Assembly: GCF_001305575.3 (NCBI RefSeq)
Contig: NZ_CP012373.2
Location: forward strand, 868,001 to 932,000
DNA from: Beggiatoa leptomitoformis
GTDB lineage: Bacteria > Pseudomonadota > Gammaproteobacteria > Beggiatoales > Beggiatoaceae
Length of the DNA stretch: 64,000 nucleotides
Direction: 5' to 3'
Of the stretch, positions 1 to 64,000 are shown in pieces. Position numbers and translations under genes: made by a program. How positions within the stretch are numbered: the first letter of the stretch is position 1; every line of letters starts with the position of its first letter. Below the pieces are notes generated by a model. It had not been told where the DNA came from and made no database searches. It worked only from the letters and a program-made list of their open reading frames with translations.

Positions 1-363
1 GCCATCATCGGCGCGGGCGAAACAGGAACTCCCCTACTCACACAACTGTCTGCCAGCGATTTTATCAATATACTTGCCGTTGCAGATGTTAATGATAACG
101 CTGCAGGAATGCGCTTCGCCCGCGAAAAAGGGATTAAAACAACGAATGATTTAATAGAGGTTGCCAATATGGGTGAGGCAATAGACATCATTATTGAAGT
201 GACGGGTAAAAACGAAGTCCGCGACCAACTACGACAAGCCTTATACAAAACGGGCAATAACCACACCGTCATCATGCACGAAATTATTGCTATTTTACTG
301 ATGTCCTTATCACAAGGACAATTAGTCCAAATTAAGCATGAAGAAGGACTCGCCTACGCCTGA
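1..363 (+). CDS. Rossmann-fold protein, 3' part only
   Basis: The reading frame is open from the first base to the TGA at 361-363, so the start lies outside the window. The 120 visible residues begin with a dinucleotide-binding strand-loop-helix (AIIGAGETG), followed by an acidic strand end (AVADVND) and IIIEVTG, the usual order of an NAD(P)-binding Rossmann domain. The protein stops after this single domain, so it has no visible catalytic half. Such short Rossmann modules occur alone or fused in front of signalling proteins. What precedes it cannot be seen, and the function is unknown. Confidence 0.7.
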   Translation, partial: AIIGAGETGTPLLTQLSASDFINILAVADVNDNAAGMRFAREKGIKTTNDLIEVANMGEAIDIIIEVTGKNEVRDQLRQALYKTGNNHTVIMHEIIAILLMSLSQGQLVQIKHEEGLAYA

Positions 364-386
364 TTTATCCGCAAGATACAAATGTC

Positions 387-408
387 GACGCACCACTCCC
401 CGTGCGTC
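387..408. other. hairpin after the first gene
   Basis: GACGCAC (387-393) and GTGCGTC (402-408) form a perfect 7-bp stem 23 bases after the first stop codon. No T-run follows, so it is at best a weak terminator or an mRNA 3' end. The rest of the 364-658 gap holds no recognisable gene. Confidence 0.35.
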
Positions 409-646
409 ACTCCCCTCATAAATAATACTTGCTATAGACAATTCGCGCCCTCTACAATGAACCCGATTCTAATAACGGCATGTTGATTACAATGAGGTCG
501 TACCAAACAAATAAAGATCGATTGTTTTGAATACCCAGTACTAGACACCATTTAAATTACAACACGGCTCATCAATCGTGCTTACCTGTGTTTTCTTCAA
601 CTAGACACAATCACCTGACATGATAAACGCCCCTACCCCTTACTGA

Positions 647-1138
<492 letters not shown>

Positions 1139-1163
1139 TATTGAAAATACCTTAGTTTTTTAG

Positions 1164-1433
<270 letters not shown>

Positions 1434-1540
1434 CTAGCAGAATGCTGGCAGGCAGCAGAAAGTGTTCATTGCCAATTCTTAAATCTGTATTGCAGGCATA
1501 AAAAACGGCAAACCCAACTGACTTAGCGGATATTACTTTT

Positions 1541-2233
1541 ATGACCACTGAATACCGTGACATTATTTATGATGGTTTGTGGAAAAATAATACAAGCCTT
1601 GTGCAACTGTTGGGTTTATGCCCGTTACTTGCAACGACAGGTACATTGATTAATGGGCTAGGATTAGGCATTGCAACAACGTTAATTTTGATTGCAACGA
1701 ATGCAACCGTTTCCCTTATTCGTCATATTGTACCGAACGAAGTACGTATTCCTATTTTTGTGTTAATTATTGCTGCTTTTGTCACGGCTGTAGAATTGTT
1801 GATTAAAGCCTTTTACTACGATTTATATTTAGTGTTGGGGATTTTTATCCCTTTGATTGTTACTAATTGCTTTGTGATTGGACGGGCTGAGGCATTTGCT
1901 TCACGGCATTCTGTGGATAAAGCCATGTTAGATGGTTTAATGATGGGGTTAGGCTTTACTTTTGCGTTGGTATTATTAGGCGGATTGCGGGAATTATTGG
2001 GGCATGGGACTTTATTTGCGCAGGCTGAAATCATGTTTGGCGAATTTGGAAAAACCATGACTTTAACTATTTTTGAGAATTATAAAGGGTTTTTAATCGC
2101 CATCCTGCCACCGGGTGCATTTTTTGGGTTAGCACTATTGGTTGTATTGAAAAATATGATAGACCAACGCTTAAACAAGCGCGTTGTAAAGGTGACAACA
2201 ACACAGGAAAAAACCGTTTTAACCGCTTCTTAG
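1541..2233 (+). CDS. rsxE: Rnf/Rsx electron transport complex subunit E
   Basis: Integral membrane subunit of the ion-translocating NADH:ferredoxin oxidoreductase (Rnf, called Rsx in enteric bacteria). The 230 residues form about six hydrophobic helices. The N-terminus ([13 protein letters not shown], then [11 protein letters not shown]) and the central [13 protein letters not shown] segment are hallmarks of RnfE. The family usually sits at the end of an rnfABCDGE operon. Here no other rnf gene is visible on either side, so the gene is detached or the operon is split. The Shine-Dalgarno site is poor (GCGG about 16 bases upstream). In diazotrophs Rnf can feed low-potential electrons to nitrogenase; that link is an inference. 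Confidence 0.95.
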
Positions 2234-2357
2234 TCCACAAAGGGCATTACACACCATTTTTATAGCTAACTATTTGTTTAAGAAAAAATACGCTATCCAC
2301 TCGAAACGACATGAATAACCCCCATCCGCGCTATTCCATCTTGCGACAGTTCTAACT

Positions 2358-2383
2358 AAAAAATCCCCTCGTTACAGGGGATT
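2358..2383 (-). terminator. intrinsic terminator of gspG
   Basis: AATCCCCT (2362-2369) pairs with AGGGGATT (2376-2383). Read on the minus strand the stem is followed by a run of T, 33 bases after the gspG stop. It lies between two converging genes and may also end the rsxE transcript. Confidence 0.8.
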
Positions 2384-2415
2384 AATAGAGAAAACGCCGT
2401 GGTTTATCTTTTTAG

Positions 2416-2847
2416 TTAGTTTGTCGCTAAAAAACCAATATCTGTGTTCTCATCCGTGCCACCTTTTTGCCCATCCGCTCCAAAGGAATAGAGCGTGAAT
2501 GGATTGCCGTTTGCACTTTTTACATTGCTATATTGATACGCATGATTCCAAGGGTCTAATGGAACAGCCCCGTCAACGTAAGGACCTTTCCATAACGTTT
2601 TGATAACTTGGTCTTGTGGTGCGACAGCGAGTAAAGCTAAGCCTTCTTCAGTCGTTGGATAACGTCCAATGTCTAAACGCATGGTATCTAATGAACCCTT
2701 TAACATTTTCACCTGTGTATCTGTCGTTTTGATTTTTGCCGTTTCGGCTTGTCCCATTAAACGTGGACCGACTAAACCTGCTAATAAACCGATAATAACC
2801 AGTACAACTAACATTTCTAGCAAGGTAAAACCTGTTTGTTTCTGCAT
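2416..2847 (-). CDS. gspG: type II secretion major pseudopilin GspG
   Basis: Major pseudopilin of the type II secretion system, assembled into the short periplasmic piston. The prepilin peptidase site is clear: a short basic leader ending in G6, then mature F7 with TLLE and the conserved Glu at mature position 5 (E11), followed by a hydrophobic helix to about residue 30. The C-terminal half carries RYPTTEEGLALL and the calcium-loop-like segment SFGADGQKGGTDENTDI, both diagnostic of GspG. At 143 residues it is of normal length. The gene stands alone; a GspF-family gene lies 7 kb downstream, so the secretion genes are dispersed. Confidence 0.95.
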   Translation of the reverse strand: MQKQTGFTLLEMLVVLVIIGLLAGLVGPRLMGQAETAKIKTTDTQVKMLKGSLDTMRLDIGRYPTTEEGLALLAVAPQDQVIKTLWKGPYVDGAVPLDPWNHAYQYSNVKSANGNPFTLYSFGADGQKGGTDENTDIGFLATN

Positions 2848-2933
2848 TTTCTTGACCTGTGAAAATAATTTAAATTAATTTAATAATTATAGCATGTTGC
2901 GTTATAGCAGAGATGAAAAAATGGTAATGTCAT

Positions 2934-3905
2934 TTACTCAGTGCGCAAGCGTAATCCTTGTAATCCGAATAAAGCTAACATCGCTAATCCTAAGGGATAT
3001 TGGTATAACAGTGTCCGTTGTAAATAGAGACGGCTTTCAGCGGTGGTTTTGTGCAGGGTTGTATCAATGTCTGTATAAACTTTGCTTAAGGCTTGTAAAT
3101 CACTGGCAGGATAGTATTTTCCTTGTGTACTGCTCGCAATCTCTTGCAACGACTTGGCATTAAAACCGCTGTTTGTCGCATTTTCTTGACTGCCAACACC
3201 AACGGTATAGACGCGAATATCATATTGCTTGGCTAATGTAGCCGCTTGTTGTGGTTCTAATATTCCCGCATTGTTATCACCATCAGTGAGTAGAATTAAA
3301 ACCCGTGATTCTGCGGGGCGTTCACGTAGTTTTTTTACAGCAAGCCCTATGGCATCTCCAATGGCAGTATCACGCCCCGCCATACCAATTTCTGCACGGG
3401 CCAACATATCCGCAACGGCTAGGTTATCTAGCGTTAGCGGTGCTTGTAAATAGGCTTGATTCGCAAAGAGGATTAAACCAATACGGTCGCCTGTGCGTTT
3501 TTCTATAAAGGGTTTTAAAACGGTTTTTACTGCTTGTAAACGATTGATACGTTCACCTGTTGGGAGAAAAAAATCGGCGTTATCCATAGAGCCAGATAAG
3601 TCGACAGCCAATAGTAAATCGTAACCCGTTTGTTGAATTGTTACATGTTTTTCAATCAGTTGTGGTTGCATTAAGGCAAGGACTAAACCCAGCCAACAGA
3701 GCCATAATAAGCGCATTCGCAGGCGTTGGTTGGTGGACGTAGATAGCTTATTTGATTGATTAAAGGCTTGTTGGGCGCGTTTTAGCGTGATGAGTTTTAT
3801 GTATGGATATTGTGTTGTATTTTCTGGGGAATATCGCCAAAAGCGTTGTAATAATAGCGGTAAAGGTAAGAGAACGATAAACCAAACCCATTGAAAAACA
3901 AACAT
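2934..3905 (-). CDS. BatA-like membrane VWA-domain protein
   Basis: A membrane-anchored von Willebrand factor A domain protein. An N-terminal hydrophobic segment and a second helix at about residues 65-81 precede a VWA domain with a complete metal-ion-dependent adhesion site: DLSGS (about 102-106), the Thr of GRDTAIGDA, and LLTDGDNN. A final hydrophobic segment lies near the C-terminus. The architecture is that of BatA/YeaD-like aerotolerance proteins. The start at 3905 is preferred over an upstream in-frame codon at 3926 because GAGG sits 6 bases before it and the upstream gene stops at 3907, giving tight coupling. The DUF4381 gene upstream is the usual partner of such proteins next to MoxR ATPases, but no moxR gene is seen here. 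Confidence 0.9.
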   Translation of the reverse strand: MFVFQWVWFIVLLPLPLLLQRFWRYSPENTTQYPYIKLITLKRAQQAFNQSNKLSTSTNQRLRMRLLWLCWLGLVLALMQPQLIEKHVTIQQTGYDLLLAVDLSGSMDNADFFLPTGERINRLQAVKTVLKPFIEKRTGDRIGLILFANQAYLQAPLTLDNLAVADMLARAEIGMAGRDTAIGDAIGLAVKKLRERPAESRVLILLTDGDNNAGILEPQQAATLAKQYDIRVYTVGVGSQENATNSGFNAKSLQEIASSTQGKYYPASDLQALSKVYTDIDTTLHKTTAESRLYLQRTLLYQYPLGLAMLALFGLQGLRLRTE

Positions 3906-3906
3906 G

Positions 3907-4383
3907 TTAAACCTCAATCCAAGCACGTACTGCGTGATAAATAACAGTTACTTCTGCTTTATAGGTTGTTAAATCAATTTGTTGTGGTGGGCTGTAGAGA
4001 TAGGTTTGTAAGCCTTGCCCTTGGATTTGCCAATTAAAGCCTTGCGGGTCGTATGTATTGAGCCATTCAAGCCATGCTTTACCATTCAAGCCCGCACATT
4101 TTTCTCGTCCATAACGTTGAATAGCAATGCGTTTTAGTAAGGTTGCTAAGGCTTGCAAACGTTGTTGTAATTGAATGGTGTCGGTTGCCGTTGCGGGGTC
4201 TAAGGCTTGCCATTCTTGGTAGGCTGACCATTGCCAACGACTGCGCCGTTGATAATAGAGAAAAAAATGATACATCAGAAAAAACATGAGTAAACTACTA
4301 AGCCCTAACAGAACTAACCAGCCATCTGCCAATGGTAGCCATGAAATGTCGCTTAGTCCGTGTATATCACGTAACTCATCCAT
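3907..4383 (-). CDS. DUF4381 domain membrane protein
   Basis: A protein of about 158 residues with one membrane helix near residues 22-46, followed by a basic cytoplasmic segment. The N-terminal LRDIHGLSDISWLPLADGW matches the conserved opening of DUF4381 proteins, which travel with MoxR ATPases and BatA-type VWA proteins. Two ATG codons are adjacent (4386 and 4383). The second overlaps the stop of the lipid kinase gene as TGATG and leaves a better gap after AAGGAGG, so translational coupling is likely. The biochemical role is unknown; by context it is an accessory of the VWA protein downstream. Confidence 0.85.
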   Translation of the reverse strand: MDELRDIHGLSDISWLPLADGWLVLLGLSSLLMFFLMYHFFLYYQRRSRWQWSAYQEWQALDPATATDTIQLQQRLQALATLLKRIAIQRYGREKCAGLNGKAWLEWLNTYDPQGFNWQIQGQGLQTYLYSPPQQIDLTTYKAEVTVIYHAVRAWIEV

Positions 4384-5297
4384 CATGCCTCCTTATGTTG
4401 TTGTGTTGGAACTAACACACACAGTTGTTGGTGGTGAGTTTTAAATTCTAGGGGTGGTTTTATTTTGCTGACTTCACCGTCAATGGCTATTTTTAAAGCG
4501 TTGCGTTTGCTTTCTACGTGTAATGTCGGTAGTGCAATATTAATCAGTTCAGGGACTTGTTTTAATGGTTTGCCAAATAGTGCGCGGATTGCCATCGTAA
4601 AAAGGGAAAAGCGACTGATGTTATTGGTGTATAAAATATTGAGTAAACCATCATTGAGCGCAACCCGTTTGGGAAATGCAAAAAACTCGGTTTCATAACG
4701 GTTATTTCCAACTAATAAAAAGGGCGTAATAATTGTTTGTTGTTGATTATCAATTGTTAAAGTTAAGCGTAGTTTAGGGGGTCGCCACACTGTTTTTAGG
4801 AGTGCAAAACTGACAGCAACGGCTTTACTCCATCCCCAACGACGGCGATATTGTTCCCGTATTTCTATCGCATGTGGATGAATACCAATAGAAGATTTAT
4901 TTAAAAATAATTGTCCATTTACTTCTCCAACATCAATCAGTTGCGTTGTTGCTTGTGCGAGTGTGTGTAGGGCTTGTTCAATATCTGTGGGAATGCCTAA
5001 TTCTCGTGCAAATTGGTTAAATGTCCCCATTGGTAATACACCAAAAATAATATGAGTGCCTGCTAATAAATTAGCGGCTGTATTTAATGTGCCATCACCA
5101 CCGCCTACGATAATACGTTCAAATTCTGCATGAATTAATCGCGTTAATACCGTTTTTAACCATTTAGGTTTAATCACAAAAATTCGCGCAGTTAGTCCTG
5201 CAGCATGTGCATATTGATGCAGTTTTTTAGCTTGATCTATGGGAGATTTACCCAACATGCTACCCGAATAACGATTGATAATAATGGCAGTTTTCAT
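4383..5297 (-). CDS. diacylglycerol/sphingosine-kinase family lipid kinase
   Basis: Cytoplasmic, membrane-associated kinase of the DAGK catalytic family (YegS/DgkB-like), expected to phosphorylate a lipid with ATP. The 304-residue protein has the signature GGGDGTLN at residues 65-72 and GTFNQFAREL at 91-100, plus a C-terminal beta-rich domain ending with the IAIDGE motif. Length and domain order are normal. It is the first gene of a tight three-gene minus-strand run with the DUF4381 and VWA genes. The exact lipid substrate cannot be read from the sequence. Confidence 0.9.
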   Translation of the reverse strand: MKTAIIINRYSGSMLGKSPIDQAKKLHQYAHAAGLTARIFVIKPKWLKTVLTRLIHAEFERIIVGGGDGTLNTAANLLAGTHIIFGVLPMGTFNQFARELGIPTDIEQALHTLAQATTQLIDVGEVNGQLFLNKSSIGIHPHAIEIREQYRRRWGWSKAVAVSFALLKTVWRPPKLRLTLTIDNQQQTIITPFLLVGNNRYETEFFAFPKRVALNDGLLNILYTNNISRFSLFTMAIRALFGKPLKQVPELINIALPTLHVESKRNALKIAIDGEVSKIKPPLEFKTHHQQLCVLVPTQQHKEA

Positions 5298-5399
5298 ATT
5301 CGTGAATTTGTGAGGGAGATAATATATAACTGTTATGGGCGTGGTGTGAGGGGAATATCAAGGTTAGTGCTTTATTATACTTTGTGTTGGAGTTGAGAG

Positions 5400-6824
5400 A
5401 TGAAATTACGCCGTGCTTTACAAGAGTGTCAGGATACTTTTAAAAAACTGAATACACATTCTTTACGTGTACTAGATGATTTTCGTCTTGTTGCAACCGT
5501 TAAAGCCTTACCCGATTTTACAATGGAAGGTAAAACCCCTAAAGCGAATGAGTTGTTATTATTATATGAAAAATTTCAGCAGGTTATTCTTTCTAAACAG
5601 TGGCAGGACATAAGTCCGCGTGATTGGCGACGGGCGGCATGGGTGTTGTGGTATGGCAAACAGGGCAGCACCTTGGCAGAAAATGAGCTTTTTTTAAAGC
5701 AATTTTGGCGACAAGTACGTGGTAATCCTGCGGCTGTAAAACGTTTAATTCGTGTTTATCTACGTGAGTTTGACCAAAATCCTCCTAATTTAACCGCCAT
5801 TGCCCAGTTTATTCTTGCACAGGTGTTAAAAGCAAAGCCTGATTCTATGTTAGCCCGTTGGCAACAGTATAATCAGTTATATCAATTATTTATCCCGCAA
5901 GGAAATGGAGTGAATAAGCTGGCTCAAGCCTGTTTACGGGCGGATACCGTGCAAACGTTGGGAGCAGCGGGATTAACAGGAGAATTGTTAAGCAGTGGTT
6001 ATGCACGAGCGGCTTATCGCGAAGCATTGGAAATGTTGGAAACGTATTTATTGGACGGTTCAGAAAAAGAGTTAATTTGTTTGTTGGCATGGAGTGATGA
6101 TGGGGGGCGTTTACGTTATGCGAGCTGTCGGCGTGAATTGGCACAGGCTTTATTATTACCTTGGCAGTTAAACGAACCAAACCCATTAATTAGGCAACGG
6201 ATTCAGATATTCTTATTACAATATTTACAAGACCCTCGCGTTTCACCCGCTTTATGGCAGGGTGTGCAGACAGAGGCATTACAAGTGTTTTATCGGTGGA
6301 TGGTAGGGTCAACCTTAGAAACCTTTTTTAGTATTTTAGACCAGTGTGCATTGGATGCGCAGTGGCGATACCGACGGGCATTTTGGTGGGCATATTATGA
6401 GCGTCAATATATTGATGAAGCATGGTTAGCTGTTGGGAAAACCATTCAAAAATTTTTAGCAAAACGTCCAGAATTGGCGCAAAGCTTACAAAATGCTTAT
6501 GGGACATTGGAAGGGGCGGGGGTAAGAGGCAATCAGGCTGTATTATTGTTTCGAATTCGGGGGGTTATCGTTGCAGAATGGAGTCATGGCGGAAAATGTC
6601 ATATTTGGTTAACGGATAGTGAAGATAAGCCGCCGTTTTATCAGGAAACGTATTTGCGCGACAGGGTAACTGCAAATTCATTAAAATTGAAAGAAAAAAA
6701 TCGGCAGGCGGGTATCAGTCACTACAGCAATGAGGCAGGCGGTTGGCAAACGGATTTAGAGCGTTTCATTTATGAACAAACGCGCATTGATATGTCTCCC
6801 GCAGCGTATATGCCTAAAATTTAG
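5400..6824 (+). CDS. EH-signature domain protein (ZorC-like), without Zorya partners
   Basis: A 474-residue soluble protein. Its C-terminal half matches my recollection of the EH_Signature domain: DPR...W at about 278-286, an RW...FF...W..R..FW.AYY segment at about 299-332, then GVIVAEWSHGGKCHIWL with E393, and ISHYSNEAGGWQTDLERFI with H441. The family is named for a conserved Glu and His, and the 48-residue spacing is similar to that in ZorC. ZorC is the DNA-binding subunit of type I Zorya anti-phage systems, which also need ZorA, ZorB and the ZorD helicase. None of those lies nearby: the flanks are a lipid kinase and two small membrane proteins. The ATG at 5400 has GGAG 6-9 bases upstream. 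It overlaps the converging gene by 11 bases. Confidence 0.75.
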   Translation: MKLRRALQECQDTFKKLNTHSLRVLDDFRLVATVKALPDFTMEGKTPKANELLLLYEKFQQVILSKQWQDISPRDWRRAAWVLWYGKQGSTLAENELFLKQFWRQVRGNPAAVKRLIRVYLREFDQNPPNLTAIAQFILAQVLKAKPDSMLARWQQYNQLYQLFIPQGNGVNKLAQACLRADTVQTLGAAGLTGELLSSGYARAAYREALEMLETYLLDGSEKELICLLAWSDDGGRLRYASCRRELAQALLLPWQLNEPNPLIRQRIQIFLLQYLQDPRVSPALWQGVQTEALQVFYRWMVGSTLETFFSILDQCALDAQWRYRRAFWWAYYERQYIDEAWLAVGKTIQKFLAKRPELAQSLQNAYGTLEGAGVRGNQAVLLFRIRGVIVAEWSHGGKCHIWLTDSEDKPPFYQETYLRDRVTANSLKLKEKNRQAGISHYSNEAGGWQTDLERFIYEQTRIDMSPAAYMPKI

Positions 6825-7242
6825 GTGTCCACCAATAAATTGCCAGCGCAACAATGATAATAATCAGGCTAATCCCAATCATTCGCATAATATGATGATA
6901 TTGTTCTATTTTATTCTCTATAGCCAGCAGTAGATAGTTTTCACTCGGTTGTTCGCCCTGATAGGCAATAACAACGGTATCAGTGCTTTTTATTTGGTTA
7001 AATAGCGTGGAGGATAAATAAACGACGTTTTGATAAGTCTGATGATTTTCTTCAAACTCGTAAGCGATTTGATGGAGAGAGGCTTTACTGTTTTTTACAG
7101 TTACACGTCCATTAACCCGTTTACCTTCTTTTTGTAACATTTGCAGGTCAGCAATTTTGCTGGAGAGAAAAACAAACAACATCCCGTCTATCATGAGTAT
7201 AGTAACAATTGTTGCCAGTAAAAACAGTATATTAGCGGTCAT
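6814..7242 (-). CDS. two-helix membrane protein, DUF3592-like
   Basis: A 142-residue protein with a hydrophobic helix at each end (about residues 5-27 and 117-138) and a soluble domain between them. The middle part (QIAYEFEENHQTYQNVVYLSS, then DTVVIAYQGEQPSENYLL) has the strand pattern of DUF3592 proteins, in which a beta domain is held between two membrane helices. Function is unknown. It converges on the EH-signature gene, their 3' ends overlapping by 11 bases. Family assignment is by pattern only. Confidence 0.7.
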   Translation of the reverse strand: MTANILFLLATIVTILMIDGMLFVFLSSKIADLQMLQKEGKRVNGRVTVKNSKASLHQIAYEFEENHQTYQNVVYLSSTLFNQIKSTDTVVIAYQGEQPSENYLLLAIENKIEQYHHIMRMIGISLIIIIVALAIYWWTPKF

Positions 7243-7452
7243 AATATTCTCTTGATTCAGTAATCAAAAACAGATTTTCGCGGAGTAACGCTTTTTATTT
7301 ATTAATCTGTACACATTATCATAGTTCTCATTTTTAGGTTGAAATACATAAAAATGAAAAGACTTGTCTTTATATTCAGTCTCTTTAACTTAGTGGCTTT
7401 TAGATGAAAAGCCCTTGTTTTGTTCCTCACATATCACTTAATAATGCACATT

Positions 7453-7980
7453 ATGATTGAAAAAAAAATTGAACGCATAATTTTTGCTAGCCGTTGGTTA
7501 CTTGCGCCATTTTATTTGGGTTTGGTTGCTACTCTATTAGTGTTATTGGTTAAATTCTTTTTTAAATTCGCGGATATGTTGTTTAGTATCTGGTCTATGG
7601 AAGGGACAGCATTGGTGTTGCCCATTTTGGGATTAGTTGATTTAGTGCTGGTTAGCAACCTTTTAATTCTTATTATTTTTAGTGGTTATGAGAACTTTGT
7701 TTCTAAAATTGAGGAGGCAAAAGAACATACAGACCGTCCTGAGTGGATGGGCAATATTGATTATGGTTCTTTAAAAATCAAGGTGATTGGTTCTATCGTG
7801 GCAATTTCTTCTATTGATTTGTTGAAAGCCTTTTTTGCGATTGAGCATTACAACAAAGAGAACTTAATGTGGTTGGTGATTGTTCATCTCACTTTTGTCG
7901 TTTCTGGGGTTTTATTTGCGATAATGGAGAGAATTTCTCATCCAGCCCATCCTGTTAGCGCGGTTAATCAGGAACATTAA
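7453..7980 (+). CDS. YqhA/UPF0114 family membrane protein
   Basis: An integral membrane protein of 175 residues with about four hydrophobic helices. The opening IERIIFASRWLLAPFYLGL and the motif VDLVLVSNLLILIIFSGYENF are characteristic of the UPF0114 (YqhA) family. Later KIKVIGSIVAISSIDLLKAF is also conserved. The family role is not established. The ATG at 7453 is chosen because the conserved MIEKKIERIIFASRW begins there; upstream in-frame TTG 7420 and ATG 7444 are possible, and none has a good Shine-Dalgarno site. Confidence 0.88.
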   Translation: MIEKKIERIIFASRWLLAPFYLGLVATLLVLLVKFFFKFADMLFSIWSMEGTALVLPILGLVDLVLVSNLLILIIFSGYENFVSKIEEAKEHTDRPEWMGNIDYGSLKIKVIGSIVAISSIDLLKAFFAIEHYNKENLMWLVIVHLTFVVSGVLFAIMERISHPAHPVSAVNQEH

Positions 7981-8005
7981 GGGATTTACAAAAGGGATAA
8001 ATACG

Positions 8006-8034
8006 GGATACCACCGTTTACAGCGGTGTTATCC
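8006..8034. repeat. dispersed intergenic palindrome, copy 1
   Basis: GGATACCACCG (8006-8016) and CGGTGTTATCC (8024-8034) form an 11-bp stem with one mismatch, 26 bases after the YqhA stop. Same family as the copies at 28705, 30286, 32387, 40922 and 52714. The remainder of the gap to 8131 has no recognised feature. Confidence 0.7.
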
Positions 8035-8130
8035 ATGAGATGTCTAGCCGTGGTTTGTTCATGCTTATTTTATGTTTTCGCATTAAAATTTATAGGATTT
8101 GCAGAATTAAAAAAGGTCACGATTCATTGA

Positions 8131-9732
8131 TTAATGTGTTGGTTGTGTCTTTGTTAAATAAGGATGTTTTAGATTAATTTGTATGGTGAAATTGGCATCA
8201 CGTCCGAGATTGTCTGTATTTGGTTTGTCAATCAAGCTCACTTCCCAGCCCATGGCTTCACTTTTATCAATAAAATCATTTAATAACTTGTTTATATTTA
8301 ATAAGTTAATTGCGAGTTCCCGTTGATTATTGATACGGATAATACCATGTAAGCGAACGCCTTCAATCAACGTATCTTGTGCATTTTTGTCCTCTAATAA
8401 TATTGTTGGGTTTATCGTATCGTAATCAGTTAACGATTGTAGAAAAAGATTGTCTGCACGTAAGCCTAAACGCCATTCTAGTTTGTCTAGGTTTAATTCG
8501 GGGTGACGGCTCCAGATTTGACTAATATGCACGAGAATTGGGCGCATAGAATCAATATGTTGTGCTTGTAAATAATGACCAATTTGAACAACATTTTGAA
8601 TTTGGAGAACATCTAAAGGTAATTGTGCTTTACTGGCACGCATTTGCCTAATTTCTTGTTGATACTTAACCATTTGCCCCGTTGTTTTAGATATTTCTGC
8701 TTGGATATCTATGCTATTAAGTAGGTAGTACATGCTCATTCCTACTGCACTGACGCAAAGTAGCACGGTTGCAAGATAAACAGCGCGTAAGAGGGTACGG
8801 TAGAAATAATAACGTGTTTCATTTTTTTGTGCGTAATGATTCTTAGGGACTTTCTGGCTCAGTTGGTAAATAACCAGATGGTGCAAGTAAAGCGGCTTTA
8901 TGGTGGTTATTAAACCCGTTCTTTCTGCAAAGTCATTAATATCCGTTAGATAAATATCAAGCTCGGATAAATCCTCACGAGCAAGATAGGCTTCTACGGT
9001 TTCTAATAGACCTTGTGGACAAAGAAGCAGGACTAATAAGGAGGTATCAAAGGGGAGTAATTTAGCACTTTGTAGGTATTTGTGAGTGCGTGTCATTTGT
9101 TCGACTAGCGCACGGGCATATTCTTCAGGATTTGTGGTTTGTAATGGAATTAGACGGCTAAATTTTAACGATTTTTTATAAAAAAAACTTTGGCGTAATC
9201 CTTGTGGAATCTGGTTACTGAGTTGCGGGACGTATCCTGCGAGCAACACATAAGAGTCATCCGAAATATAGCGCAGGAGCGACTGACTGAGTAATGGGAG
9301 GGAGTAAATACCTGCGAGAGGCATTTTATGTGTTTGAATAAGGTCTAACCAAGGATTTAAAAAATCATTATTATTTATAGCTGTAAACAATACTTGGTCA
9401 TCATTACGTCCGCTTTTTTCTCGTCCTTGAATAACGGTATAGGTATAAGTCAGTTTTTCAAAAAAACGTTCCCGTCGTCGTTGTAAGAGGGCTTTACGGT
9501 CACTACCAAAGACATGGGGCAATGTTTCTGGTTTGTATTCTTCTTGAGTACTGTCTATCAGAAGATAAATAGGTGTTTTGGGGTCTGCGATTAAATAGTC
9601 GATAAACGCATGTTGCACCGCTTGTTGTGTGATGGGATTGGTGAGATTAAAGCGTCCCACTTCATCGAGTGATTGCGTTTTTATTTGATAAGCAATCAAC
9701 TCATAATCAGATAGATATAGAATACGTTTCAT
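8131..9732 (-). CDS. single-pass PilM/GspL-like assembly protein
   Basis: A 533-residue protein with a large N-terminal soluble part (1-314), one membrane helix at about 315-338, a short coiled coil (341-372) and a periplasmic C-terminal domain. This matches the layout of GspL or a fused PilM-PilN, in which an actin-like cytoplasmic domain recruits the secretion ATPase and the periplasmic part contacts partners. It lies 6 bases downstream of a GspF/PilC-type gene, which supports a role in pilus or type II secretion assembly. No clear family motif was recognised, so the assignment rests on architecture and neighbour. Confidence 0.6.
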   Translation of the reverse strand: MKRILYLSDYELIAYQIKTQSLDEVGRFNLTNPITQQAVQHAFIDYLIADPKTPIYLLIDSTQEEYKPETLPHVFGSDRKALLQRRRERFFEKLTYTYTVIQGREKSGRNDDQVLFTAINNNDFLNPWLDLIQTHKMPLAGIYSLPLLSQSLLRYISDDSYVLLAGYVPQLSNQIPQGLRQSFFYKKSLKFSRLIPLQTTNPEEYARALVEQMTRTHKYLQSAKLLPFDTSLLVLLLCPQGLLETVEAYLAREDLSELDIYLTDINDFAERTGLITTIKPLYLHHLVIYQLSQKVPKNHYAQKNETRYYFYRTLLRAVYLATVLLCVSAVGMSMYYLLNSIDIQAEISKTTGQMVKYQQEIRQMRASKAQLPLDVLQIQNVVQIGHYLQAQHIDSMRPILVHISQIWSRHPELNLDKLEWRLGLRADNLFLQSLTDYDTINPTILLEDKNAQDTLIEGVRLHGIIRINNQRELAINLLNINKLLNDFIDKSEAMGWEVSLIDKPNTDNLGRDANFTIQINLKHPYLTKTQPTH

Positions 9733-9738
9733 GCGGAT

Positions 9739-10950
9739 TTAAAACTTGAATTGTGTAATCATGTCGTAAATAGGCCCTAATACTGACAGCATGACCCACC
9801 CTAATAAAGTGCCTAAAATAATTGTCATGACAGGCTCTATCATCGTTTGAATTTTTTCAATTGATTCACCGACTTCACGATTATAAAAATAACTGATGTT
9901 TTCCAGTGCGGCATCTAATTCGCCTGTACTTTCGCCAACTTTTACCATCCGCAAAACTAAGGGTGGAAATAAACTTACCCGTTCAAAACTTTCACTAATG
10001 CTCACCCCATCAGCAATATGGTCATACACCTGTTGAATGGCGGATTCTATAACTAGGTTTCCTGCTAAGGCTTTGCTAATTTTGAGTCCATCTAAAACGG
10101 TAATCCCTGCACCATAAAGCAGTGCGAAGAAATTGGCGAAGCGTGCCAAAATAATTTTTTCTAAAATAGGCCCTATCAGCCAAACCCTCAGCTTCAATAA
10201 ATCAATTTTAAAACAAAGCCGTTGGCTTCTACGCATCGCAAACTTAAGCAGAAAAAATAGTAATATAGGTGTTAATAATACAATATACCAATAGTTGACT
10301 AAAAAGTCAGAAACCACGATTAATAAGCGTGTATGCCATGGTAGTTGATACCCCATGGACATATTTTGAATAAAGGCAATTAGTTGTGGAACAAGATAAG
10401 TCATTAAAAAGAAAAAAACGCCAATAACAACAACAGCAACAAAACTGGGGTACATGAGTAGTTTTTTAGTTTTTGCAATGAGTTCATCATGCCATTTTAA
10501 GGTATTGGTTAAATGTTGAAAAACGCTAACTAATTGACCACTTTCTTCGCCTGCAAAAATCAAGTTGATAAAAACCATGTCAAAGATGCTTGGATAGCTT
10601 CGCATTGCTTCAGAAAGGGTTTTTCCGCCTTGAATATCCTCTATCAATCCGCTCAATACCTCGCGCATATAAGACTGGGGTAAACTGTCACGTAAATCAG
10701 TGAGTCCGTCTAATAAAGGAACACCCGCACGACTTAAATGCTCCATATAAAAACAAAAAGTAATCAGGTCTTGGCGAGTAATTTTGCGGCGAGCATGGCG
10801 ATTATAGGTTTGTTTTATACGGTAATGAATTAAATCTAAACCCATTTTCTCTAGCCGATGCTCTAGTTCATTGATATTGTTCGCATCAATGCTTCCTTCC
10901 ATTACGCGCCCGCGTCCATCCATTGCTCGGTAAGCATATTTTTGTACCAT
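9739..10950 (-). CDS. type II secretion / type IV pilus inner-membrane protein GspF/PilC
   Basis: Polytopic inner-membrane platform protein of 403 residues with two copies of the T2SSF domain. The first includes FCFYMEHLSRAGVPLLDGL and FAGEESGQL at about residues 65-150; the second includes FANFFALLYGAGITVLDGL and VKVGESTGELD at about 265-345. Three hydrophobic helices (about 167-190, 215-235, 373-393) complete the fold. It organises the pseudopilus or pilus base around the ATPase. Whether it belongs to type II secretion or to a pilus cannot be told from this gene alone. gspG is 7 kb away on the same strand, and the gene just downstream is PilM/GspL-like. Confidence 0.9.
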   Translation of the reverse strand: MVQKYAYRAMDGRGRVMEGSIDANNINELEHRLEKMGLDLIHYRIKQTYNRHARRKITRQDLITFCFYMEHLSRAGVPLLDGLTDLRDSLPQSYMREVLSGLIEDIQGGKTLSEAMRSYPSIFDMVFINLIFAGEESGQLVSVFQHLTNTLKWHDELIAKTKKLLMYPSFVAVVVIGVFFFLMTYLVPQLIAFIQNMSMGYQLPWHTRLLIVVSDFLVNYWYIVLLTPILLFFLLKFAMRRSQRLCFKIDLLKLRVWLIGPILEKIILARFANFFALLYGAGITVLDGLKISKALAGNLVIESAIQQVYDHIADGVSISESFERVSLFPPLVLRMVKVGESTGELDAALENISYFYNREVGESIEKIQTMIEPVMTIILGTLLGWVMLSVLGPIYDMITQFKF

Positions 10951-11157
10951 GATGAATCCGACTCAATTTAATTAGTGGGGTATTCTACAATGAGACAAAT
11001 TGTAGTCTTTATACAAAATTATCCCTATTGTTCTATTGTTTGAAATATCATCTAATGAACCCCTTATTTTAGTAGTTAATGATAATTAATAGTATATATT
11101 ATAATTAGTTAATTATATTTATTTATCAAAAATAGTATTTTTAAGGAATATCATTAT

Positions 11158-13245
11158 ATGTATAGAAAGATAATATTAAGTGGCTTACTGATATTGGGTT
11201 TAGTGCCGATTGCAAACGCAATAGAAATGCCTTTGTTGGGTAAATCACCTTTGATTAACTTGGTGAATTTTAATATTCTTCCCGATTTTCTATCGTTTAG
11301 TGGCGGTGGGAGTGTGGATGGTTTGCCATTTCAGTCAGAATTAAATGTGATTGAAGGACAAGCGATAACATTAAAAACCATTTTAACGGTGAGTTCTAAA
11401 ATAGCGCAAAACCCTGCGGATATTTTTGTTTTAGCTGAATATAATGGTGCTACATTCGTCATCAGCCATGACAATGATACGGGTGCAATCAAACTGGAAG
11501 CATGGCAAGGAATTACACAGATTAAACCTTTTATGTCTGTAGAATCCTTTCTATCCCCCGTAGAAGTGCCTATCTATGAAGGGGCTTTGTTAAAGGGGGG
11601 AGTAACGGTTTATGTGGGTTACCGTTGGGATGCTTATGTAGGAACATCGCCAGCTATTAATATTCGTGTCAATAGCCAAACACCGACCGCCTTAACGGGG
11701 GATTTTATCGCACAACTGGGATTTTTACCGAATCCTGATGGCTTTGGTTTTGAAAACTATGGCGATGTGCAAGCAACCGATTTAAACGACCAAGACATTG
11801 TTGATTTTTTGGGACGCGCACAAGCCTGTCATTTAACCGCTGATGGTGCATGTGTTTTAAAAGCAACGGCACAACGACAAAAACAGGAGTGGTTGGAAGG
11901 TATGACAGGTGGGCATTGTTATGGAATGGCACTAGCAAGCACTGCTTTATTTACAAAAAAGATAAAGCCTGAACAATATCAGGAGAATATAACACAACCC
12001 ATTCGATTGTTGAAAAACAGTATTCGTAAGGATATTGCTCGTTATTTTGTCATGCAGAGTTTAACCAATATTCAAGCCTTAATTAATGCAACAAAAACGC
12101 CTAATGAAGTGTTAGATGCAGTCATAACAGGCATGAAAAATGGCGACCCTATTGCGATTCTCACTATCTACAACAATCAGAAAGAAGGTGGACACGCGAT
12201 TACACCGTATGCCGTACAGGATAAGGGCAATGGTGAAGTGTGGATTTATGTCTATGATAACAATTATCCTGATGATAGTTCACGAATTGTAAAGATTAAT
12301 CGAGATATGAATACATGGGTTTATGAGGGAGCAACCATTAATCCAAGTGAACCTGCTTCAAGCTATTTTGGAGATGCCGTTACTAAAACGTTAGGGGCTA
12401 TTCCACTATCTGCTCACGATAATCCCGGTATTTATCAGCTAGATGTTGCAGAGTTACGGTTACATTCTAAACAAGCGCGAATGCTGGTAACAAATGCAGC
12501 AGAACAACGGATTGGTTTTGATTTTACAACAGGGGTTTTTATTAATGAAATTGCAGGTGCTGAATTTCGGTTGAGTTTAGATGACGGTACGCCCCCTGCC
12601 TATTTAGTTCCATTAATGGCATTTACACCACCCAGTAATAGTAGTGATGCGTTAGACCAATATTTACAAGTAATTCAAGACCAATCTTTAAGTGTTGAAA
12701 TAGGCTTATTAGAAACCTCAGCCCTTGCAACCCAAGCACCTTTTGGATTTAGTATTAAGGGAAAAGAAGGTTTTGCGGGTTTTGAAAATATTCAATTGTC
12801 AGCTAGCGAACATTTGTATGTTGGCGTACATCCATCAGGACGTTTTGTTTATATTGGTAGCAATACCCAACTCACTAACTTACCCACCGTCTTTTTAACC
12901 ATCAACGATGATAATACACAAGCCAGTTATGAGTATGAAATTAGCAATATCCAGTTAGCACAAGGACAAGAATTTGCACTGCTGTTTAACGAAGATAACA
13001 GCTTATTAGTCATGAGTGTTTCCAAAGATGGTGACAATGTCGCACGTTTAGACAGCAGTGCTTACAGCTTGAAAATGAAAAAAGTCAATGCTGAAGGACA
13101 AGCCATTGCTCAACAACAACAGATAACATTACCTGCTAATGCACGTTCAACCTTACGTGCTATTACATGGGAAAGTGAAAACACAAGAACGCGTCAACTT
13201 TCTGAAAATATTGGTAAAATTGAGATAACAACAATCAGTAAATAA
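11158..13245 (+). CDS. secreted protein with candidate papain-like Cys-His-Asp domain
   Basis: A 695-residue exported protein. Residues 1-21 are a signal peptide (basic start, hydrophobic core, IANA cleavage-like end). A beta-rich N-terminal region (about 60-175) is followed by an alpha/beta domain with GGHCYGMALAS (C254), GGHAITPYAV (H346) and IYVYDNNYP (D367). The Cys at a helix start, the His on a strand preceded by Gly-Gly, and the Asp/Asn on the next strand are the order seen in papain-fold peptidases and C39-like proteins. The C-terminal 300 residues look like two beta-sandwich domains. The upstream gap (10951-11157) is very AT-rich and AAGGA lies 12 bases before the ATG. No activity is proven; it could be a protease, an amidase or an inactive binding module. 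Confidence 0.7.
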   Translation: MYRKIILSGLLILGLVPIANAIEMPLLGKSPLINLVNFNILPDFLSFSGGGSVDGLPFQSELNVIEGQAITLKTILTVSSKIAQNPADIFVLAEYNGATFVISHDNDTGAIKLEAWQGITQIKPFMSVESFLSPVEVPIYEGALLKGGVTVYVGYRWDAYVGTSPAINIRVNSQTPTALTGDFIAQLGFLPNPDGFGFENYGDVQATDLNDQDIVDFLGRAQACHLTADGACVLKATAQRQKQEWLEGMTGGHCYGMALASTALFTKKIKPEQYQENITQPIRLLKNSIRKDIARYFVMQSLTNIQALINATKTPNEVLDAVITGMKNGDPIAILTIYNNQKEGGHAITPYAVQDKGNGEVWIYVYDNNYPDDSSRIVKINRDMNTWVYEGATINPSEPASSYFGDAVTKTLGAIPLSAHDNPGIYQLDVAELRLHSKQARMLVTNAAEQRIGFDFTTGVFINEIAGAEFRLSLDDGTPPAYLVPLMAFTPPSNSSDALDQYLQVIQDQSLSVEIGLLETSALATQAPFGFSIKGKEGFAGFENIQLSASEHLYVGVHPSGRFVYIGSNTQLTNLPTVFLTINDDNTQASYEYEISNIQLAQGQEFALLFNEDNSLLVMSVSKDGDNVARLDSSAYSLKMKKVNAEGQAIAQQQQITLPANARSTLRAITWESENTRTRQLSENIGKIEITTISK

Positions 13246-13265
13246 CCTGCCTTTGTAACAACATA

Positions 13266-13306
13266 ACAAAGCAAGAACAGATAAGTTGTTCTTGCTTTGT
13301 CGTTTT
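13266..13306 (+). terminator. intrinsic terminator
   Basis: Perfect 14-bp arms ACAAAGCAAGAACA (13266-13279) and TGTTCTTGCTTTGT (13287-13300) with a 7-base loop, followed by CGTTTT, 20 bases after the stop of the secreted protein. Confidence 0.8.
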
Positions 13307-13456
13307 CTGCCGCCTGCAATCTGATTCTGCCTTAACATTGGCTAGATTTTCTCGACAAGGCTTCCTATTCTTGCATTATGATATTGTTTCTTGTCGAACA
13401 ACACGCATCACACATACAACAATAATCTTATACACCACCAAACGCGATTTAAAACA

Positions 13457-14470
13457 ATGATGTCAACGCAGTTACACTCTTGCATTCAAATAAAAGCACC
13501 TGCCCGTTTACACTTAGGTTTTTTAGACTTACACGGAGGATTAGGCAGGCGTTTTGGCAGTCTAGGCTTAACCCTAGATAAACCTTACACACAAATTACG
13601 TTAAGTCACGCGCCAGAATTAAGCGTTAGTGGTTATGGTAGTCAACGGGTTGCGACATACACCCAACATTTTTGTAAACACCTAAACCTACCAACAAGCT
13701 TAAAAATACACCTACAACAGGCGATTCCCGAACACGTAGGCTTAGGTTCAGGAACACAATTATCCCTTGCGGTTGGTGTTGGTATTGCGCGTTATTTTGA
13801 ATTACCGCTCAATGTGCGAGAAATCGCCAGTTTATTAGAACGTGGCGCGCGCTCAGGGATTGGTGTTGCAGCTTTTGAACAAGGCGGCGTTATTTTAGAT
13901 GGTGGTCGTTCAAACCATGATATTCTCCCTCCTCCGCTCATTGCCCGCCTACCGTTTCCAACTAACTGGCGAATTTTATTGATTTTTGATGAACAACGGC
14001 AGGGCGTGCATGGTGAACAAGAAGTTTCTGCTTTTCGTCATTTACCCCCTTTTCCACCCGAACGCGCAGCGCATTTATGCCGTTTAATCTTAATGCAAGC
14101 CTTGCCCGCATTAGCCTTAGCAGAATTAAACCGCTTTGGATTAGCAATTGCCGAATTACAACGGGTTGTTGGAGACCACTTTGCTGAAGCACAAGGCGGG
14201 CGATTTACCAGTCCAACCGTTGCACGCATTCTCAATTACTTAGAACAACAAGGAGTCACGGGTGTTGGACAAAGCTCTTGGGGACCCACAGGTTTTGCCA
14301 TTGTAGAAAGTCAAACACAAGCAGAACAATTGTTAAACCACTTACAAAAACAGTTTCTACCCAACAATAACGCATTAAAATTCATGATATGTAAAGGAAA
14401 AAATGAGGGCGGTAGCATCCAAGAGGAGAATATCACAACCCTTAATACCTGCCTCTCCGAACTACAATAA
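13457..14470 (+). CDS. beta-ribofuranosylaminobenzene 5'-phosphate synthase-like GHMP protein
   Basis: A GHMP-kinase-fold protein of about 337 residues. APARLHLGFLDLHGGLGRRFGS near the N-terminus, the glycine-rich loop PEHVGLGSGTQLSLAVG, the segment ERGARSGIGVAAFEQGGVILDGG and the C-terminal GVGQSSWGPTGFA all match the beta-RFAP synthase family. In archaea and methylotrophic proteobacteria this enzyme condenses 4-hydroxybenzoate or 4-aminobenzoate with PRPP in tetrahydromethanopterin synthesis. The ORF extends upstream to a TTG at 13391, but the ATG pair at 13457/13460 precedes the conserved part and is preferred. No other methanopterin gene is in the window, so the pathway is inferred from this one family member. 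Confidence 0.83.
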   Translation: MMSTQLHSCIQIKAPARLHLGFLDLHGGLGRRFGSLGLTLDKPYTQITLSHAPELSVSGYGSQRVATYTQHFCKHLNLPTSLKIHLQQAIPEHVGLGSGTQLSLAVGVGIARYFELPLNVREIASLLERGARSGIGVAAFEQGGVILDGGRSNHDILPPPLIARLPFPTNWRILLIFDEQRQGVHGEQEVSAFRHLPPFPPERAAHLCRLILMQALPALALAELNRFGLAIAELQRVVGDHFAEAQGGRFTSPTVARILNYLEQQGVTGVGQSSWGPTGFAIVESQTQAEQLLNHLQKQFLPNNNALKFMICKGKNEGGSIQEENITTLNTCLSELQ

Positions 14471-14496
14471 TCCCGTCGATATCCCCCTTCTTTACT

Positions 14497-14516
14497 TGTG
14501 CGACAACTGTCGCACA
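14497..14516. promoter_or_regulatory. perfect 8-bp inverted repeat upstream of nifH
   Basis: TGTGCGAC (14497-14504), AACT, GTCGCACA (14509-14516). It is perfectly symmetric, 27 bases after the stop of the GHMP gene and about 200 bases upstream of the nifH sigma-54 promoter. No T-run follows, so an operator is as likely as a terminator. Its TGT and ACA ends are 14 bases apart, not the 10 of a NifA site. Confidence 0.55.
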
Positions 14517-14576
14517 GCATCTTTAGACGATTCTAAATCCGACAAAAACCATAGGCATACCTAAAAAAGGAGCTTT

Positions 14577-14592
14577 TGTAATCAAGCATACA
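14577..14592 (+). promoter_or_regulatory. candidate NifA upstream activating site
   Basis: TGT-N10-ACA at 14577-14592, about 100 bases upstream of the -24 element, the usual distance for NifA binding. The central T often seen in the N10 is absent, so the match is to the minimal consensus only. Confidence 0.55.
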
Positions 14593-14690
14593 ATGCCTTT
14601 TTTACTTTGTAGCACATCCTACCTAATAAAACAGCCACAAACAAACGCTAAAAACAATATAAATCAATATATTATTGCTATTTTTAAAAT

Positions 14691-14706
14691 TGGCACACTG
14701 CTTGCC
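14691..14706 (+). promoter_or_regulatory. sigma-54 promoter of nifH
   Basis: TGGCAC-N5-TTGC at 14691-14705 matches the -24/-12 consensus exactly. Transcription should start near 14717, giving a leader of about 45 bases before the nifH ATG at 14762. Confidence 0.9.
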
Positions 14707-14749
14707 ATATACAAGTTGCGACAATCAAGTCCCTCTCTCATTATTTTAA

Positions 14750-15652
<903 letters not shown>

Positions 15653-15668
15653 TTTATCTGAGTTTGTT

Positions 15669-15740
15669 TTGTAGGATGGATTGATGTATTCAAACACCCC
15701 CTACTTGTAGGGGGCTGTTTCAGGAAGATTCATCCTACAA
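15669..15740. other. nested hairpin between nifH and nifD
   Basis: Outer arms TTGTAGGATG (15669-15678) and CATCCTACAA (15731-15740) enclose an inner stem CCCCCTAC (15697-15704), TT, GTAGGGGG (15707-15714), itself extended by AAACA/TGTTT (15692-15696 and 15716-15720). It is followed by TTTTAATAAAA. It could terminate most nifH transcripts or protect the 3' end of nifH mRNA. The terminal inverted repeat could also mark a small mobile palindrome. Confidence 0.75.
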
Positions 15741-15786
15741 TTTTAATAAAAAATTTTAGTATCGAATTCCATTCACTCCCGCGGTG

Positions 15787-15798
15787 CTACAGATTGGT
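15787..15798 (+). repeat. nifD leader motif (shared with nifK)
   Basis: CTACAGATTGGT, 24 bases before the nifD ATG, recurs identically before nifK (17416-17427). In both places it is followed by a GTG/CGG-rich stretch. Function unknown. Confidence 0.6.
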
Positions 15799-15822
15799 GG
15801 TGGCGGGAATCAGGAGAAAGTC

Positions 15823-17304
15823 ATGACAGTAATGACACGCGAAGAAACTGAAGCCCTTATTCAAGAGGTGTTAGAAGTTTATCCCGAAGACGCTAAGAAA
15901 GACCGTGCCAAACACTTAGCCGTTAACGACACCTCATTGGAAAAATCCAATAAATGTATCACCTCCAATAAAAAATCTTTACCTGGTGTCATGACCATTC
16001 GTGGCTGTGCCTACGCAGGTTCTAAAGGGGTGGTGTGGGGTCCGATTAAGGACATGATTCATATTTCTCACGGTCCCGTCGGCTGTGGTCAATATTCTCG
16101 TGCAGGTCGTCGTAACTACTACATTGGTACAACAGGTGTTAATACCTTCGTGACCATGAACTTTACTTCTGACTTCCAAGAGAAAGACATCGTTTTCGGT
16201 GGTGACAAAAAGTTAGACAAGTTAATCGACGAAATCGAAGTTTTATTCCCTTTAAACAAAGGCATCAGTGTTCAATCTGAATGTCCTATCGGTTTAATTG
16301 GTGACGACATTGAAGCCGTTTCCAAGAAGAAAGGCAAGCTGTATAACAAACCTGTTGTCCCTGTCCGTTGCGAAGGCTTCCGCGGTGTTTCTCAATCCTT
16401 AGGACACCACATTGCAAACGACGCAGTGCGTGATTGGGTATTACATCGTCGTGATGAAGACAACTCCTTCCAAAGCACCCCTTATGATGTCGCTGTTATT
16501 GGTGACTACAACATCGGTGGTGATGCTTGGGCATCTCGTACCCTGTTAGAAGAAATGGGCTTACGGGTTGTCGCACAATGGTCTGGTGACGGCTCCTTAG
16601 CAGAAATGGAATTAACCCCAAAGGTTAAGCTCAATCTGTTACATTGTTACCGCTCCATGAACTACATTTCTCGCCACATGGAAGAGAAGTATGGGATTCC
16701 ATGGGTAGAGTATAACTTCTTCGGTCCTACCAAGATTGCTGAATCCTTACGTAAGATTGCGTCCTTCTTTGATGACAAGATCAAACAAGGTGCAGAGCGT
16801 GTTATCGCCCGCTATGAAGGCATGATGAAAGAAGTCATCGCTAAATACCGCCCCCGTTTAGAAGGCAAACGGGTGATGTTATATGTCGGTGGTTTACGTC
16901 CTCGTCACACCATCGGTGCGTATGAAGATTTAGGCATGGAAGTGGTTGGTGCAGGGTATGAATTCGCACACAATGACGACTATGACCGCACAATCAAGGA
17001 AATGGGCGATGCAACCCTGTTATATGATGACGTAACAGGCTTCGAGTTTGAAGAATTCGTCAAGAAAATCAAACCTGATTTAATCGGTTCTGGGATTAAA
17101 GAGAAATTCATTTTCCAAAAAATGGGTATTCCTTTCCGTCAAATGCACTCATGGGATTACTCTGGTCCTTACCATGGTTATGATGGTTTTGCCATTTTCG
17201 CCCGCGATATGGACATGACTCTCAATAATCCTTGTTGGAACAAATTACATGCGCCTTGGGCAAATGCTGTTGAAGCTGAGCAAAAAGTAGCAGTAAACGG
17301 TTAA
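15823..17304 (+). CDS. nifD: nitrogenase MoFe protein alpha chain
   Basis: Catalytic alpha subunit of dinitrogenase. The 493-residue protein keeps the residue numbering I recall for Azotobacter vinelandii: P-cluster ligands C62, C88 and C154, FeMo-cofactor ligands C275 and H442, and K426 in GSGIKEK near homocitrate. The open frame begins 39 bases earlier with a GTG at 15784, but the ATG at 15823 has AGGAG 6 bases upstream and gives the standard N-terminus. It lies 170 bases after nifH, separated by a strong hairpin, and a second hairpin pair follows its stop. Complete, with no sign of vnf/anf ancestry. Confidence 0.99.
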
Positions 17305-17321
17305 TCGTTTGGAAAACGGGT

Positions 17322-17391
17322 GGTGCAGTACTTACTGCACCCCATTTAAAGAAGTAAAGGGTAAGACTATTTTACCTTGGCAGTTTTACCC
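17322..17391. other. two hairpins between nifD and nifK
   Basis: First stem: GGTGCAGTA (17322-17330), CT, TACTGCACC (17333-17341). Second: GGGTAAGACT (17359-17368) with AGTTTTACCC (17382-17391), one mismatch. Neither has a T-run. They could set mRNA stability or allow partial read-through to nifK. Confidence 0.6.
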
Positions 17392-17415
17392 ACCTGTTAT
17401 CATTCAAGACCGTAT

Positions 17416-17427
17416 CTACAGATTGGT
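17416..17427 (+). repeat. nifK leader motif (shared with nifD)
   Basis: CTACAGATTGGT, 20 bases before the nifK ATG, identical to 15787-15798. Its partial complement AATCTGTAG occurs at 19012-19020, across the nifK stop codon. Confidence 0.6.
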
Positions 17428-17447
17428 AGTGCGGTGGAGCTTTAATC

Positions 17448-19013
17448 ATGCAGAACGTTGAAAAAATCCAGCCCAGCTATCCTTTGTTCCGCGACGACGA
17501 GTATAAAGACAACCTCACGCGCAAAAAAACCTACGAAGAAGTTTACTCTCCCGAAAAAATTAAAGAAGTTTTCGAATGGACAACTTCTGAAGAGTACAAA
17601 GAACTCAACTTCAAACGTGAAGCTTTGACTGTCAACCCTGCCAAAGCCTGCCAACCCTTAGGTGCTGTTTTATGTGCGTTAGGCTTTGAAAAAACCCTGC
17701 CTTATGTACATGGTTCTCAAGGATGTGTTGCTTACTTCCGTACCTACTTCAACCGTCATTTCAGAGAGCCTGTTGCCTGTGTTTCTGACTCCATGACCGA
17801 AGATGCAGCTGTGTTCGGTGGTCAGAAGAATATGTTTGCTGGTTTAGAAAACGCGAAAGCATTGTACAAACCCGATATGATTGCAGTGTCCACAACCTGT
17901 ATGGCTGAAGTCATCGGTGACGACCTCAACGCATTCATCAACAACGCGAAAAAAGACGGTCGTGTTCCTCAAGAATACCCTACTCCTTTTGCGCATACCC
18001 CCAGCTTTGTTGGCAGCCATGTAACTGGCTGGGACAACATGTTTGAAGGTATTGCTCGTTACTTCACCTTAAATTACATGGAAGGTAAAGTAGTTGGTAG
18101 CAACGGTAAATTAAACGTTGTCCCCGGTTTTGAAACCTACTTAGGTAATTACCGTGTTATTCACCGTATGTTGGACGAAATGGGTGTTAAACACACCATG
18201 TTATGTGATCCAACAGAAGTGTTAGATACCCCTGCTGATGGTCAATTCCGCATGTATTCTGGCGGTACCACCCAAGCAGAAATTAAAGATGCACCTAACG
18301 CCATCAATACCCTGTTATTACAACCTTGGCAGTTAGAAAAAACCAAGAAATATGTAGAAAACACTTGGCATCATGATATTCCTAAATTCAATATTCCTAT
18401 GGGTTTAGAGTGGACAGATGATTTCTTGATGAAAATTTCTGAAGTCACAGGCAAGCCAGTTCCTGCTTCTTTAACTAAAGAACGTGGTCGCTTAGTTGAC
18501 ATGATGATGGATTCCCATACATGGTTACACGGCAAAAAATTCGCCATTTGGGGTGATCCAGACTTCACCTTAGGCTTGACCAAATTCTTATTAGAACTCG
18601 GTGCTGAACCTATCCATATTCTTTCCAACAACGCCAACAAGCGTTGGGCAAAAGCCACCCAAAAAGTGTTGGATGATTCTCCATACGGTAAAGACTGTGA
18701 AGTTCATATTGGTAAAGACTTATGGCACATGCGTTCCTTAGTATTCACCAAGAAACCAGACTTCATGATTGGTAACTCCTACGGCAAGTTCATTCAACGT
18801 GATACCCTCTTCAAGGGTAAAGAGTTTGAAGTTCCTCTAATCCGTATTGGCTTCCCCATTTTTGATCGTCATCACTTACATCGTATGACAACCATGGGTT
18901 ATGAAGGCGCAATGTACATGTTGACAACCATTGTCAACGAAATCATGCACCGCCTTGATGAAGAAACCCGTGGTATGGGTACAACAGATTATAACTACGA
19001 CTTAGTTCGTTAA
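17448..19013 (+). CDS. nifK: nitrogenase MoFe protein beta chain
   Basis: Beta subunit of dinitrogenase, which shares the P-cluster with NifD. The 521-residue protein has C68, C93 and C151 at the three P-cluster positions, two less than the Azotobacter numbers I recall, with flanking motifs KACQPLGAVLCALGF, VHGSQGCVAYFRTY and STTCMAEVIGDD. The long N-terminal extension typical of Mo-type NifK is present (first 60 residues). The start at 17448 follows GGTGGAG by about 9 bases. Codon use is even with nifH and nifD. A strong hairpin ends the segment. Confidence 0.99.
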   Translation: MQNVEKIQPSYPLFRDDEYKDNLTRKKTYEEVYSPEKIKEVFEWTTSEEYKELNFKREALTVNPAKACQPLGAVLCALGFEKTLPYVHGSQGCVAYFRTYFNRHFREPVACVSDSMTEDAAVFGGQKNMFAGLENAKALYKPDMIAVSTTCMAEVIGDDLNAFINNAKKDGRVPQEYPTPFAHTPSFVGSHVTGWDNMFEGIARYFTLNYMEGKVVGSNGKLNVVPGFETYLGNYRVIHRMLDEMGVKHTMLCDPTEVLDTPADGQFRMYSGGTTQAEIKDAPNAINTLLLQPWQLEKTKKYVENTWHHDIPKFNIPMGLEWTDDFLMKISEVTGKPVPASLTKERGRLVDMMMDSHTWLHGKKFAIWGDPDFTLGLTKFLLELGAEPIHILSNNANKRWAKATQKVLDDSPYGKDCEVHIGKDLWHMRSLVFTKKPDFMIGNSYGKFIQRDTLFKGKEFEVPLIRIGFPIFDRHHLHRMTTMGYEGAMYMLTTIVNEIMHRLDEETRGMGTTDYNYDLVR

Positions 19014-19033
19014 TCTGTAGGTAGCGCTTAAGG

Positions 19034-19064
19034 AAGGTGTGTTGATACACTATCAACACACCTT
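19034..19064 (+). terminator. hairpin after nifK
   Basis: Perfect 14-bp arms AAGGTGTGTTGATA (19034-19047) and its complement (19051-19064) with a 3-base loop, followed by AATTTC. Position and strength fit a terminator or 3' stabiliser of the nifHDK message. The T-run is poor. Confidence 0.7.
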
Positions 19065-19145
19065 AATTTCATCTTATAACGTCAACACAAACGGCGTTTT
19101 CATATAATAATAAACCTACCCGACTAAGCTCATAAGGAAAATCCA

Positions 19146-19370
19146 ATGCCCAGCGTAATGCTCAGAAAAAACCAAGATGGCAAAATTAGCTTTTATGTTG
19201 CTAAGAAAGACTTAGAAGAAACCATTGTAGAAATGGAATTTAATGGTCCTGAACAATGGGGCGGTGATGTCAGCCTAACTGACGGTTCACGCTATCACAT
19301 TCCACCCATGTCTGAGTTGAAGTTACCTATCACGGTAAGAGCTAAACGCATTGATGCGGCTGATGACTAA
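19146..19370 (+). CDS. nifT: NifT/FixU family protein
   Basis: A 74-residue protein of the NifT family, regularly found straight after nifK. The conserved opening PSVMLRKNQDGKISFYVAKKDLEE and the later WGGDVSLTDGSRYHIP are recognisable. Its biochemical role is not settled, and mutants in other diazotrophs have little phenotype. AAGGA lies 8 bases before the ATG. The 19371-19574 gap after it has only a weak inverted repeat (TCGCAC at 19484-19489 with GTGCGA at 19503-19508). Confidence 0.95.
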   Translation: MPSVMLRKNQDGKISFYVAKKDLEETIVEMEFNGPEQWGGDVSLTDGSRYHIPPMSELKLPITVRAKRIDAADD

Positions 19371-19574
19371 CCAATAGTTTATTTACCGTTTAAACAACAG
19401 ATGGGGATAGATAGTTATTTAATGCCTGCATCGCCTGTCTGTCCTCTCAACGCAATATATAAAAGCGGTTAGACGTTAGTGATTCGCACGAGAGTTTATG
19501 TTGTGCGAGTGAAGATGAATCTAATTGCTCGCGTGTCTGTCCCATAGAAACTGTATTCGCCCAATGGTGACTAT

Positions 19575-20294
19575 ATGAACACTCAAACCGATAATTCCTC
19601 TCCTATTACGCGTGAGATTGCCTTAAAAATTGGCCTGGCTGCACGTGCGTTGCCTGATACTGACCCACGTCGTTTAATGGCCGTCCTTATTTCCTGTATT
19701 GGTTTACCCATCACCGAAGAAAAATTAGCCACGTTGAAAGTCAAAGACTTAAAAGCAGCGGCTGATGGTGAATTGAGTGAAATGAATCAAGACGCACTTA
19801 AAAATGCAGTTCAGATTCTCAAAGGTGAAACAGGTGAGCCTAAAAACGAATTACCCACCGTCCAAGCCTACCAAGAAGGTGACATGCCTAATTCCATTCG
19901 TGTTGCCTGTGCTTCCAACACAGGTGAAACACTAGACGGACATTTTGGGTCTTGTAACCGCTTCCTTATTTACCAAGTTTCTAAAGATGAAATCCGTCTA
20001 GTTGACCTACGTTCAACAACCCCAACAGAAGAAGTTGACGACAAAAATGCGTTTCGTGCAGAGTTAATCAGTGATTGCCACGTTATGTATGTTGCCTCTA
20101 TTGGCGGCCCTGCTGCAGCTAAAGTTGTGAAAGCGGGTATTCATCCTATCAAAGCACCTGAGGGTGGTGATATATTAACCGCCCTGCATGAACTCAAAGT
20201 TGTTCTTGCTAGCGCACCCCCTCCTTGGTTAGCCAAAGTGATGGGTGTATCCCCAGAAGAACGTAAGCGTTTTATGCTGGAGTTAGAGGAATAA
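19575..20294 (+). CDS. nafY: NifY/NafY dinitrogenase maturation protein
   Basis: A cofactor-carrier and chaperone type protein for apo-dinitrogenase. The 239 residues have two domains. The N-terminal helical domain (about 10-95; ITREIALKIGLAARALPD, PRRLMAVLISCIGLPITEEKL) resembles the apodinitrogenase-binding domain of NafY/NifY. The C-terminal NifX/NifY/NifB domain (about 110-230) has VACASNTGETLDGHFGSCNRFLIY, the cofactor-binding part. Position after nifHDKT is usual. NifY and NafY cannot be told apart with certainty here. The next gene starts four bases after its stop, so translation is probably coupled. Confidence 0.9.
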   Translation: MNTQTDNSSPITREIALKIGLAARALPDTDPRRLMAVLISCIGLPITEEKLATLKVKDLKAAADGELSEMNQDALKNAVQILKGETGEPKNELPTVQAYQEGDMPNSIRVACASNTGETLDGHFGSCNRFLIYQVSKDEIRLVDLRSTTPTEEVDDKNAFRAELISDCHVMYVASIGGPAAAKVVKAGIHPIKAPEGGDILTALHELKVVLASAPPPWLAKVMGVSPEERKRFMLELEE

Positions 20295-20297
20295 TTC

Positions 20298-20570
20298 ATG
20301 CTTACCGTCGACATTGCAGAACAAATTGCCCTCCAAGTAGAATTACAAGGACTGGATGAGGCAACCATCACGACATTACGTCAAAGCTATCCACACCTGC
20401 ACTTTACTTACTGTATGGACGACGATATCAATACACCTAAGCCTGTTTTAGAACGGCAAGGTTTTAATGTTTATCTGATTGATGGTCGTGAGCATTGCTT
20501 AAAACTAACCAGTCATTTTGAAACGGCAACAGGACTGGTCTTAGCGGAAGTAGTTGCAGACGATAAGTAG
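20298..20570 (+). CDS. small nif-linked protein, possibly DUF6129
   Basis: A 90-residue acidic soluble protein with no signal peptide or membrane helix. A helix-rich first third (IAEQIALQVELQGLDEATITTLRQSYP) is followed by short strands (LHFTYCMDD, GFNVYLIDGREHCLKL). It starts four bases after nafY and is therefore in the same transcript. Small proteins of this type are found between nifY and nifE in Azotobacter-like clusters. I believe the family is DUF6129, but this is from memory and no function is known. Confidence 0.75.
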   Translation: MLTVDIAEQIALQVELQGLDEATITTLRQSYPHLHFTYCMDDDINTPKPVLERQGFNVYLIDGREHCLKLTSHFETATGLVLAEVVADDK

Positions 20571-20689
20571 CTATCAAATGGTTTCAAAAAGTAAAAAACA
20601 AATCAACCCAAGCTAAAGTGGCGTAACGTCAGAGATGCGCAACCGTTAAAAACTGACAGCAATACTTAATTTACAATGGAGAAAAACAA

Positions 20690-21199
20690 ATGGGAACAAT
20701 TGGCCTTTTTTACGGCACTGACACAGGTAATACACGGAAAGTTGCAAAAATCATTGCCAAAAAATTTGGTGAAGGGGTTGTTGATATTCACAACGTTGCT
20801 AAAGCAACTGCCGAAGACCTTGCCAAATACAATTCCCTTATTTTAGGCACCCCAACACTGGGCGATGGCGAATTAGAACCCACTTGGGAAGAATTTTTAC
20901 CCAAATTAGATGATGTGGATTTATCAGGTAAAGTTGTTGCTGTGTATGGTTTAGGCGACCAAGATGGCTATGGTCATGAATTCGTTGATGCCATGATTGT
21001 TCTGTATAAAAAGGCAAAAGAACGCGGCGCGAAATTGGTTGGTAGCTGGTCAACGGATGGTTACGATTTCACCAAGTCTAAATCCGTTATTAATGATGAG
21101 TTTGTTGGACTTGCCCTTGACCAAGACAATCAAGCGGATATGAGTGATGAGCGTATAACAGAATGGGTTGATAAAATCCGTGCTGATTTAGGTGCTTAA
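20690..21199 (+). CDS. nifF: flavodoxin, NifF type
   Basis: FMN-binding low-potential electron carrier, in this setting the likely donor to NifH. The 169-residue length is that of long-chain flavodoxins. The phosphate loop GTDTGNT is at residues 9-15, GTPTLGDGELEPTW and YGLGDQDGYGHEFVDA carry the isoalloxazine-stacking region, and WSTDGYDF follows. Position inside the nif cluster favours the name nifF over fldA, though one flavodoxin may serve both roles. A GGAG-type site (ATGGAGAAAAACAA) precedes the ATG. A hairpin follows the stop. Confidence 0.93.
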   Translation: MGTIGLFYGTDTGNTRKVAKIIAKKFGEGVVDIHNVAKATAEDLAKYNSLILGTPTLGDGELEPTWEEFLPKLDDVDLSGKVVAVYGLGDQDGYGHEFVDAMIVLYKKAKERGAKLVGSWSTDGYDFTKSKSVINDEFVGLALDQDNQADMSDERITEWVDKIRADLGA

Positions 21200-21216
21200 T
21201 TTTTTTAGCGATTTAT

Positions 21217-21249
21217 AAAGGTGCTTAAGATAATGACTTATGCACCTTT
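21217..21249. other. hairpin between flavodoxin and LRV genes
   Basis: AAAGGTGC (21217-21224) pairs with GCACCTTT (21242-21249), and the stem extends inward with one mismatch (TTAAG/CTTAT). It ends 6 bases before the LRV start, so it may terminate the flavodoxin message or mask the next ribosome-binding site. Confidence 0.55.
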
Positions 21250-21255
21250 AGCCTT

Positions 21256-22020
21256 ATGACAATGACACAATCTAATAGTCTCCCTGAACCAGATCAAACT
21301 CCTCGCGCCGATTGTCGATCCTGTAATCATCAAACACGATTGGAAATAGGCAAATGCAAAGCAGGTGATGCCTGTGTCAAAGTGAAAAGTGGTCGCCAAA
21401 TTGATCGTTTCTTTCGGGCTAATCCTGATTTAGCCATTGATTACATGAATGACCCTTTTTGGGAAACTCGCGCAATTATCGTCCGTTATATCCCCCAAGC
21501 CCGTATAAAAGAACTTATCAATGATAAGGACGAAACGGTACGTCGTGCAGTTGCTGCGCGTATTCCTATCGAAGATGGATTAGAACAACTGATGCACGAT
21601 CCCGATAGAGAAGTTCGTATTACCGTTGCTGACCGCCTCCCTGCTGATAAAATTGAAGCACTGGCAACAGACCCTGATTATATGGTGCGGGTGTATGTTG
21701 TACGTCGTTTGCCTGTTGGTCGCTTGTTTCGCATGATGTACGACAAAGATAGATTAGTTCGTCAAGCCGTTGTAGAGCGTTTACCAACCGTAACATTAGA
21801 ACTAATGGCAGATGATCCTGAAGTTGAAGTCCGGCGTATTGTTGCAGAACGTATAGATACAGAATCCGCAGAATTGCTTTTTACTGACCCTGATTGGACC
21901 GTGCGTTATTTAGCGGTACAGCGCGCCCCCTTATCTGTTGTGCATAAAATGTTAAATGATGTAGAACCTGATGTTGTTGAAGCGGCAAAAACCCGTTTAA
22001 AACAAGTAGATAATGTATAG
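21256..22020 (+). CDS. LRV FeS4-cluster repeat protein
   Basis: A 254-residue protein of the leucine-rich repeat variant (LRV) type first described from the Azotobacter nif region. The N-terminal module has C20-x2-C23, C34 and C40, which bind a [4Fe-4S] cluster in the family. It is followed by about eight tandem helical repeats of roughly 24 residues with the pattern ...DPDxxVRxxVAxRLP..., from residue 60 to the end. Function is unknown; it is co-located with nitrogenase genes and may aid maturation or protection. A second possible ATG lies at 21262. The Shine-Dalgarno site is weak and buried next to a hairpin. Confidence 0.92.
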   Translation: MTMTQSNSLPEPDQTPRADCRSCNHQTRLEIGKCKAGDACVKVKSGRQIDRFFRANPDLAIDYMNDPFWETRAIIVRYIPQARIKELINDKDETVRRAVAARIPIEDGLEQLMHDPDREVRITVADRLPADKIEALATDPDYMVRVYVVRRLPVGRLFRMMYDKDRLVRQAVVERLPTVTLELMADDPEVEVRRIVAERIDTESAELLFTDPDWTVRYLAVQRAPLSVVHKMLNDVEPDVVEAAKTRLKQVDNV

Positions 22021-22226
22021 TTTTTACGTGAGTTTCTTGATATAACTGATTGGTAAACAAGGTTTATTATAGATTTTCTGTTCTCACTGGATAACAGGTA
22101 ATTTCGTTAATACGATATAAATGGAATGTAGATTTTTATCTACACTTAACTAAAACTAGCGGTTAAGATAGATGCTCATCGTGCGAGTTTCGCCTCTCCA
22201 TTTTCGTTATAACACTGTTATTTGCC

Positions 22227-22814
22227 ATGCACTTTTTAAAACGAGTTCACTACAGTTTTGCGATGTTGCGTCACTACCGCCACGCACTCGCCCATATTAA
22301 TACCCCCCAACATAGTATTAAACGTGTAACGGATATATCCCCTGTAGGATTACGTGAAAGTGGGATTACTGTTTTAGTATTGGATTTTGATGGTGTATTA
22401 GCCTCGCATGGTGAGAAACACCCATTGCGAGAGTTAACACATTGGTTAGATGAATGCGTTACTGTGTTTGGTGCAGAACGGGTTTTTATCTTATCCAATA
22501 AACCACTACCGAGCAGAATTGCTTATTTTCAACAGCATCATGTGGGGGTACGTTGTATTAAGGAAGTACGAAAAAAACCCTATCCTGATGGATTAGAAAC
22601 GATTATTAAGCTAACGGGTGAACCTGCAACACAGATTATGTTGGTTGATGACCGATTGCTAACAGGGGCTTTAGCAGGCTGTATTGCACAAGTACAAGTT
22701 ACTTATATTTCTAAGCCTTACATTAATTTATCAAAACGTCCTGTACAAGAGTTGTTTTTCCTCAGCTTGCGAGTGGCTGAACGACGGTTGATTAAATGGT
22801 TTAGTCAATTTTAA
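22227..22814 (+). CDS. HAD-superfamily IIIA phosphatase (YqeG-like)
   Basis: A 195-residue predicted phosphatase. HAD motif I is LVLDFDGVLASHG (D53 and D55), motif II is FILSNKP, the motif III lysine is in VRKKPYPDG and motif IV is MLVDDRLLTG. The KKPxP and xxDxxxTG pattern is that of the YqeG/PGP phosphatase subfamily rather than a mutase or P-type ATPase. The basic N-terminus has no signal peptide. The substrate is unknown. It stands 206 bases after the LRV gene and is probably not part of the nif operon. Confidence 0.8.
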   Translation: MHFLKRVHYSFAMLRHYRHALAHINTPQHSIKRVTDISPVGLRESGITVLVLDFDGVLASHGEKHPLRELTHWLDECVTVFGAERVFILSNKPLPSRIAYFQQHHVGVRCIKEVRKKPYPDGLETIIKLTGEPATQIMLVDDRLLTGALAGCIAQVQVTYISKPYINLSKRPVQELFFLSLRVAERRLIKWFSQF

Positions 22815-22843
22815 AACAATGCGTTATTATTGTTATACGACTC

Positions 22844-22867
22844 CAAAAAAACGCACCGAAGTGCGTT
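22844..22867 (-). terminator. intrinsic terminator of the DUF4124 gene
   Basis: AACGCAC (22850-22856), CGAA, GTGCGTT (22861-22867). On the minus strand the stem has a UUCG-type loop and runs into seven T, 29 bases after the DUF4124 stop. It may also serve the converging HAD gene. Confidence 0.88.
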
Positions 22868-22895
22868 CTTTCTATCATTATCTACTAAAATCCCA

Positions 22896-23363
22896 TTATT
22901 TATTTTGCGTTGCTGGCGCGCTGTCCTTGCAATACGCATCAATAAAAGCCTGTGCTTCAGCCGTTCTTTGCTTACGTGCATCGTCGCTCATAGGAACAAA
23001 CTCTTTAGGATTGTCTGCTTTAGGAATCACTAAGCTGCCCTTAGCCGTCAACTGTTGCAACATAGAATTGGCCTGCTGACATTTTTCCTCTTTTTCAGCC
23101 TTAATTTTTGCGGCAGGGTCATTACCAGCAGGGTGTTTAGCGGCTTCTTCAACAGGTGGTTCTGCGGGCTTCTCTTCAGGCTTCGGTGCTGCAACGGTTG
23201 CGGGTGGCGTTGCAATATTTTTAGTCTCTGCATCCGTGCCTTCAGGCGGGGGGGTTTGGCTAAATTGGGTATTACCTTCTGCATCCACCCATTGATATAA
23301 CTTACCTGCATAAACGGGCAGACTTAATACGCTGACCAAACCAATAACCCATAAACTTTTCAT
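22896..23363 (-). CDS. exported DUF4124 protein
   Basis: A 155-residue exported protein. Residues 1-19 are a signal peptide ending in VYA, followed by the DUF4124 core GKLYQWVDAEGNTQFSQTPPPEG at 20-42. A Pro/Ala/Glu-rich linker (about 50-85) leads to a charged helical C-terminus with two cysteines, possibly disulfide-bonded. DUF4124 is a small beta domain common in gammaproteobacterial envelope proteins, with no known activity. AGGAG precedes the ATG at a good distance. Confidence 0.88.
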   Translation of the reverse strand: MKSLWVIGLVSVLSLPVYAGKLYQWVDAEGNTQFSQTPPPEGTDAETKNIATPPATVAAPKPEEKPAEPPVEEAAKHPAGNDPAAKIKAEKEEKCQQANSMLQQLTAKGSLVIPKADNPKEFVPMSDDARKQRTAEAQAFIDAYCKDSAPATQNK

Positions 23364-23385
23364 ACTTAACTCCTTGATAATAAAT

Positions 23386-23409
23386 AGTGAGTAGCTTGCT
23401 CACTTTTTT
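23386..23409 (+). other. hairpin with T-run between two minus-strand genes
   Basis: AGTGAG (23386-23391) and CTCACT (23399-23404) followed by six T on the plus strand. Both flanking genes are on the minus strand, so its orientation would stop antisense transcription. Confidence 0.4.
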
Positions 23410-23441
23410 CTCTGTACTTAATGACCTATGTCATTCTGTTT

Positions 23442-24272
23442 CTAACCTTGTACATCACGAAATTTACCCGTTACAACAATATAACGCATGTTTTGCCCTT
23501 CAAACCCCGGTGAAAATATATTTAAGAAAACAGCAATATATTCACCATTATAGATATAAACATCTTGAATTCTATACGCTAATGGGCAACCACGAGTGTC
23601 TGGAATTTTTTGGTCTGCCTGTAATGTGGTGACTGTTGTCTCGTTGTTTTCTATAACGGGTTTATCGCTTGTTGTGGTCTCTGGTGTTGTACTTATTGTT
23701 GGAGCTTCTGCGAGCGATTCTAAAGGTTTCATTTCCGTTATGGTCGTTGGTAACGGTGTCGGTTGTATTGTCAACTTGAACTGTTTTGCCTCCCCAAAAC
23801 CAAAACACTCCGCTTTTCCTGCTTGCTCTTCTAAGGTTAAGGAAAAAGACTCATATAACATGCCAGCCAACGGCGTACCCAGTGCAAAAGTGACTTTATG
23901 TGGATCAACGCCTAAATCACTGAGCGGGTGAGAAATCACATGAGTTCCTTGATTATCCTCAGTAATGGAGAGTTCTTTTAGCTTGGCTTTGGCTTTCGCT
24001 AAATTGTCCGCTCGTAGTTGAGAGAGTGCAGCGGGGTCAGTCGCGTCGGGCTGTCCTTCTTGCACGAAGGGTTTAGCAACATAGTCATTTTTTGCGACAT
24101 CAACAGGATAGATGGATGAATAAGCGGCTCCATTACCATCGGTTACGCCATATTGTTCAAATGCTAAGTATTTACCATCTTTGGAGAACCCTAAAAAGTG
24201 TAAGGTTGCCGCATCCCCTGCCCAGAGTGATAAGGGGAAAATACATAGAAAGAGCGCGATACATTTTTTCAT
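23442..24272 (-). CDS. exported DUF2259-like protein
   Basis: A 276-residue protein with an N-terminal signal peptide (MKKCIALFLCIFPLSLWAGDA). The part after it, LHFLGFSKDGKYLAFEQYGVTDGNGAAYSSIYPVDVAKNDYV, matches the opening of DUF2259, a family of predicted secreted proteins. A Thr/Pro-rich linker (about 170-205) separates it from a short C-terminal domain with a Cys. Function is unknown. It lies 78 bases upstream of the DUF4124 gene on the same strand; both are exported and could be co-transcribed. Confidence 0.8.
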   Translation of the reverse strand: MKKCIALFLCIFPLSLWAGDAATLHFLGFSKDGKYLAFEQYGVTDGNGAAYSSIYPVDVAKNDYVAKPFVQEGQPDATDPAALSQLRADNLAKAKAKLKELSITEDNQGTHVISHPLSDLGVDPHKVTFALGTPLAGMLYESFSLTLEEQAGKAECFGFGEAKQFKLTIQPTPLPTTITEMKPLESLAEAPTISTTPETTTSDKPVIENNETTVTTLQADQKIPDTRGCPLAYRIQDVYIYNGEYIAVFLNIFSPGFEGQNMRYIVVTGKFRDVQG

Positions 24273-24333
24273 AGGAATATTCTCTTAATTGTTAGTAACA
24301 TTGCTTAATTAGCGTTAAATATTAGCGAATTGA

Positions 24334-25362
24334 TTAAAATTCAATCTTTTGTCCTTGTTCAGCGAGAATAAATCTAATACCTAAATGATTTGCCGCGCTT
24401 AATTGGGCGCGTATTGTTTCACGTATGTTCACTTGTGCCTCTAAAACAGGTTTGATATGAGTGATTATAACGGTTATCTCTCGTAAGGCATTTTCAGTAT
24501 GTTCGCTATCAACCTGTTGGGCTAAATTGGTGAGTGTATCGATAACCAATTGTGGCGTGAGATGTCCATAAAGCTGTTTGCTAGGACGTTCATTAGAATA
24601 AGCGGATTCAATAAATAATCCTTTGAGTTGCTGGCTTTTAATCAGAGGCGCAATTTTTATCCAGAGTTGTTGCAATGTTGTCGTGTTTTCGACACTATCT
24701 GCGCCAGTATCGCCTAAATAAAGTGCGTAAAAACCACCAGACTCAATGAGAAATGCGGTAGAAGCATAATTATTTCCATGACTTAGTGGGAAAGCAGTAA
24801 CGTGCATTCCTGTTTGTGGAATGGTAACCGCTTCTTGAGTGGGTAAATCAATATAGTGATATTTTTTTAACAAGGGTTGAACGCCTACATCACCAAAGTT
24901 TGGAAAGATTCGCCAATTAAATAAATGATTTTGTATATCCGCTAATACAGCAGGTAACCCCATAATAGGTTTACTGATATCGTCAGTTGCATTAATCACT
25001 AAACCCGCAACATGGTCTAAGTGAGCGTGAGAAATAAGATAGGCTTTAATATGAGAACGCAAAACATCTCCTACGACATTTTGATTATTTTCAGGTGCTA
25101 TCTTGGCAAAACTCCCCGCTTGTTGAGCCACTAACAAACCCGAATAAACAGTTCCCGCATCTAAACAAATAAAGTCCGTTGAATCCTGTGGGGCAAGTAA
25201 ATAAGCAGATAAATTTCCCTCCTCTAACCCGCCTGCAACGCCTAACGGAATAGTTACCCAATGGGGTTGACTTGTTTCCTGCGGGTTAGCATGGCCGCTC
25301 ATGCTCCATAAAAAGCAACTTAACATAATTACTTTTTTGAAAAAACATAGATTTTTTTGCAT
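24334..25362 (-). CDS. exported MBL-fold protein, class II cAMP phosphodiesterase-like
   Basis: A metallo-beta-lactamase-fold hydrolase of 342 residues. The metal motif HAHLDHVAG is at residues 112-120 of this start, and later LSHG, LGDTGAD and ITHIKP supply the other ligands. The order LxSHAHLDHxAGL...GLPAVL...NW..FPNFG and the spacing resemble class II cyclic-nucleotide phosphodiesterases (CpdP/PDE1). An N-terminal hydrophobic segment ending in SGHA is a signal peptide, so it acts in the periplasm, as CpdP does. The start at 25362 is chosen for the signal peptide; an in-frame codon at 25380 adds six residues. Substrate is inferred, not shown. Confidence 0.8.
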   Translation of the reverse strand: MQKNLCFFKKVIMLSCFLWSMSGHANPQETSQPHWVTIPLGVAGGLEEGNLSAYLLAPQDSTDFICLDAGTVYSGLLVAQQAGSFAKIAPENNQNVVGDVLRSHIKAYLISHAHLDHVAGLVINATDDISKPIMGLPAVLADIQNHLFNWRIFPNFGDVGVQPLLKKYHYIDLPTQEAVTIPQTGMHVTAFPLSHGNNYASTAFLIESGGFYALYLGDTGADSVENTTTLQQLWIKIAPLIKSQQLKGLFIESAYSNERPSKQLYGHLTPQLVIDTLTNLAQQVDSEHTENALREITVIITHIKPVLEAQVNIRETIRAQLSAANHLGIRFILAEQGQKIEF

Positions 25363-25611
25363 AGTATTTATGGTAAACACCTTACGCTCCTGATAGATGG
25401 TTTATCCTTGCTAATAACGAGTTAAAAATTAACGCATCTCACGAGATGACAAAAATATGTTGTATTTATGACAATCCCCCTACATAACATACTTGGCAGA
25501 AGTATGATTATTAAGTTAGACTTGATAAAAATGCTTACATCGCACTGCAATAAAAGCATTTTGTCAACATCTTAATATAATGATAAATTAAATTTAGAGG
25601 GAATTTTCATA

Positions 25612-25851
25612 ATGGCTCGCTTAACAGTAGATGATTGTTTAAAACTTGTAGATAACCGCTTCTCCCTAGTGCTATTAGCGAGTAAACGCTCGCGTCAAAT
25701 CGCATTGGGTGCAACCCCCCTTGTTCCCGCAGGCAAGCATAAACCAACGGTTGTTGCGTTACGCGAAATTGCAGAAGGCAAAATCTCACGGGATAACGTT
25801 GAAGAACTGAACAAAGGGATTCGTGACGTTCGCAAGGATGATATGGCGTAA
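25612..25851 (+). CDS. rpoZ: RNA polymerase omega subunit
   Basis: A 79-residue assembly subunit of RNA polymerase. [33 protein letters not shown] and [15 protein letters not shown] are the conserved omega segments, which clamp the beta' subunit and help form one ppGpp site. It stands 6 bases before spoT, the usual gammaproteobacterial pair. AGAGGGA lies about 7 bases before the ATG. gmk, often upstream in enteric bacteria, is absent. Confidence 0.97.
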
Positions 25852-25857
25852 GCCAAT

Positions 25858-28095
25858 ATGTCGGATGTCAATACTATGTCTGCGCCGTGTAGTTTTATTA
25901 ATCGCATTCTAATCAGTGATATATGCACACTGATTGAACCCTACCTAGACCCGCTACAAGTCAGAGAAGTTTATCACGCTTACTTATTTGCTGCGGAAGC
26001 CCATGAAGGTCAAATTCGCCAATCGGGAGAAGCCTATATTTTCCACCCGTTGGCAGTCGCTTATATCTTGGCAAAATTGCGGATGGATTACCAAACGCTT
26101 TGCGCCGCCCTTTTACATGATGTTGTTGAAGATACACCACTCACTAAAGCGGATATTACGGAAACGTTTAGTGAAACGGTTGCAGACTTAGTGGACGGTG
26201 TAACCAAACTTACCCGTATGCCCGTCGATAGTCGAGAACAAGCACAAGCGGCTAGTTTTCAAAAAATGATTATTGCCATGAATCATGATTTACGGGTAAT
26301 TATCATCAAGCTCGCCGATCGTTTGCACAATATGCGCACCATCAGTGCGATGAAAAAACGAACATCACAAATGCGCATTGCCAGAGAAACACTGGAAATT
26401 TACGCACCAATAGCTCGTCGCTTGGGCATGGATTCCCTTTACCGAGAGTTACAAGATTTAAGTTTTTCCGCGCTCTATCCCTATCGCTATCGTACCCTAA
26501 TGCACCACTTGGATAAACTCTGTACAAAGCGCGGAGAACTCATGCGTAGCATTCAAACAGCGATGGAACAAGGATTTAGTCGACAAGAATTACCCGCAAA
26601 AGCCTATATTCGTGAACGGCATTATTACAGTATCTATCAACGAATGAAGGCACGTAAAGCCTCAGATATTAAAGATAATCGGCGTAAAACCTTTTTACAA
26701 GTCACCAATGTTGCAACCTTTCGTATTATCACTGACAACGTTGATAGTTGCTATCGAGCATTAGGCGTAACACATGGTTTATATAAACCGATAGAAGAAA
26801 AATTTCGGGATTATATCGCCGTTCCTAAAATCAACGGTTACCAATCCATTCACACAACCCAAATGGGCCCGCAAGGTATTCCCATCTGCGTACAAATTCG
26901 TACAACTGATATGCACGAAATTGGCGAGCGGGGAATCAGTGCCTTTGGTTTATACAAATTGGGCGATAATCCTGACCATCTTCACGACTGTCGTCAAGTT
27001 GTCCGCCAACAAGCCAATAACTGGTTACGCAGTTTGGTGGACATGCAAAAAAATGCAACCGACTCTATGGAGTTTTTAGAACACTTCAAAATGGATTTAT
27101 TTCCAAATGAAGTTTACGTCTTCACGCCCAAAGGAAAAATTCTGCAACTACCTAGCGGCGCGACGGCCATAGATTTTGCCTATGCCGTTCATAGTAATAT
27201 TGGCGATAAATGTATTGCTGTGAAGGTTGATGGACAATATGCCTCCCTCTATGCCCCACTTATCAGTGGACAAACCGTAGATATTTTGACGGGAGAATGG
27301 GCGCGTCCAAGTCCGACATGGCTTAACTTTGTAGTAACAGGACGTGCAATTGCTAGAATCCGTCGCTATCTGAAAAAGATGCAACATGAAGAAGCGACAC
27401 TTATCGGTAAACGGATGCTAGATGCCGACTTAGCAAGCTACCAACTCAGTGTTGATACCCTTAACCCCGAACAACAGCAACATCTCCTCAGCAAATTTAA
27501 GTTTGACACGATAGATACATTATTAACCGAAATTGGTTTTGGTAATCTCATGTCCCTTATTGTTGCCCGTCAGTTTGACCCCGCAGCAACTAAAGAACCT
27601 TCTTCAAAAGTGTTACCACTCAGTCAAGAAGAACATGTAGAAGGCAGTAACCGCCCACTTATTATCAAAGGCACAGAAGGCGTTATCATGACATTTGCCC
27701 GCTGCTGCCGTCCGATACCGGGTGATGAAATTACAGGTTTTGTCAGCGTTGGTAAAGGGATTACCATTCACACAAAATCCTGTAAAAACATTGCCGAATA
27801 TAAACATCAATACGAAAAATGGTTAGCTGTTGAATGGGATACAGAAACCGAAGGCATATTTTCCGTTGATATCCGCCTTGATGTACCAAACCGCCCCGGC
27901 GTGTTAGCGGCTATCTCTAACACCCTTTACAAACTAGATGTCAATATAGACCAAATGACCAGCGAACCCCGCGACGGCTTGAGCAGCATCATGAAATTAA
28001 CCATACTTGTTCGTAACCGTGACCATCTCGCCTCCATCATGCGTCAGCTTCGACACCTAGATGTGGTTACTCGTGTACAACGTATTCGCGGATAA
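25858..28095 (+). CDS. spoT: bifunctional (p)ppGpp synthetase/hydrolase
   Basis: Stringent-response enzyme that makes and degrades (p)ppGpp. At 745 residues it has the full long RSH layout. The HD hydrolase domain carries H63 and H87-D88 (LLHDVVEDT) and the later KLADRLHNMRT. The RelA/SpoT synthetase domain is at about 245-360 (FRIITDNVDSCYRALG, then KFRDYIAVPKINGYQSIHTT). A TGS domain at about 410-470 begins NEVYVFTPKGKILQLP, and an ACT domain occupies the last 75 residues. The intact HD motif indicates a working hydrolase. The gene follows rpoZ by 6 bases and is followed 6 bases later by a UPF0149 gene, so the three are probably one transcript. Confidence 0.97.
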   Translation: MSDVNTMSAPCSFINRILISDICTLIEPYLDPLQVREVYHAYLFAAEAHEGQIRQSGEAYIFHPLAVAYILAKLRMDYQTLCAALLHDVVEDTPLTKADITETFSETVADLVDGVTKLTRMPVDSREQAQAASFQKMIIAMNHDLRVIIIKLADRLHNMRTISAMKKRTSQMRIARETLEIYAPIARRLGMDSLYRELQDLSFSALYPYRYRTLMHHLDKLCTKRGELMRSIQTAMEQGFSRQELPAKAYIRERHYYSIYQRMKARKASDIKDNRRKTFLQVTNVATFRIITDNVDSCYRALGVTHGLYKPIEEKFRDYIAVPKINGYQSIHTTQMGPQGIPICVQIRTTDMHEIGERGISAFGLYKLGDNPDHLHDCRQVVRQQANNWLRSLVDMQKNATDSMEFLEHFKMDLFPNEVYVFTPKGKILQLPSGATAIDFAYAVHSNIGDKCIAVKVDGQYASLYAPLISGQTVDILTGEWARPSPTWLNFVVTGRAIARIRRYLKKMQHEEATLIGKRMLDADLASYQLSVDTLNPEQQQHLLSKFKFDTIDTLLTEIGFGNLMSLIVARQFDPAATKEPSSKVLPLSQEEHVEGSNRPLIIKGTEGVIMTFARCCRPIPGDEITGFVSVGKGITIHTKSCKNIAEYKHQYEKWLAVEWDTETEGIFSVDIRLDVPNRPGVLAAISNTLYKLDVNIDQMTSEPRDGLSSIMKLTILVRNRDHLASIMRQLRHLDVVTRVQRIRG

Positions 28096-28101
28096 CCAGC
28101 C

Positions 28102-28647
28102 ATGAAACAGAACTTATATCAACCATTAAATCAATCGCTACAACATGCTGGCGCACTAATGGATATTGCTGAAGCACATGGCATACTCACAAGTATGCTC
28201 TGTGCTGCCCCCCATTTAAGCCATGATATTTGGCTAAAACATATCCTAGGGGAAACCGCAGGACGGGACCTTTTAGCGGATGAATCAAGACAACAACTGA
28301 TAGCCCTACACGAATACACCCAACATCAACTAGCCTCCAACCATTTTGAATTTACCCCCTTATTACCCAGTGATGATGAACCCCTGTACTTACGGACACA
28401 ATCTTTAGGCGGCTGGTGTGAAGGCTTTGTTTTTGGATTAGGACTGGCAGGCATTAAAAGTATGCAACAACTAACAGAAGAAATTCAAGAATTTATCCGT
28501 GACGTTGTCAACATATCCCATCTTGCGCCCATTGCAGAAAACACCGAAGAAGATGAAGTAGCTTATGCTGAACTCATTGAATATATTCGTGTTGGTGTAT
28601 CAACATTCTATGAAGCCATTGAAGAAACAACCGCCACAGAAAACTGA
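28102..28647 (+). CDS. UPF0149 (YgfB/YecA) family protein
   Basis: A 181-residue acidic, helical soluble protein. HGILTSMLCAAPHL near the start and LGGWCEGFVFGLGLAG in the middle are the conserved segments of UPF0149. In most gammaproteobacteria ygfB lies directly upstream of pepP, as here. YgfB is reported to affect AlpA-controlled genes in Pseudomonas; the molecular role in other bacteria is unclear. It begins 6 bases after spoT. The gap to pepP (234 bases) holds one copy of the intergenic palindrome and an AT-rich hairpin. Confidence 0.87.
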   Translation: MKQNLYQPLNQSLQHAGALMDIAEAHGILTSMLCAAPHLSHDIWLKHILGETAGRDLLADESRQQLIALHEYTQHQLASNHFEFTPLLPSDDEPLYLRTQSLGGWCEGFVFGLGLAGIKSMQQLTEEIQEFIRDVVNISHLAPIAENTEEDEVAYAELIEYIRVGVSTFYEAIEETTATEN

Positions 28648-28704
28648 TTTTCTGTGCTAATAGCAGACTTTTTGCAACCGTATAAAGCAAAGATAAACAA
28701 CGAA

Positions 28705-28730
28705 TGCCATTGCATAAAGCAATGGTATCC
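28705..28730. repeat. dispersed intergenic palindrome, copy 2 (partial)
   Basis: CCATTGC (28707-28713), ATAAA, GCAATGG (28719-28725), then TATCC. The GCAATGGTATCC arm matches the copy at 52714-52746 closely. The left flank is decayed. Confidence 0.6.
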
Positions 28731-28779
28731 ACCCGCTTGTCTTTACAAGTGTTTTACTGCAAGCTAAAAAATATTTCCA

Positions 28780-28804
28780 ACCCTTTTTTAAAATTTTAAA
28801 GGGT
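28780..28804. other. AT-rich hairpin upstream of pepP
   Basis: ACCCTTT (28780-28786) and AAAGGGT (28798-28804) with an AT loop, 78 bases before the pepP start. Could be a terminator of the spoT run or a leader element. Confidence 0.35.
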
Positions 28805-28881
28805 GAATCAATCCCTTCTCAAATTCTGACAACAAGATTTGAAGGTAATCCCGTCCACTCGATTTAATAATATAACCCAAT

Positions 28882-30192
28882 ATGGATAAACAAGAATTTG
28901 CTCGCCGTCGTCAAGCCCTTATGAATCTGATGAGCAAGGGCAGTATTGCACTACTTCCTACCGCCCTTGAGCAGATTCGTAACCGCGATGTCCATTTTCC
29001 CTATCGCCCAGACAGCAACTTTTATTACCTCACTGGATTTACCGAACCTGACGCACTATTAGTGCTAATTCCTGAACGTAAACAAGGGCAATATCTCCTT
29101 TTTTGTCGTGAACGTGACCCAGAAAAAGAAACATGGAACGGACGACGCGCAGGGCTTGAAGGTGCGTGCGAACACTACGGTGCAGACGATGCGTTTCCTA
29201 TCACCGATATAGATGACATCATTCCCGGACTGCTCGAAAGTTGCAAACGGGTTTATTATCCAATGGGTTGCTATCTTGAATTTGATGAAAAAGTTCTTGG
29301 TTGGATAAACCAACTTCGTGACAAATCCCGTACAGGAGTAAATGCACCGCGTGAAATGGTCGCGCTTGACCATATTCTGCACGAAATGCGTTTATACAAA
29401 AGCCCTGTGGAATTGCAAGCCATGCAAACCGCCGCTGATATTGCCAGTCGCGCCCATATCCGTGCGATGCAATGCACTCGAGCAGGTTTATATGAATATG
29501 AAATAGAAGCCGAATTACAACATGAGTTTCGGCGTAGTGGTAGCAGTTCTCCTGCTTATCCGTCAATTGTTGGGACTGGGGAAAACAGTTGCATTCTGCA
29601 CTACACAGAAAATACCTCTATTTTAAAAGAAGGCGATTTACTCCTTATCGATGCAGGTGCTGAATATGATTATTACGCCTCTGATATTACTCGTACTTTT
29701 CCTGTTAATGGCAAATTTACCGACGCACAAAAAGCCATTTATGAATTGGTTTTAAAAGCCCAATATGCCGCCATAGAACAAGCCCGCCCAAATAATAACT
29801 GGGAAGCCCCCCATGAGGCAGCCGTTAAGGTTATTGCGACAGGATTAGTTGAATTAGGCCTACTGAAAGGGACAGCCGAAGAGCAGATTAAATCCGAAGG
29901 TTATAAACGCTTTTTTATGCACCGTACAGGACATTGGATAGGCATGGACGTACACGATGTTGGTGATTATAAAACAGATGAACTGTGGCGACGCTTAGAA
30001 CCCGGTATGACCTTAACCGTTGAACCCGGTATTTATATCCCTGTTAGTGATGATGTTGACCCAAAATGGTGGAATATCGGCATTCGTATTGAGGATGATG
30101 TCTTGATTACAGCAGAGGGCCATCTCGTCCTAACCGCAAAAACACCCAAAACAGTGGCAGAAATTGAAGCCTTAGTCGGAACGGGCGCATAA
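28882..30192 (+). CDS. pepP: Xaa-Pro aminopeptidase
   Basis: Cytoplasmic manganese aminopeptidase that removes an N-terminal residue preceding proline. The 436-residue protein has the creatinase-like N-terminal domain (RDVHFPYRPDSNFYYLTGF) and a pita-bread catalytic domain with all five metal ligands: two Asp in LLIDAGAEYDYYASDITRTF, His in HRTGHWIGMDVHD, Glu in TVEPGIYI and Glu in GIRIEDDVLIT. Length matches E. coli PepP. No Shine-Dalgarno site is evident. In many relatives ubiH and ubiI follow; here a frameshifted acyl-CoA synthetase on the other strand follows instead. Confidence 0.96.
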   Translation: MDKQEFARRRQALMNLMSKGSIALLPTALEQIRNRDVHFPYRPDSNFYYLTGFTEPDALLVLIPERKQGQYLLFCRERDPEKETWNGRRAGLEGACEHYGADDAFPITDIDDIIPGLLESCKRVYYPMGCYLEFDEKVLGWINQLRDKSRTGVNAPREMVALDHILHEMRLYKSPVELQAMQTAADIASRAHIRAMQCTRAGLYEYEIEAELQHEFRRSGSSSPAYPSIVGTGENSCILHYTENTSILKEGDLLLIDAGAEYDYYASDITRTFPVNGKFTDAQKAIYELVLKAQYAAIEQARPNNNWEAPHEAAVKVIATGLVELGLLKGTAEEQIKSEGYKRFFMHRTGHWIGMDVHDVGDYKTDELWRRLEPGMTLTVEPGIYIPVSDDVDPKWWNIGIRIEDDVLITAEGHLVLTAKTPKTVAEIEALVGTGA

Positions 30193-30285
30193 TTATCTGC
30201 GTCAGAATTTTCAGGATTATTCGCTATAACATATTATTTTGCCTACGATTAAATCCTGAAAACGCTGATTCGGATAATTTTTGAG

Positions 30286-30311
30286 ACGGATAACACCGCT
30301 TCAAGCGGTGG
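30286..30311. repeat. dispersed intergenic palindrome, copy 3
   Basis: ACGGATAA then CACCGCT (30294-30300), TCA, AGCGGTG (30304-30310). The inner stem is perfect; the outer right arm has decayed to GTCTTT. It lies between converging genes and could act as a terminator for either. Confidence 0.7.
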
Positions 30312-30340
30312 TCTTTGCATCATTTACATCGGCAAGTTGT

Positions 30341-32261
30341 TTATTCTTCTTTTGCAAATAGTTGTTGAATCTCTGCTTGGTATTTAGCCGTAATGACATG
30401 TCGTTTCAATTTAAATAAATTGGTTAGTTCGTCGCCTACTTCAAAAGGTTTATTTAACACCTTAATAGCATGAATCAATTCAAAGGCTTTAAAGCCTTGT
30501 TTAGTAGAGATAATAGACTTAACCACCTGTTCTAGTTGGTCACGTACATTGTCTAATTGGCTTAATTCGGCAACACTTTCCGCAGTAATACCCAGTTTTT
30601 TAAACCCTTCTATTGCAGGGACTAGCAACACACCCAACGCTTTCTGGTCTTGTCCAACTAACATACATTGTTCAATCAATTCAGACTGACATAAACGGGT
30701 TTCTAAAGGAACAGGTTCAACATTTTCGCCACCCAGTAAAACGATAGTGTCTTTAGAGCGTCCGGTGATTTTTAAACAATCGTTAAAGGTAAAAACGCCC
30801 AAATCGCCCGTATTCAACCAACCATCGTTAAAGGCTTTAGCCGTTGCTTCCTCATTTTTATAGTAACAGTGGCATTACCTGCTTGCCTTTTACATGAATT
30901 TCGCCTTGTAGCCCGCGTCCTTCACCTTTTTTATGCGGGTTTGGATAGAGAATTTCATTCGTGTTAATGTCCACAATACGAATATTTGCAATGGGAAATA
31001 AAATTCCAACCGTACCAATTACGCGCTGTTCAAAAGTACGAACCGACAGCACCATTCCTTCAGTTAAGCCATAACCTTCCAAAATAGGAATGCCAATAAA
31101 ATTAAAAAACTCATCAATATGACGCGGTAACGCCCCGCCACCTGATACTGTGCCACGAAGACAACCACCTGTTACTGCACGTAATTTTTTAAGCACGATG
31201 GTATCTAACAGATGATAAGGTAAAAATAGAACGGCCCAGCGTAACAGATTAAAGAGGGCTAAACCCGCAGATTCTATAAAAGTTCTACCGGTCATATCCA
31301 GTTGATTACCTTTTAAAAAATCATCGGCTAAATGAAATTGATGTGCGCAAGCATAGGCCATATTAAACAATGTTTTACGAACAGGGCTGGCTGTTTTGAC
31401 CGTTGCTAAAATGCGTTGATAAATACTTTCCCATAAACGCGGTGCGGATGCCATTATCGTGGGGCGAACCGTTTTTAGGTCATCAGCTAATTGACGAACA
31501 TTGGTGTAATAAGTTGGCGCACCATAATAAACACTAACTAATTCAATCACTCGTTCAAAAATATGCCAAACAGGGAGAATAGAGAGAAAACGGTCATCAG
31601 GGCTGACTTTAATCGGTAAATCTTGCACCCGCGATATTTGAGCTATCATGTTGGAATGAGGCAGCATGACACCTTTTGGTGTGCCTGTTGTGCCTGATGT
31701 ATAAATTAAAGTAAATAAATCCGTTGGTAAAATGCCTGCAATACGTTCTTCTACTTGTTTGTCACCCGCTAAACGGGATTGTTTACCTTGTTCTAACAAA
31801 TCATAGAGGGAATAAATATGGCTATCTGTTCCTGTATAGTCTTTATTATCCATCAGAATAATTGTCTTTAAAAAAGGCAAATTAGCTTGTTGTACTTTTT
31901 TAAGAAGCGCGACATTTTCAATAAACGTAACTTCTACTTCGGCATGGGTAAGAATGTAAGCAATATCAGCCTCGCTAACATCGCTACCACGTGGAACATC
32001 GGCAGCACCACATAGTTGCACGGCATAATCAGCCAGCATCCATTCAAGGCGATTATCCGCAAGTAAACCGACATGACTACGGGGTTGCACGCCTAAACTA
32101 ATTAAACCTGTCGCAAGATTTAACCCTGATTCATACATTTCCTGAAAACTCACACTGTTCCAAACTTTGTTTTGTTTGTGTACAAAGGCAGGACGATGAC
32201 CATATTGTTGCGCCGCAGAGCGGTACAGTTCGGCAAGATTGGCTGCTTTTAAAAGTGGCAT
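30341..32261 (-). pseudogene. long-chain acyl-CoA synthetase, frameshifted
   Basis: An AMP-forming fatty acyl-CoA ligase of the FAA1/FadD15 type, read in two frames. The N-terminal 467 residues (30858-32261) hold the P-loop LIYTSGTTGTPKGVMLPHSN and the adenylate motif LEGYGLTEG, and reach GEIHVKGKQVM. The frame then runs into a stop. From about 30866 the other frame continues as YYKNEEATAKAFNDGWLNTGDLG and GRSKDTIVLLGGENVEPVP down to 30341. The two join at 30861-30877, where seven bases stand in place of the six expected between VM and YYK, so a single base seems to have been gained. Either the gene is inactivated or the base is a sequencing error. The rest looks fully conserved, suggesting a recent event. 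Confidence 0.88.
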
Positions 32262-32386
32262 AGTTTTTTTTGGAGAAGTGAGGGAGTGGATGTAAAGATA
32301 AGAATAAGGGCGGATGTCAATGATGTGTATAGGGGTAAAAAAATATCATTTGATGTTTACGAGCATAAACCCTTTGCGAAGGTAGC

Positions 32387-32419
32387 ACGGCTAACACCGC
32401 TATAAGTGATGTTATCCGT
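32387..32419. repeat. dispersed intergenic palindrome, copy 4
   Basis: ACGGCTAACACCGCT (32387-32401), ATA, AGTGATGTTATCCGT (32405-32419): the two arms pair along 15 positions with three mismatches. It is in the gap upstream of the acyl-CoA synthetase and downstream of the small gene at 32529. The rest of the gap has no clear feature. Confidence 0.75.
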
Positions 32420-32528
32420 CCTTTTACACACAAAATTAAAATCTGTCTGCATCAGAGTTTTTAGGCATAAAACTTTAGATAATCAGCTTTTATGGCTACA
32501 AATTTGCGCCTACAAATACGTAATAATG

Positions 32529-32750
32529 CTAGTCGACTTTCAACTCGTCTAATTCTATTGCTTGGATGATATGTCGTTTGTTAATGATATGGGCTTTCTC
32601 ATCGTAATCTGTCAGAACAATAAAATCTTTTGCATTATTTAACACGTCTGACAAGCGTGTATTCCGTTCGATAAGCAACATCCCTTTTAACAAAGTCCCA
32701 TCTGGAATTTGGATGAGTACATGAATTGTTCTACGGGTGAGTGTATCCAT
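32529..32750 (-). CDS. small conserved protein, possibly DUF6812
   Basis: A 73-residue soluble protein of alternating strands: TIHVLIQIPDGTLLKGMLLIERNTRLSDVLNNAKDFIVLTD, then a basic turn and VIDELKVD-like end. The RLSDVLN motif after a short beta-hairpin recalls a family of small proteins (DUF6812) seen in several bacterial phyla, but this is from memory. No function is known. It lies 57 bases downstream of gltX on the same strand and may be in its transcript. Confidence 0.65.
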   Translation of the reverse strand: MDTLTRRTIHVLIQIPDGTLLKGMLLIERNTRLSDVLNNAKDFIVLTDYDEKAHIINKRHIIQAIELDELKVD

Positions 32751-32807
32751 AATGCGTGTTCCTACAGTGTAATCTGTAACAGAGGAATGATGTTACAGTT
32801 TTTTGTT

Positions 32808-34205
32808 CTAGGGTATGAAAGTAATGGCTTGTTGTAGCCGTTTTAACGTTCTTTCTTGTCCAATGAGTTCCACCGTCACATCAATAGAAGGTGACATAGT
32901 GCTACCTGTTACCGCAACCCGCAAAGGTTGTGCCACCTTACCAAGTTTTAAACCCAGTTGCTCCGCAACCTGATGAATAGCTGCATGTATTGGCTCTGCC
33001 TGCCAAGTTGTGAGCATGGCTAATTGGTCATGTAATGTATTTAAGGTGATTTTCGTATCGGGCGTTAAATGTTTTTGTACGGCGGGCATGTCATATTCTA
33101 CTAACTCAACATAGAACATGCGGCTACTTTCTGCCATTTCGCGTAAGGTTTTTGCCCGCTCGGCTAACGCAGTAACGACACGCGGCAAAGCAACCCCATT
33201 TTGTGGGTCTATGCCCAATAGCTGAAATTGATGTACTAAATGTTCGGCAATTTTTTCAGGGTTGCCTGTTTTAATATAATGCTGATTTAGCCATAACAAT
33301 TTATCGGTATTAAAGGCAGATGGTGCGCCATTCACATTCTCGATTTTAAATAATGCCAACATCTCATCAATAGAAAATATTTCCTGATCACCATTAGCCC
33401 ACCCTAAGCGGATAAGATAATTCAACAAAGCTTCTGGTAAATAACCCTCATCTTTGTAATTCATCACGCTGACCGCGCCATGACGTTTTGATAAGCGTTG
33501 TCCATCGTTACCAAGAATCATGGGGACATGGGCATAATGCGGGATTTGCGCACCTAATGACTGTAAAATATTAATTTGGCGCGGGGTATTATTCACATGG
33601 TCATCACCCCGAATCACATGGGTAATACCCATATCCCAATCATCCACCACCACACAGAAATTATATGTTGGTGTTCCATCCGCCCGCGCAATGACTAAAT
33701 CATCTAATTCAGTATTGCTAACGGTGATTTTTCCTTTAATCATATCCTCGAATACCACATCGCCCGTTAATGGATTTTTAAAACGGACAACCGGTTGTAC
33801 ACCAGCAGGCGGCGTTTCTTGACGGTCGCGCCAATAGCCGTTATAACGTGGTTTTTCTTTCCGTGCGGTTTGTTCTATGCGCATTTGCTCTACTTCTTCT
33901 TTAGAGCAGTAGCAGTAATAGGCTTTACCATCAGCAAGTAATTGTTGAATCACTTGTTTATAACGGTCAAAACGATGTGTTTGATAGGGAATATCGCCAT
34001 CGTGATTTAAACCACACCATGCCATTCCTTCTAAAATGACTTGTACGGCTTCTTCAGTGGAGCGTTCTCGGTCAGTGTCTTCAATTCTTAGCATAAACTC
34101 CCCGTGATGTTGACGGGCATAAAGCCAAGAATATAAAGCAGTGCGAACACCACCGACATGTAAATAACCGGTGGGGCTGGGGGCAAAACGTGTGCGAACG
34201 GTCAT
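32808..34205 (-). CDS. gltX: glutamyl-tRNA synthetase
   Basis: Class I aminoacyl-tRNA synthetase that charges tRNA-Glu. The HIGH-type motif is in [14 protein letters not shown] at the very N-terminus and the KMSKS-type motif is [14 protein letters not shown] in the middle. The C-terminal anticodon-binding helical domain is complete. With the ATG at 34205 the protein has 465 residues, the usual size. An upstream in-frame GTG at 34244 would add 13 residues not seen in the family. The putative zinc-binding CYC-type segment ([15 protein letters not shown]) is present, which marks the discriminating or non-discriminating GluRS form with zinc. Confidence 0.97.
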
Positions 34206-34453
34206 GATAGTATCTACTGGTTTTTTTGCGGTTATACCCAACACTACATCATTATTTCGTAGCGTTATAGGGTTATATGTTGATATTCTTCACATTGCAA
34301 AATATTATTGTCCAATGTATTTAGCATTTTTCTATGATATTCAAAGCATTTTGCAAATTAGGTTATTATATAATGCACTTTATTAAGCCGTTTTTTTATG
34401 TTCTTCATGAAGTATTTTAAAAACGTCAGTCGCATTAATTGTTCTTAGAAACG

Positions 34454-34473
34454 AAAAAACCTCCTTACGGAGG
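34454..34473 (-). terminator. intrinsic terminator downstream of ubiD
   Basis: CCTCC (34460-34464), TTAC, GGAGG (34469-34473). On the minus strand the stem is followed by six T. It lies 198 bases after the ubiD stop and just after the small ORF at 34511-34621, and ahead of gltX on the same strand. Confidence 0.85.
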
Positions 34474-34510
34474 CCTTGCAGCAGTTTTTTCTGTTTGAAT
34501 ATATTAGCTT

Positions 34511-34621
34511 TTAACGCGGGGTGATTTTACCACCGCAAACTGCGGATTCAGTATAGGCATCCTCACGGATAAAATCAAATTTTTCTCTCTCTTTATCCGC
34601 TAGAAACTTTAATTTAATCAT
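34511..34621 (-). CDS. possible 36-residue protein between ubiD and its terminator
   Basis: An ATG frame of 36 residues, MIKLKFLADKEREKFDF then IREDAYTESAVCGGKITPR. It sits 49 bases after the ubiD stop and ends 38 bases before a strong minus-strand terminator, so it is inside the ubiD transcript. It is charged, with one Cys, no membrane helix, and no clear Shine-Dalgarno site. An ORF this short can arise by chance; the position is the main argument. Confidence 0.35.
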   Translation of the reverse strand: MIKLKFLADKEREKFDFIREDAYTESAVCGGKITPR

Positions 34622-34670
34622 AATAAAATTAAGTAACTATGATTATTAAACGCTGCTCAAATTCAGCGTA

Positions 34671-36134
34671 TTAAATACCCAAGTCTTTCCATATAGCATC
34701 AACCCGTTGTTTAACCGTGTCCGTCATGGTAATAGGACGACCCCATTCTCGTTGCGTTTCACCTTGCCATTTATTGGTTGCATCAAACCCTATTTTGCCA
34801 CCCAAGCCTGAGATGGGCGAGGCGAAATCTAAATAATCTATTGGCGTATTTTCAACTAAGGTTGTATCGCGCACAGGGTCCATGCGGGTTGTCATTGCCC
34901 AAATCACATCCTGCCAATCTCGCACATTAATATCATCATCGGTAATAATCACAAATTTGGTGTACATAAATTGGCGCAAGAATGACCATACGCCAAACAT
35001 AACGCGCTTAGCATGTCCTGCATATTGCTTTCTTATACTGACAATCGCCATGCGGTAAGAACACCCTTCTGGCGGAAGGTAAAAATCAGTAATTTCAGGA
35101 AATTGTTTTTGCAGAATAGGCACAAATACTTCGTTTAAAGCCACGCCTAAAATCGCAGGTTCATCGGGTGGTCGCCCTGTGTAAGTGCTGTGATAAATAG
35201 GATTATGGCGGTGGGTAATGCGTTCTATAGTAAATACGGGAAAATGGTCGACCTCATTATAATAACCCGTGTGGTCACCGAAAGGCCCTTCGGGGGCAGT
35301 TTCATTCGGGTAAATATAACCTTCTAAGATAAATTCGGCGGTGGCGGGTACTTGTAAATCATGCGTCATACAGCGGGCAACAATGGTGCGTTTACCGCGC
35401 AATAAGCCTGCAAAAGCATATTCGGATAAGCTATCAGGTACAGGGGTAACTGCACCTAATGTTGTCGCAGGGTCTGCTCCTAGCGCGACTGCAATGGGAA
35501 ACGGTTCAGTTGGATGTGCATTTTTCCATTCTAAATAATCCAACGCACCGCCGCGATGAGATAGCCAGCGCATAATCACTTTATTGCGTCCAATCACTTG
35601 TTGGCGATAAATACCTAAGTTTTGACGAACTTTATGCGGCCCTTTGGTAATGACTAATCCCCATGTAATGAGCGGAGCCGCATCTAAAGGCCAGCAGGTT
35701 TGAATGGGTAATTGGCTTAAATCTACCGCATCCCCTGCTATTATATTTTCTTGGCAGGGAGGATTTTGTATAACTTTCGCGGGCATATTCAACACTTGTT
35801 TAAATAAAGGCAGTTTGTTGAATAAATCACGTACTCCTTTGGGTGGGTCTGGTTCTTTAAGAAAGGCTAAGAGTTTGCCAACTTCGCGCAAATTGCTAAC
35901 AGATTCTTGTCCCATGCCTAATGCAACCCGTTTAGGTGTGCCAAATAGATTGGCTAACACGGGAATTTTATAGCCTTTGGGCTTGTCAAAAATCAGTGCA
36001 GCTCCTGCGGCTCGTAGTGTACGGTCACAGATTTCTGTCATTTCTAAACAGGGGTCTATTTCTAGGCGAATATGCTTTAGTTCGCCTTGTTTTTCTAATT
36101 GGCGAGTAAAATCACGCAAATCTTGATAACGCAT
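34671..36134 (-). CDS. ubiD: 4-hydroxy-3-polyprenylbenzoate decarboxylase
   Basis: Prenylated-FMN-dependent decarboxylase of ubiquinone synthesis. The 487-residue protein matches UbiD in length and carries [20 protein letters not shown] at the start, [13 protein letters not shown], the E-rich active-site segment [27 protein letters not shown], and [24 protein letters not shown]. UbiX, which supplies the cofactor, is not in the window. The gene is followed by a long 3' region with a possible tiny ORF and a terminator. Confidence 0.97.
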
Positions 36135-36235
36135 GAGGGAAATTTAAGTTGATAGTGCGAAAAGTAATAATCAGGACAGGTTATTCTGCAAAATCACCTG
36201 TCCTGTGATGATGGGACTTCATTGGCTAAATATCG

Positions 36236-37459
36236 TTAGAAAGAAGGACATTCACCTTTATTTTTCTTACTTGTCGCTATTTTGTCGCCATTAAATTGGT
36301 AAGTCGTACATTGACTACTATCCTCTTTTTCAAACTGCCAAATCTTTGCCGCACCGATGTCGCCATCTTCATTATCAAAAAAGTCGGGTAAGCGTTTCTC
36401 ATCTTTCAACACTTTTTGCTTGTCTCCCGTCGTTGCTTTGACCAATGTATTGTATTCATCATCATCACTGCTTGTTGCCTCTGTATCTGCCCCTGTTGTT
36501 TCTGTTGCCGTTGGCGTAGGCGGTGCAATTTCTGGACGTACCGTTGTTGCAGGGGGGATTGCCGTCGTTGGTGCGGGTGGAATGCTCGTGGTGGTGGGTG
36601 TCACTGCGGGCGTGGGAGGCGTAGGTCCTTCTTCCTCATGACGTGTGACGGGTGGCGGTGTGGTGCTGGGTGGTGTGGTGGATACTGGGGTTTTTGGCGG
36701 TTCAACGCTTGGTGTAACTGTTGTTGCAGGTGGGGGCGTTTTTACAGGGGTTGTAGGAGTAACATTTGTAGGCGTTTCTATATTAAACAAAGTATCACAA
36801 TAAATAAACCATGCTTTCACTGTGCGCGTGGCTTTGCTTGCCTCGTTGGTATCGGGGTCTAATATCGTTGCTTCATGCGTATATTTCAGGATGTTCGGAT
36901 ATAGCGTTAGAGCGGCTTGTTTTGAGGTTTTGTAAGTTTCTACCAGTGTCACATTACTAGGGTCATGTTGATGTTGCATACATGCTTGGTCAACGGCTTT
37001 GGTTACTTCTGCCTTGGCGTTGTCTAGTTTTTGTAATAGCTCGGCTAAAACGGCTTGTTGCTGTTGAGATCGTTGTTTAATCTCTTCTGCTTGTTTTGCA
37101 ATCAGGGCTTCACCTTCACCGACTTTGTTCGACAGTTGTTCTTCGCATAGATTGTAGGCTTGGGCAAATGTCTGGTCGACAAAATATTTACCCGTATAAC
37201 GCTCTGTTGTAGAGTCTTTTAAGGTTGGCTCTATTTTTAGGGAAAAATCGCGGTCACGTTCATAACGGTTGACTAAACTCTGTAAAATGCGTAATGAACC
37301 TTGACTTTTAGGGGTTTCCATTTGCAAGCTACGTTCACATGTACTTAATGCCGCTTTAAATTTTTCCACTGCAAGGGGATCTGTTGCGTTGCTTGTTGCG
37401 GTATGTAAGAGCGGAACGGCTGTTAATAGTGAAAAGGTAATAGCGCGTTTTAAAGTCAT
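36236..37459 (-). CDS. exported Thr/Pro-rich protein of unknown function
   Basis: A protein of about 407 residues. With the ATG at 37459 it starts MTLKRAITFSLLTAVPLLHTATSNA, a signal peptide. The first half is helical with four cysteines and a coiled-coil-like stretch (KQAEEIKQRSQQQQAVLAEL). It is followed by a linker of about 100 residues made almost only of Pro, Thr and Val, then an acidic segment (TSSDDDEYN) and a small C-terminal part with two Cys. The linker resembles envelope-spanning or glycosylated stalks. It lies directly downstream of algR (stop at 37520), so it may be an AlgR-linked surface protein. No family was recognised. An upstream in-frame start at 37519 would abut algR. Confidence 0.7.
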   Translation of the reverse strand: MTLKRAITFSLLTAVPLLHTATSNATDPLAVEKFKAALSTCERSLQMETPKSQGSLRILQSLVNRYERDRDFSLKIEPTLKDSTTERYTGKYFVDQTFAQAYNLCEEQLSNKVGEGEALIAKQAEEIKQRSQQQQAVLAELLQKLDNAKAEVTKAVDQACMQHQHDPSNVTLVETYKTSKQAALTLYPNILKYTHEATILDPDTNEASKATRTVKAWFIYCDTLFNIETPTNVTPTTPVKTPPPATTVTPSVEPPKTPVSTTPPSTTPPPVTRHEEEGPTPPTPAVTPTTTSIPPAPTTAIPPATTVRPEIAPPTPTATETTGADTEATSSDDDEYNTLVKATTGDKQKVLKDEKRLPDFFDNEDGDIGAAKIWQFEKEDSSQCTTYQFNGDKIATSKKNKGECPSF

Positions 37460-37519
37460 TCTGTGTAAAACTCCCTTGATAACTTGATAATCATGCGTAA
37501 TCAGTCCTTTATTAATCAA

Positions 37520-38281
37520 TTAGATTGCACAAGGTAATCGCATATCCTTTAAGACTTTGCGGACTGTTGGAAGATGTCGTCGGCTTACTTCTAATAACTT
37601 ATTGGATGTGCGTAATTTTATTAGGTGTCTTCCTTCCTGATCTTTGACTAAACCTGAAATTTGTACAATAGCAACCAGAGTACCCCGATGAATTCGTAGA
37701 AATTGTCCGCTAAATTCTTGTTCTAACTCTTTTAGCGTTTCCCCAATCAGGGCTTCTCCTTGCGTCCAATGTAAAACAACGTATTTCTGGTCAGCACTGC
37801 AATATTGAATTTCAATCACAGGAATCATCCGTAATTCATCCCGTACTTTAACGCTAATATGGCTACGTGCTTTGGTTTTGAGCGGTGAAAAAGAAGGTTG
37901 ATTCACATCGTCTTCAATATTTAATAAGGTTTTGGCACGAATTAAGGCTTGCTCTAAGCGGTCGCGTCGAATGGGCTTCATTAAATAATCAATGGCTTTC
38001 TGGTCAAACGCTTCTAGGGCATGGTCACCATAGGCGGTAGTAAAAATAAGCGCGGGTATGGGAGACAGGTGACTTATTTGTCGTGCCGCTTCCATGCCGT
38101 CCATGCCGGGCATACGAATATCAAGCAAGACTATATCGGGATGACATAAATTAACAATGGTAACGGCTTCCCGTCCATTGCTCGCTTCGCCGACTACCTC
38201 ACCTATCCCAATTTCTACCAACAATGCCCGTAGCCGCAACCGTGCAAGCGGTTCATCGTCAACAATGAGAATTTTTATCAT
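37520..38281 (-). CDS. algR: LytTR response regulator, AlgR type
   Basis: A 253-residue two-component regulator. The receiver domain (1-120) has the acidic pair VDDE, the phosphoacceptor Asp in IVLLDIRMPGMDG, Thr in FTTAYGDHAL and Lys in YLMKPI. The C-terminal LytTR DNA-binding domain (about 150-250) ends with FLRIHRGTLVAI and LLEVSRRHLPTVRKVL. Length and layout match Pseudomonas AlgR, which controls surface polysaccharide and type IV pili. The usual sensor gene algZ/fimS is not adjacent; the next gene is an exported protein. Confidence 0.92.
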   Translation of the reverse strand: MIKILIVDDEPLARLRLRALLVEIGIGEVVGEASNGREAVTIVNLCHPDIVLLDIRMPGMDGMEAARQISHLSPIPALIFTTAYGDHALEAFDQKAIDYLMKPIRRDRLEQALIRAKTLLNIEDDVNQPSFSPLKTKARSHISVKVRDELRMIPVIEIQYCSADQKYVVLHWTQGEALIGETLKELEQEFSGQFLRIHRGTLVAIVQISGLVKDQEGRHLIKLRTSNKLLEVSRRHLPTVRKVLKDMRLPCAI

Positions 38282-38586
38282 GGGTGTATGCCGTTATTAA
38301 GGTGATGACAGCAATTATTGCGAATTCAGTGCCATTTTACCGCTAACGCACGTTATCTGAATAAAGACATGACTCAATAATCAATCAACATCGTTTTTGC
38401 GGAAATACCATTCATTATATTTGCAAAACCCATTAATGCTATTTAACGCAACGGGTTTATCTTTATTTGTTTAGCCTTATCAAAAAAATGAGGGTAAAGA
38501 ATAAATTCAACTCGCTGGAGAAACAGCGCATTATCCCCATATAACAAACGGACAGTATTTTAGAACAAATGGAGCAAACTACTTGC

Positions 38587-38982
38587 ATGGCAAAAAAGAC
38601 ATTTCCTTGTGGACATAAAGGCTTAGGACAGTACTGTCATAAATGCCAACAATCCTCAATAGAACACAACAATCAAGAAGCAATCAGGCATGAAAAACAA
38701 ATTTGGGAACAACAATTCAAAACAGATGCGATTGATTTACGCAAATTACCTCATAAGAACTTAGTTATTAAAGCACGCGCTATTTTAGTCGCGATTAAAG
38801 AAGGTCAAGCCTATCAGGTATTCAATGGTAAGCGCATGAACTATGACAGACACATTGTGTCTGTGCCTATTGATAATGATTATCGTATTTTATTTAAGGA
38901 TGACAAAGATGGTTTAGTGCCTGTTGTTGTACTTTCTCATGAAGAGTACAACACGAAAAAACCGGGTGCATCAAAAATATAA
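38587..38982 (+). CDS. zinc-finger protein with RelE/ParE-like C-terminus
   Basis: A protein of about 131 residues in two parts. The N-terminus (TFPCGHKGLGQYCHKCQ) has C8, H10, C17, H18 and C20, a compact zinc-binding cluster. The C-terminal 75 residues (LPHKNLVIKARAILVAIKEG, then DRHIVSVPIDNDYRILFKDD and PVVVLSHEEY) have the helix-helix-strand order and the YRILF strand of RelE/ParE-fold toxins. No antitoxin gene is adjacent. An in-frame ATG at 38569 would add six residues. The upstream gap (38282-38568) has no other recognised feature. Toxin activity is not shown; the zinc-binding part is the surer assignment. Confidence 0.65.
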   Translation: MAKKTFPCGHKGLGQYCHKCQQSSIEHNNQEAIRHEKQIWEQQFKTDAIDLRKLPHKNLVIKARAILVAIKEGQAYQVFNGKRMNYDRHIVSVPIDNDYRILFKDDKDGLVPVVVLSHEEYNTKKPGASKI

Positions 38983-39041
38983 TTGGTTATTTATCCTTTA
39001 TTTTTATAAGGTAAGGCGATGAGGGGATGCTGTCCCCTCTT

Positions 39042-39671
39042 TCATTGTTCATTGCGGGTTCTAACCCCAATTTTTATGTCCCACAAGTTGACGATAGCAC
39101 AAAATAAATCTGCTGTTCGTTCTGCGTCATAAATTGCCGAATGGGCTTGGTCGTTGTCCCAGTCAAATCCTGCCATCTGCACCGCGCGGGCTAATACGGT
39201 TTGTCCAAATGCTAAACCGCCTAGTGTTGCTGTATCAAAGGCACTAAAGGGGTGAAAAGGATTGCGTTTAGTATTAGTTCGTTCCGTTGCGGCATTAATA
39301 AAACTTAAATCAAACGCCGCATTATGCCCTACTAACACCGCACGGGAGCATTTTTGCGCTTTAACGGCCTCACGAATCGGCTTAAATACTTTATGTAAAG
39401 CATCCTCTTCAGACAATGCTAAACGAAAGGGATGATATGGATCTATACCTGTAAAAGCGAGCGCGGCAGCATCTAAATTAGCCCCTTCAAACGGTTGTAC
39501 ATGACACGCATGAGTTTCCCCCCGTTGCCAAAAACCTTTTTCATCAACATCTAATGTGACAGCCGCAATTTCTAATAGCGCGTCTCGTTTAGGGTCAAAC
39601 CCTGCGGTTTCCACATCGACAACGATAGGTAAAAAACCACGAAATCTTTTTGCAATTAATGGATTATACAC
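39042..39671 (-). CDS. rnt: ribonuclease T
   Basis: A 3'-5' exoribonuclease of the DEDDh family that trims stable RNA 3' ends and turns over tRNA CCA ends. The 209 residues include the Exo I motif [21 protein letters not shown], Exo II in [15 protein letters not shown] and the Exo III H-x4-D ([14 protein letters not shown]). It begins 6 bases downstream of pyrC, the order seen in Pseudomonas. Normal length. Confidence 0.96.
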
Positions 39672-39677
39672 TTAAAA

Positions 39678-40715
39678 TCAACCTGTTATTAACTGCCATT
39701 GAATAGTTTCACCGGCACGCAAAGGAACAACTTCATCATTACCAAATGCCCAATGGGTAGGCATTTGCCAAGCCTGTTTTTTTAAGGTTACTGTGCGTTT
39801 ATTACGTGGTAACCGATAAAAATCTGCTCCATAAAAACTGGCAAATCCCTCTAATTTATCCAGCGCATTCACCTGTTCAAAGGCTTCTGCATACAATTCT
39901 AACGCGGCGGGGGCGGTAAACATTCCGGCACATCCACAGGTTGTTTCTTTTGTATGACGGGCGTGGGGCGCGCTATCAGTCCCTAAAAAGAATTTAGGCG
40001 TGCCACTACTTGCCGCTTGGAGTAAGGCTTGACGGTGTTGTTCTCGTTTTAGGATAGGTAGGCAATAATGATGTGGGCGTACGCCACCATTGAATAAGTC
40101 ATTACGATTCATCAATAAATGATGCGCCGTAATGGTTGCCGCGATATTGTCAGCTTGCGCACTAATATATTCGACGGCTTCCAATGTAGTAATATGTTCC
40201 AACACAATGCGTAAAGCGGGAAAGGCTTGAATAATTGGGTCAAGAATATGTTCAATAAATATTTTTTCTCTATCAAACACGTCAACGCTGGCAGTTGTGA
40301 CTTCCCCATGAATTAAGAGAGGGACATCATACTGTTGCATGGTTTCTAACAAATGCCAAACCTTACGCAAATCTGTAACGCCCGATTCCGAATTAGTGGT
40401 TGCACCCGCTGGGTAATACTTAATAGCAACAACCTGTTCGCTTGCTTTTAACCGTACAATTTCATCGGGATTGGTGTTATCCGTCAGATATAAAGCCATC
40501 AATGGTTGGAACGTTGCCCCTTCAGGTAACGCACTACAAATGCGTTGTCGATAGGCTTCTGCTTGTGCAAGGGTTGTAATTGGTGGCTTTAAATTTGGCA
40601 TAATAACTGCCCGAGCGAAACACCGTGCTGTTGCAGAGATAACAGAAGCCATTGCGACACCATCACGGACATGTAAATGCCAGTCATCCGGTTGGGTTAA
40701 AGTAATCTGTGTCAT
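39678..40715 (-). CDS. pyrC: dihydroorotase
   Basis: Zinc amidohydrolase that closes carbamoyl-aspartate to dihydroorotate in pyrimidine synthesis. The 345-residue E. coli-type (class II) PyrC shows the HxH in DDWHLHVRDG, the lysine carbamylated in the family in VVAIKYYPAGATTNS, later His ligands in LLIHGEV and LEHITT, and the final Asp in FFLGTDSAPH. The C-terminus is complete. rnt follows 6 bases later, so the two are co-transcribed. Confidence 0.97.
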   Translation of the reverse strand: MTQITLTQPDDWHLHVRDGVAMASVISATARCFARAVIMPNLKPPITTLAQAEAYRQRICSALPEGATFQPLMALYLTDNTNPDEIVRLKASEQVVAIKYYPAGATTNSESGVTDLRKVWHLLETMQQYDVPLLIHGEVTTASVDVFDREKIFIEHILDPIIQAFPALRIVLEHITTLEAVEYISAQADNIAATITAHHLLMNRNDLFNGGVRPHHYCLPILKREQHRQALLQAASSGTPKFFLGTDSAPHARHTKETTCGCAGMFTAPAALELYAEAFEQVNALDKLEGFASFYGADFYRLPRNKRTVTLKKQAWQMPTHWAFGNDEVVPLRAGETIQWQLITG

Positions 40716-40921
40716 CTAAAGTAAGTTACCCATTAAAATTTAAGGGGCTTATTATGCCATGTTCAAACATTTTTCAATATCTGGTCGTATTAAACTACCC
40801 GCTTTCTGGTTATCCACGAATCATCACGCCTTTAACTCATTAAAATAGCGCGGGTAGTCCCTGCTCAAGCCTTCATGTATTCAGTCTTGAAAACCTAATA
40901 GGACAGATAGCATTCATTAAA

Positions 40922-40954
40922 ACGGATAACACCTTCTGGGGCGGCAGTATCCGT
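40922..40954. repeat. dispersed intergenic palindrome, copy 5
   Basis: ACGGATA (40922-40928) and TATCCGT (40948-40954) are perfect outer arms; the inner part (ACACCTTCTGGGGCGGCAG) pairs only in part. It is in the gap between the nuclease gene stop (40996) and pyrC start (40715). Confidence 0.7.
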
Positions 40955-40995
40955 CTGGCTGCATTTATCACATACATCGTTTTATTTGGGTTTAG

Positions 40996-41559
40996 CTATA
41001 ACGTCAATTTCCCCGTTATCCACAAATAAGCAACCCCTGCTACGGCTGCTAAAGCGATGATTGCTAGTGTTAAAGGTAACCAAGTCCGCTTAGTACCAGA
41101 TGCTTTAGCAGATTGAATAGCCTCGCTTTTTTCCTGCTTCTGCTTACGCCATTCCCATGGTGGAATACGTTTAGCCTTAGGCAATGCCCACAATCCTAAT
41201 TTAGCGTGTTGGGCTTTTTCCGATAACTTTTGAAATTCGGGTTCATTCGCATATTGCACATAAAACCAAGCATGACCGTTTTTAATCATTTCCTCATTTA
41301 CATAAGTACGCCCCCGAAATACCTTGCCAACAATACGCCCATAACGGTCTTTTGCCGTTTGTTCAATCTTAACGTCTTTGTGCAATACTAAGGCAGTTAA
41401 GGCAAGTTTTGCTTCCTCGCCATAAGGTTGTGCTTTTTCTGGGGCATCAATGCTGTCTAAACGCACAGTAATAGATAAACCATTACAATCAGCTTTTAAA
41501 GTATCGCCATCAGATACATGAGTGACTTTTGCTTCTATTAATGTTTTTTTTGTATTCAT
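40996..41559 (-). CDS. membrane-anchored thermonuclease-like protein
   Basis: A staphylococcal-nuclease-fold protein of about 187 residues. The SNase domain (about 8-125) has VTHVSDGDTLKADCNG, the catalytic-type Arg and Asp in VRLDSIDAPEKAQPYG, TAKDRYGRIVGKVF and NEEMIKNGHAWFY. A Lys-rich linker leads to one C-terminal membrane helix (WLPLTLAIIALAAVAGVAYLW). The frame extends to a TTG at 41607 that would add a short hydrophobic stretch, so a signal peptide cannot be excluded. With the ATG at 41559 the nuclease domain would be on the cytoplasmic side of the tail anchor. Confidence 0.82.
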   Translation of the reverse strand: MNTKKTLIEAKVTHVSDGDTLKADCNGLSITVRLDSIDAPEKAQPYGEEAKLALTALVLHKDVKIEQTAKDRYGRIVGKVFRGRTYVNEEMIKNGHAWFYVQYANEPEFQKLSEKAQHAKLGLWALPKAKRIPPWEWRKQKQEKSEAIQSAKASGTKRTWLPLTLAIIALAAVAGVAYLWITGKLTL

Positions 41560-41830
41560 AACGGATTGCTGTAGATAAAAGGGTAGTGCCAAACAAATTA
41601 AGGACAAAAAGAAGAAATCTTTTTCATCCTCCGTTTATTAGCTACGGGTGAATAACAGAAATGAAAAATTTTATTTGTTAATGGTTTAATTTACCTATCG
41701 TAAACCAAATAACCCTAAAATAAGTGGAACTCGTCTGAAAGTTTACAATAGAAAACCTATAGTTTCTTTAATTAAACGGCTTTGATAAGCTAGTAAGGGT
41801 CACTTAACTCTTTTCATTAACGATGTTCTA

Positions 41831-42820
41831 ATGTCAGAAACTCCTACTATTTTAATTGTTGACGATGTCCCTGCTAATGTAGGGGTCTTATTTGATTTTC
41901 TATCTAGCAACGGCTTTGAAGTACTGGTTGCGCGCAATGGTGAAAGTGCGTTACAAATTATAGAAACAGCACGTCCACATTTGATTCTACTAGATATAAT
42001 GATGCCAGGCATTGACGGGTTTGAAACTTGTCGACGGATTAAAGCCAACAAAACAACCAATGAAATCCCTGTTATTTTTATGACTGCATTAACGGATATT
42101 GTGGATAAAGTTAAAGGCTTTAAGTTAGGTGCTGTTGATTATGTCACAAAACCGTTTCACCAAGAAGAAGTGCTTGCGAGGGTGAGTACACATCTAAAAA
42201 TCCACTACTTACAAACAGAACTACAAGATAAAAATAAAGAATTACAAGAAAAAGAAGCCGCTCTGCAAAAAGCAAATAAAGAATTAGCCGATTTAGTTAG
42301 CCAAGATGGACTCACACAAATCGCCAACCGCCGACGTTTTGACGAATATTTACAACTCCAATGGGCGCAAATGTTAAGAGTTAATTATCCTTTAACATTA
42401 ATGATGTGTGATGTTGATTTTTTTAAAAACTACAATGATGAATATGGACATCAAGCCGGTGACGAATGTTTAAAACAAATTGCAACCGCACTAACGCAAT
42501 GTGTCAAACGTTCTGTTGACCTAGTCGCGCGGTATGGTGGAGAAGAGTTTGCATTAATTCTTCCTAATACAAATCAAGAAGGTGCAATGCGTATTGCTGA
42601 AATGATACACCAAGCCATAGCACAACGACAGATAACACATAAAAAATCAAAAATTGCGAATTTTATCACCCTAAGTATTGGGATTAGCAGCGTTATTCCA
42701 ACAACAGAGAACAATCCACATTTGTTAATTTCTGTTGCAGATAAAGCCTTATATCGCGCAAAAGAACAAGGCAGAAACCAAACTGTTTTTCAGACGTTTG
42801 AAATACCTCCCCCTTTATAA
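41831..42820 (+). CDS. response-regulator diguanylate cyclase
   Basis: A PleD-like enzyme of 329 residues that makes cyclic di-GMP in response to phosphorylation. The receiver domain (about 4-120) has VDD, the phosphoacceptor in LILLDIMMPGIDG, and KPFHQEEVLAR. A short coiled coil (QDKNKELQEKEAALQKANKEL) links to the GGDEF domain with an intact active site (ARYGGEEFALILP). An RSVD lies five residues before it, the position of the inhibitory product-binding I-site, so feedback control is likely. The next gene, 35 bases on, has a nearly identical receiver domain. No partner kinase precedes it. Confidence 0.93.
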   Translation: MSETPTILIVDDVPANVGVLFDFLSSNGFEVLVARNGESALQIIETARPHLILLDIMMPGIDGFETCRRIKANKTTNEIPVIFMTALTDIVDKVKGFKLGAVDYVTKPFHQEEVLARVSTHLKIHYLQTELQDKNKELQEKEAALQKANKELADLVSQDGLTQIANRRRFDEYLQLQWAQMLRVNYPLTLMMCDVDFFKNYNDEYGHQAGDECLKQIATALTQCVKRSVDLVARYGGEEFALILPNTNQEGAMRIAEMIHQAIAQRQITHKKSKIANFITLSIGISSVIPTTENNPHLLISVADKALYRAKEQGRNQTVFQTFEIPPPL

Positions 42821-42855
42821 ATGTTTACTAAACGTTTATTAGCGAAAAATCTATC

Positions 42856-43998
42856 ATGTTAAATAAAGAATTACCTAATATTTTAATCGTTGATGATGTA
42901 CCCGCAAACGTAGGGATTTTGTTTGAATTTCTCAGCGAAAATGGGTTTGAAGTATTAGTTGCACGTAATGGCGAAAATGCCTTGCAAATTGCTGAATCTA
43001 TTCATCCTAATCTCATTCTATTAGACATCATGATGCCCGGTATTGATGGTTTTGAAACCTGTCAATATTTAAAAGCCAATCCAAAAACAGCCGATATCCC
43101 CGTTATTTTTATGACGGCCTTAGCGGATACTGTTGATAAAATCAAAGGCTTGGAGTTAGGCGCAGTAGATTATGTCACCAAGCCTTTTCATCAAGAGGAA
43201 GTGCTAGCACGTATTAATACCCATTTAACTATCCGCCAACTACAACAACAATTAGAAATAAATAATGCTGAGTTAGCCGCGAAAAACCGTGCATTACACG
43301 AAAAAAATAGCGAGTTAGATGCGTTTGCACATACAGTTGCCCATGATTTAAAAAACCCGCTTAGTGCAATAATTGGACTAACAGATTTACTCTTAAATAC
43401 CAACACGCAACTCAGCCCCCAAGCCTTAAATTATTTGAAAATCATGTTTAAGACAGGGGAAAAAATGGTTGATATTATTAACGGTTTATTACTATTAGCC
43501 CGTATATCAAAAGAACAAGTACAACAAGAACCCCTTAATATGCAGGTAATTGTAGAAAGTGTTCAACATCGCCTAATGCAACTTTTTCTCAGTCATCAAG
43601 GACAAATTATATTGCCCGAGCGATGGGAAACCGCTGTTGGCTATCCACAATGGGTTGAAGAAGTCTGGGCAAATTACATGAGTAATGCTTTAAAATATGG
43701 TGGAAAACCACCCTGTTTAGAGCTAGGTTCGACACGTGAGGGGAATTTTGTGCGTTTTTGGGTAAAAGATAATGGGAATGGTTTAACCGCAGAAGCCCAA
43801 AGTAAATTATTCGCTGCTTTTTCGCGGGTTACGACAGGGACAGAAGAAGGACACGGTTTAGGTTTATCCATCGTGCAACGAATTATTAATAAATTAGGCG
43901 GGGAAATTGGCGTAGAAAGTGAGTTAAACAAAGGTAGCACCTTCTATTTTACCTTACCTACTCAAGCCCATGCTAAAACACAAGGAAACAATACGTAA
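42856..43998 (+). CDS. receiver-histidine kinase hybrid
   Basis: A 380-residue soluble signalling protein: receiver domain first (about 6-125), a short coiled coil, then a histidine kinase core. The H-box is HTVAHDLKNPLSAIIG, the N-box has NYMSNALKYGG, and the G-boxes are VKDNGNGLTAEAQ and GHGLGLSIVQRIINKLGG, all intact. There is no membrane helix or sensory domain, so its input is its own receiver. The receiver shares long identical stretches with that of the diguanylate cyclase upstream. The gene ends inside a palindrome that separates it from the converging RND gene. Confidence 0.93.
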   Translation: MLNKELPNILIVDDVPANVGILFEFLSENGFEVLVARNGENALQIAESIHPNLILLDIMMPGIDGFETCQYLKANPKTADIPVIFMTALADTVDKIKGLELGAVDYVTKPFHQEEVLARINTHLTIRQLQQQLEINNAELAAKNRALHEKNSELDAFAHTVAHDLKNPLSAIIGLTDLLLNTNTQLSPQALNYLKIMFKTGEKMVDIINGLLLLARISKEQVQQEPLNMQVIVESVQHRLMQLFLSHQGQIILPERWETAVGYPQWVEEVWANYMSNALKYGGKPPCLELGSTREGNFVRFWVKDNGNGLTAEAQSKLFAAFSRVTTGTEEGHGLGLSIVQRIINKLGGEIGVESELNKGSTFYFTLPTQAHAKTQGNNT

Positions 43999-44024
43999 AG
44001 ACATGTTTAAACATGTCCTTACGT
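43993..44024. terminator. palindrome between converging genes
   Basis: 16-base arms ACGTAAAGACATGTTT (43993-44008) and AAACATGTCCTTACGT (44009-44024) with one mismatch and no loop. It overlaps the kinase stop codon and lies 10 bases from the RND gene stop at 44034. A two-way terminator is likely, though T-runs are short. Confidence 0.65.
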
Positions 44025-44033
44025 GCTTAAAAT

Positions 44034-47000
44034 TTATGCGAAGCGTTTGTGCATAAATGCGTAATATAAAATGGGAATGACTACCAGCGTCAACACTGTC
44101 GAGACAAACAACCCAAAAATCAATGCAATGGCTAACCCGCTAAAAATCGGGTCATCAATAATGAAAAACGCGCCAACCATTGCAGCTAATCCTGTCAATA
44201 CGATGGGTTGCGCCCGTACTGCACTAGAACGTATCACTGCCTCTTGAAATGCCATTCCCTCATCAATCTGTTGATTAATAAAATCAACTAACAAGATAGA
44301 GTTCCGCACAATAATCCCAGCTAAAGCAATCATGCCTATCATCGATGTTGCCGTAAATTGCGCACCAAGTAACGCATGACCGGGCATTACGCCGATAACC
44401 GTCAGGGGAATAGGGGCCATGATAATCAACGGCACAAGATAAGAATGAAACTGTGCAACAACTAACAGATAAATCATAATCATCCCTACCGCATACGCGA
44501 TACCCATATCACGAAAGGTTTCATACGTTACTTGCCACTCGCCATCCCATTTAATACTGTAACGATAAGGATTTGCAGGTTGTTGAATAAAATACTGGTC
44601 TAACTTATATTGTTCCTCAACCGTTAGTTCTTGTAATTGCTCATAAATCGCATACATCCCATATAACGGACTGTCTAACTTGCCCGCCATATCACCCGTC
44701 ACCATGGTTAAAGGCAATAAGTCTTTGTGATAAATTGCATTTTCTAACTGTGAGACAACAACCTCAGTAAACTCAGACAGGGGAACTAAATTTCCCGTGT
44801 TACTCCGCACTCGTAATCCTTTAATGCGTTCAATATCAGCTTTATCTGCTGTGCTATATTCAAAACGAATCGGAATAGGATATTTCACATTAGCATTATG
44901 TAAAAAACTCACGTCCGCGCCTTGCAACACGGTTTGAATGGCAGAAACAGCAGCATCTTGGCTCACACCTAATAATGCAGCACGGCTTTGGTCAACACGA
45001 ACAATCAATTTTGTTTGTGGGGCTTCAATCGTATCGTCAACGTCGATAATGTCGGGCGTTTTTGCAAAAACGGCTCGAATATCTTTTGCAATATTGATTT
45101 GTCCCTTATAATCTAATCCATATACTTCAACAACTAATGGCGATTGTACAGGAGGGCCGGGGGGGACTTCGACAATTTTTACATTAGCGTTATATTTCGC
45201 GCCAATGGCTTGCAACGGTTCACGCGCGGACAACGCAATTTCATGACTTTTTCGCTGCCGATGATGAGAATCGGTTAAATTAACCTGAATATCGCCAACA
45301 TTTGCGCCCGAACGCAAATAATATTGACGCACCAAACCATTAAAGCTAATGGGTGCAGAAGTTCCCGCATAAACTTGATAATCACTGACTTCTTCAATTT
45401 TTGCCAAGTAACGCCCCAATTCACCTAATACCCGCGCTGTCTGTTCTACACTTGTCCCCTCGGGCATATCCAAGACCACTTGAAATTCTGATTTATTATC
45501 AAATGGTAACATCTTAAGCACAACATGTTGCGTGATTGGCAATAACACCGCACCTGCAATCATTGCTAACACAATCAATAACAAGAGCCAGCGTAAACTT
45601 GCACGACGTAAAAAAGGACGCATAACCCCATTAAATAAGCGATAAGTTGTCGTTGGTTTTTCATCTTCAACAGGGTGTCCGTCTTGATGTGTTTGGCGAT
45701 ATTTTTCAAACTGCTTGCGCAACACCTTATACGTTAGCCAAGGGGTAAAAACATAAGCCACGGCTAAAGAAATCAACATCCCTAAACTGGCGTTGATTGG
45801 AATAGGACTCATATAAGGACCCATTAACCCCGACACAAACGCCATCGGCAATAAGGCAGCGATAACGGTAAACGTTGCTAAAATGGTAGGCCCACCCACT
45901 TCATCCACCGCGACAGGAATCGCTTCTAATAGATTTTTCGCCCCTAAATGAATATGACGGTGAATATTTTCCACCACCACAATGGCATCATCGACCAAAA
46001 TCCCGATAGAGAAAATCAGCGCGAATAATGACACCCGATTTAGGGTAAAACCCCATGCCCACGAGGCAAATAAAGTAATGAGCAAGGTAATAACAACAGC
46101 CGTTCCGACGATAAACGCCTCACGCCAGCCCAATGTAATCAAGACCAGCAACACAACGGAACTGGTGGCAAAAATCAATTTACTAATCAGTTTTTTCGCT
46201 TTTGCGTCAGCCGTTTCCCCATAATTACGTGTAACCGTAACATGCACATCATCTGGCACAAATACACCGCGCATGGCTTCAAAACGTTCAATTACTTGAT
46301 TGGCAACTGCAACTGCATTAGTCCCCGGTTGTTTGGCAATGGCAATCGTCACGGCAGGGAATTCACCCTGTTGAGTAATGCCACGTGTGTGTGCAGCCGC
46401 GCCTGTACCAAACCAAACGTATTGCTCAGGCTGTGCCGCGCCCAATCTTACATCCGCAACATCATGTAAATAAATTGCTTTTCCATTTTGCATGCCCACC
46501 ACTAAATCAGCAATTTCTTCAGGTTTAGAGAGAAAATCCCCTGCTTGCACAAGGATTTCTTGATTATCCCGTACCAGACTGCCCGCATTACGGGTGCTAT
46601 TGCTGGCACTTAACGCATTCGTTAAATCCGTAATAGATAATTGATAACCCGCCAATTTATTAGGGTCTAAGGTAACATGCACTATGCGGTCAGCCCCGCC
46701 AACCGTATAAATATCACGGGTTCCATTCACCCGTTTTAGTTCTGATTCAATGGTATGTGCAACATCTTGTAAATCGTAACTACCCCCTTCTTCCGACCAT
46801 AAGGTCAGGGTAACGATAGGCACATCATCAATCCCTTTGGGTTTTAATAAGGGTGTTCCTACGCCTAAATTTTGTGGTAACCAGTCAGAATTGGAATAAA
46901 TCGTGTTATATAAGCGGACAATGGCATCGGTACGGGGTTCGCCGACTTTAAATTGCACCGTTAAAACCGCCATACCCGGTCGGGAAACTGAATAAATATG

Positions 47001-47273
47001 TTCAATCCCTTCAATTTCACTAAATTTTTGTTCTGCGGGGGTTGCCACGATTTGTTCTACATCGCGGACTGAAGCACCGGGAAAGGGAATAAAAACATTA
47101 GCAAAGGTAACGTTAATCTGTGGTTCTTCTTCACGCGGGGTCACGGCGATTGCAAACAATCCCAACAACAACCCAACCAATGCCAATAATGGTGTGATTT
47201 GTGTCGTTAAAAACTGCTGGGTGATGCGCCCAGAAATGCCCATTGGAGGTTTATCCGTTTGTGCTTGACTCAT
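44034..47273 (-). CDS. RND efflux transporter permease
   Basis: Inner-membrane proton-driven pump of the AcrB/HAE-1-like RND superfamily, 1079 residues, of full length. It has a first helix at about 30-50, a large periplasmic loop, helices 2-6 with VDDAIVVVENIHRHI (the RND signature with its two Asp) and AFVSGLMGPYMSPIP, a second periplasmic loop, and helices 7-12 near the C-terminus with IALAGIIVRNSILLVDFINQ. The opening FTREEEPQINV-like segment (VTPREEEPQINVTFANVFIPFPGAS) is of the type close to metal or drug pumps with an unclear substrate. The adaptor gene lies 12 bases upstream on the same strand; no outer-membrane TolC-type gene is adjacent. Confidence 0.94.
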   Translation of the reverse strand: MSQAQTDKPPMGISGRITQQFLTTQITPLLALVGLLLGLFAIAVTPREEEPQINVTFANVFIPFPGASVRDVEQIVATPAEQKFSEIEGIEHIYSVSRPGMAVLTVQFKVGEPRTDAIVRLYNTIYSNSDWLPQNLGVGTPLLKPKGIDDVPIVTLTLWSEEGGSYDLQDVAHTIESELKRVNGTRDIYTVGGADRIVHVTLDPNKLAGYQLSITDLTNALSASNSTRNAGSLVRDNQEILVQAGDFLSKPEEIADLVVGMQNGKAIYLHDVADVRLGAAQPEQYVWFGTGAAAHTRGITQQGEFPAVTIAIAKQPGTNAVAVANQVIERFEAMRGVFVPDDVHVTVTRNYGETADAKAKKLISKLIFATSSVVLLVLITLGWREAFIVGTAVVITLLITLFASWAWGFTLNRVSLFALIFSIGILVDDAIVVVENIHRHIHLGAKNLLEAIPVAVDEVGGPTILATFTVIAALLPMAFVSGLMGPYMSPIPINASLGMLISLAVAYVFTPWLTYKVLRKQFEKYRQTHQDGHPVEDEKPTTTYRLFNGVMRPFLRRASLRWLLLLIVLAMIAGAVLLPITQHVVLKMLPFDNKSEFQVVLDMPEGTSVEQTARVLGELGRYLAKIEEVSDYQVYAGTSAPISFNGLVRQYYLRSGANVGDIQVNLTDSHHRQRKSHEIALSAREPLQAIGAKYNANVKIVEVPPGPPVQSPLVVEVYGLDYKGQINIAKDIRAVFAKTPDIIDVDDTIEAPQTKLIVRVDQSRAALLGVSQDAAVSAIQTVLQGADVSFLHNANVKYPIPIRFEYSTADKADIERIKGLRVRSNTGNLVPLSEFTEVVVSQLENAIYHKDLLPLTMVTGDMAGKLDSPLYGMYAIYEQLQELTVEEQYKLDQYFIQQPANPYRYSIKWDGEWQVTYETFRDMGIAYAVGMIMIYLLVVAQFHSYLVPLIIMAPIPLTVIGVMPGHALLGAQFTATSMIGMIALAGIIVRNSILLVDFINQQIDEGMAFQEAVIRSSAVRAQPIVLTGLAAMVGAFFIIDDPIFSGLAIALIFGLFVSTVLTLVVIPILYYAFMHKRFA

Positions 47274-47285
47274 CTTATGTCCTGC

Positions 47286-48374
47286 CTACGGGTGAGCGGG
47301 GGTTGTTGCAGAAACAGCCCGTTGTGATTTTAATTTAATCGCAGCATCGACTGAATTAGTCGCAATTTGTTCGCCAATTTCTAAACCCGCAAGGACTTCT
47401 ATCATGTTTAATGATTCTTTTCCTAAACGGATTTGACGCATAAAAACTTGTCCTTTTTCATCAACAACATAAACCGCTCTAATTTCCCCACGATAAGCAA
47501 CCGCGCTAATGGGTATCATCAAGCGTTGTTCTGTTCCTATATTAAATGCAACTTTCACTAACATTCCGGGATACATCCCATCTACGGCTTCCGCTAATGG
47601 CAAACGGACTCGAAAAGTATGCGATTGTGCATCTGCATAAGGCACAACCGTTACTTTATTAACGGTTAAGCGCGGTTTATTTGGCAAACTGTGAATAATG
47701 ATTGTTGCGGTTTGACTATGACGTATATCAGCCGCTTGGCTTTGTGAAATCGTGGCAATAACACGCAATTCATCTAAAGAAAACCCCGTCATAATGGCCT
47801 GACCTACATTCGCAATTTCTCCCGGTTGAATATGGCGTTCTTTCACAATGCCGCTATAGGGGGCGCGAATCGTGGTATATTCCTCCTGTTGAGAAGTGCG
47901 TTTATTACCCGCTTGTGCGGTTGCGACGCGCGCTTTTGCAGCATCTAACTCAGCACTGGCTTTTTCCATTTCTGATGCAGAAATGGCTTGTTTTTCAAAA
48001 ATCTTTTTTGTGCGATTATATGTATCTTGTGCCACTCTTAAATTGGCTTGCGCTTCCCGCAAACCTGCTTCTCCTTGTGCAACGCTTGCTTTTTGTTCAA
48101 TCGATTTAAGCTTTGCGATAATCATATCTTTTTTCACAAAATCATCGACATCAAAATACACTTCTTGCACTTGTCCCGATGTTTGCGCAGCAATAGTTGC
48201 TTCATTAACAGCTTCAATCACACCATCTACAACGACTTCTTTTGCTATTTGTTGATAGACAACGGGTAAAGTTTGTAAATGAATATCCTTATTTTCTGCA
48301 TAACTTGCAGAATTTACACCTAATCCAAGACATATCAACAGAGATAACCGTTGTATGAGGGGGGAATTTAACAT
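47286..48374 (-). CDS. RND efflux periplasmic adaptor
   Basis: Membrane-fusion protein of 362 residues that joins the RND pump to an outer-membrane channel. A signal peptide (RLSLLICLGLGVNSASYAE) is followed by the biotinyl-lipoyl hairpin split around a coiled coil. VDGVIEAVNEATIAAQTSGQVQEV and later TIRAPYSGIVKERHIQPGEIANVGQAI are the two lipoyl halves, and QGEAGLREAQANLRVAQDTY is the coiled coil. A beta-barrel and a C-terminal domain follow. It is upstream of the permease by 12 bases and is the first gene of the operon. No regulator is adjacent. Confidence 0.93.
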   Translation of the reverse strand: MLNSPLIQRLSLLICLGLGVNSASYAENKDIHLQTLPVVYQQIAKEVVVDGVIEAVNEATIAAQTSGQVQEVYFDVDDFVKKDMIIAKLKSIEQKASVAQGEAGLREAQANLRVAQDTYNRTKKIFEKQAISASEMEKASAELDAAKARVATAQAGNKRTSQQEEYTTIRAPYSGIVKERHIQPGEIANVGQAIMTGFSLDELRVIATISQSQAADIRHSQTATIIIHSLPNKPRLTVNKVTVVPYADAQSHTFRVRLPLAEAVDGMYPGMLVKVAFNIGTEQRLMIPISAVAYRGEIRAVYVVDEKGQVFMRQIRLGKESLNMIEVLAGLEIGEQIATNSVDAAIKLKSQRAVSATTPAHP

Positions 48375-48614
48375 TTTTCGTTGCTCCTTATCGTCTTGCC
48401 AAAACTGCTATTATTTGCAGAATAATAACATAAGTATTTTAGCATTTTCTAATATTGCGATTTTTTATCGCACGTTTGCCTATTTTAATAATCACAGCCC
48501 TTTAGATAAAGAGCAGTACTTGAGGGAAAAAGACAATTATAATAATTAGTTGTATGAAGATTTATAGGGTTTAGTATTTTTTATAAGCCCCCAACATTTT
48601 GAGGGCTAATCCAA

Positions 48615-49943
48615 CTATAGTGTAAACCGCACTCCCTCCACCAATGCCCCCGCTAAACACATCGTGCTATTTGCCCGTTTGTCGTAAGTATCTGCATCGA
48701 TGATTAATTCACGTTCTATTGTCAGCGCAATCAACTGTTTTCCCAATAGATTATAAATTGTTTCATCAAAACGCATCACATTTAATGGCGCGACAATTTC
48801 ACCATTTTCTACCCAAAAAGTTGCAAAACGGGTCATGCCTGTAATTCTGCCTGCGGGACGATCAGAGTAGTTTAAATACCAGAGATTATTAATATAAATT
48901 CCTGTATCTAAAGCCTTTAATACGTAGGCTTGAGGAAAGTTGCCCGCTTGCATCTCTAAGGATAAAGGCATTTCCTCATCATTTGCACCATTAGCAGGCA
49001 GATGATATTGCTTGGCAGAGCGAGGGGATACAAGGCTCTGTGCAAATTTACCCGCTTTGATTAAAGGCACTTGCGCGGGTTTAATAAAGCCTGCATTTTG
49101 AAAATCGGGTGCAATGCCACTGGCAGTATTTTCAGTAAGCGTTAGTCCCGCATGTAAACGATATTCCATAGGATTATCAATGAGACGTTGTAGCGGGCTG
49201 TGTTTGGTACGTTGCGATTTCGCGCCAAATCCACCCCAGCACAGCACTTGCATAATGCTGGATAATGCAGTTGGAGAGAGATAAACCCGATATTCTCCGC
49301 GCGGAATGGTGCGGGCGGGATAGCTTAGGCGATGTAATTGTTGTTTGACCGTCTCCATTTTTTTGGCAAACGTGGCATTGTCCCAGATGAAACCCGCGTA
49401 GGCAGACTTAACCGCTTTATCTTGGTTATGGTAACAACTCCAGTCGGTATTAAAGCTGTAGCTACTGTGCCAATTGCGTTGTCCTAAACTGTTAGCAAAG
49501 CCACGAAAAATCCCACCTGATGCGTAAATTCCAACAAAATCTAAGCCTTGCACTGTGCTTAAAATGGTATCGAGTGCATCATTAGTGCGCGGTAAAGTAT
49601 TATTTGCAAGGTGTTCGCTGTTATGAACCGTTGTCGAGTAGAGTTGATAAGGGTCTTCGGGTGTATGGGGTAATTGTTGGCGCAGTTGGGCAAGCGTCTC
49701 GCTAAGATGCGCACTGTCAATTGCTAAGTCATTACTTAAAGTGATATTCGTTTGGCTGGTGCGTTGTCCTTGTACTAATGACAGGGATAAATAGGCTTGT
49801 TTAACATTACCCGCTTGGCGAATTTTTCCCTGATTGAAACGAATAAAATCAGAGTCTTCCCCTTCATAAGTGCAAAGATAGGTTTCACCTGTTTGTAGTT
49901 GCTTTTCTATGGTGTCTGCTAAAGCGTAGAAATACGTTTGCAT
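48615..49943 (-). CDS. TldD/PmbA family protein, E-type subunit
   Basis: A 442-residue member of the TldD/PmbA metalloprotease-like superfamily, without the HExxxH motif and therefore the non-catalytic (TldE/PmbA-like) partner. YFYALADTIEKQLQTGETYLCTYEGEDSDFIRFNQGKIRQ at the start and GFGAKSQRTKHSPLQRL and NLWYLNYSDRPAGRITGMTRFATFWVENGEI near the end are family-typical. It overlaps the upstream TldD-type gene by one base and is translationally coupled. Divergent from the E. coli genes, so it may be one of the paralogue pairs found beside the canonical tldD/pmbA. Confidence 0.82.
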   Translation of the reverse strand: MQTYFYALADTIEKQLQTGETYLCTYEGEDSDFIRFNQGKIRQAGNVKQAYLSLSLVQGQRTSQTNITLSNDLAIDSAHLSETLAQLRQQLPHTPEDPYQLYSTTVHNSEHLANNTLPRTNDALDTILSTVQGLDFVGIYASGGIFRGFANSLGQRNWHSSYSFNTDWSCYHNQDKAVKSAYAGFIWDNATFAKKMETVKQQLHRLSYPARTIPRGEYRVYLSPTALSSIMQVLCWGGFGAKSQRTKHSPLQRLIDNPMEYRLHAGLTLTENTASGIAPDFQNAGFIKPAQVPLIKAGKFAQSLVSPRSAKQYHLPANGANDEEMPLSLEMQAGNFPQAYVLKALDTGIYINNLWYLNYSDRPAGRITGMTRFATFWVENGEIVAPLNVMRFDETIYNLLGKQLIALTIERELIIDADTYDKRANSTMCLAGALVEGVRFTL

Positions 49944-51376
49944 TACGCGCCCCCAAAAACGTCGATATTACTGAATAAACAAGCAGGGGTTGCATGTCCA
50001 ACTCGAATCAGTTGATTGGGTTCTCCCTTGCCACAATAAGGCACGCCTAACACTTGAAAAGTATCTGCATTGCCAACCGCTTGTAAATTACGCCAAAAAG
50101 TAGCGGAAATGCCTCGATAATTGGGGTTTTTCACGACATCGGTCAATTGTCCATTATCTATAAGCTGTCCCCATTCGCAACCAAATTGAAATTTATTGCG
50201 CGAGTCATCTATAGACCATGAAACATTACTTTGCATAAGAATACCGCGTTCTGTCCGCGCTATCATGTCAGCAAGACTACTGTCACCTGTTTCTAAATTA
50301 ATATTTGCCATACGGTCTATGGGAGGACGATTCCAACTGCTCGCGCGGGCATTAGCAACACCCGACATTTGCGCCCGTGCTTGTGAGCTGGTACTACCCA
50401 GAGGATTGATAAGTATGCCTTCACGGATTAAATAGGTTTTATCCGCCGCTAACCCTTCATCATCGTAGCAAAAACTGGCAAATTCACCCCTTACCGTTGG
50501 GTTATAAGTCACATTGAGTAAGGATGAGCCATATTGGTAGTGTCCAAACATCTCTTGTGTGACAAAACTTGTGCCTGCATAGTTACGCTCATCACCAAGA
50601 ATTCTATCTAATTCTAAAGGATGTCCTATTGACTCATGGATTTGTAAAACCATTTGGTCGGGCATCAGCAGAACATCGCGGGTATCCGTAGGACAATTAG
50701 GTGCTGTAAGGAGTTGCAAGGCCTCTTCGGCTAAACGATGTCCGCTACGATGAAAACCCATCTCAGCCAGCACTTCTAATCCACCTTGGCGGGCAAAAAC
50801 TTGTCCACCAAAACTGCGCCGTTGGGTATCCATGCCCGCGTTGGCAGTCACACTGATGTTAGGAATAATCAGGTGCGTTGTCTGATAGACATGTCCCCCT
50901 TGATTCGTTAAATAAAGTTGTTCCGTATTGACCGACCATAATTCAGCTTCCCAATCGACAATCCGTTCATCTATTTTACAATGTTGGGATTCCTCCTGAA
51001 GCAGTGCATATTTTTCCTGCAAATTCAATGTTTCCCATGCTTGTCCGACAGGGCTGTGATATTCCCCTTGCTGATGCGACATAACGACGCTATCCAACCC
51101 TGTAACCAAACGTCCGCGTGTGCATTCTGCCCAATCGCAGGCTTGTTGAATGGCGCGCTTCAAGCCTGTTTCACTCAAATCGCTGGTTGCGGCGTAACCT
51201 AACCCGCCATTGTGCATGACGCTTATCATCACGCCCGCGTCTATCCACCGTTGTGGTGGTTCGGCAATATCTTGGCGAACAATTAATTTTTCACTGCGTT
51301 CTGCGACATAGCGCAACGCGCAAAAGTCCACAGGTGGCAAAAGTTGGTTAAAACGGTGTTGCAATAGTTCCCGCAT
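49943..51376 (-). CDS. TldD family metallopeptidase
   Basis: The catalytic-type subunit, 477 residues. The zinc motif HESIGHPLELD (H-E-x3-H) follows VLLMPDQMVLQI, as in TldD. Other conserved parts are GLGYAATSDLSETGLKRAIQQA, GFASFCYDDEGLAADKTYLIREGIL-like segments and a Cys-containing C-terminus. TldD/TldE forms a barrel that cleaves unfolded peptides, including antibiotic precursors such as microcin B17 and the antitoxin CcdA. The substrate here is unknown, and no peptide-modification gene is nearby. It is upstream of and overlaps its partner. Confidence 0.85.
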   Translation of the reverse strand: MRELLQHRFNQLLPPVDFCALRYVAERSEKLIVRQDIAEPPQRWIDAGVMISVMHNGGLGYAATSDLSETGLKRAIQQACDWAECTRGRLVTGLDSVVMSHQQGEYHSPVGQAWETLNLQEKYALLQEESQHCKIDERIVDWEAELWSVNTEQLYLTNQGGHVYQTTHLIIPNISVTANAGMDTQRRSFGGQVFARQGGLEVLAEMGFHRSGHRLAEEALQLLTAPNCPTDTRDVLLMPDQMVLQIHESIGHPLELDRILGDERNYAGTSFVTQEMFGHYQYGSSLLNVTYNPTVRGEFASFCYDDEGLAADKTYLIREGILINPLGSTSSQARAQMSGVANARASSWNRPPIDRMANINLETGDSSLADMIARTERGILMQSNVSWSIDDSRNKFQFGCEWGQLIDNGQLTDVVKNPNYRGISATFWRNLQAVGNADTFQVLGVPYCGKGEPNQLIRVGHATPACLFSNIDVFGGA

Positions 51377-51535
51377 AGGACAGCCCTTTTGTGCTTTTTA
51401 TGGTTTGAATAATGTGAGCCACATATCAAATTAATTCAATCTATTAAATAGGTAAATACCCATATAGCTTGTTATTATTCTTAAGATTCCATATAGTTAA
51501 TTTAATCGTATTACACTATTTTTTAGGACATTATT

Positions 51536-52687
51536 ATGTTATCCAGACACTTTTTAGTGAATTGTCTGACAGTATTTTTATTGCTGTTAAGTGGGATTAT
51601 GCCCCCCGCGTATGCACAAACAAATATTAACTTTCAGGAAGCGCAAGGCACAGGTATAAATGCAGATACCTTGCAAATTAAAAATATGCGTGTTGATTTA
51701 ACCATTCCTGACCCAGCCAACCCCGCTATCTCCAAGAATGTCAGTTCTTATTACAATATTACCTTTCGTTTTGACCCTGTTACCCTGCATTTTGTGCCAA
51801 TTTTAGAGAGTATGAGTGCAAATTGCGCGTCTTTTCTAGTGCGGGTGCTTAACTCACAAACGGCAACGCCATTACTTACCGCGCATGTGCTTATTAATGG
51901 CGAGGATAAAATCGTCGATACAAATGGCTTTGTTCAATTTGATAATGTGACTTCAGGTCAACAGATTGTCACTGTGAGTGCAGAAGGGTTTGAAAACAGC
52001 TATCAAGAAATTACCGTACAATGTGGGACAAATCCACAAGTTGACGCTTCTTTACATCCCATTACCGCATCAACGCCTACAACAGGTGGAGAAGAACCCG
52101 TTATTGATACCCCTGAACCGAGTGTACCAACAGAAGAGCCAACGCCACCCATTATTGAACCTCCCCCCATCGTTGTAGATGTTCCGCAACTTATTCGCAT
52201 TCAACTAGATTGGGGTGAAACACCGCGCGATTTAGACGCACATCTAACAGGGCCAGAACCGGGATTAGCCGCTTCTTATGGGAATGATCAAGACCGTTTT
52301 CACTTGTACTTTGCAAATAAAGAAACCAGCATTGCAAAACTAGATACTGGCGAATTTAGTAATACAAAACCAGAAGTTATTACAATTTTTCCTGCTGTTG
52401 GGGCGCATCAACTGCGAGCAGGTTCTTATCGTTTTGTGGTACATCATTTTGCAGGAGCGGGGAGCATCACAACAGCGGATGCACAAGTCCGTTTATGGAT
52501 AGGTAATCAGGCAGAACAGCTATTTACACCAACAATAGAGGGTGCGAATATCCTTGCTAATGCGAGTACGGATGTATGGATTGTTTTTGAACTATTGGTT
52601 AAAGAAGATGGAACAGTAACGGTTATTCCCATTCAACACTATGACACAGGATTTAATCCAAGTTCGGTACGAAGTGCTGGCGGATAG
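51536..52687 (+). CDS. exported protein with carboxypeptidase-regulatory and YfaP-like domains
   Basis: A 383-residue exported protein. The signal peptide is residues 1-28 (AYA end). After an N-terminal beta region that includes YYNITFRFDPVTLHFVP, residues about 97-170 form a carboxypeptidase-regulatory-like fold (LLTAHVLINGEDKIVDTNGFVQFDNVTSGQQIVTVSAEGFENS). A Pro/Glu/Thr-rich linker (about 175-215) leads to a YfaP-type C-terminal domain beginning IQLDWGETPRDLDAHLTGPEP. Such proteins are found at bacterial surfaces, with no known catalysis. AGGA precedes the ATG; the gap upstream is AT-rich. It runs opposite to the TldD gene. Confidence 0.75.
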   Translation: MLSRHFLVNCLTVFLLLLSGIMPPAYAQTNINFQEAQGTGINADTLQIKNMRVDLTIPDPANPAISKNVSSYYNITFRFDPVTLHFVPILESMSANCASFLVRVLNSQTATPLLTAHVLINGEDKIVDTNGFVQFDNVTSGQQIVTVSAEGFENSYQEITVQCGTNPQVDASLHPITASTPTTGGEEPVIDTPEPSVPTEEPTPPIIEPPPIVVDVPQLIRIQLDWGETPRDLDAHLTGPEPGLAASYGNDQDRFHLYFANKETSIAKLDTGEFSNTKPEVITIFPAVGAHQLRAGSYRFVVHHFAGAGSITTADAQVRLWIGNQAEQLFTPTIEGANILANASTDVWIVFELLVKEDGTVTVIPIQHYDTGFNPSSVRSAGG

Positions 52688-52713
52688 TTTGCTGAATAAC
52701 GGTTAAATTGGAC

Positions 52714-52746
52714 ACGGATACCATTGCTTCAAGCGATGGTATCCGT
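52714..52746. repeat. dispersed intergenic palindrome, copy 6 (best copy)
   Basis: Arms ACGGATACCATTGCTT (52714-52729) and AAGCGATGGTATCCGT (52731-52746), one wobble mismatch, single-base loop. Just after the stop at 52687. It is the most complete copy and defines the family. Confidence 0.8.
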
Positions 52747-52782
52747 TTGAGCAAATCGGCTAAAGAAAATGAGCCTTCATAA

Positions 52783-54417
52783 ATGAAAAATCAAATTTAC
52801 TACGGCGATAACCTAGATGTTTTACGCCGTTACATCAAAGATGAAAGCGTCGACTTGTGTTATATCGACCCGCCTTTTAATTCAAAACGCAATTACAACC
52901 AAATCTATAACAACATTGGCAAAGAAGACGCAGCCCAAGCACAAGCCTTTATCGACACTTGGACATGGGACGACAACGCGAATATCGGGCTTGCTGAAAT
53001 CCAAAGTAATTATAACGGCGTTTTCACCGAACAAAGCATTGACTTGATAACGGGACTTGAAAAGGTTCTGAAAAAAGGGGCGTTATTAGCGTATTTAGTA
53101 AGCATGACACTGCGAATTGCTGAGATTCACCGCGTATTAAAACCAACGGGAAGTTTTTATCTGCATTGTGACCCAACCGCTAGCCATTATTTGAAATTGG
53201 TGATTGATGCAATTTTTTGTGCTAAAGGTGGGGATTTTCAAAACGAAATTATTTGGGAAAGAACAAATGCACACAACATGAAAACTAAGGCTTATGTACG
53301 TTCAAATGACACTATTTTCTTCTATACAAAATCTAGTAACTTTTTATTCAATACACAATTTACAGATTATGGCGAACAACAGTTAAAACGTTTTAAAGCT
53401 GATGAGAAAGGCAGGCTTTATAAAGCAGAAAATCTTACCTTTTCAAGTGCTAATCCTAGTCGACAATTCCAGTGGCGTGGCTCAAAACCACCAGCCCACC
53501 GTTCTTGGGGCGCGTCTTTAGAACAATTAGAAAAGTGGTATGAAGAAGGTCGCATACTATTGAAAAAAGACGGTACTCCTAGACTTGATGGCTTAAAAAT
53601 TTATTTAGATGATACGCAAGGTAAACCTGTTACAAGTAATTGGACTGATATTAACCGTATTGGTAATACTTCATCTGAACGTATGGGTTATCCCACCCAA
53701 AAACCCGAAGCACTGCTTGAACGCATCATCAAAGCCAGTTCTAACGAAGGTGATGTTATTTTAGATGCTTACTGTGGTTGTGGAACAACCGTAGCTGTAG
53801 CTCAAAAACTCAAACGTCAGTGGATTGGGATTGATATTACTTATCAGAGTATTGCCCTTATTCTCAAACGTTTAGAAGACCAAGATGCAGGCGCGTTGGA
53901 TAATGTGCTTATCGCAGGTGTGCCTAAAGATTTTGAAGCTGCTGAGGCTTTGGCCAATCGTAAAGATGACCGCACCCGCAAAGAGTTTGAAAAGTGGATT
54001 GTACTCACTTACTCGAAAAATAGGGCGATTATCAAGGAGCAGAAAGGTGGTGATGATGGAATCGATGGGGTTGCTTATATTCCTGAAAGTACAACAGAAA
54101 ATAGTAAAGTTTTGTTTAGTGTGAAATCTAATAAAAAGCTAACGCCTGCGGTGGTTCGGGAACTATTCGGTACAGTAGAACGGGAAAAAGCGGCTTGCGG
54201 CATTTTGTTGACGCTATATCCAATGCCAAATTTAGTGAAAGAAAGCAAGAAATATGGGGTTTATCGTAACCAGTTTACGGGCAATGAATATCCGAAAATA
54301 CAGGTTATTTGTGTGCAAGAAATATTCGAGGGTCAATTAATTAATTTGCCAAACGTACATAAAGTGTTGAAGAAAGCGGAACAACATGCTGAGCAAATGG
54401 ATTTACTGGATAATTAA
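52783..54417 (+). CDS. adenine-specific DNA methyltransferase fused to a nuclease-like domain
   Basis: A 544-residue protein. The N-terminal part is a beta-class N6-adenine methyltransferase: catalytic motif DPPF at residues 29-32, a middle recognition region, and the SAM motif VILDAYCGCGTTVAVAQ near 326-342, followed by WIGIDI. From about 395 comes a different domain: EFEKWIVLTYSKNRAIIKEQKGGDDGIDG, then VLFSVKSNKK. The order D428 followed by SVK (446-448) resembles a Mrr-like PD-(D/E)xK nuclease, but Ser stands where an acid or Gln is usual, so activity is doubtful. No separate restriction subunit follows; a DUF262 gene does, in reverse orientation. Confidence 0.85.
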   Translation: MKNQIYYGDNLDVLRRYIKDESVDLCYIDPPFNSKRNYNQIYNNIGKEDAAQAQAFIDTWTWDDNANIGLAEIQSNYNGVFTEQSIDLITGLEKVLKKGALLAYLVSMTLRIAEIHRVLKPTGSFYLHCDPTASHYLKLVIDAIFCAKGGDFQNEIIWERTNAHNMKTKAYVRSNDTIFFYTKSSNFLFNTQFTDYGEQQLKRFKADEKGRLYKAENLTFSSANPSRQFQWRGSKPPAHRSWGASLEQLEKWYEEGRILLKKDGTPRLDGLKIYLDDTQGKPVTSNWTDINRIGNTSSERMGYPTQKPEALLERIIKASSNEGDVILDAYCGCGTTVAVAQKLKRQWIGIDITYQSIALILKRLEDQDAGALDNVLIAGVPKDFEAAEALANRKDDRTRKEFEKWIVLTYSKNRAIIKEQKGGDDGIDGVAYIPESTTENSKVLFSVKSNKKLTPAVVRELFGTVEREKAACGILLTLYPMPNLVKESKKYGVYRNQFTGNEYPKIQVICVQEIFEGQLINLPNVHKVLKKAEQHAEQMDLLDN

Positions 54418-54572
54418 CCTCAGCAATATTTTATAAATTCAACCTCGCCAAACTCAAGTTAAATTAACCCGAGTGCGGCGATTCTAAGATTGAAGCTGTT
54501 TTATTCCGTCATCGTAGCGGTGCTTTCTTGGCGCGACCTCTTTTACAATAAAAACAGCCGTGTTTGGGTTGA

Positions 54573-54941
54573 CTATAAGCCCAATGGCAAATTTTTTTTA
54601 GAGAAGAGCTTCTCTTTTTCTTCGAGCGTCATCTTCATCATCAAAGCGTTTTCATGTAACCGTTTTTCTACTTCTGCGGGAGAAATGAGCGGCTTTTCCT
54701 TAAAAAACCAAAATAGACAAGTTTTCCACATCATTAAAAAAACATTCACTAATAATAAGATTATTAGCAAAGGAAATAAAACGAAAAGTATCAAAGAGAA
54801 CAAATAAATAGAGGTATCTTTTTTCCAGACAACCCGTTCCGTAAAGTAGATAGGATCATGCGTTTTAATCAAAATACATATCCTCTGACTTCTACTTGTT
54901 TGTAATTGAACTACATTATCATGAAATAAAGAAATGCTCAT
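54573..54941 (-). CDS. small membrane protein in the defence-like locus
   Basis: A 122-residue protein with one strongly hydrophobic stretch of 26-30 residues (about 45-75, YLFSLILFVLFPLLIILLLVNVFLMMW). A soluble N-terminal part and a charged helical C-terminus flank it. An opposite-strand frame of 105 residues overlaps it; the membrane pattern makes the minus-strand reading likelier. It lies between the methyltransferase and the DUF262 gene, in the orientation of the latter. No family was recognised. The preceding 54418-54572 is non-coding with no clear feature. Confidence 0.5.
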   Translation of the reverse strand: MSISLFHDNVVQLQTSRSQRICILIKTHDPIYFTERVVWKKDTSIYLFSLILFVLFPLLIILLLVNVFLMMWKTCLFWFFKEKPLISPAEVEKRLHENALMMKMTLEEKEKLFSKKNLPLGL

Positions 54942-55006
54942 AAAACTGTCCTAAAACAATATAAAGTAGATTACCCATTTTTATCTAGGCAGGACTCATA
55001 AAACTT

Positions 55007-57001
55007 TTAGGAAACAAATTCAACTTGCCAATCATCTGATGGATAGTCTAGGTATGCAATGGCTTGTTTACAAAGACGATATATATGTTCCGCACTTAAA
55101 TTAACTTCTATGTAATAGCCATTTATTAGCTTTTCACTGCGTCGTGCTGCATTTTCTTGCTTGCAAATAAGTTGAGATAAACGGTTAGCTAATTCTTCAA
55201 ACCGTTCGCCTTCCTCTTTAGCAATAAAATTGAACGTTTGTACTAAAACATCACGCCATTGTTTTACGGGCAATATTTCCCCTTTAATCAGTAAACATAC
55301 AGGTTTGCTACCCGTAATTTCTTGGTTTTTGCGAGTGGTGGCAGGTTTATTACCAATATACGCCCAAATCGTTAATGCACGCACCGCAAGCATTTCTGAA
55401 CGTTGTTTAATCTGTTCTTCATTCCATTCAGAAATATTTGCAAAATAGTGATTTAGCTCTAAGTGGCTATCTGCAAATAGCTTTTTCTTTTCAAAAAACG
55501 CGTTATTGGATAATTCACCGTTATAGGCGGTGAGGGTTAAATTACCCAATGTATGTAGATATAAACTATGTGTTACTTCCCAGTTTTCACCAAGTTCTTT
55601 TTGCCACGCGCTTCCTTTTATGGTCTGTGGCATCACATGTTCAATAGTTAATCCTTCATAATCAATGGATTCTTTATGTCCATAACTTGCTTCTAACGAT
55701 TCTAGGATTAGTTTGCTACGTTCACGCGATTCGCTCGCACTGTAAAAATTAGCGGTCATTAGTTCTTCTTTGAACTTTCCGTCATCTGGGTAGTCTTTTG
55801 TGCGTAATACTTCAGCAACACCTTTAATAAAATCAGTCGGAAAGTTACGACAGGCATCACGATAGACTGAGGGGAAAATTTTATTTAGCGAATTACTCGC
55901 AATACTACAAACAGAACGGCGGATGATTATATTTTCTATGAGATGTAAAACTTGACAGAATTCATCTTCATTTAACTTTTTTTGCGCATAGTCATGGTAA
56001 CACTTTAATAAAAAAGGATATGCAACGGTTACTTCAATCCGTTTAATGCGTGTGAGTGCCTGTCTTATCTTTGTAATAGGCTCGTCTTGAGGATAAAGAA
56101 TCTTATGGTAATAACTGGCATAACAGGCGATTTCTTTTAAACTCTCGATAATTTCTTTTTTATTATCGTCAACCCATGTTTTTAATGCCATATAGACATC
56201 CGTTTTTCGCACATTACTGGCTTTAATTGCGATGAGGTAGTGGCGAATATATTCGGTGAGTGCTTCGCCTAGTGCATCTTGCATGGGTTTCCAATAATGT
56301 TCAAAAACCGTTTCTTGTCTTTCTACGGCAATACGCATAAAAAAGTAGTTACGGATTAAATCGGCTTGTGTCAATGGTTTACCGCGTGCATTTAGGCTTT
56401 CAAAGACAAGATGAGGGTTTTCATTGGGGTCTAAAACAATGCTTACAACGATAAGCTGATGGCTGATGATTTGACTTAATTTTTCTAAATTTTCTACAGT
56501 AGCCAGCTTTTTCTCGAAAAAGCGGTAGCATCTTACAATTCGGCTATTTTCTAATGCTTCCGTTATGGGTTCTCGATCAATCAGCGTTCGGAATGCGGCA
56601 CAATCTTGCTGTGTAGGTTGTAAACGATAGAATTCACTGTTTTTAGAAAATTTATTTACTAATTGCTGTTCATGAATTTTATTTGCAAGTTGGGCATCGT
56701 TTGTTTTATCACGAATAACCGTTAGTAAAAGAAATAAGGTTGTTAAACGCTGTTGACCATCAATAAGCAAGTATTGCGTAACACCATGAGGGATTACGTT
56801 GGCGGGAATCGTTACAATTGCGCCTAGAAAATGGGTTTTGTGTTTACCCTCTTCATCCACTTCAAATAAACCTGATAAGTCATCCCATAAATCACCCCAT
56901 TCTTTTTTATCCCAGCTATATGTCCGTTGAAAAAGGGGGACAATAAATTGTTGTTCTGCTCTACCTATGATTTGTTGTAAATGGGTTTCGTGTGCTTTCA
57001 T
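55007..57001 (-). CDS. DUF262/DUF1524 protein (GmrSD type IV restriction family)
   Basis: A 664-residue single-chain protein. The N-terminal DUF262 domain has FIVPLFQRTYSW (residues 19-30) and LLIDGQQRLTTL (79-89), the nucleotide-binding signature. The DUF1524 His-Me nuclease has IEHVMPQ (H455), HTLGNLTL (H483, N487) and NGELSNNAFFEKK (N499). A C-terminal DUF5655-like segment (about 570-660) completes the layout. GmrSD-type proteins cut DNA carrying modified, typically glucosylated, bases with NTP hydrolysis. All catalytic residues appear intact. Its partner on the other side of a small membrane protein is a methyltransferase. Confidence 0.9.
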   Translation of the reverse strand: MKAHETHLQQIIGRAEQQFIVPLFQRTYSWDKKEWGDLWDDLSGLFEVDEEGKHKTHFLGAIVTIPANVIPHGVTQYLLIDGQQRLTTLFLLLTVIRDKTNDAQLANKIHEQQLVNKFSKNSEFYRLQPTQQDCAAFRTLIDREPITEALENSRIVRCYRFFEKKLATVENLEKLSQIISHQLIVVSIVLDPNENPHLVFESLNARGKPLTQADLIRNYFFMRIAVERQETVFEHYWKPMQDALGEALTEYIRHYLIAIKASNVRKTDVYMALKTWVDDNKKEIIESLKEIACYASYYHKILYPQDEPITKIRQALTRIKRIEVTVAYPFLLKCYHDYAQKKLNEDEFCQVLHLIENIIIRRSVCSIASNSLNKIFPSVYRDACRNFPTDFIKGVAEVLRTKDYPDDGKFKEELMTANFYSASESRERSKLILESLEASYGHKESIDYEGLTIEHVMPQTIKGSAWQKELGENWEVTHSLYLHTLGNLTLTAYNGELSNNAFFEKKKLFADSHLELNHYFANISEWNEEQIKQRSEMLAVRALTIWAYIGNKPATTRKNQEITGSKPVCLLIKGEILPVKQWRDVLVQTFNFIAKEEGERFEELANRLSQLICKQENAARRSEKLINGYYIEVNLSAEHIYRLCKQAIAYLDYPSDDWQVEFVS

Positions 57002-57124
57002 AATATGTTCATTATTAGATGGATAAAAATCTCGTAATTATAACATAATGATAATCCAAAGTATGAGAGGAAAAGGCTTAATTAAAAAAGTGTTAGGAGG
57101 CGTTCAGCCAGATATTTACTCTTC

Positions 57125-57170
57125 GCCTTCAAAGAAGGCTTATTGACTTGCTGAGTGTAGGCAATAAGCC
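57125..57170. other. overlapping alternative hairpins
   Basis: GCCTTC (57125-57130)/GAAGGC (57134-57139) and GGCTTATTG (57137-57145)/CAATAAGCC (57162-57170) share bases 57137-57139, so the two stems exclude each other. They lie 3' of folE2 and 5' of the DUF262 gene on the minus strand, where a choice of stems could affect read-through. The rest of the gap holds no gene. Confidence 0.45.
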
Positions 57171-57242
57171 CCGCGATGATATTGATTATAAACCCCAAAA
57201 TACGGCGAAGCGGATGGGGTTTATTGTTTGATGGTACGCAAT

Positions 57243-58055
57243 CTATTTGCGTTTATCCCGCTCAATCAGTGCATAGGCTGAGTGATTATGAATAGATTCA
57301 AAATTTTCTGATTCTACGGTGTACGCTAGAATCCGTGATTCTGCATTTAAACGTGCAGCAACATCGCGCACGACATCTTCTACAAATTTGGGGTTTTCAT
57401 ACGCCCGTTCTGTCACGGCTTTTTCATCAGGACGTTTTAATAAACCAAATAATTCAGAAGAGGCTTCTGCTTCAACCATTTCAATGATTTCTTCTATCCA
57501 TACCGTTGCTTGTGTTTTTACAGCAACCGTAATATGGGCGCGTTGATTGTGTGCGCCATATTCAGAAATCTCTTTAGAACAAGGACATAAACTTGTAACA
57601 GGGACAAGCACTTGCGTGGTTTGTGTGGTAATGCCGTTTTGATAATCACCGGTGAGTGTCACGGTGTAGTCAAGTAAACTTTTCACGCCTGTGATGGGTG
57701 CGGCTTTGTTCACAAAGTAGGTAAATTGGGTTTCTATAAATCCTTGTTCTGCCTCTAAGCGCTTTGTCATTTCTGCCAAAAGTGTAGGGAAGGTTTCCAC
57801 ACTGAGCGGCGTTTCTAATTCGTTAAGTAGTTTAACAAACCGTGACATGTGCGTGCCTTTGTTATCCGCAGACAGCATAACGTACATATTAAAGGTTGCA
57901 ATTGTCGGCTGGCTACGTTTTGCGCGGTCGCTGATGCAAATGGGATGGCGAATGGATTTTATGCCGACTTTGTTGATGACTAATTGGCGCGTGTCTTTAT
58001 AGCGTTGTGTGTCAGGAATAGATAAGTCGGGAATCGAAGTAAGCGGTTTGTTCAT
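57243..58055 (-). CDS. folE2: GTP cyclohydrolase IB
   Basis: Makes 7,8-dihydroneopterin triphosphate from GTP, the first step of folate (and tetrahydropterin) synthesis. The type IB enzyme is unrelated in sequence to FolE and can use metals other than zinc. The protein of about 270 residues has [39 protein letters not shown] and the catalytic-Cys segment [22 protein letters not shown]. The ATG at 58055 is preferred over an in-frame TTG at 58064. FolE2 is often under Zur control, but no Zur box was recognised in the short gap to dxs. Confidence 0.95.
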
Positions 58056-58141
58056 GCAAGTCAATTTATATAGGGAGGGAATAAGGTATTTTTATTGTTG
58101 TCATGGCGGGCTGTTTCAATATCTTGTGTATTTTAATGAGG

Positions 58142-58161
58142 GGTGCGAATACTTTCGCACC
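58142..58161. other. hairpin after dxs
   Basis: GGTGCGAA (58142-58149), TACT, TTCGCACC (58154-58161), perfect, 6 bases after the dxs stop on the minus strand and ahead of folE2. No T-run, so perhaps a 3' stabiliser or weak terminator. Confidence 0.6.
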
Positions 58162-58167
58162 GGTCTG

Positions 58168-60078
58168 TTATTTACTTTTCCCAACAACACTGACATTGGT
58201 TAAATAATTCGCGGGTTGAATGAGGCTAAGACGGCGTGTGACAGAGCGCACAATGCCCACTACATCCAGTCCACAATCAGCTAACATTTGGGCTTGTGTG
58301 CCATGTTCAAGGAAGCTGTCGGGTAAGCCTAGTTGTAAGACTGGAATAACAATGGCTTGCGTATGTAAATATTCACTCACGGCACTGCCTGCCCCCCCCA
58401 TAATACAGCCTTCTTCAATGGTGACGATTAAATCGTGTTGTTGGGCAATGTTTAAAATCATGTCGTTATCTAGCGGTTTTACAAAGCGCATATTAACAAC
58501 CGTTGCATCTAGTTGTTCTGCGGCTTCGGCGGCGACTTGCAGTAGTGTACCAAAGACGAGTAGTGCAACTTTGTGTCCTTGGCGACGTAATTCTGCTTTA
58601 CCGATAGGGAGTGCAGTGAGTGCTTGGTCAACACTGATACCGATACCGTTACCACGCGGATAACGAACAGCACAAGGCGCTTCTTGGTGTAAAAAACCAG
58701 TGGTAAGCATTTGTCGACATTCATTTTCATCGGCAGGGGTCATAATCACCATGTTGGGGATACAGCGCATAAAGGCAATATCAAATGTGCCTGCATGGGT
58801 TGCACCATCTGCACCGACTAGGCCTGCGCGGTCTATGGCGAAAAGAACGGGGAGTTTTTGTAAGGCGACATCGTGTAATAGTTGGTCGTAAGCCCGTTGT
58901 AAAAAGGTGGAGTAAATCGCCACAACAGGTTTATAGCCTTCACACGCAAGCCCTGCTGCAAGGGTAACGCTATGTTGTTCTGCAATACTGACATCAAAGT
59001 AACGGTCGGGAAATTTTTCTGAGAAGTCGACTAAACCTGAGCCTTCACGCATAGCGGGGGTAATACCAACAAGTTTGTTATCTTGTGTTGCCATGTCACA
59101 CAGCCATTGCCCAAAAATTTGGGTATAACTGGGCGCGCTGGCGGATTTTTTCGCCATTTTCCCTGTTTTCGGGTCAAACGCAGTGACACCGTGATAAGTA
59201 CATGGATTATCTTCTGCAATGGGATAACCTTTGCCTTTTTTAGTAACAACATGAAGGAATTGAGGGCCATCTAAGGCTTTCATATTACGTAATGTGGGGA
59301 TTAAGGCAGACAAATCATGTCCATCAATTGGGCCTATATAGTTAAAACCCAGTTCTTCAAACAAAGTACCCGGAATAACCATTCCCTTAACGTGTTCCTC
59401 CGCACGCCTAGCGAGTTCACGGACAGTAGGCATCCGCTGTAATAACTGTTTACTACCTTCGCGTACAGACGTATAGAATCGGCTAGACAATATTTTAGCC
59501 AAATAATTTGATAAGCCACCCACATTGGGTGAAATCGACATATCGTTATCGTTTAAAATAACTAATAAATTGGCATCCACATCGCCCGCATGTTCTAACG
59601 CTTCAAATGCCATCCCCGCAGTCAGTGCGCCATCGCCTATGATAGCCATTACTTTACGATTAACGCCTGCTAATTTAGCGGCAATTGCCATTCCTAAAGC
59701 AGCACTAATAGACGTGCTGGAATGTCCTACACCAAATGTATCGTATTCGCTTTCTGTTCGTTTGGGGAATCCTGATAAACCATTGAGTTGGCGAATCGTG
59801 TGCATTTTATCGCGTCGTCCCGTTAAAATTTTATGGGGATAACTTTGATGTCCTACATCCCAAACCACACGGTCATCAGGGGTATTAAAAACATAATGTA
59901 ATGCTATCGTGAGTTCTACTGTGCCGAGATTAGAGGAAAAATGCCCGCCGATGCGACTGACAGTATTAATCAAAAATTCACGCAATTCATCTGCTAACAA
60001 AGGGAGTTGCTCCTCTGATAGCGTGCGCAACTGAGCGGGGGTGTCGATTTGTTCTAATAAGGAAATTGTGTTTTTCAT
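58168..60078 (-). CDS. dxs: 1-deoxy-D-xylulose-5-phosphate synthase
   Basis: Thiamine-diphosphate enzyme that condenses pyruvate and glyceraldehyde 3-phosphate, the first step of the MEP isoprenoid pathway. With the ATG at 60078 the protein has 636 residues. [44 protein letters not shown] is the first domain, [19 protein letters not shown]...NDNDMSIS the ThDP/Mg motif, and [18 protein letters not shown] the transketolase-type middle domain. An adjacent in-frame ATG pair at 60084/60087 is possible. Complete and well conserved. Confidence 0.97.
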
Positions 60079-60256
60079 AATCATCATGCAGTCGTCAATC
60101 AGGCTGTGGGTGGTTGTTGATTAAATTGCGTCATGTATTACGCACTTTCACGCCACGCTAAGAAATTATTACAGGTTTGTTACGCAAAGTAACGGAGATT
60201 GAATTGTATAATATTTTTTCGTTGTATTATTAACTTTTATGTCAATTATTAACGCA

Positions 60257-60290
60257 AAAGATGTTACCCCATCATAGAGATAACATCTTT
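60257..60290. terminator. perfect stem in the dxs upstream gap
   Basis: AAAGATGTTA (60257-60266) and TAACATCTTT (60281-60290) with a 14-base loop and TT after it. Candidate terminator in the 60079-60408 gap, which otherwise holds only the short stem GTTAC/GTAAC near 60180 and no gene. Confidence 0.55.
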
Positions 60291-60370
60291 TTCGATACGA
60301 TTAATAGGGACTTAAACCGCAGTAACGTCTATGAGACCGCCTATAAAAGCAAGGAAAGACGACAGATAAC

Positions 60371-60408
60371 ACCGTTTGAAACAAGGGAATCCATCTTTTA
60401 CAAACGGT
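60371..60408. other. hairpin after the zinc-ribbon gene
   Basis: ACCGTTTG (60371-60378) and CAAACGGT (60401-60408), long loop, directly after the zinc-ribbon stop on the minus strand. Next to GATAACACCG, so it may be a decayed copy of the intergenic palindrome. Confidence 0.45.
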
Positions 60409-60567
60409 CTATTGTTCCGTCATCGGATAACCGCATTCAGGGCATTCAATATCTTCACCTGCTTCTGCTTCTAACCGAAAACCACATTCATCACAAACGT
60501 ATAACCCAGACCCGTATTCATCGGAATCATCCTCATAACCTTCATAATCGTCATCATAACGACCCAT
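60409..60567 (-). CDS. small zinc-ribbon protein
   Basis: A 52-residue acidic protein. An Asp/Tyr/Glu-rich start (residues 4-19) is followed by a zinc ribbon with C25-x2-C28 (VCDECGF) and C42-x2-C45 (ECPECGYPM). GAGAGG lies about 11 bases before the ATG. The overlapping plus-strand frame of 102 residues is its complement and not a gene. Zinc ribbons of this rubredoxin-like layout occur in tiny conserved hypothetical proteins. No function is known. Confidence 0.85.
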   Translation of the reverse strand: MGRYDDDYEGYEDDSDEYGSGLYVCDECGFRLEAEAGEDIECPECGYPMTEQ

Positions 60568-61043
60568 AAATGTTTGCCTCTCTTCTGTTCAGATAATGTG
60601 CATTCGATGTAACAACTTTATACTGCATTAATTTACATAGATTAAACCCAGAAACTTCATGACTAAACACGCCAAAAAACGCCAACCGTCATAATAAACA
60701 CCAACATAAACATTTATAAGGTGATTATTCATCAGTAAATCATCACTGATTCTCGAATAAGATAGCGTATGAAATTCGCAAAAACAAAGTACACAAGCAG
60801 TAAATTTTCACCCAAAAATAATGTACAAGCACAGTGTTGACTATATCATTTTCTTAGCAATAAGAATTATCCGTTCTTGTGGCTTAGATGTGCAATTTAC
60901 AATACTATTCAGGTAGAATAAGCCAAGATTAGCCAATAATCTGCTGTAACTTCTCAGTGAGTACCAACCGTCATGTGTTGAACATGACAACCTACATTCA
61001 GACTTACCCTACTCGTTTCTCAAACGACATATCGCGGGATATC
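60568..61043. other. intergenic region
   Basis: Divergent region between the zinc-ribbon gene (minus) and the DUF349 gene (plus). AT-rich; a short inverted repeat ATCAGT/ACTGAT (60731-60750) is the only structure seen. No gene recognised, though the DUF349 frame is open back to 60957. Confidence 0.3.
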
Positions 61044-63920
61044 ATGATTCTTGACAAGATTATCAAACCCAAATGGCAGCATCGTAACCCAGAGGTTCGA
61101 AAACAAGCTGTTGAAGACCTAACTGATTTGACGCTGATTAGCGACATCGCACGTAAAGACGAATCCCCTCTTGTGCGTCTTACCGCTGTTCGCAAATTAA
61201 AAGACCTAACCCTACTCAATGAAATAGCCCAAACCGATACCGACAAAGAAGTTAAAGAATTTGTCAGCCAACGGTTTAAAGATTTTCTAAGCGGACGTAA
61301 AGAAGGCATAGACCTACCTACACGCCTACAATGGGTAACACAACTCAATGATAGTAACCTACTAGAACAGCTTGCCCGCACAGGTAAAGAAGCCGAATTG
61401 CGGCTAGCTGCTTTAAACAAAGTTACCCGCGAAAGCCTCTGTGGAGACCTCGCAATTGAAGACCCAGACAATCAAGTCAGAACAACTGCCGCAGAAAAAA
61501 TCACACAAAAATCCACCTTAGAACGTGTCTTTAAAGCACTGCGAAATAAAGATAAAAAAATCAGTCAACTCATGCGAGAACGTCTGGATGTCCTAATAGA
61601 AGCCAGCGAACGCCCTGCCAAAATTAAAGCGGAAGCCGAGCGTATTTGTAGCCGTTTAGAACTCCTGCTCAAAGCGAAAGCGTGGGAACAACCCAATGAC
61701 ACAGAATTTAAACGCTTACAAGTAGATTGGACAACCATTGCAACCGAAGCAGAACCAACATACATAAACCGCTACCAACAAGCCGAACAACTCTTTACAA
61801 AAAATTTTCAAAGTTACCAACAAACTCAAGCCGAACTGCGTGAACGCGAAGCCGCCTTTATTCCACTACGCGAGGTCAAACAAACCCTGTATGACCAACT
61901 GGTTGCCCTGCTTACAAGCCTAGAAGCCGACCCAGCAACAACGGATGTCACACAAACGTTAGACAGCCTACAAATGCAATGGGATGCTATCACCAGTTTA
62001 CCCCAAGCAGAAGAAGAACAGTGGCAAAATCGCTTTAAACAAGCCTTGACAACCGCCCAAAAATATCAGCAAACTGCACAAACATTCCACAGCGTTACCC
62101 AAGCACTTGAACGCATTTTGCGTCGCGCCGAAAACTTGTTAAAGAACCAACAAGACACACAAAAAGCCCAACATACAAAAGAATTAGAAAGCGCGTGGGA
62201 AGCTGTTACCCAACCCGAAAACAAGCCAGAATTGTTGAAAACCCTCAACATTCGTTTCAATGACACTGTCAAAGCGTTAAAAACCTCTATGGAAGAACAG
62301 AACGAACACCGTGAGCAAGCCGTAAAAACGCTGAAGCAAATTCTTAAAGATATTGAAACCGCTTTAGAAACAGGCGAATTGCACACCGCAATGCCCCTAG
62401 AGCAACAAGCAAAAGACCTTGCTCAACAACATCCCGGATTGCTCAATCGCAACAAAAATTTAGAAGCGCGGCTACATGGTATTTCTGCCAAAATTCGTGA
62501 ACTCCACAGCTGGGAACGTTGGGGCGACAATGTTGAGCGAGAACAGTTATGCGCAGAAATGGAAGAACTGGCAATTAATCCTGATGATGACCCAGAAGTA
62601 ACAGCGCGTCTCATTCGTGAAGCCCAAGCAAAATGGAAAAGTTTAGGGACACATGGCTATCCACAAGCCCTGTGGGAACGGTTTAATAAAGCCTGCAATA
62701 CCGCTTATAAACCTTGCCAAGAACATTTTGAAGTACAAGCGAAAGAACGAGAAAAGAATTATCAACAGAAACAAACCTTATGCGACCAGTTAGAAACATT
62801 TGCCGCCCAAATAGATTGGCACAATCCCGACTGGAAACAGATTTACAACACCATTCGTGACATAGACAAAGCATGGCGACAATTAGGGCCGACGAATCGC
62901 AAAGCCCGCAAAATCATCTCTACCCGCTATGAAAAAATGATGGGTAATATCGAGAAATATCTCGACGAAGAGCGTAAAGACAATCAAAAACAACGTGAAC
63001 AACTGATTGAGAAAGTCAAAGCCACACAAACTTATGATGATGTGGAAAAAGCCATTAATGAAGTCAAAGGCCTACAAGCAGAATGGCATGTAAGCGTTCC
63101 CGGCTCGCGTGGCAGAGAACGACAACTATGGAAAGCTTTCCGCAGTGCTTGCGATATAGTGTTTGAACGACGCAAAGAAAAACAAGATGCGTTTAAGAAA
63201 GAACTACAAACCCATTACGACGCGAAAGTAGCTGTCTGTGAAAAAATTGAAGCCCTCACCCAACTAGATGGGGAAGCATTTAAAGACGCAGTCGGACAAC
63301 TGAAAAAACTGCAAAAAGAATGGCATGATGTTGGTGAAGTGCCGAAAAAACAGAAAGATACCCTAGATGACCGCTACAAAAAAGTTTGCAAACAACTGGA
63401 ACAGAAATATCAAGCCCATTTAGTCTTAGAAAAACGGGCGCAATTACAACTGTTACGGCAAAAAGCTGCCTTGTGTATTCAACTGGAACGTGCGGAAATT
63501 ATTGATATAGACAGCCAGATTGCCGATGCACAAAACCAATGGGCTGCATTAGCAACACTGGAAAATATGCAGTTAGAGCAATCTATTACGATTCGTTTTG
63601 CAACTGCTAACGACATGGTTAAAACAGGTGAACAAGTTTATAACCCAGCCGTTTTGCAAGCGCAATCTGTTTTATGTTTGCGCCTAGAAATTTTGGCAGG
63701 TGTGCCTTCTCCACCTGAAGCCGCAGAAGCACGTATGGCGTATCAAGTTGCACGTTTATCACAAGTAATGAGTGGTGAAGCACAAGCACGTACAGATAAA
63801 TTCGCAGAAGTGCAAGAAATTGAACGCGCATGGCACTTAAGCGGTGCAACGGCGGGCGATGACGCGCTCAAATTAGAACAACGTTTTTATCATGCGTTAG
63901 AATCATTTTACGCAAGCTAA
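61044..63920 (+). CDS. large DUF349 protein with N-terminal HEAT-like repeats
   Basis: A protein of about 958 residues, mostly helical. The N-terminal 170 residues carry short HEAT-like repeats (RNPEVRKQAVEDLTDLTLISDIA, then SPLVRLTAVRKL). The rest is long coiled-coil-like helices with several DUF349 repeats, recognised by W and basic positions such as QAEWHVSVPGSRGRERQLWKAFRSACD and KLQKEWHDVGEVPKKQKDTLDDRYKKV. DUF349 proteins are found in many gammaproteobacteria, with unknown function. The frame is open from a GTG at 60957 and has an ATG at 60984. The ATG at 61044 is chosen because MILDKIIKPKWQHRNPEVRKQAV is the typical start. Confidence 0.85.
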   Translation: MILDKIIKPKWQHRNPEVRKQAVEDLTDLTLISDIARKDESPLVRLTAVRKLKDLTLLNEIAQTDTDKEVKEFVSQRFKDFLSGRKEGIDLPTRLQWVTQLNDSNLLEQLARTGKEAELRLAALNKVTRESLCGDLAIEDPDNQVRTTAAEKITQKSTLERVFKALRNKDKKISQLMRERLDVLIEASERPAKIKAEAERICSRLELLLKAKAWEQPNDTEFKRLQVDWTTIATEAEPTYINRYQQAEQLFTKNFQSYQQTQAELREREAAFIPLREVKQTLYDQLVALLTSLEADPATTDVTQTLDSLQMQWDAITSLPQAEEEQWQNRFKQALTTAQKYQQTAQTFHSVTQALERILRRAENLLKNQQDTQKAQHTKELESAWEAVTQPENKPELLKTLNIRFNDTVKALKTSMEEQNEHREQAVKTLKQILKDIETALETGELHTAMPLEQQAKDLAQQHPGLLNRNKNLEARLHGISAKIRELHSWERWGDNVEREQLCAEMEELAINPDDDPEVTARLIREAQAKWKSLGTHGYPQALWERFNKACNTAYKPCQEHFEVQAKEREKNYQQKQTLCDQLETFAAQIDWHNPDWKQIYNTIRDIDKAWRQLGPTNRKARKIISTRYEKMMGNIEKYLDEERKDNQKQREQLIEKVKATQTYDDVEKAINEVKGLQAEWHVSVPGSRGRERQLWKAFRSACDIVFERRKEKQDAFKKELQTHYDAKVAVCEKIEALTQLDGEAFKDAVGQLKKLQKEWHDVGEVPKKQKDTLDDRYKKVCKQLEQKYQAHLVLEKRAQLQLLRQKAALCIQLERAEIIDIDSQIADAQNQWAALATLENMQLEQSITIRFATANDMVKTGEQVYNPAVLQAQSVLCLRLEILAGVPSPPEAAEARMAYQVARLSQVMSGEAQARTDKFAEVQEIERAWHLSGATAGDDALKLEQRFYHALESFYAS

Positions 63921-63927
63921 GATTATC

Positions 63928-63946
63928 GGGGCGACAAGTTCGCCCC
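63928..63946 (+). terminator. hairpin after the DUF349 gene
   Basis: GGGGCGA (63928-63934), CAAGT, TCGCCCC (63940-63946), 8 bases after the stop. GC-rich, but no T-run follows. No gene is seen in the last 54 bases of the window. Confidence 0.6.
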
Positions 63947-64000
63947 TCGTAAAACATGTGATAAAAAACACTGCATAGATAGCATGATAGAACAAATAAT

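What the first reader, a model, noticed from the sequence alone, without database searches (positions are those of the whole stretch)
5400..6824. Orphan ZorC-like EH-signature protein without Zorya genes
The sequence shows E393 in VAEWSHGGKCHIWL and H441 in ISHYSNEAGGWQTDLERFI, with the RW..FF..W..R..FW segment before them, as expected for the EH_Signature domain of ZorC. ZorC normally acts with the ZorAB motor and the ZorD helicase/nuclease. None is next to this gene: the neighbours are a lipid kinase, a DUF3592-like membrane protein and a YqhA protein. It may be a relic, a protein that works with a distant ZorAB, or a stand-alone EH-signature system with its own role.
Basis: partly seen in the sequence, partly recalled or inferred. 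Interest (0 to 1): 0.72.

Follow-up and report, generated by a model that had tools for sequence, protein, structure and literature searches.

The report
Zorya defence genes scattered across chromosome
The gene is a true ZorC anti-phage protein that is not an orphan: its three partner genes are present elsewhere on the same chromosome, hundreds of kilobases apart, so a defence system normally found as one gene cluster is here kept as separate single genes.

Summary
ORF 5400-6824 is a genuine ZorC by profile (PF15611 9.5e-46; PADLOC ZorC 5.7e-97) and fold (best match: solved ZorC 8r68, Z 19.3). The same scattered zorA, zorB and zorC occur in the same 9 of 42 family genomes. Their distances agree, motor residues are invariant and the one pair tested shows purifying selection. 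In a class sample 10 of 13 other EH-signature loci are linked zor operons. A second scattered set and a partly scattered one in another family suggest about three separations; well-supported branches force fewer in two of three trees. Where zorD is missing, ZorC lacks its E-x-[ST]-H motif (0 of 6, against 16 of 18 with zorD). My reading: a complete, co-inherited, dispersed Zorya I-like system that cluster rules should miss. Phage defence is inferred, not shown.

The parts
5400..6824 (+). zorC, EH_Signature protein, 474 aa; genome position G000:C1:873400-874824
   Evidence: PF15611 9.5e-46; PADLOC ZorC 5.7e-97; model best matches solved ZorC 8r68, Foldseek 4.5e-08 and VIA Z 19.3 over 360 residues
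6576..6587 (+). codons 393-396, E-W-S-H: first part of the EH signature
   Evidence: alignment of 26 ZorC proteins; sequence
6720..6722 (+). codon 441, second conserved histidine (H..W)
   Evidence: alignment; sequence
5389..5392 (+). GGAG, likely ribosome-binding site of zorC; about 100 bases lie between zorC and the divergent lipid-kinase-like gene, so zorC looks like a single-gene unit
   Evidence: sequence; inference
   Evidence: not thought to be part of the system
7420..7980 (+). TIGR00645 (YqhA-type) protein; beside zorC also in G001, 88% identical
   Evidence: not thought to be part of the system

Best explanation
The gene is the ZorC subunit of a complete Zorya type I-like set whose four genes have been taken apart and are kept as separate genes on a Beggiatoa-type chromosome. 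Shown: zorA, zorB, zorC and zorD are all present with uninterrupted ORFs and strong profile matches; in the two genomes with chromosome-size contigs they are about 0.5 Mb or more apart; the ion-channel Asp/Thr/Ser, the helicase motifs and the EH motif are kept; zorA, zorB and zorC occur together in 9 of 42 family genomes. Inferred from Zorya I work: ZorA and ZorB form a peptidoglycan-anchored, ion-driven 5:2 motor that senses injury of the envelope during phage DNA entry; the ZorA tail then recruits ZorC and ZorD, which damage DNA. The parts are made from unlinked promoters. A perfect palindrome of the LexA-box form about 60 bases before zorD in both Beggiatoa-type genomes suggests that the effector alone is raised by DNA damage (weakly supported). 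In the subclade that has no zorD1, ZorC lacks its E-x-[ST]-H motif, so the motif probably serves ZorD.
For: ZorA1 9.1e-80, ZorB1 3.9e-84, ZorD1 1.6e-298 in the same genome; the ZorD match includes the N-terminal part, model 7-367 at 2.8e-77. Of 45 zor genes of the family whose surroundings were held (64 kb for the window, up to 19.9 kb for the others), 43 have no other zor gene in the stretch; the two that do are zorB and zorC of G015, 1.1 kb apart. zorA, zorB and zorC occur in the same 9 of 42 family genomes. Distance matrices agree, r 0.86-0.97, Mantel p 1e-4. Set 1 is one clade in the A, B and C trees (support 83/81 only for A). dN/dS 0.084, 0.037, 0.061 for A, B, D and pN 0.094 against pS 0.746 for C, G000 to G001. 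ZorB Asp24 is kept in 12 of 12, ZorA Thr138 and Ser179 in 13 of 13, ZorD DE and GKT in 7 of 7. Solved Zorya chains align: ZorB 8vvn 5.8e-24, ZorA 8qyd 8.3e-15, ZorD 8qy7 3.1e-87. Controls: 10 of 13 other EH loci in a class sample are linked; of the four other MotA/ExbB-type genes of this genome, three have an ExbD/TolR-like gene next door (by eye).
Against: No experiment, no phage test, no expression data. Five of the nine genomes (one subclade) lack zorD1, although the tested Zorya I has four genes. The nine genomes are related, so co-occurrence is not nine independent events. Most are MAGs on many contigs, and several zor genes lie near contig ends. The fourth MotA/ExbB-type gene of this genome has a TonB-like gene beside it but no ExbD/TolR in the stretch held, so motor partners can part here in general. 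No shared upstream word among zorA, B, C and D. The LexA-like box is absent before G015 zorD and could not be checked against SOS genes.
Confidence: 0.72

Rival explanations
1. The scattered ZorA, ZorB and ZorC have been recruited to a housekeeping envelope job (for instance a gliding or surface motor of filamentous and giant sulfur bacteria) and no longer defend against phages.
For: Surroundings that look like ordinary chromosomal genes (by eye); no zorD1 and no E-x-[ST]-H in 5 of 9 genomes while motor residues are kept.
Against: Four genomes have zorD1 and an EH motif; helicase motifs were checked in three of those zorD1 genes. The set is missing from 33 of 42 family genomes, which is patchy for a core motor. 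The window ZorC keeps the ZorC fold.
Confidence: 0.18
2. The zorA, zorB, zorC and zorD genes of this genome are not partners of each other: each is a leftover or a separately acquired gene.
For: They are unlinked; no shared upstream word was found.
Against: Same 9 of 42 genomes for A, B and C; agreeing distances; set 1 one clade in each tree; purifying selection.
Confidence: 0.06
3. Orphan relic: zorC left behind after loss of a Zorya operon.
For: No zor neighbour in the window.
Against: Partners exist in the genome. zorC is full length, EH kept, pN/pS about 0.13 between the two same-genus genomes.
Confidence: 0.02
4. Stand-alone EH-signature protein with a role of its own, not tied to a ZorAB motor.
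For: Position in what looks like a single-gene unit.
Against: Each of the 9 family genomes with this ZorC also has ZorA1 and ZorB1; distances correlate with ZorA at 0.965.
Confidence: 0.02

Closest known systems
Zorya type I (zorABCD), e.g. Azospirillum oryzae plasmid NZ_CP054621.1 and Zymomonas pZYMOP01
   Same: All four protein families; the Azospirillum operon matches my set-1 profiles for A, B, C and D at 3e-85, 6.9e-67, 1.2e-67 and 1.9e-211. Motor and helicase residues agree with solved Zorya chains.
   Different: There the four genes are side by side; here they are about 0.5 Mb or more apart. Activity not tested here.
ZorC protein family (PF15611 EH_Signature; solved ZorC 8r68)
   Same: Profile over residues 113-452 and near whole-length PADLOC model; same fold; E-x-[ST]-H kept.
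   Different: 14% identity to 8r68; encoded away from its partners.
Zorya types II and III (ZorAB with ZorE, or with ZorF and ZorG)
   Same: A ZorAB motor with a separate effector (PMC11890865, passages).
   Different: This genome's best matches are to ZorA1, ZorB1, ZorC1 and ZorD1 models; ZorE, ZorF and ZorG were not searched for.
TolQR, ExbBD, MotAB motors
   Same: Related 5:2 ion-driven motors (PMC11890865, abstract).
   Different: ZorA has a long cytoplasmic tail and matches ZorA models; the genome's four other MotA/ExbB-type proteins match ZorA models only at 0.0026-0.05.

Membership tests
ZorC (EH_Signature) protein family | Significant match to EH_Signature / ZorC profiles | tested here: met
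   9.5e-46, 5.7e-97
ZorC (EH_Signature) protein family | ZorC fold | tested here: met
   pLDDT 83.7; 8r68 is the only Foldseek match at or under 1e-3, 4.5e-08; VIA Z 19.3, rmsd 5.8, 360 aligned, next row 8.5
ZorC (EH_Signature) protein family | E and H signature residues | tested here: met
   E393, H396, H441; that E and H matter in E. coli ZorC is recalled, not read
Zorya type I system | ZorA, MotA-like with long cytoplasmic tail, in the genome | tested here: met
   612 aa, 9.1e-80; Thr and Ser columns kept; aligns to solved ZorA 8qyd at 8.3e-15
Zorya type I system | ZorB, MotB-like with the ion-carrying Asp and an OmpA domain | tested here: met
   3.9e-84; Asp24; OmpA PF00691 1.6e-07
Zorya type I system | ZorD, SNF2-type helicase with the ZorD N-terminal region | tested here: met
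   1.6e-298; N-terminal model 7-367 at 2.8e-77; 8qy7 3.1e-87. Nuclease activity not tested
Zorya type I system | Genes in one cluster (PADLOC groups genes by maximum_separation, PMC8565338, passages) | tested here: not met
   zorC 0.873, zorD 1.449, zorB 3.103, zorA 3.949 Mb; so this is not a canonical Zorya I locus
Zorya type I system | Protection against phage | not testable with these tools
   needs an experiment

The most novel reading that the evidence does not exclude
Dispersed Zorya is a distinct, core-like form of immunity that arose about three times, with independent control of its parts: motor and adaptor expressed on their own, effector ZorD induced by DNA damage. In one subclade ZorA, ZorB and ZorC persist without ZorD1 and without the E-x-[ST]-H motif, i.e. 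a motor-adaptor complex that has changed effector or purpose.
Probability: 0.25. Interest if true: 0.85.

Novelty: new variant of a known kind. Interest (0 to 1): 0.68.

Why it matters
Defence systems are usually found by gene clustering; PADLOC groups genes by a maximum separation (PMC8565338, passages). A complete multi-gene system scattered over a chromosome should be invisible to such a rule (I did not run PADLOC itself), so some 'orphan' defence genes may be parts of whole systems. It suggests that a Zorya set can be kept without an operon. It also gives a natural experiment on the EH signature: E-x-[ST]-H is present in 16 of 18 ZorC proteins whose set has a ZorD (4 of 4 set 1a, 4 of 4 set 2, 8 of 10 linked) and in 0 of 6 whose set has none, which makes a link between the EH motif and ZorD directly testable.

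Tried and rejected
PF01618 (MotA_ExbB) missed zorA: its four matches in the genome are other motor genes. Three have an ExbD/TolR-like gene beside them; the fourth has a TonB-like gene and no ExbD/TolR in the stretch held (names by eye). A ZorA model was needed to find zorA.

A sequence search of ZorC against solved structures gave only one match, at 0.23, taken as chance; the fold search found ZorC 8r68. The rows below it (Z 8.5 or less, mostly helical-repeat proteins) were not used.

Shared upstream words among zorA, B, C and D of G000 and G001: none of 7-9 bases in three or more genes. A common site is therefore not supported.

LexA reading of the zorD palindrome: one perfect copy in 923,703 bases of this genome, about a fifth of it; two perfect copies among 13 core sites in 770,514 bases of held family stretches, both before zorD. 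Short motif expressions for recA, lexA/umuD, uvrA, uvrB, dinB, recN and ruvA found nothing in the stretches tried, so the box could not be tied to SOS. G015 zorD has none.

ZorD of the other family (f116): the candidate scanned, G271 C155, scores 1.6e-127 to a ZorD model and 6.4e-109 to DpdE, so its status is unresolved; the three f116 orphan ZorC proteins, all with E-x-[ST]-H, were left out of the EH-against-ZorD count. Also left out: the G368 C43 locus, because its contig ends 264 bases after zorC. Not counted as set members: weak ZorB matches (about 1e-12 to 1e-15) in ten other family genomes and still weaker OmpA-type ones; weak ZorA matches (2e-6 or worse) in seven other family genomes.

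Second histidine: I first read H441 as deleted in the five zorD1-less ZorC proteins; another gap placement leaves a His shortly before the Trp in three of them, so I claim only the lack of E-x-[ST]-H.

Phage, viral and E. coli collections were not searched; in the plasmid collection 3 records matched, one over 80% of the query. The genome-contig scan used one peptide pattern and confirmed 7 of 41 stretches, so it is not exhaustive. Literature: ZorC/Zorya/EH_Signature, 9 papers listed; 'Zorya' with 'Beggiatoa', 0 papers; Zorya/ZorA with orphan, dispersed, scattered, unlinked, none of the 15 listed of 783 holds 'Zorya'; EH signature/ZorAB/ZorCD, 15 listed of 169, four of them on Zorya or PADLOC; Beggiatoaceae with defense systems and phage, 2 papers; Zorya with Thiotrichales, Thiomargarita, Achromatium, Beggiatoales, none of the 8 listed of 26 holds 'Zorya'. 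All seen as listings except PMC11890865 (outline, abstract, passages) and PMC8565338 (passages). Only open-licence papers are held, so this is no proof of absence in print. The first Zorya paper and the other Zorya structure paper are recalled, not read.

Full report
What the window gene is. ORF 5400-6824 (+) encodes 474 aa. It matches Pfam EH_Signature at 9.5e-46 over residues 113-452 and seven PADLOC ZorC models, best 5.7e-97. NCBIfam had no match. An AlphaFold2 model from an alignment of 8 sequences has mean pLDDT 83.7, pTM 0.78. Its only Foldseek match at or below 1e-3 among solved structures is ZorC 8r68 (4.5e-08); the second aligner gives Z 19.3 over 360 residues at 14% identity, against 8.5 for the next row. 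E393, H396 and H441 are present.

It is not an orphan. The window lies in a one-contig genome of 4,265,317 bases with one copy of this gene. A ZorB model found one strong place, C1:3102674-3103567 (7.8e-82); a ZorA model found C1:3948899-3950707 (1.5e-63); ZorD models found C1:1449320-1452199. Whole-protein scans of the ORFs give ZorA1 9.1e-80 (612 aa), ZorB1 3.9e-84 (310 aa) and ZorD1 1.6e-298 (965 aa). The ORFs (turned into genome coordinates) are zorC 873400-874824 +, zorD 1449311-1452208 -, zorB 3102644-3103576 +, zorA 3948887-3950725 -. Nearest pair: zorC and zorD, about 0.57 Mb. In the same-genus genome G001 (three contigs) the four genes lie at about 2.253 (C), 1.651 (D), 3.446 (B) and 2.952 Mb (A) of a 4.24-Mb contig; nearest pair about 0.49 Mb.

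How general it is in the family. Seven of the nine genomes could be named: Candidatus Albibeggiatoa (G006), Thiotrichales bacterium BB31 (G014), Candidatus Venteria ishoeyi HSG18 (G016), Thiomargarita sp. MAGs (G007, G013, G030), Beggiatoa sp. SZUA-411 (G015) (matched by identical proteins). The window's own genome and G001 are unnamed; that they are Beggiatoa is inferred from this kinship. In 42 family genomes this ZorC occurs in 9, ZorA1 in 9 and ZorB1 in 9, and the nine are the same (ZorC, which also finds set-2 ZorC; ZorA; ZorB). If genomes were independent, two identical sets of 9 in 42 would have chance 1 in 445,891,810; they are not independent. Of 45 zor genes of the family whose surroundings were held, 43 have no other zor gene in the stretch, and the other two are zorB and zorC of G015, 1.1 kb apart with an oppositely oriented gene between. 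Some stretches are short because contigs end: G015 zorA is cut by its contig end, G013 zorB has 138 bases left on one side, G030 zorB 285 and G016 zorA 307.

A second set. Four genomes (G005, G014, G016, G030) hold another zorA, zorC and zorD; its zorB was found in G005, G014 and G016, not in G030 at 1e-10. Within each genome they lie on different contigs, without a zor neighbour in the stretch held. In the family f116 an EH protein stands without zor genes in the stretch held in three genomes (G156 177 bases from a contig start, G271, G368 about 1 kb from a contig end), with a zorA-zorB pair elsewhere in G271 and G368, and zorA and zorB apart in G156; that these belong together is inferred. 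f116 genomes have linked zor loci as well. In the A, B and C trees each of the three sets groups together. Support for set 1 is 98/97 (C), 97/98 (B) and 83/81 (A). The best trees need three changes between scattered and linked, but well-supported branches force only 2 (C), 1 (B) and 3 (A), and parts of the C and B trees are unresolved. So three separations are suggested, not proved.

Control for linkage. Of 369 class genomes 10 have an EH_Signature match, this genome among them. Of the 13 EH loci in the other nine genomes, 10 sit in zor operons (A, B, C with or without D; for G271 C233 no A was recognised, the contig ends there) and 3 do not, all in f116. A Zymomonas and an Azospirillum plasmid also carry A, B, C, D side by side. 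Within the window's genome there are four other MotA/ExbB-type genes: three have an ExbD/TolR-like gene next to them, the fourth has a TonB-like gene but no ExbD/TolR in the stretch held. So motor pairs mostly stay together here, with one exception that counts against zor being unique.

Signs of function. Between G000 and G001 dN/dS is 0.084 (A), 0.037 (B) and 0.061 (D); for C synonymous sites are saturated (pS 0.746, pN 0.094). Synonymous distances are large throughout, so these are rough. Four shared neighbour genes give 0.033, 0.031, 0.032 and 0.061 in the same call; a fifth, the small protein after zorC, is far more diverged (44% identity, pN 0.374). The nine-genome distance matrices correlate: A-B 0.864, A-C 0.965, B-C 0.873, each p 1e-4, as common descent would give. 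The ZorB Asp that PMC11890865 (passages) calls critical (D24) is Asp in 12 of 12 ZorB proteins; the ZorA Thr and Ser columns are kept in 13 of 13; ZorD DE and GKT in 7 of 7 (G006 zorD was not in that set). No neighbour within 9 kb is common to the nine genomes; G000 and G001 share four genes beside zorB, and the small protein and the TIGR00645 gene beside zorC, but nothing found beside zorA or zorD; a few other pairs share single genes. So the genes persisted while their surroundings changed.

EH motif and ZorD. Set 1 falls into 1a (G000, G001, G006, G015), which has zorD1 (G006 split over two contig ends), and 1b (G007, G013, G014, G016, G030), where none was found. 1b is one clade in the C and B trees (100/100, 98/95) and weakly in A (86/93). 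G007 and G013 have no ZorD match at 1e-20 or at 1e-3 with a second model; the other three have set-2 zorD. E-x-[ST]-H is kept in 4 of 4 of 1a, 4 of 4 of set 2 and 8 of 10 linked ABCD loci (not in G271 C233 and Zymomonas), and in 0 of 5 of 1b (G007 keeps the E alone) and 0 of 1 linked ABC locus without zorD beside it, G272 C145. Fisher's test on 16 of 18 against 0 of 6 gives 2e-4, but it is about two events, not six. The three f116 orphan ZorC proteins keep the motif, with ZorD status unresolved. I read this as the motif serving ZorD; inference.

Control of expression. zorC looks like a single-gene unit: divergent from a lipid-kinase-like gene, convergent with the next gene. The zorD genes of G000 and G001, in unlike surroundings, both have TACTGT-N8-ACAGTA about 60 bases before the start codon; none of the other 43 zor genes has even CTGT-N8-ACAG in the 400 bases, or fewer where the contig ends, before it. 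The form equals the LexA box as I recall it from E. coli. It was not validated here.

Mechanism. From PMC11890865 (abstract and passages): ZorAB is a 5:2 ion-driven motor; peptidoglycan binding, the ZorA tail and ion flow are important; recruitment of ZorCD by ZorAB has been reported. The Fig. 2 legend lists subsets of the four genes and gives a significant p value for the whole Zorya I only; the figure itself is not held. I propose that the dispersed parts assemble the same machine. Steps shown here: presence, open reading frames, co-occurrence, constraint. Steps inferred: assembly, sensing, recruitment, DNA damage, defence.

Verdict. ZorC family membership is met. Zorya I protein content is met, Zorya I gene clustering is not met, activity is untested; I therefore call it a new, dispersed variant of Zorya I. 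Interest 0.68.

Noticed in passing
L136 about 12251-12270 and L137 about 7771-7790 (upstream of zorD in G000 and G001): Perfect TACTGT-N8-ACAGTA palindrome about 60 bases before zorD in both genomes; the only perfect copy in 923,703 bases of this genome. Looks like a LexA box (recalled form).
   Followed up: partly
L112 6826-8859 (+), beside zorA of this genome: ORF with Mrr_N (8.7e-17) and AAA_5 (9.7e-11) domains, McrB-like by my reading, convergent with zorA, 28 bases apart. A possible second DNA-restriction gene; not evident beside zorA in the other genomes (first residues only).
   Followed up: no
window 1541-2233; L017 1153-1851; L178 about 606-1235: An RnfE-like gene (name by me) lies within about 6 kb of zor genes in this genome, in G015 and beside the linked zor operon of G271, and was found in no other held stretch over 3 kb. 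Perhaps a trace of an old common site, perhaps chance.
   Followed up: partly
L113 14022-16513: Three tandem ORFs of 271, 271 and 279 aa that begin with the same 60 residues, about 4 kb from zorB.
   Followed up: no
L121 7239-10685 (G016): The second zorB of Ca. Venteria follows a small-GTPase-like ORF and, further up, a roadblock-like ORF (names by eye), which recalls gliding regulators.
   Followed up: no
G031 C258, G029 C72 (family genomes): Weak ZorA-like and ZorB-like matches lie close together; perhaps another motor pair.
   Followed up: no
window 6814-7242: The small protein after zorC is only 44% identical between the two same-genus genomes while the zor genes and other shared neighbours are 79-93% identical.
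   Followed up: no
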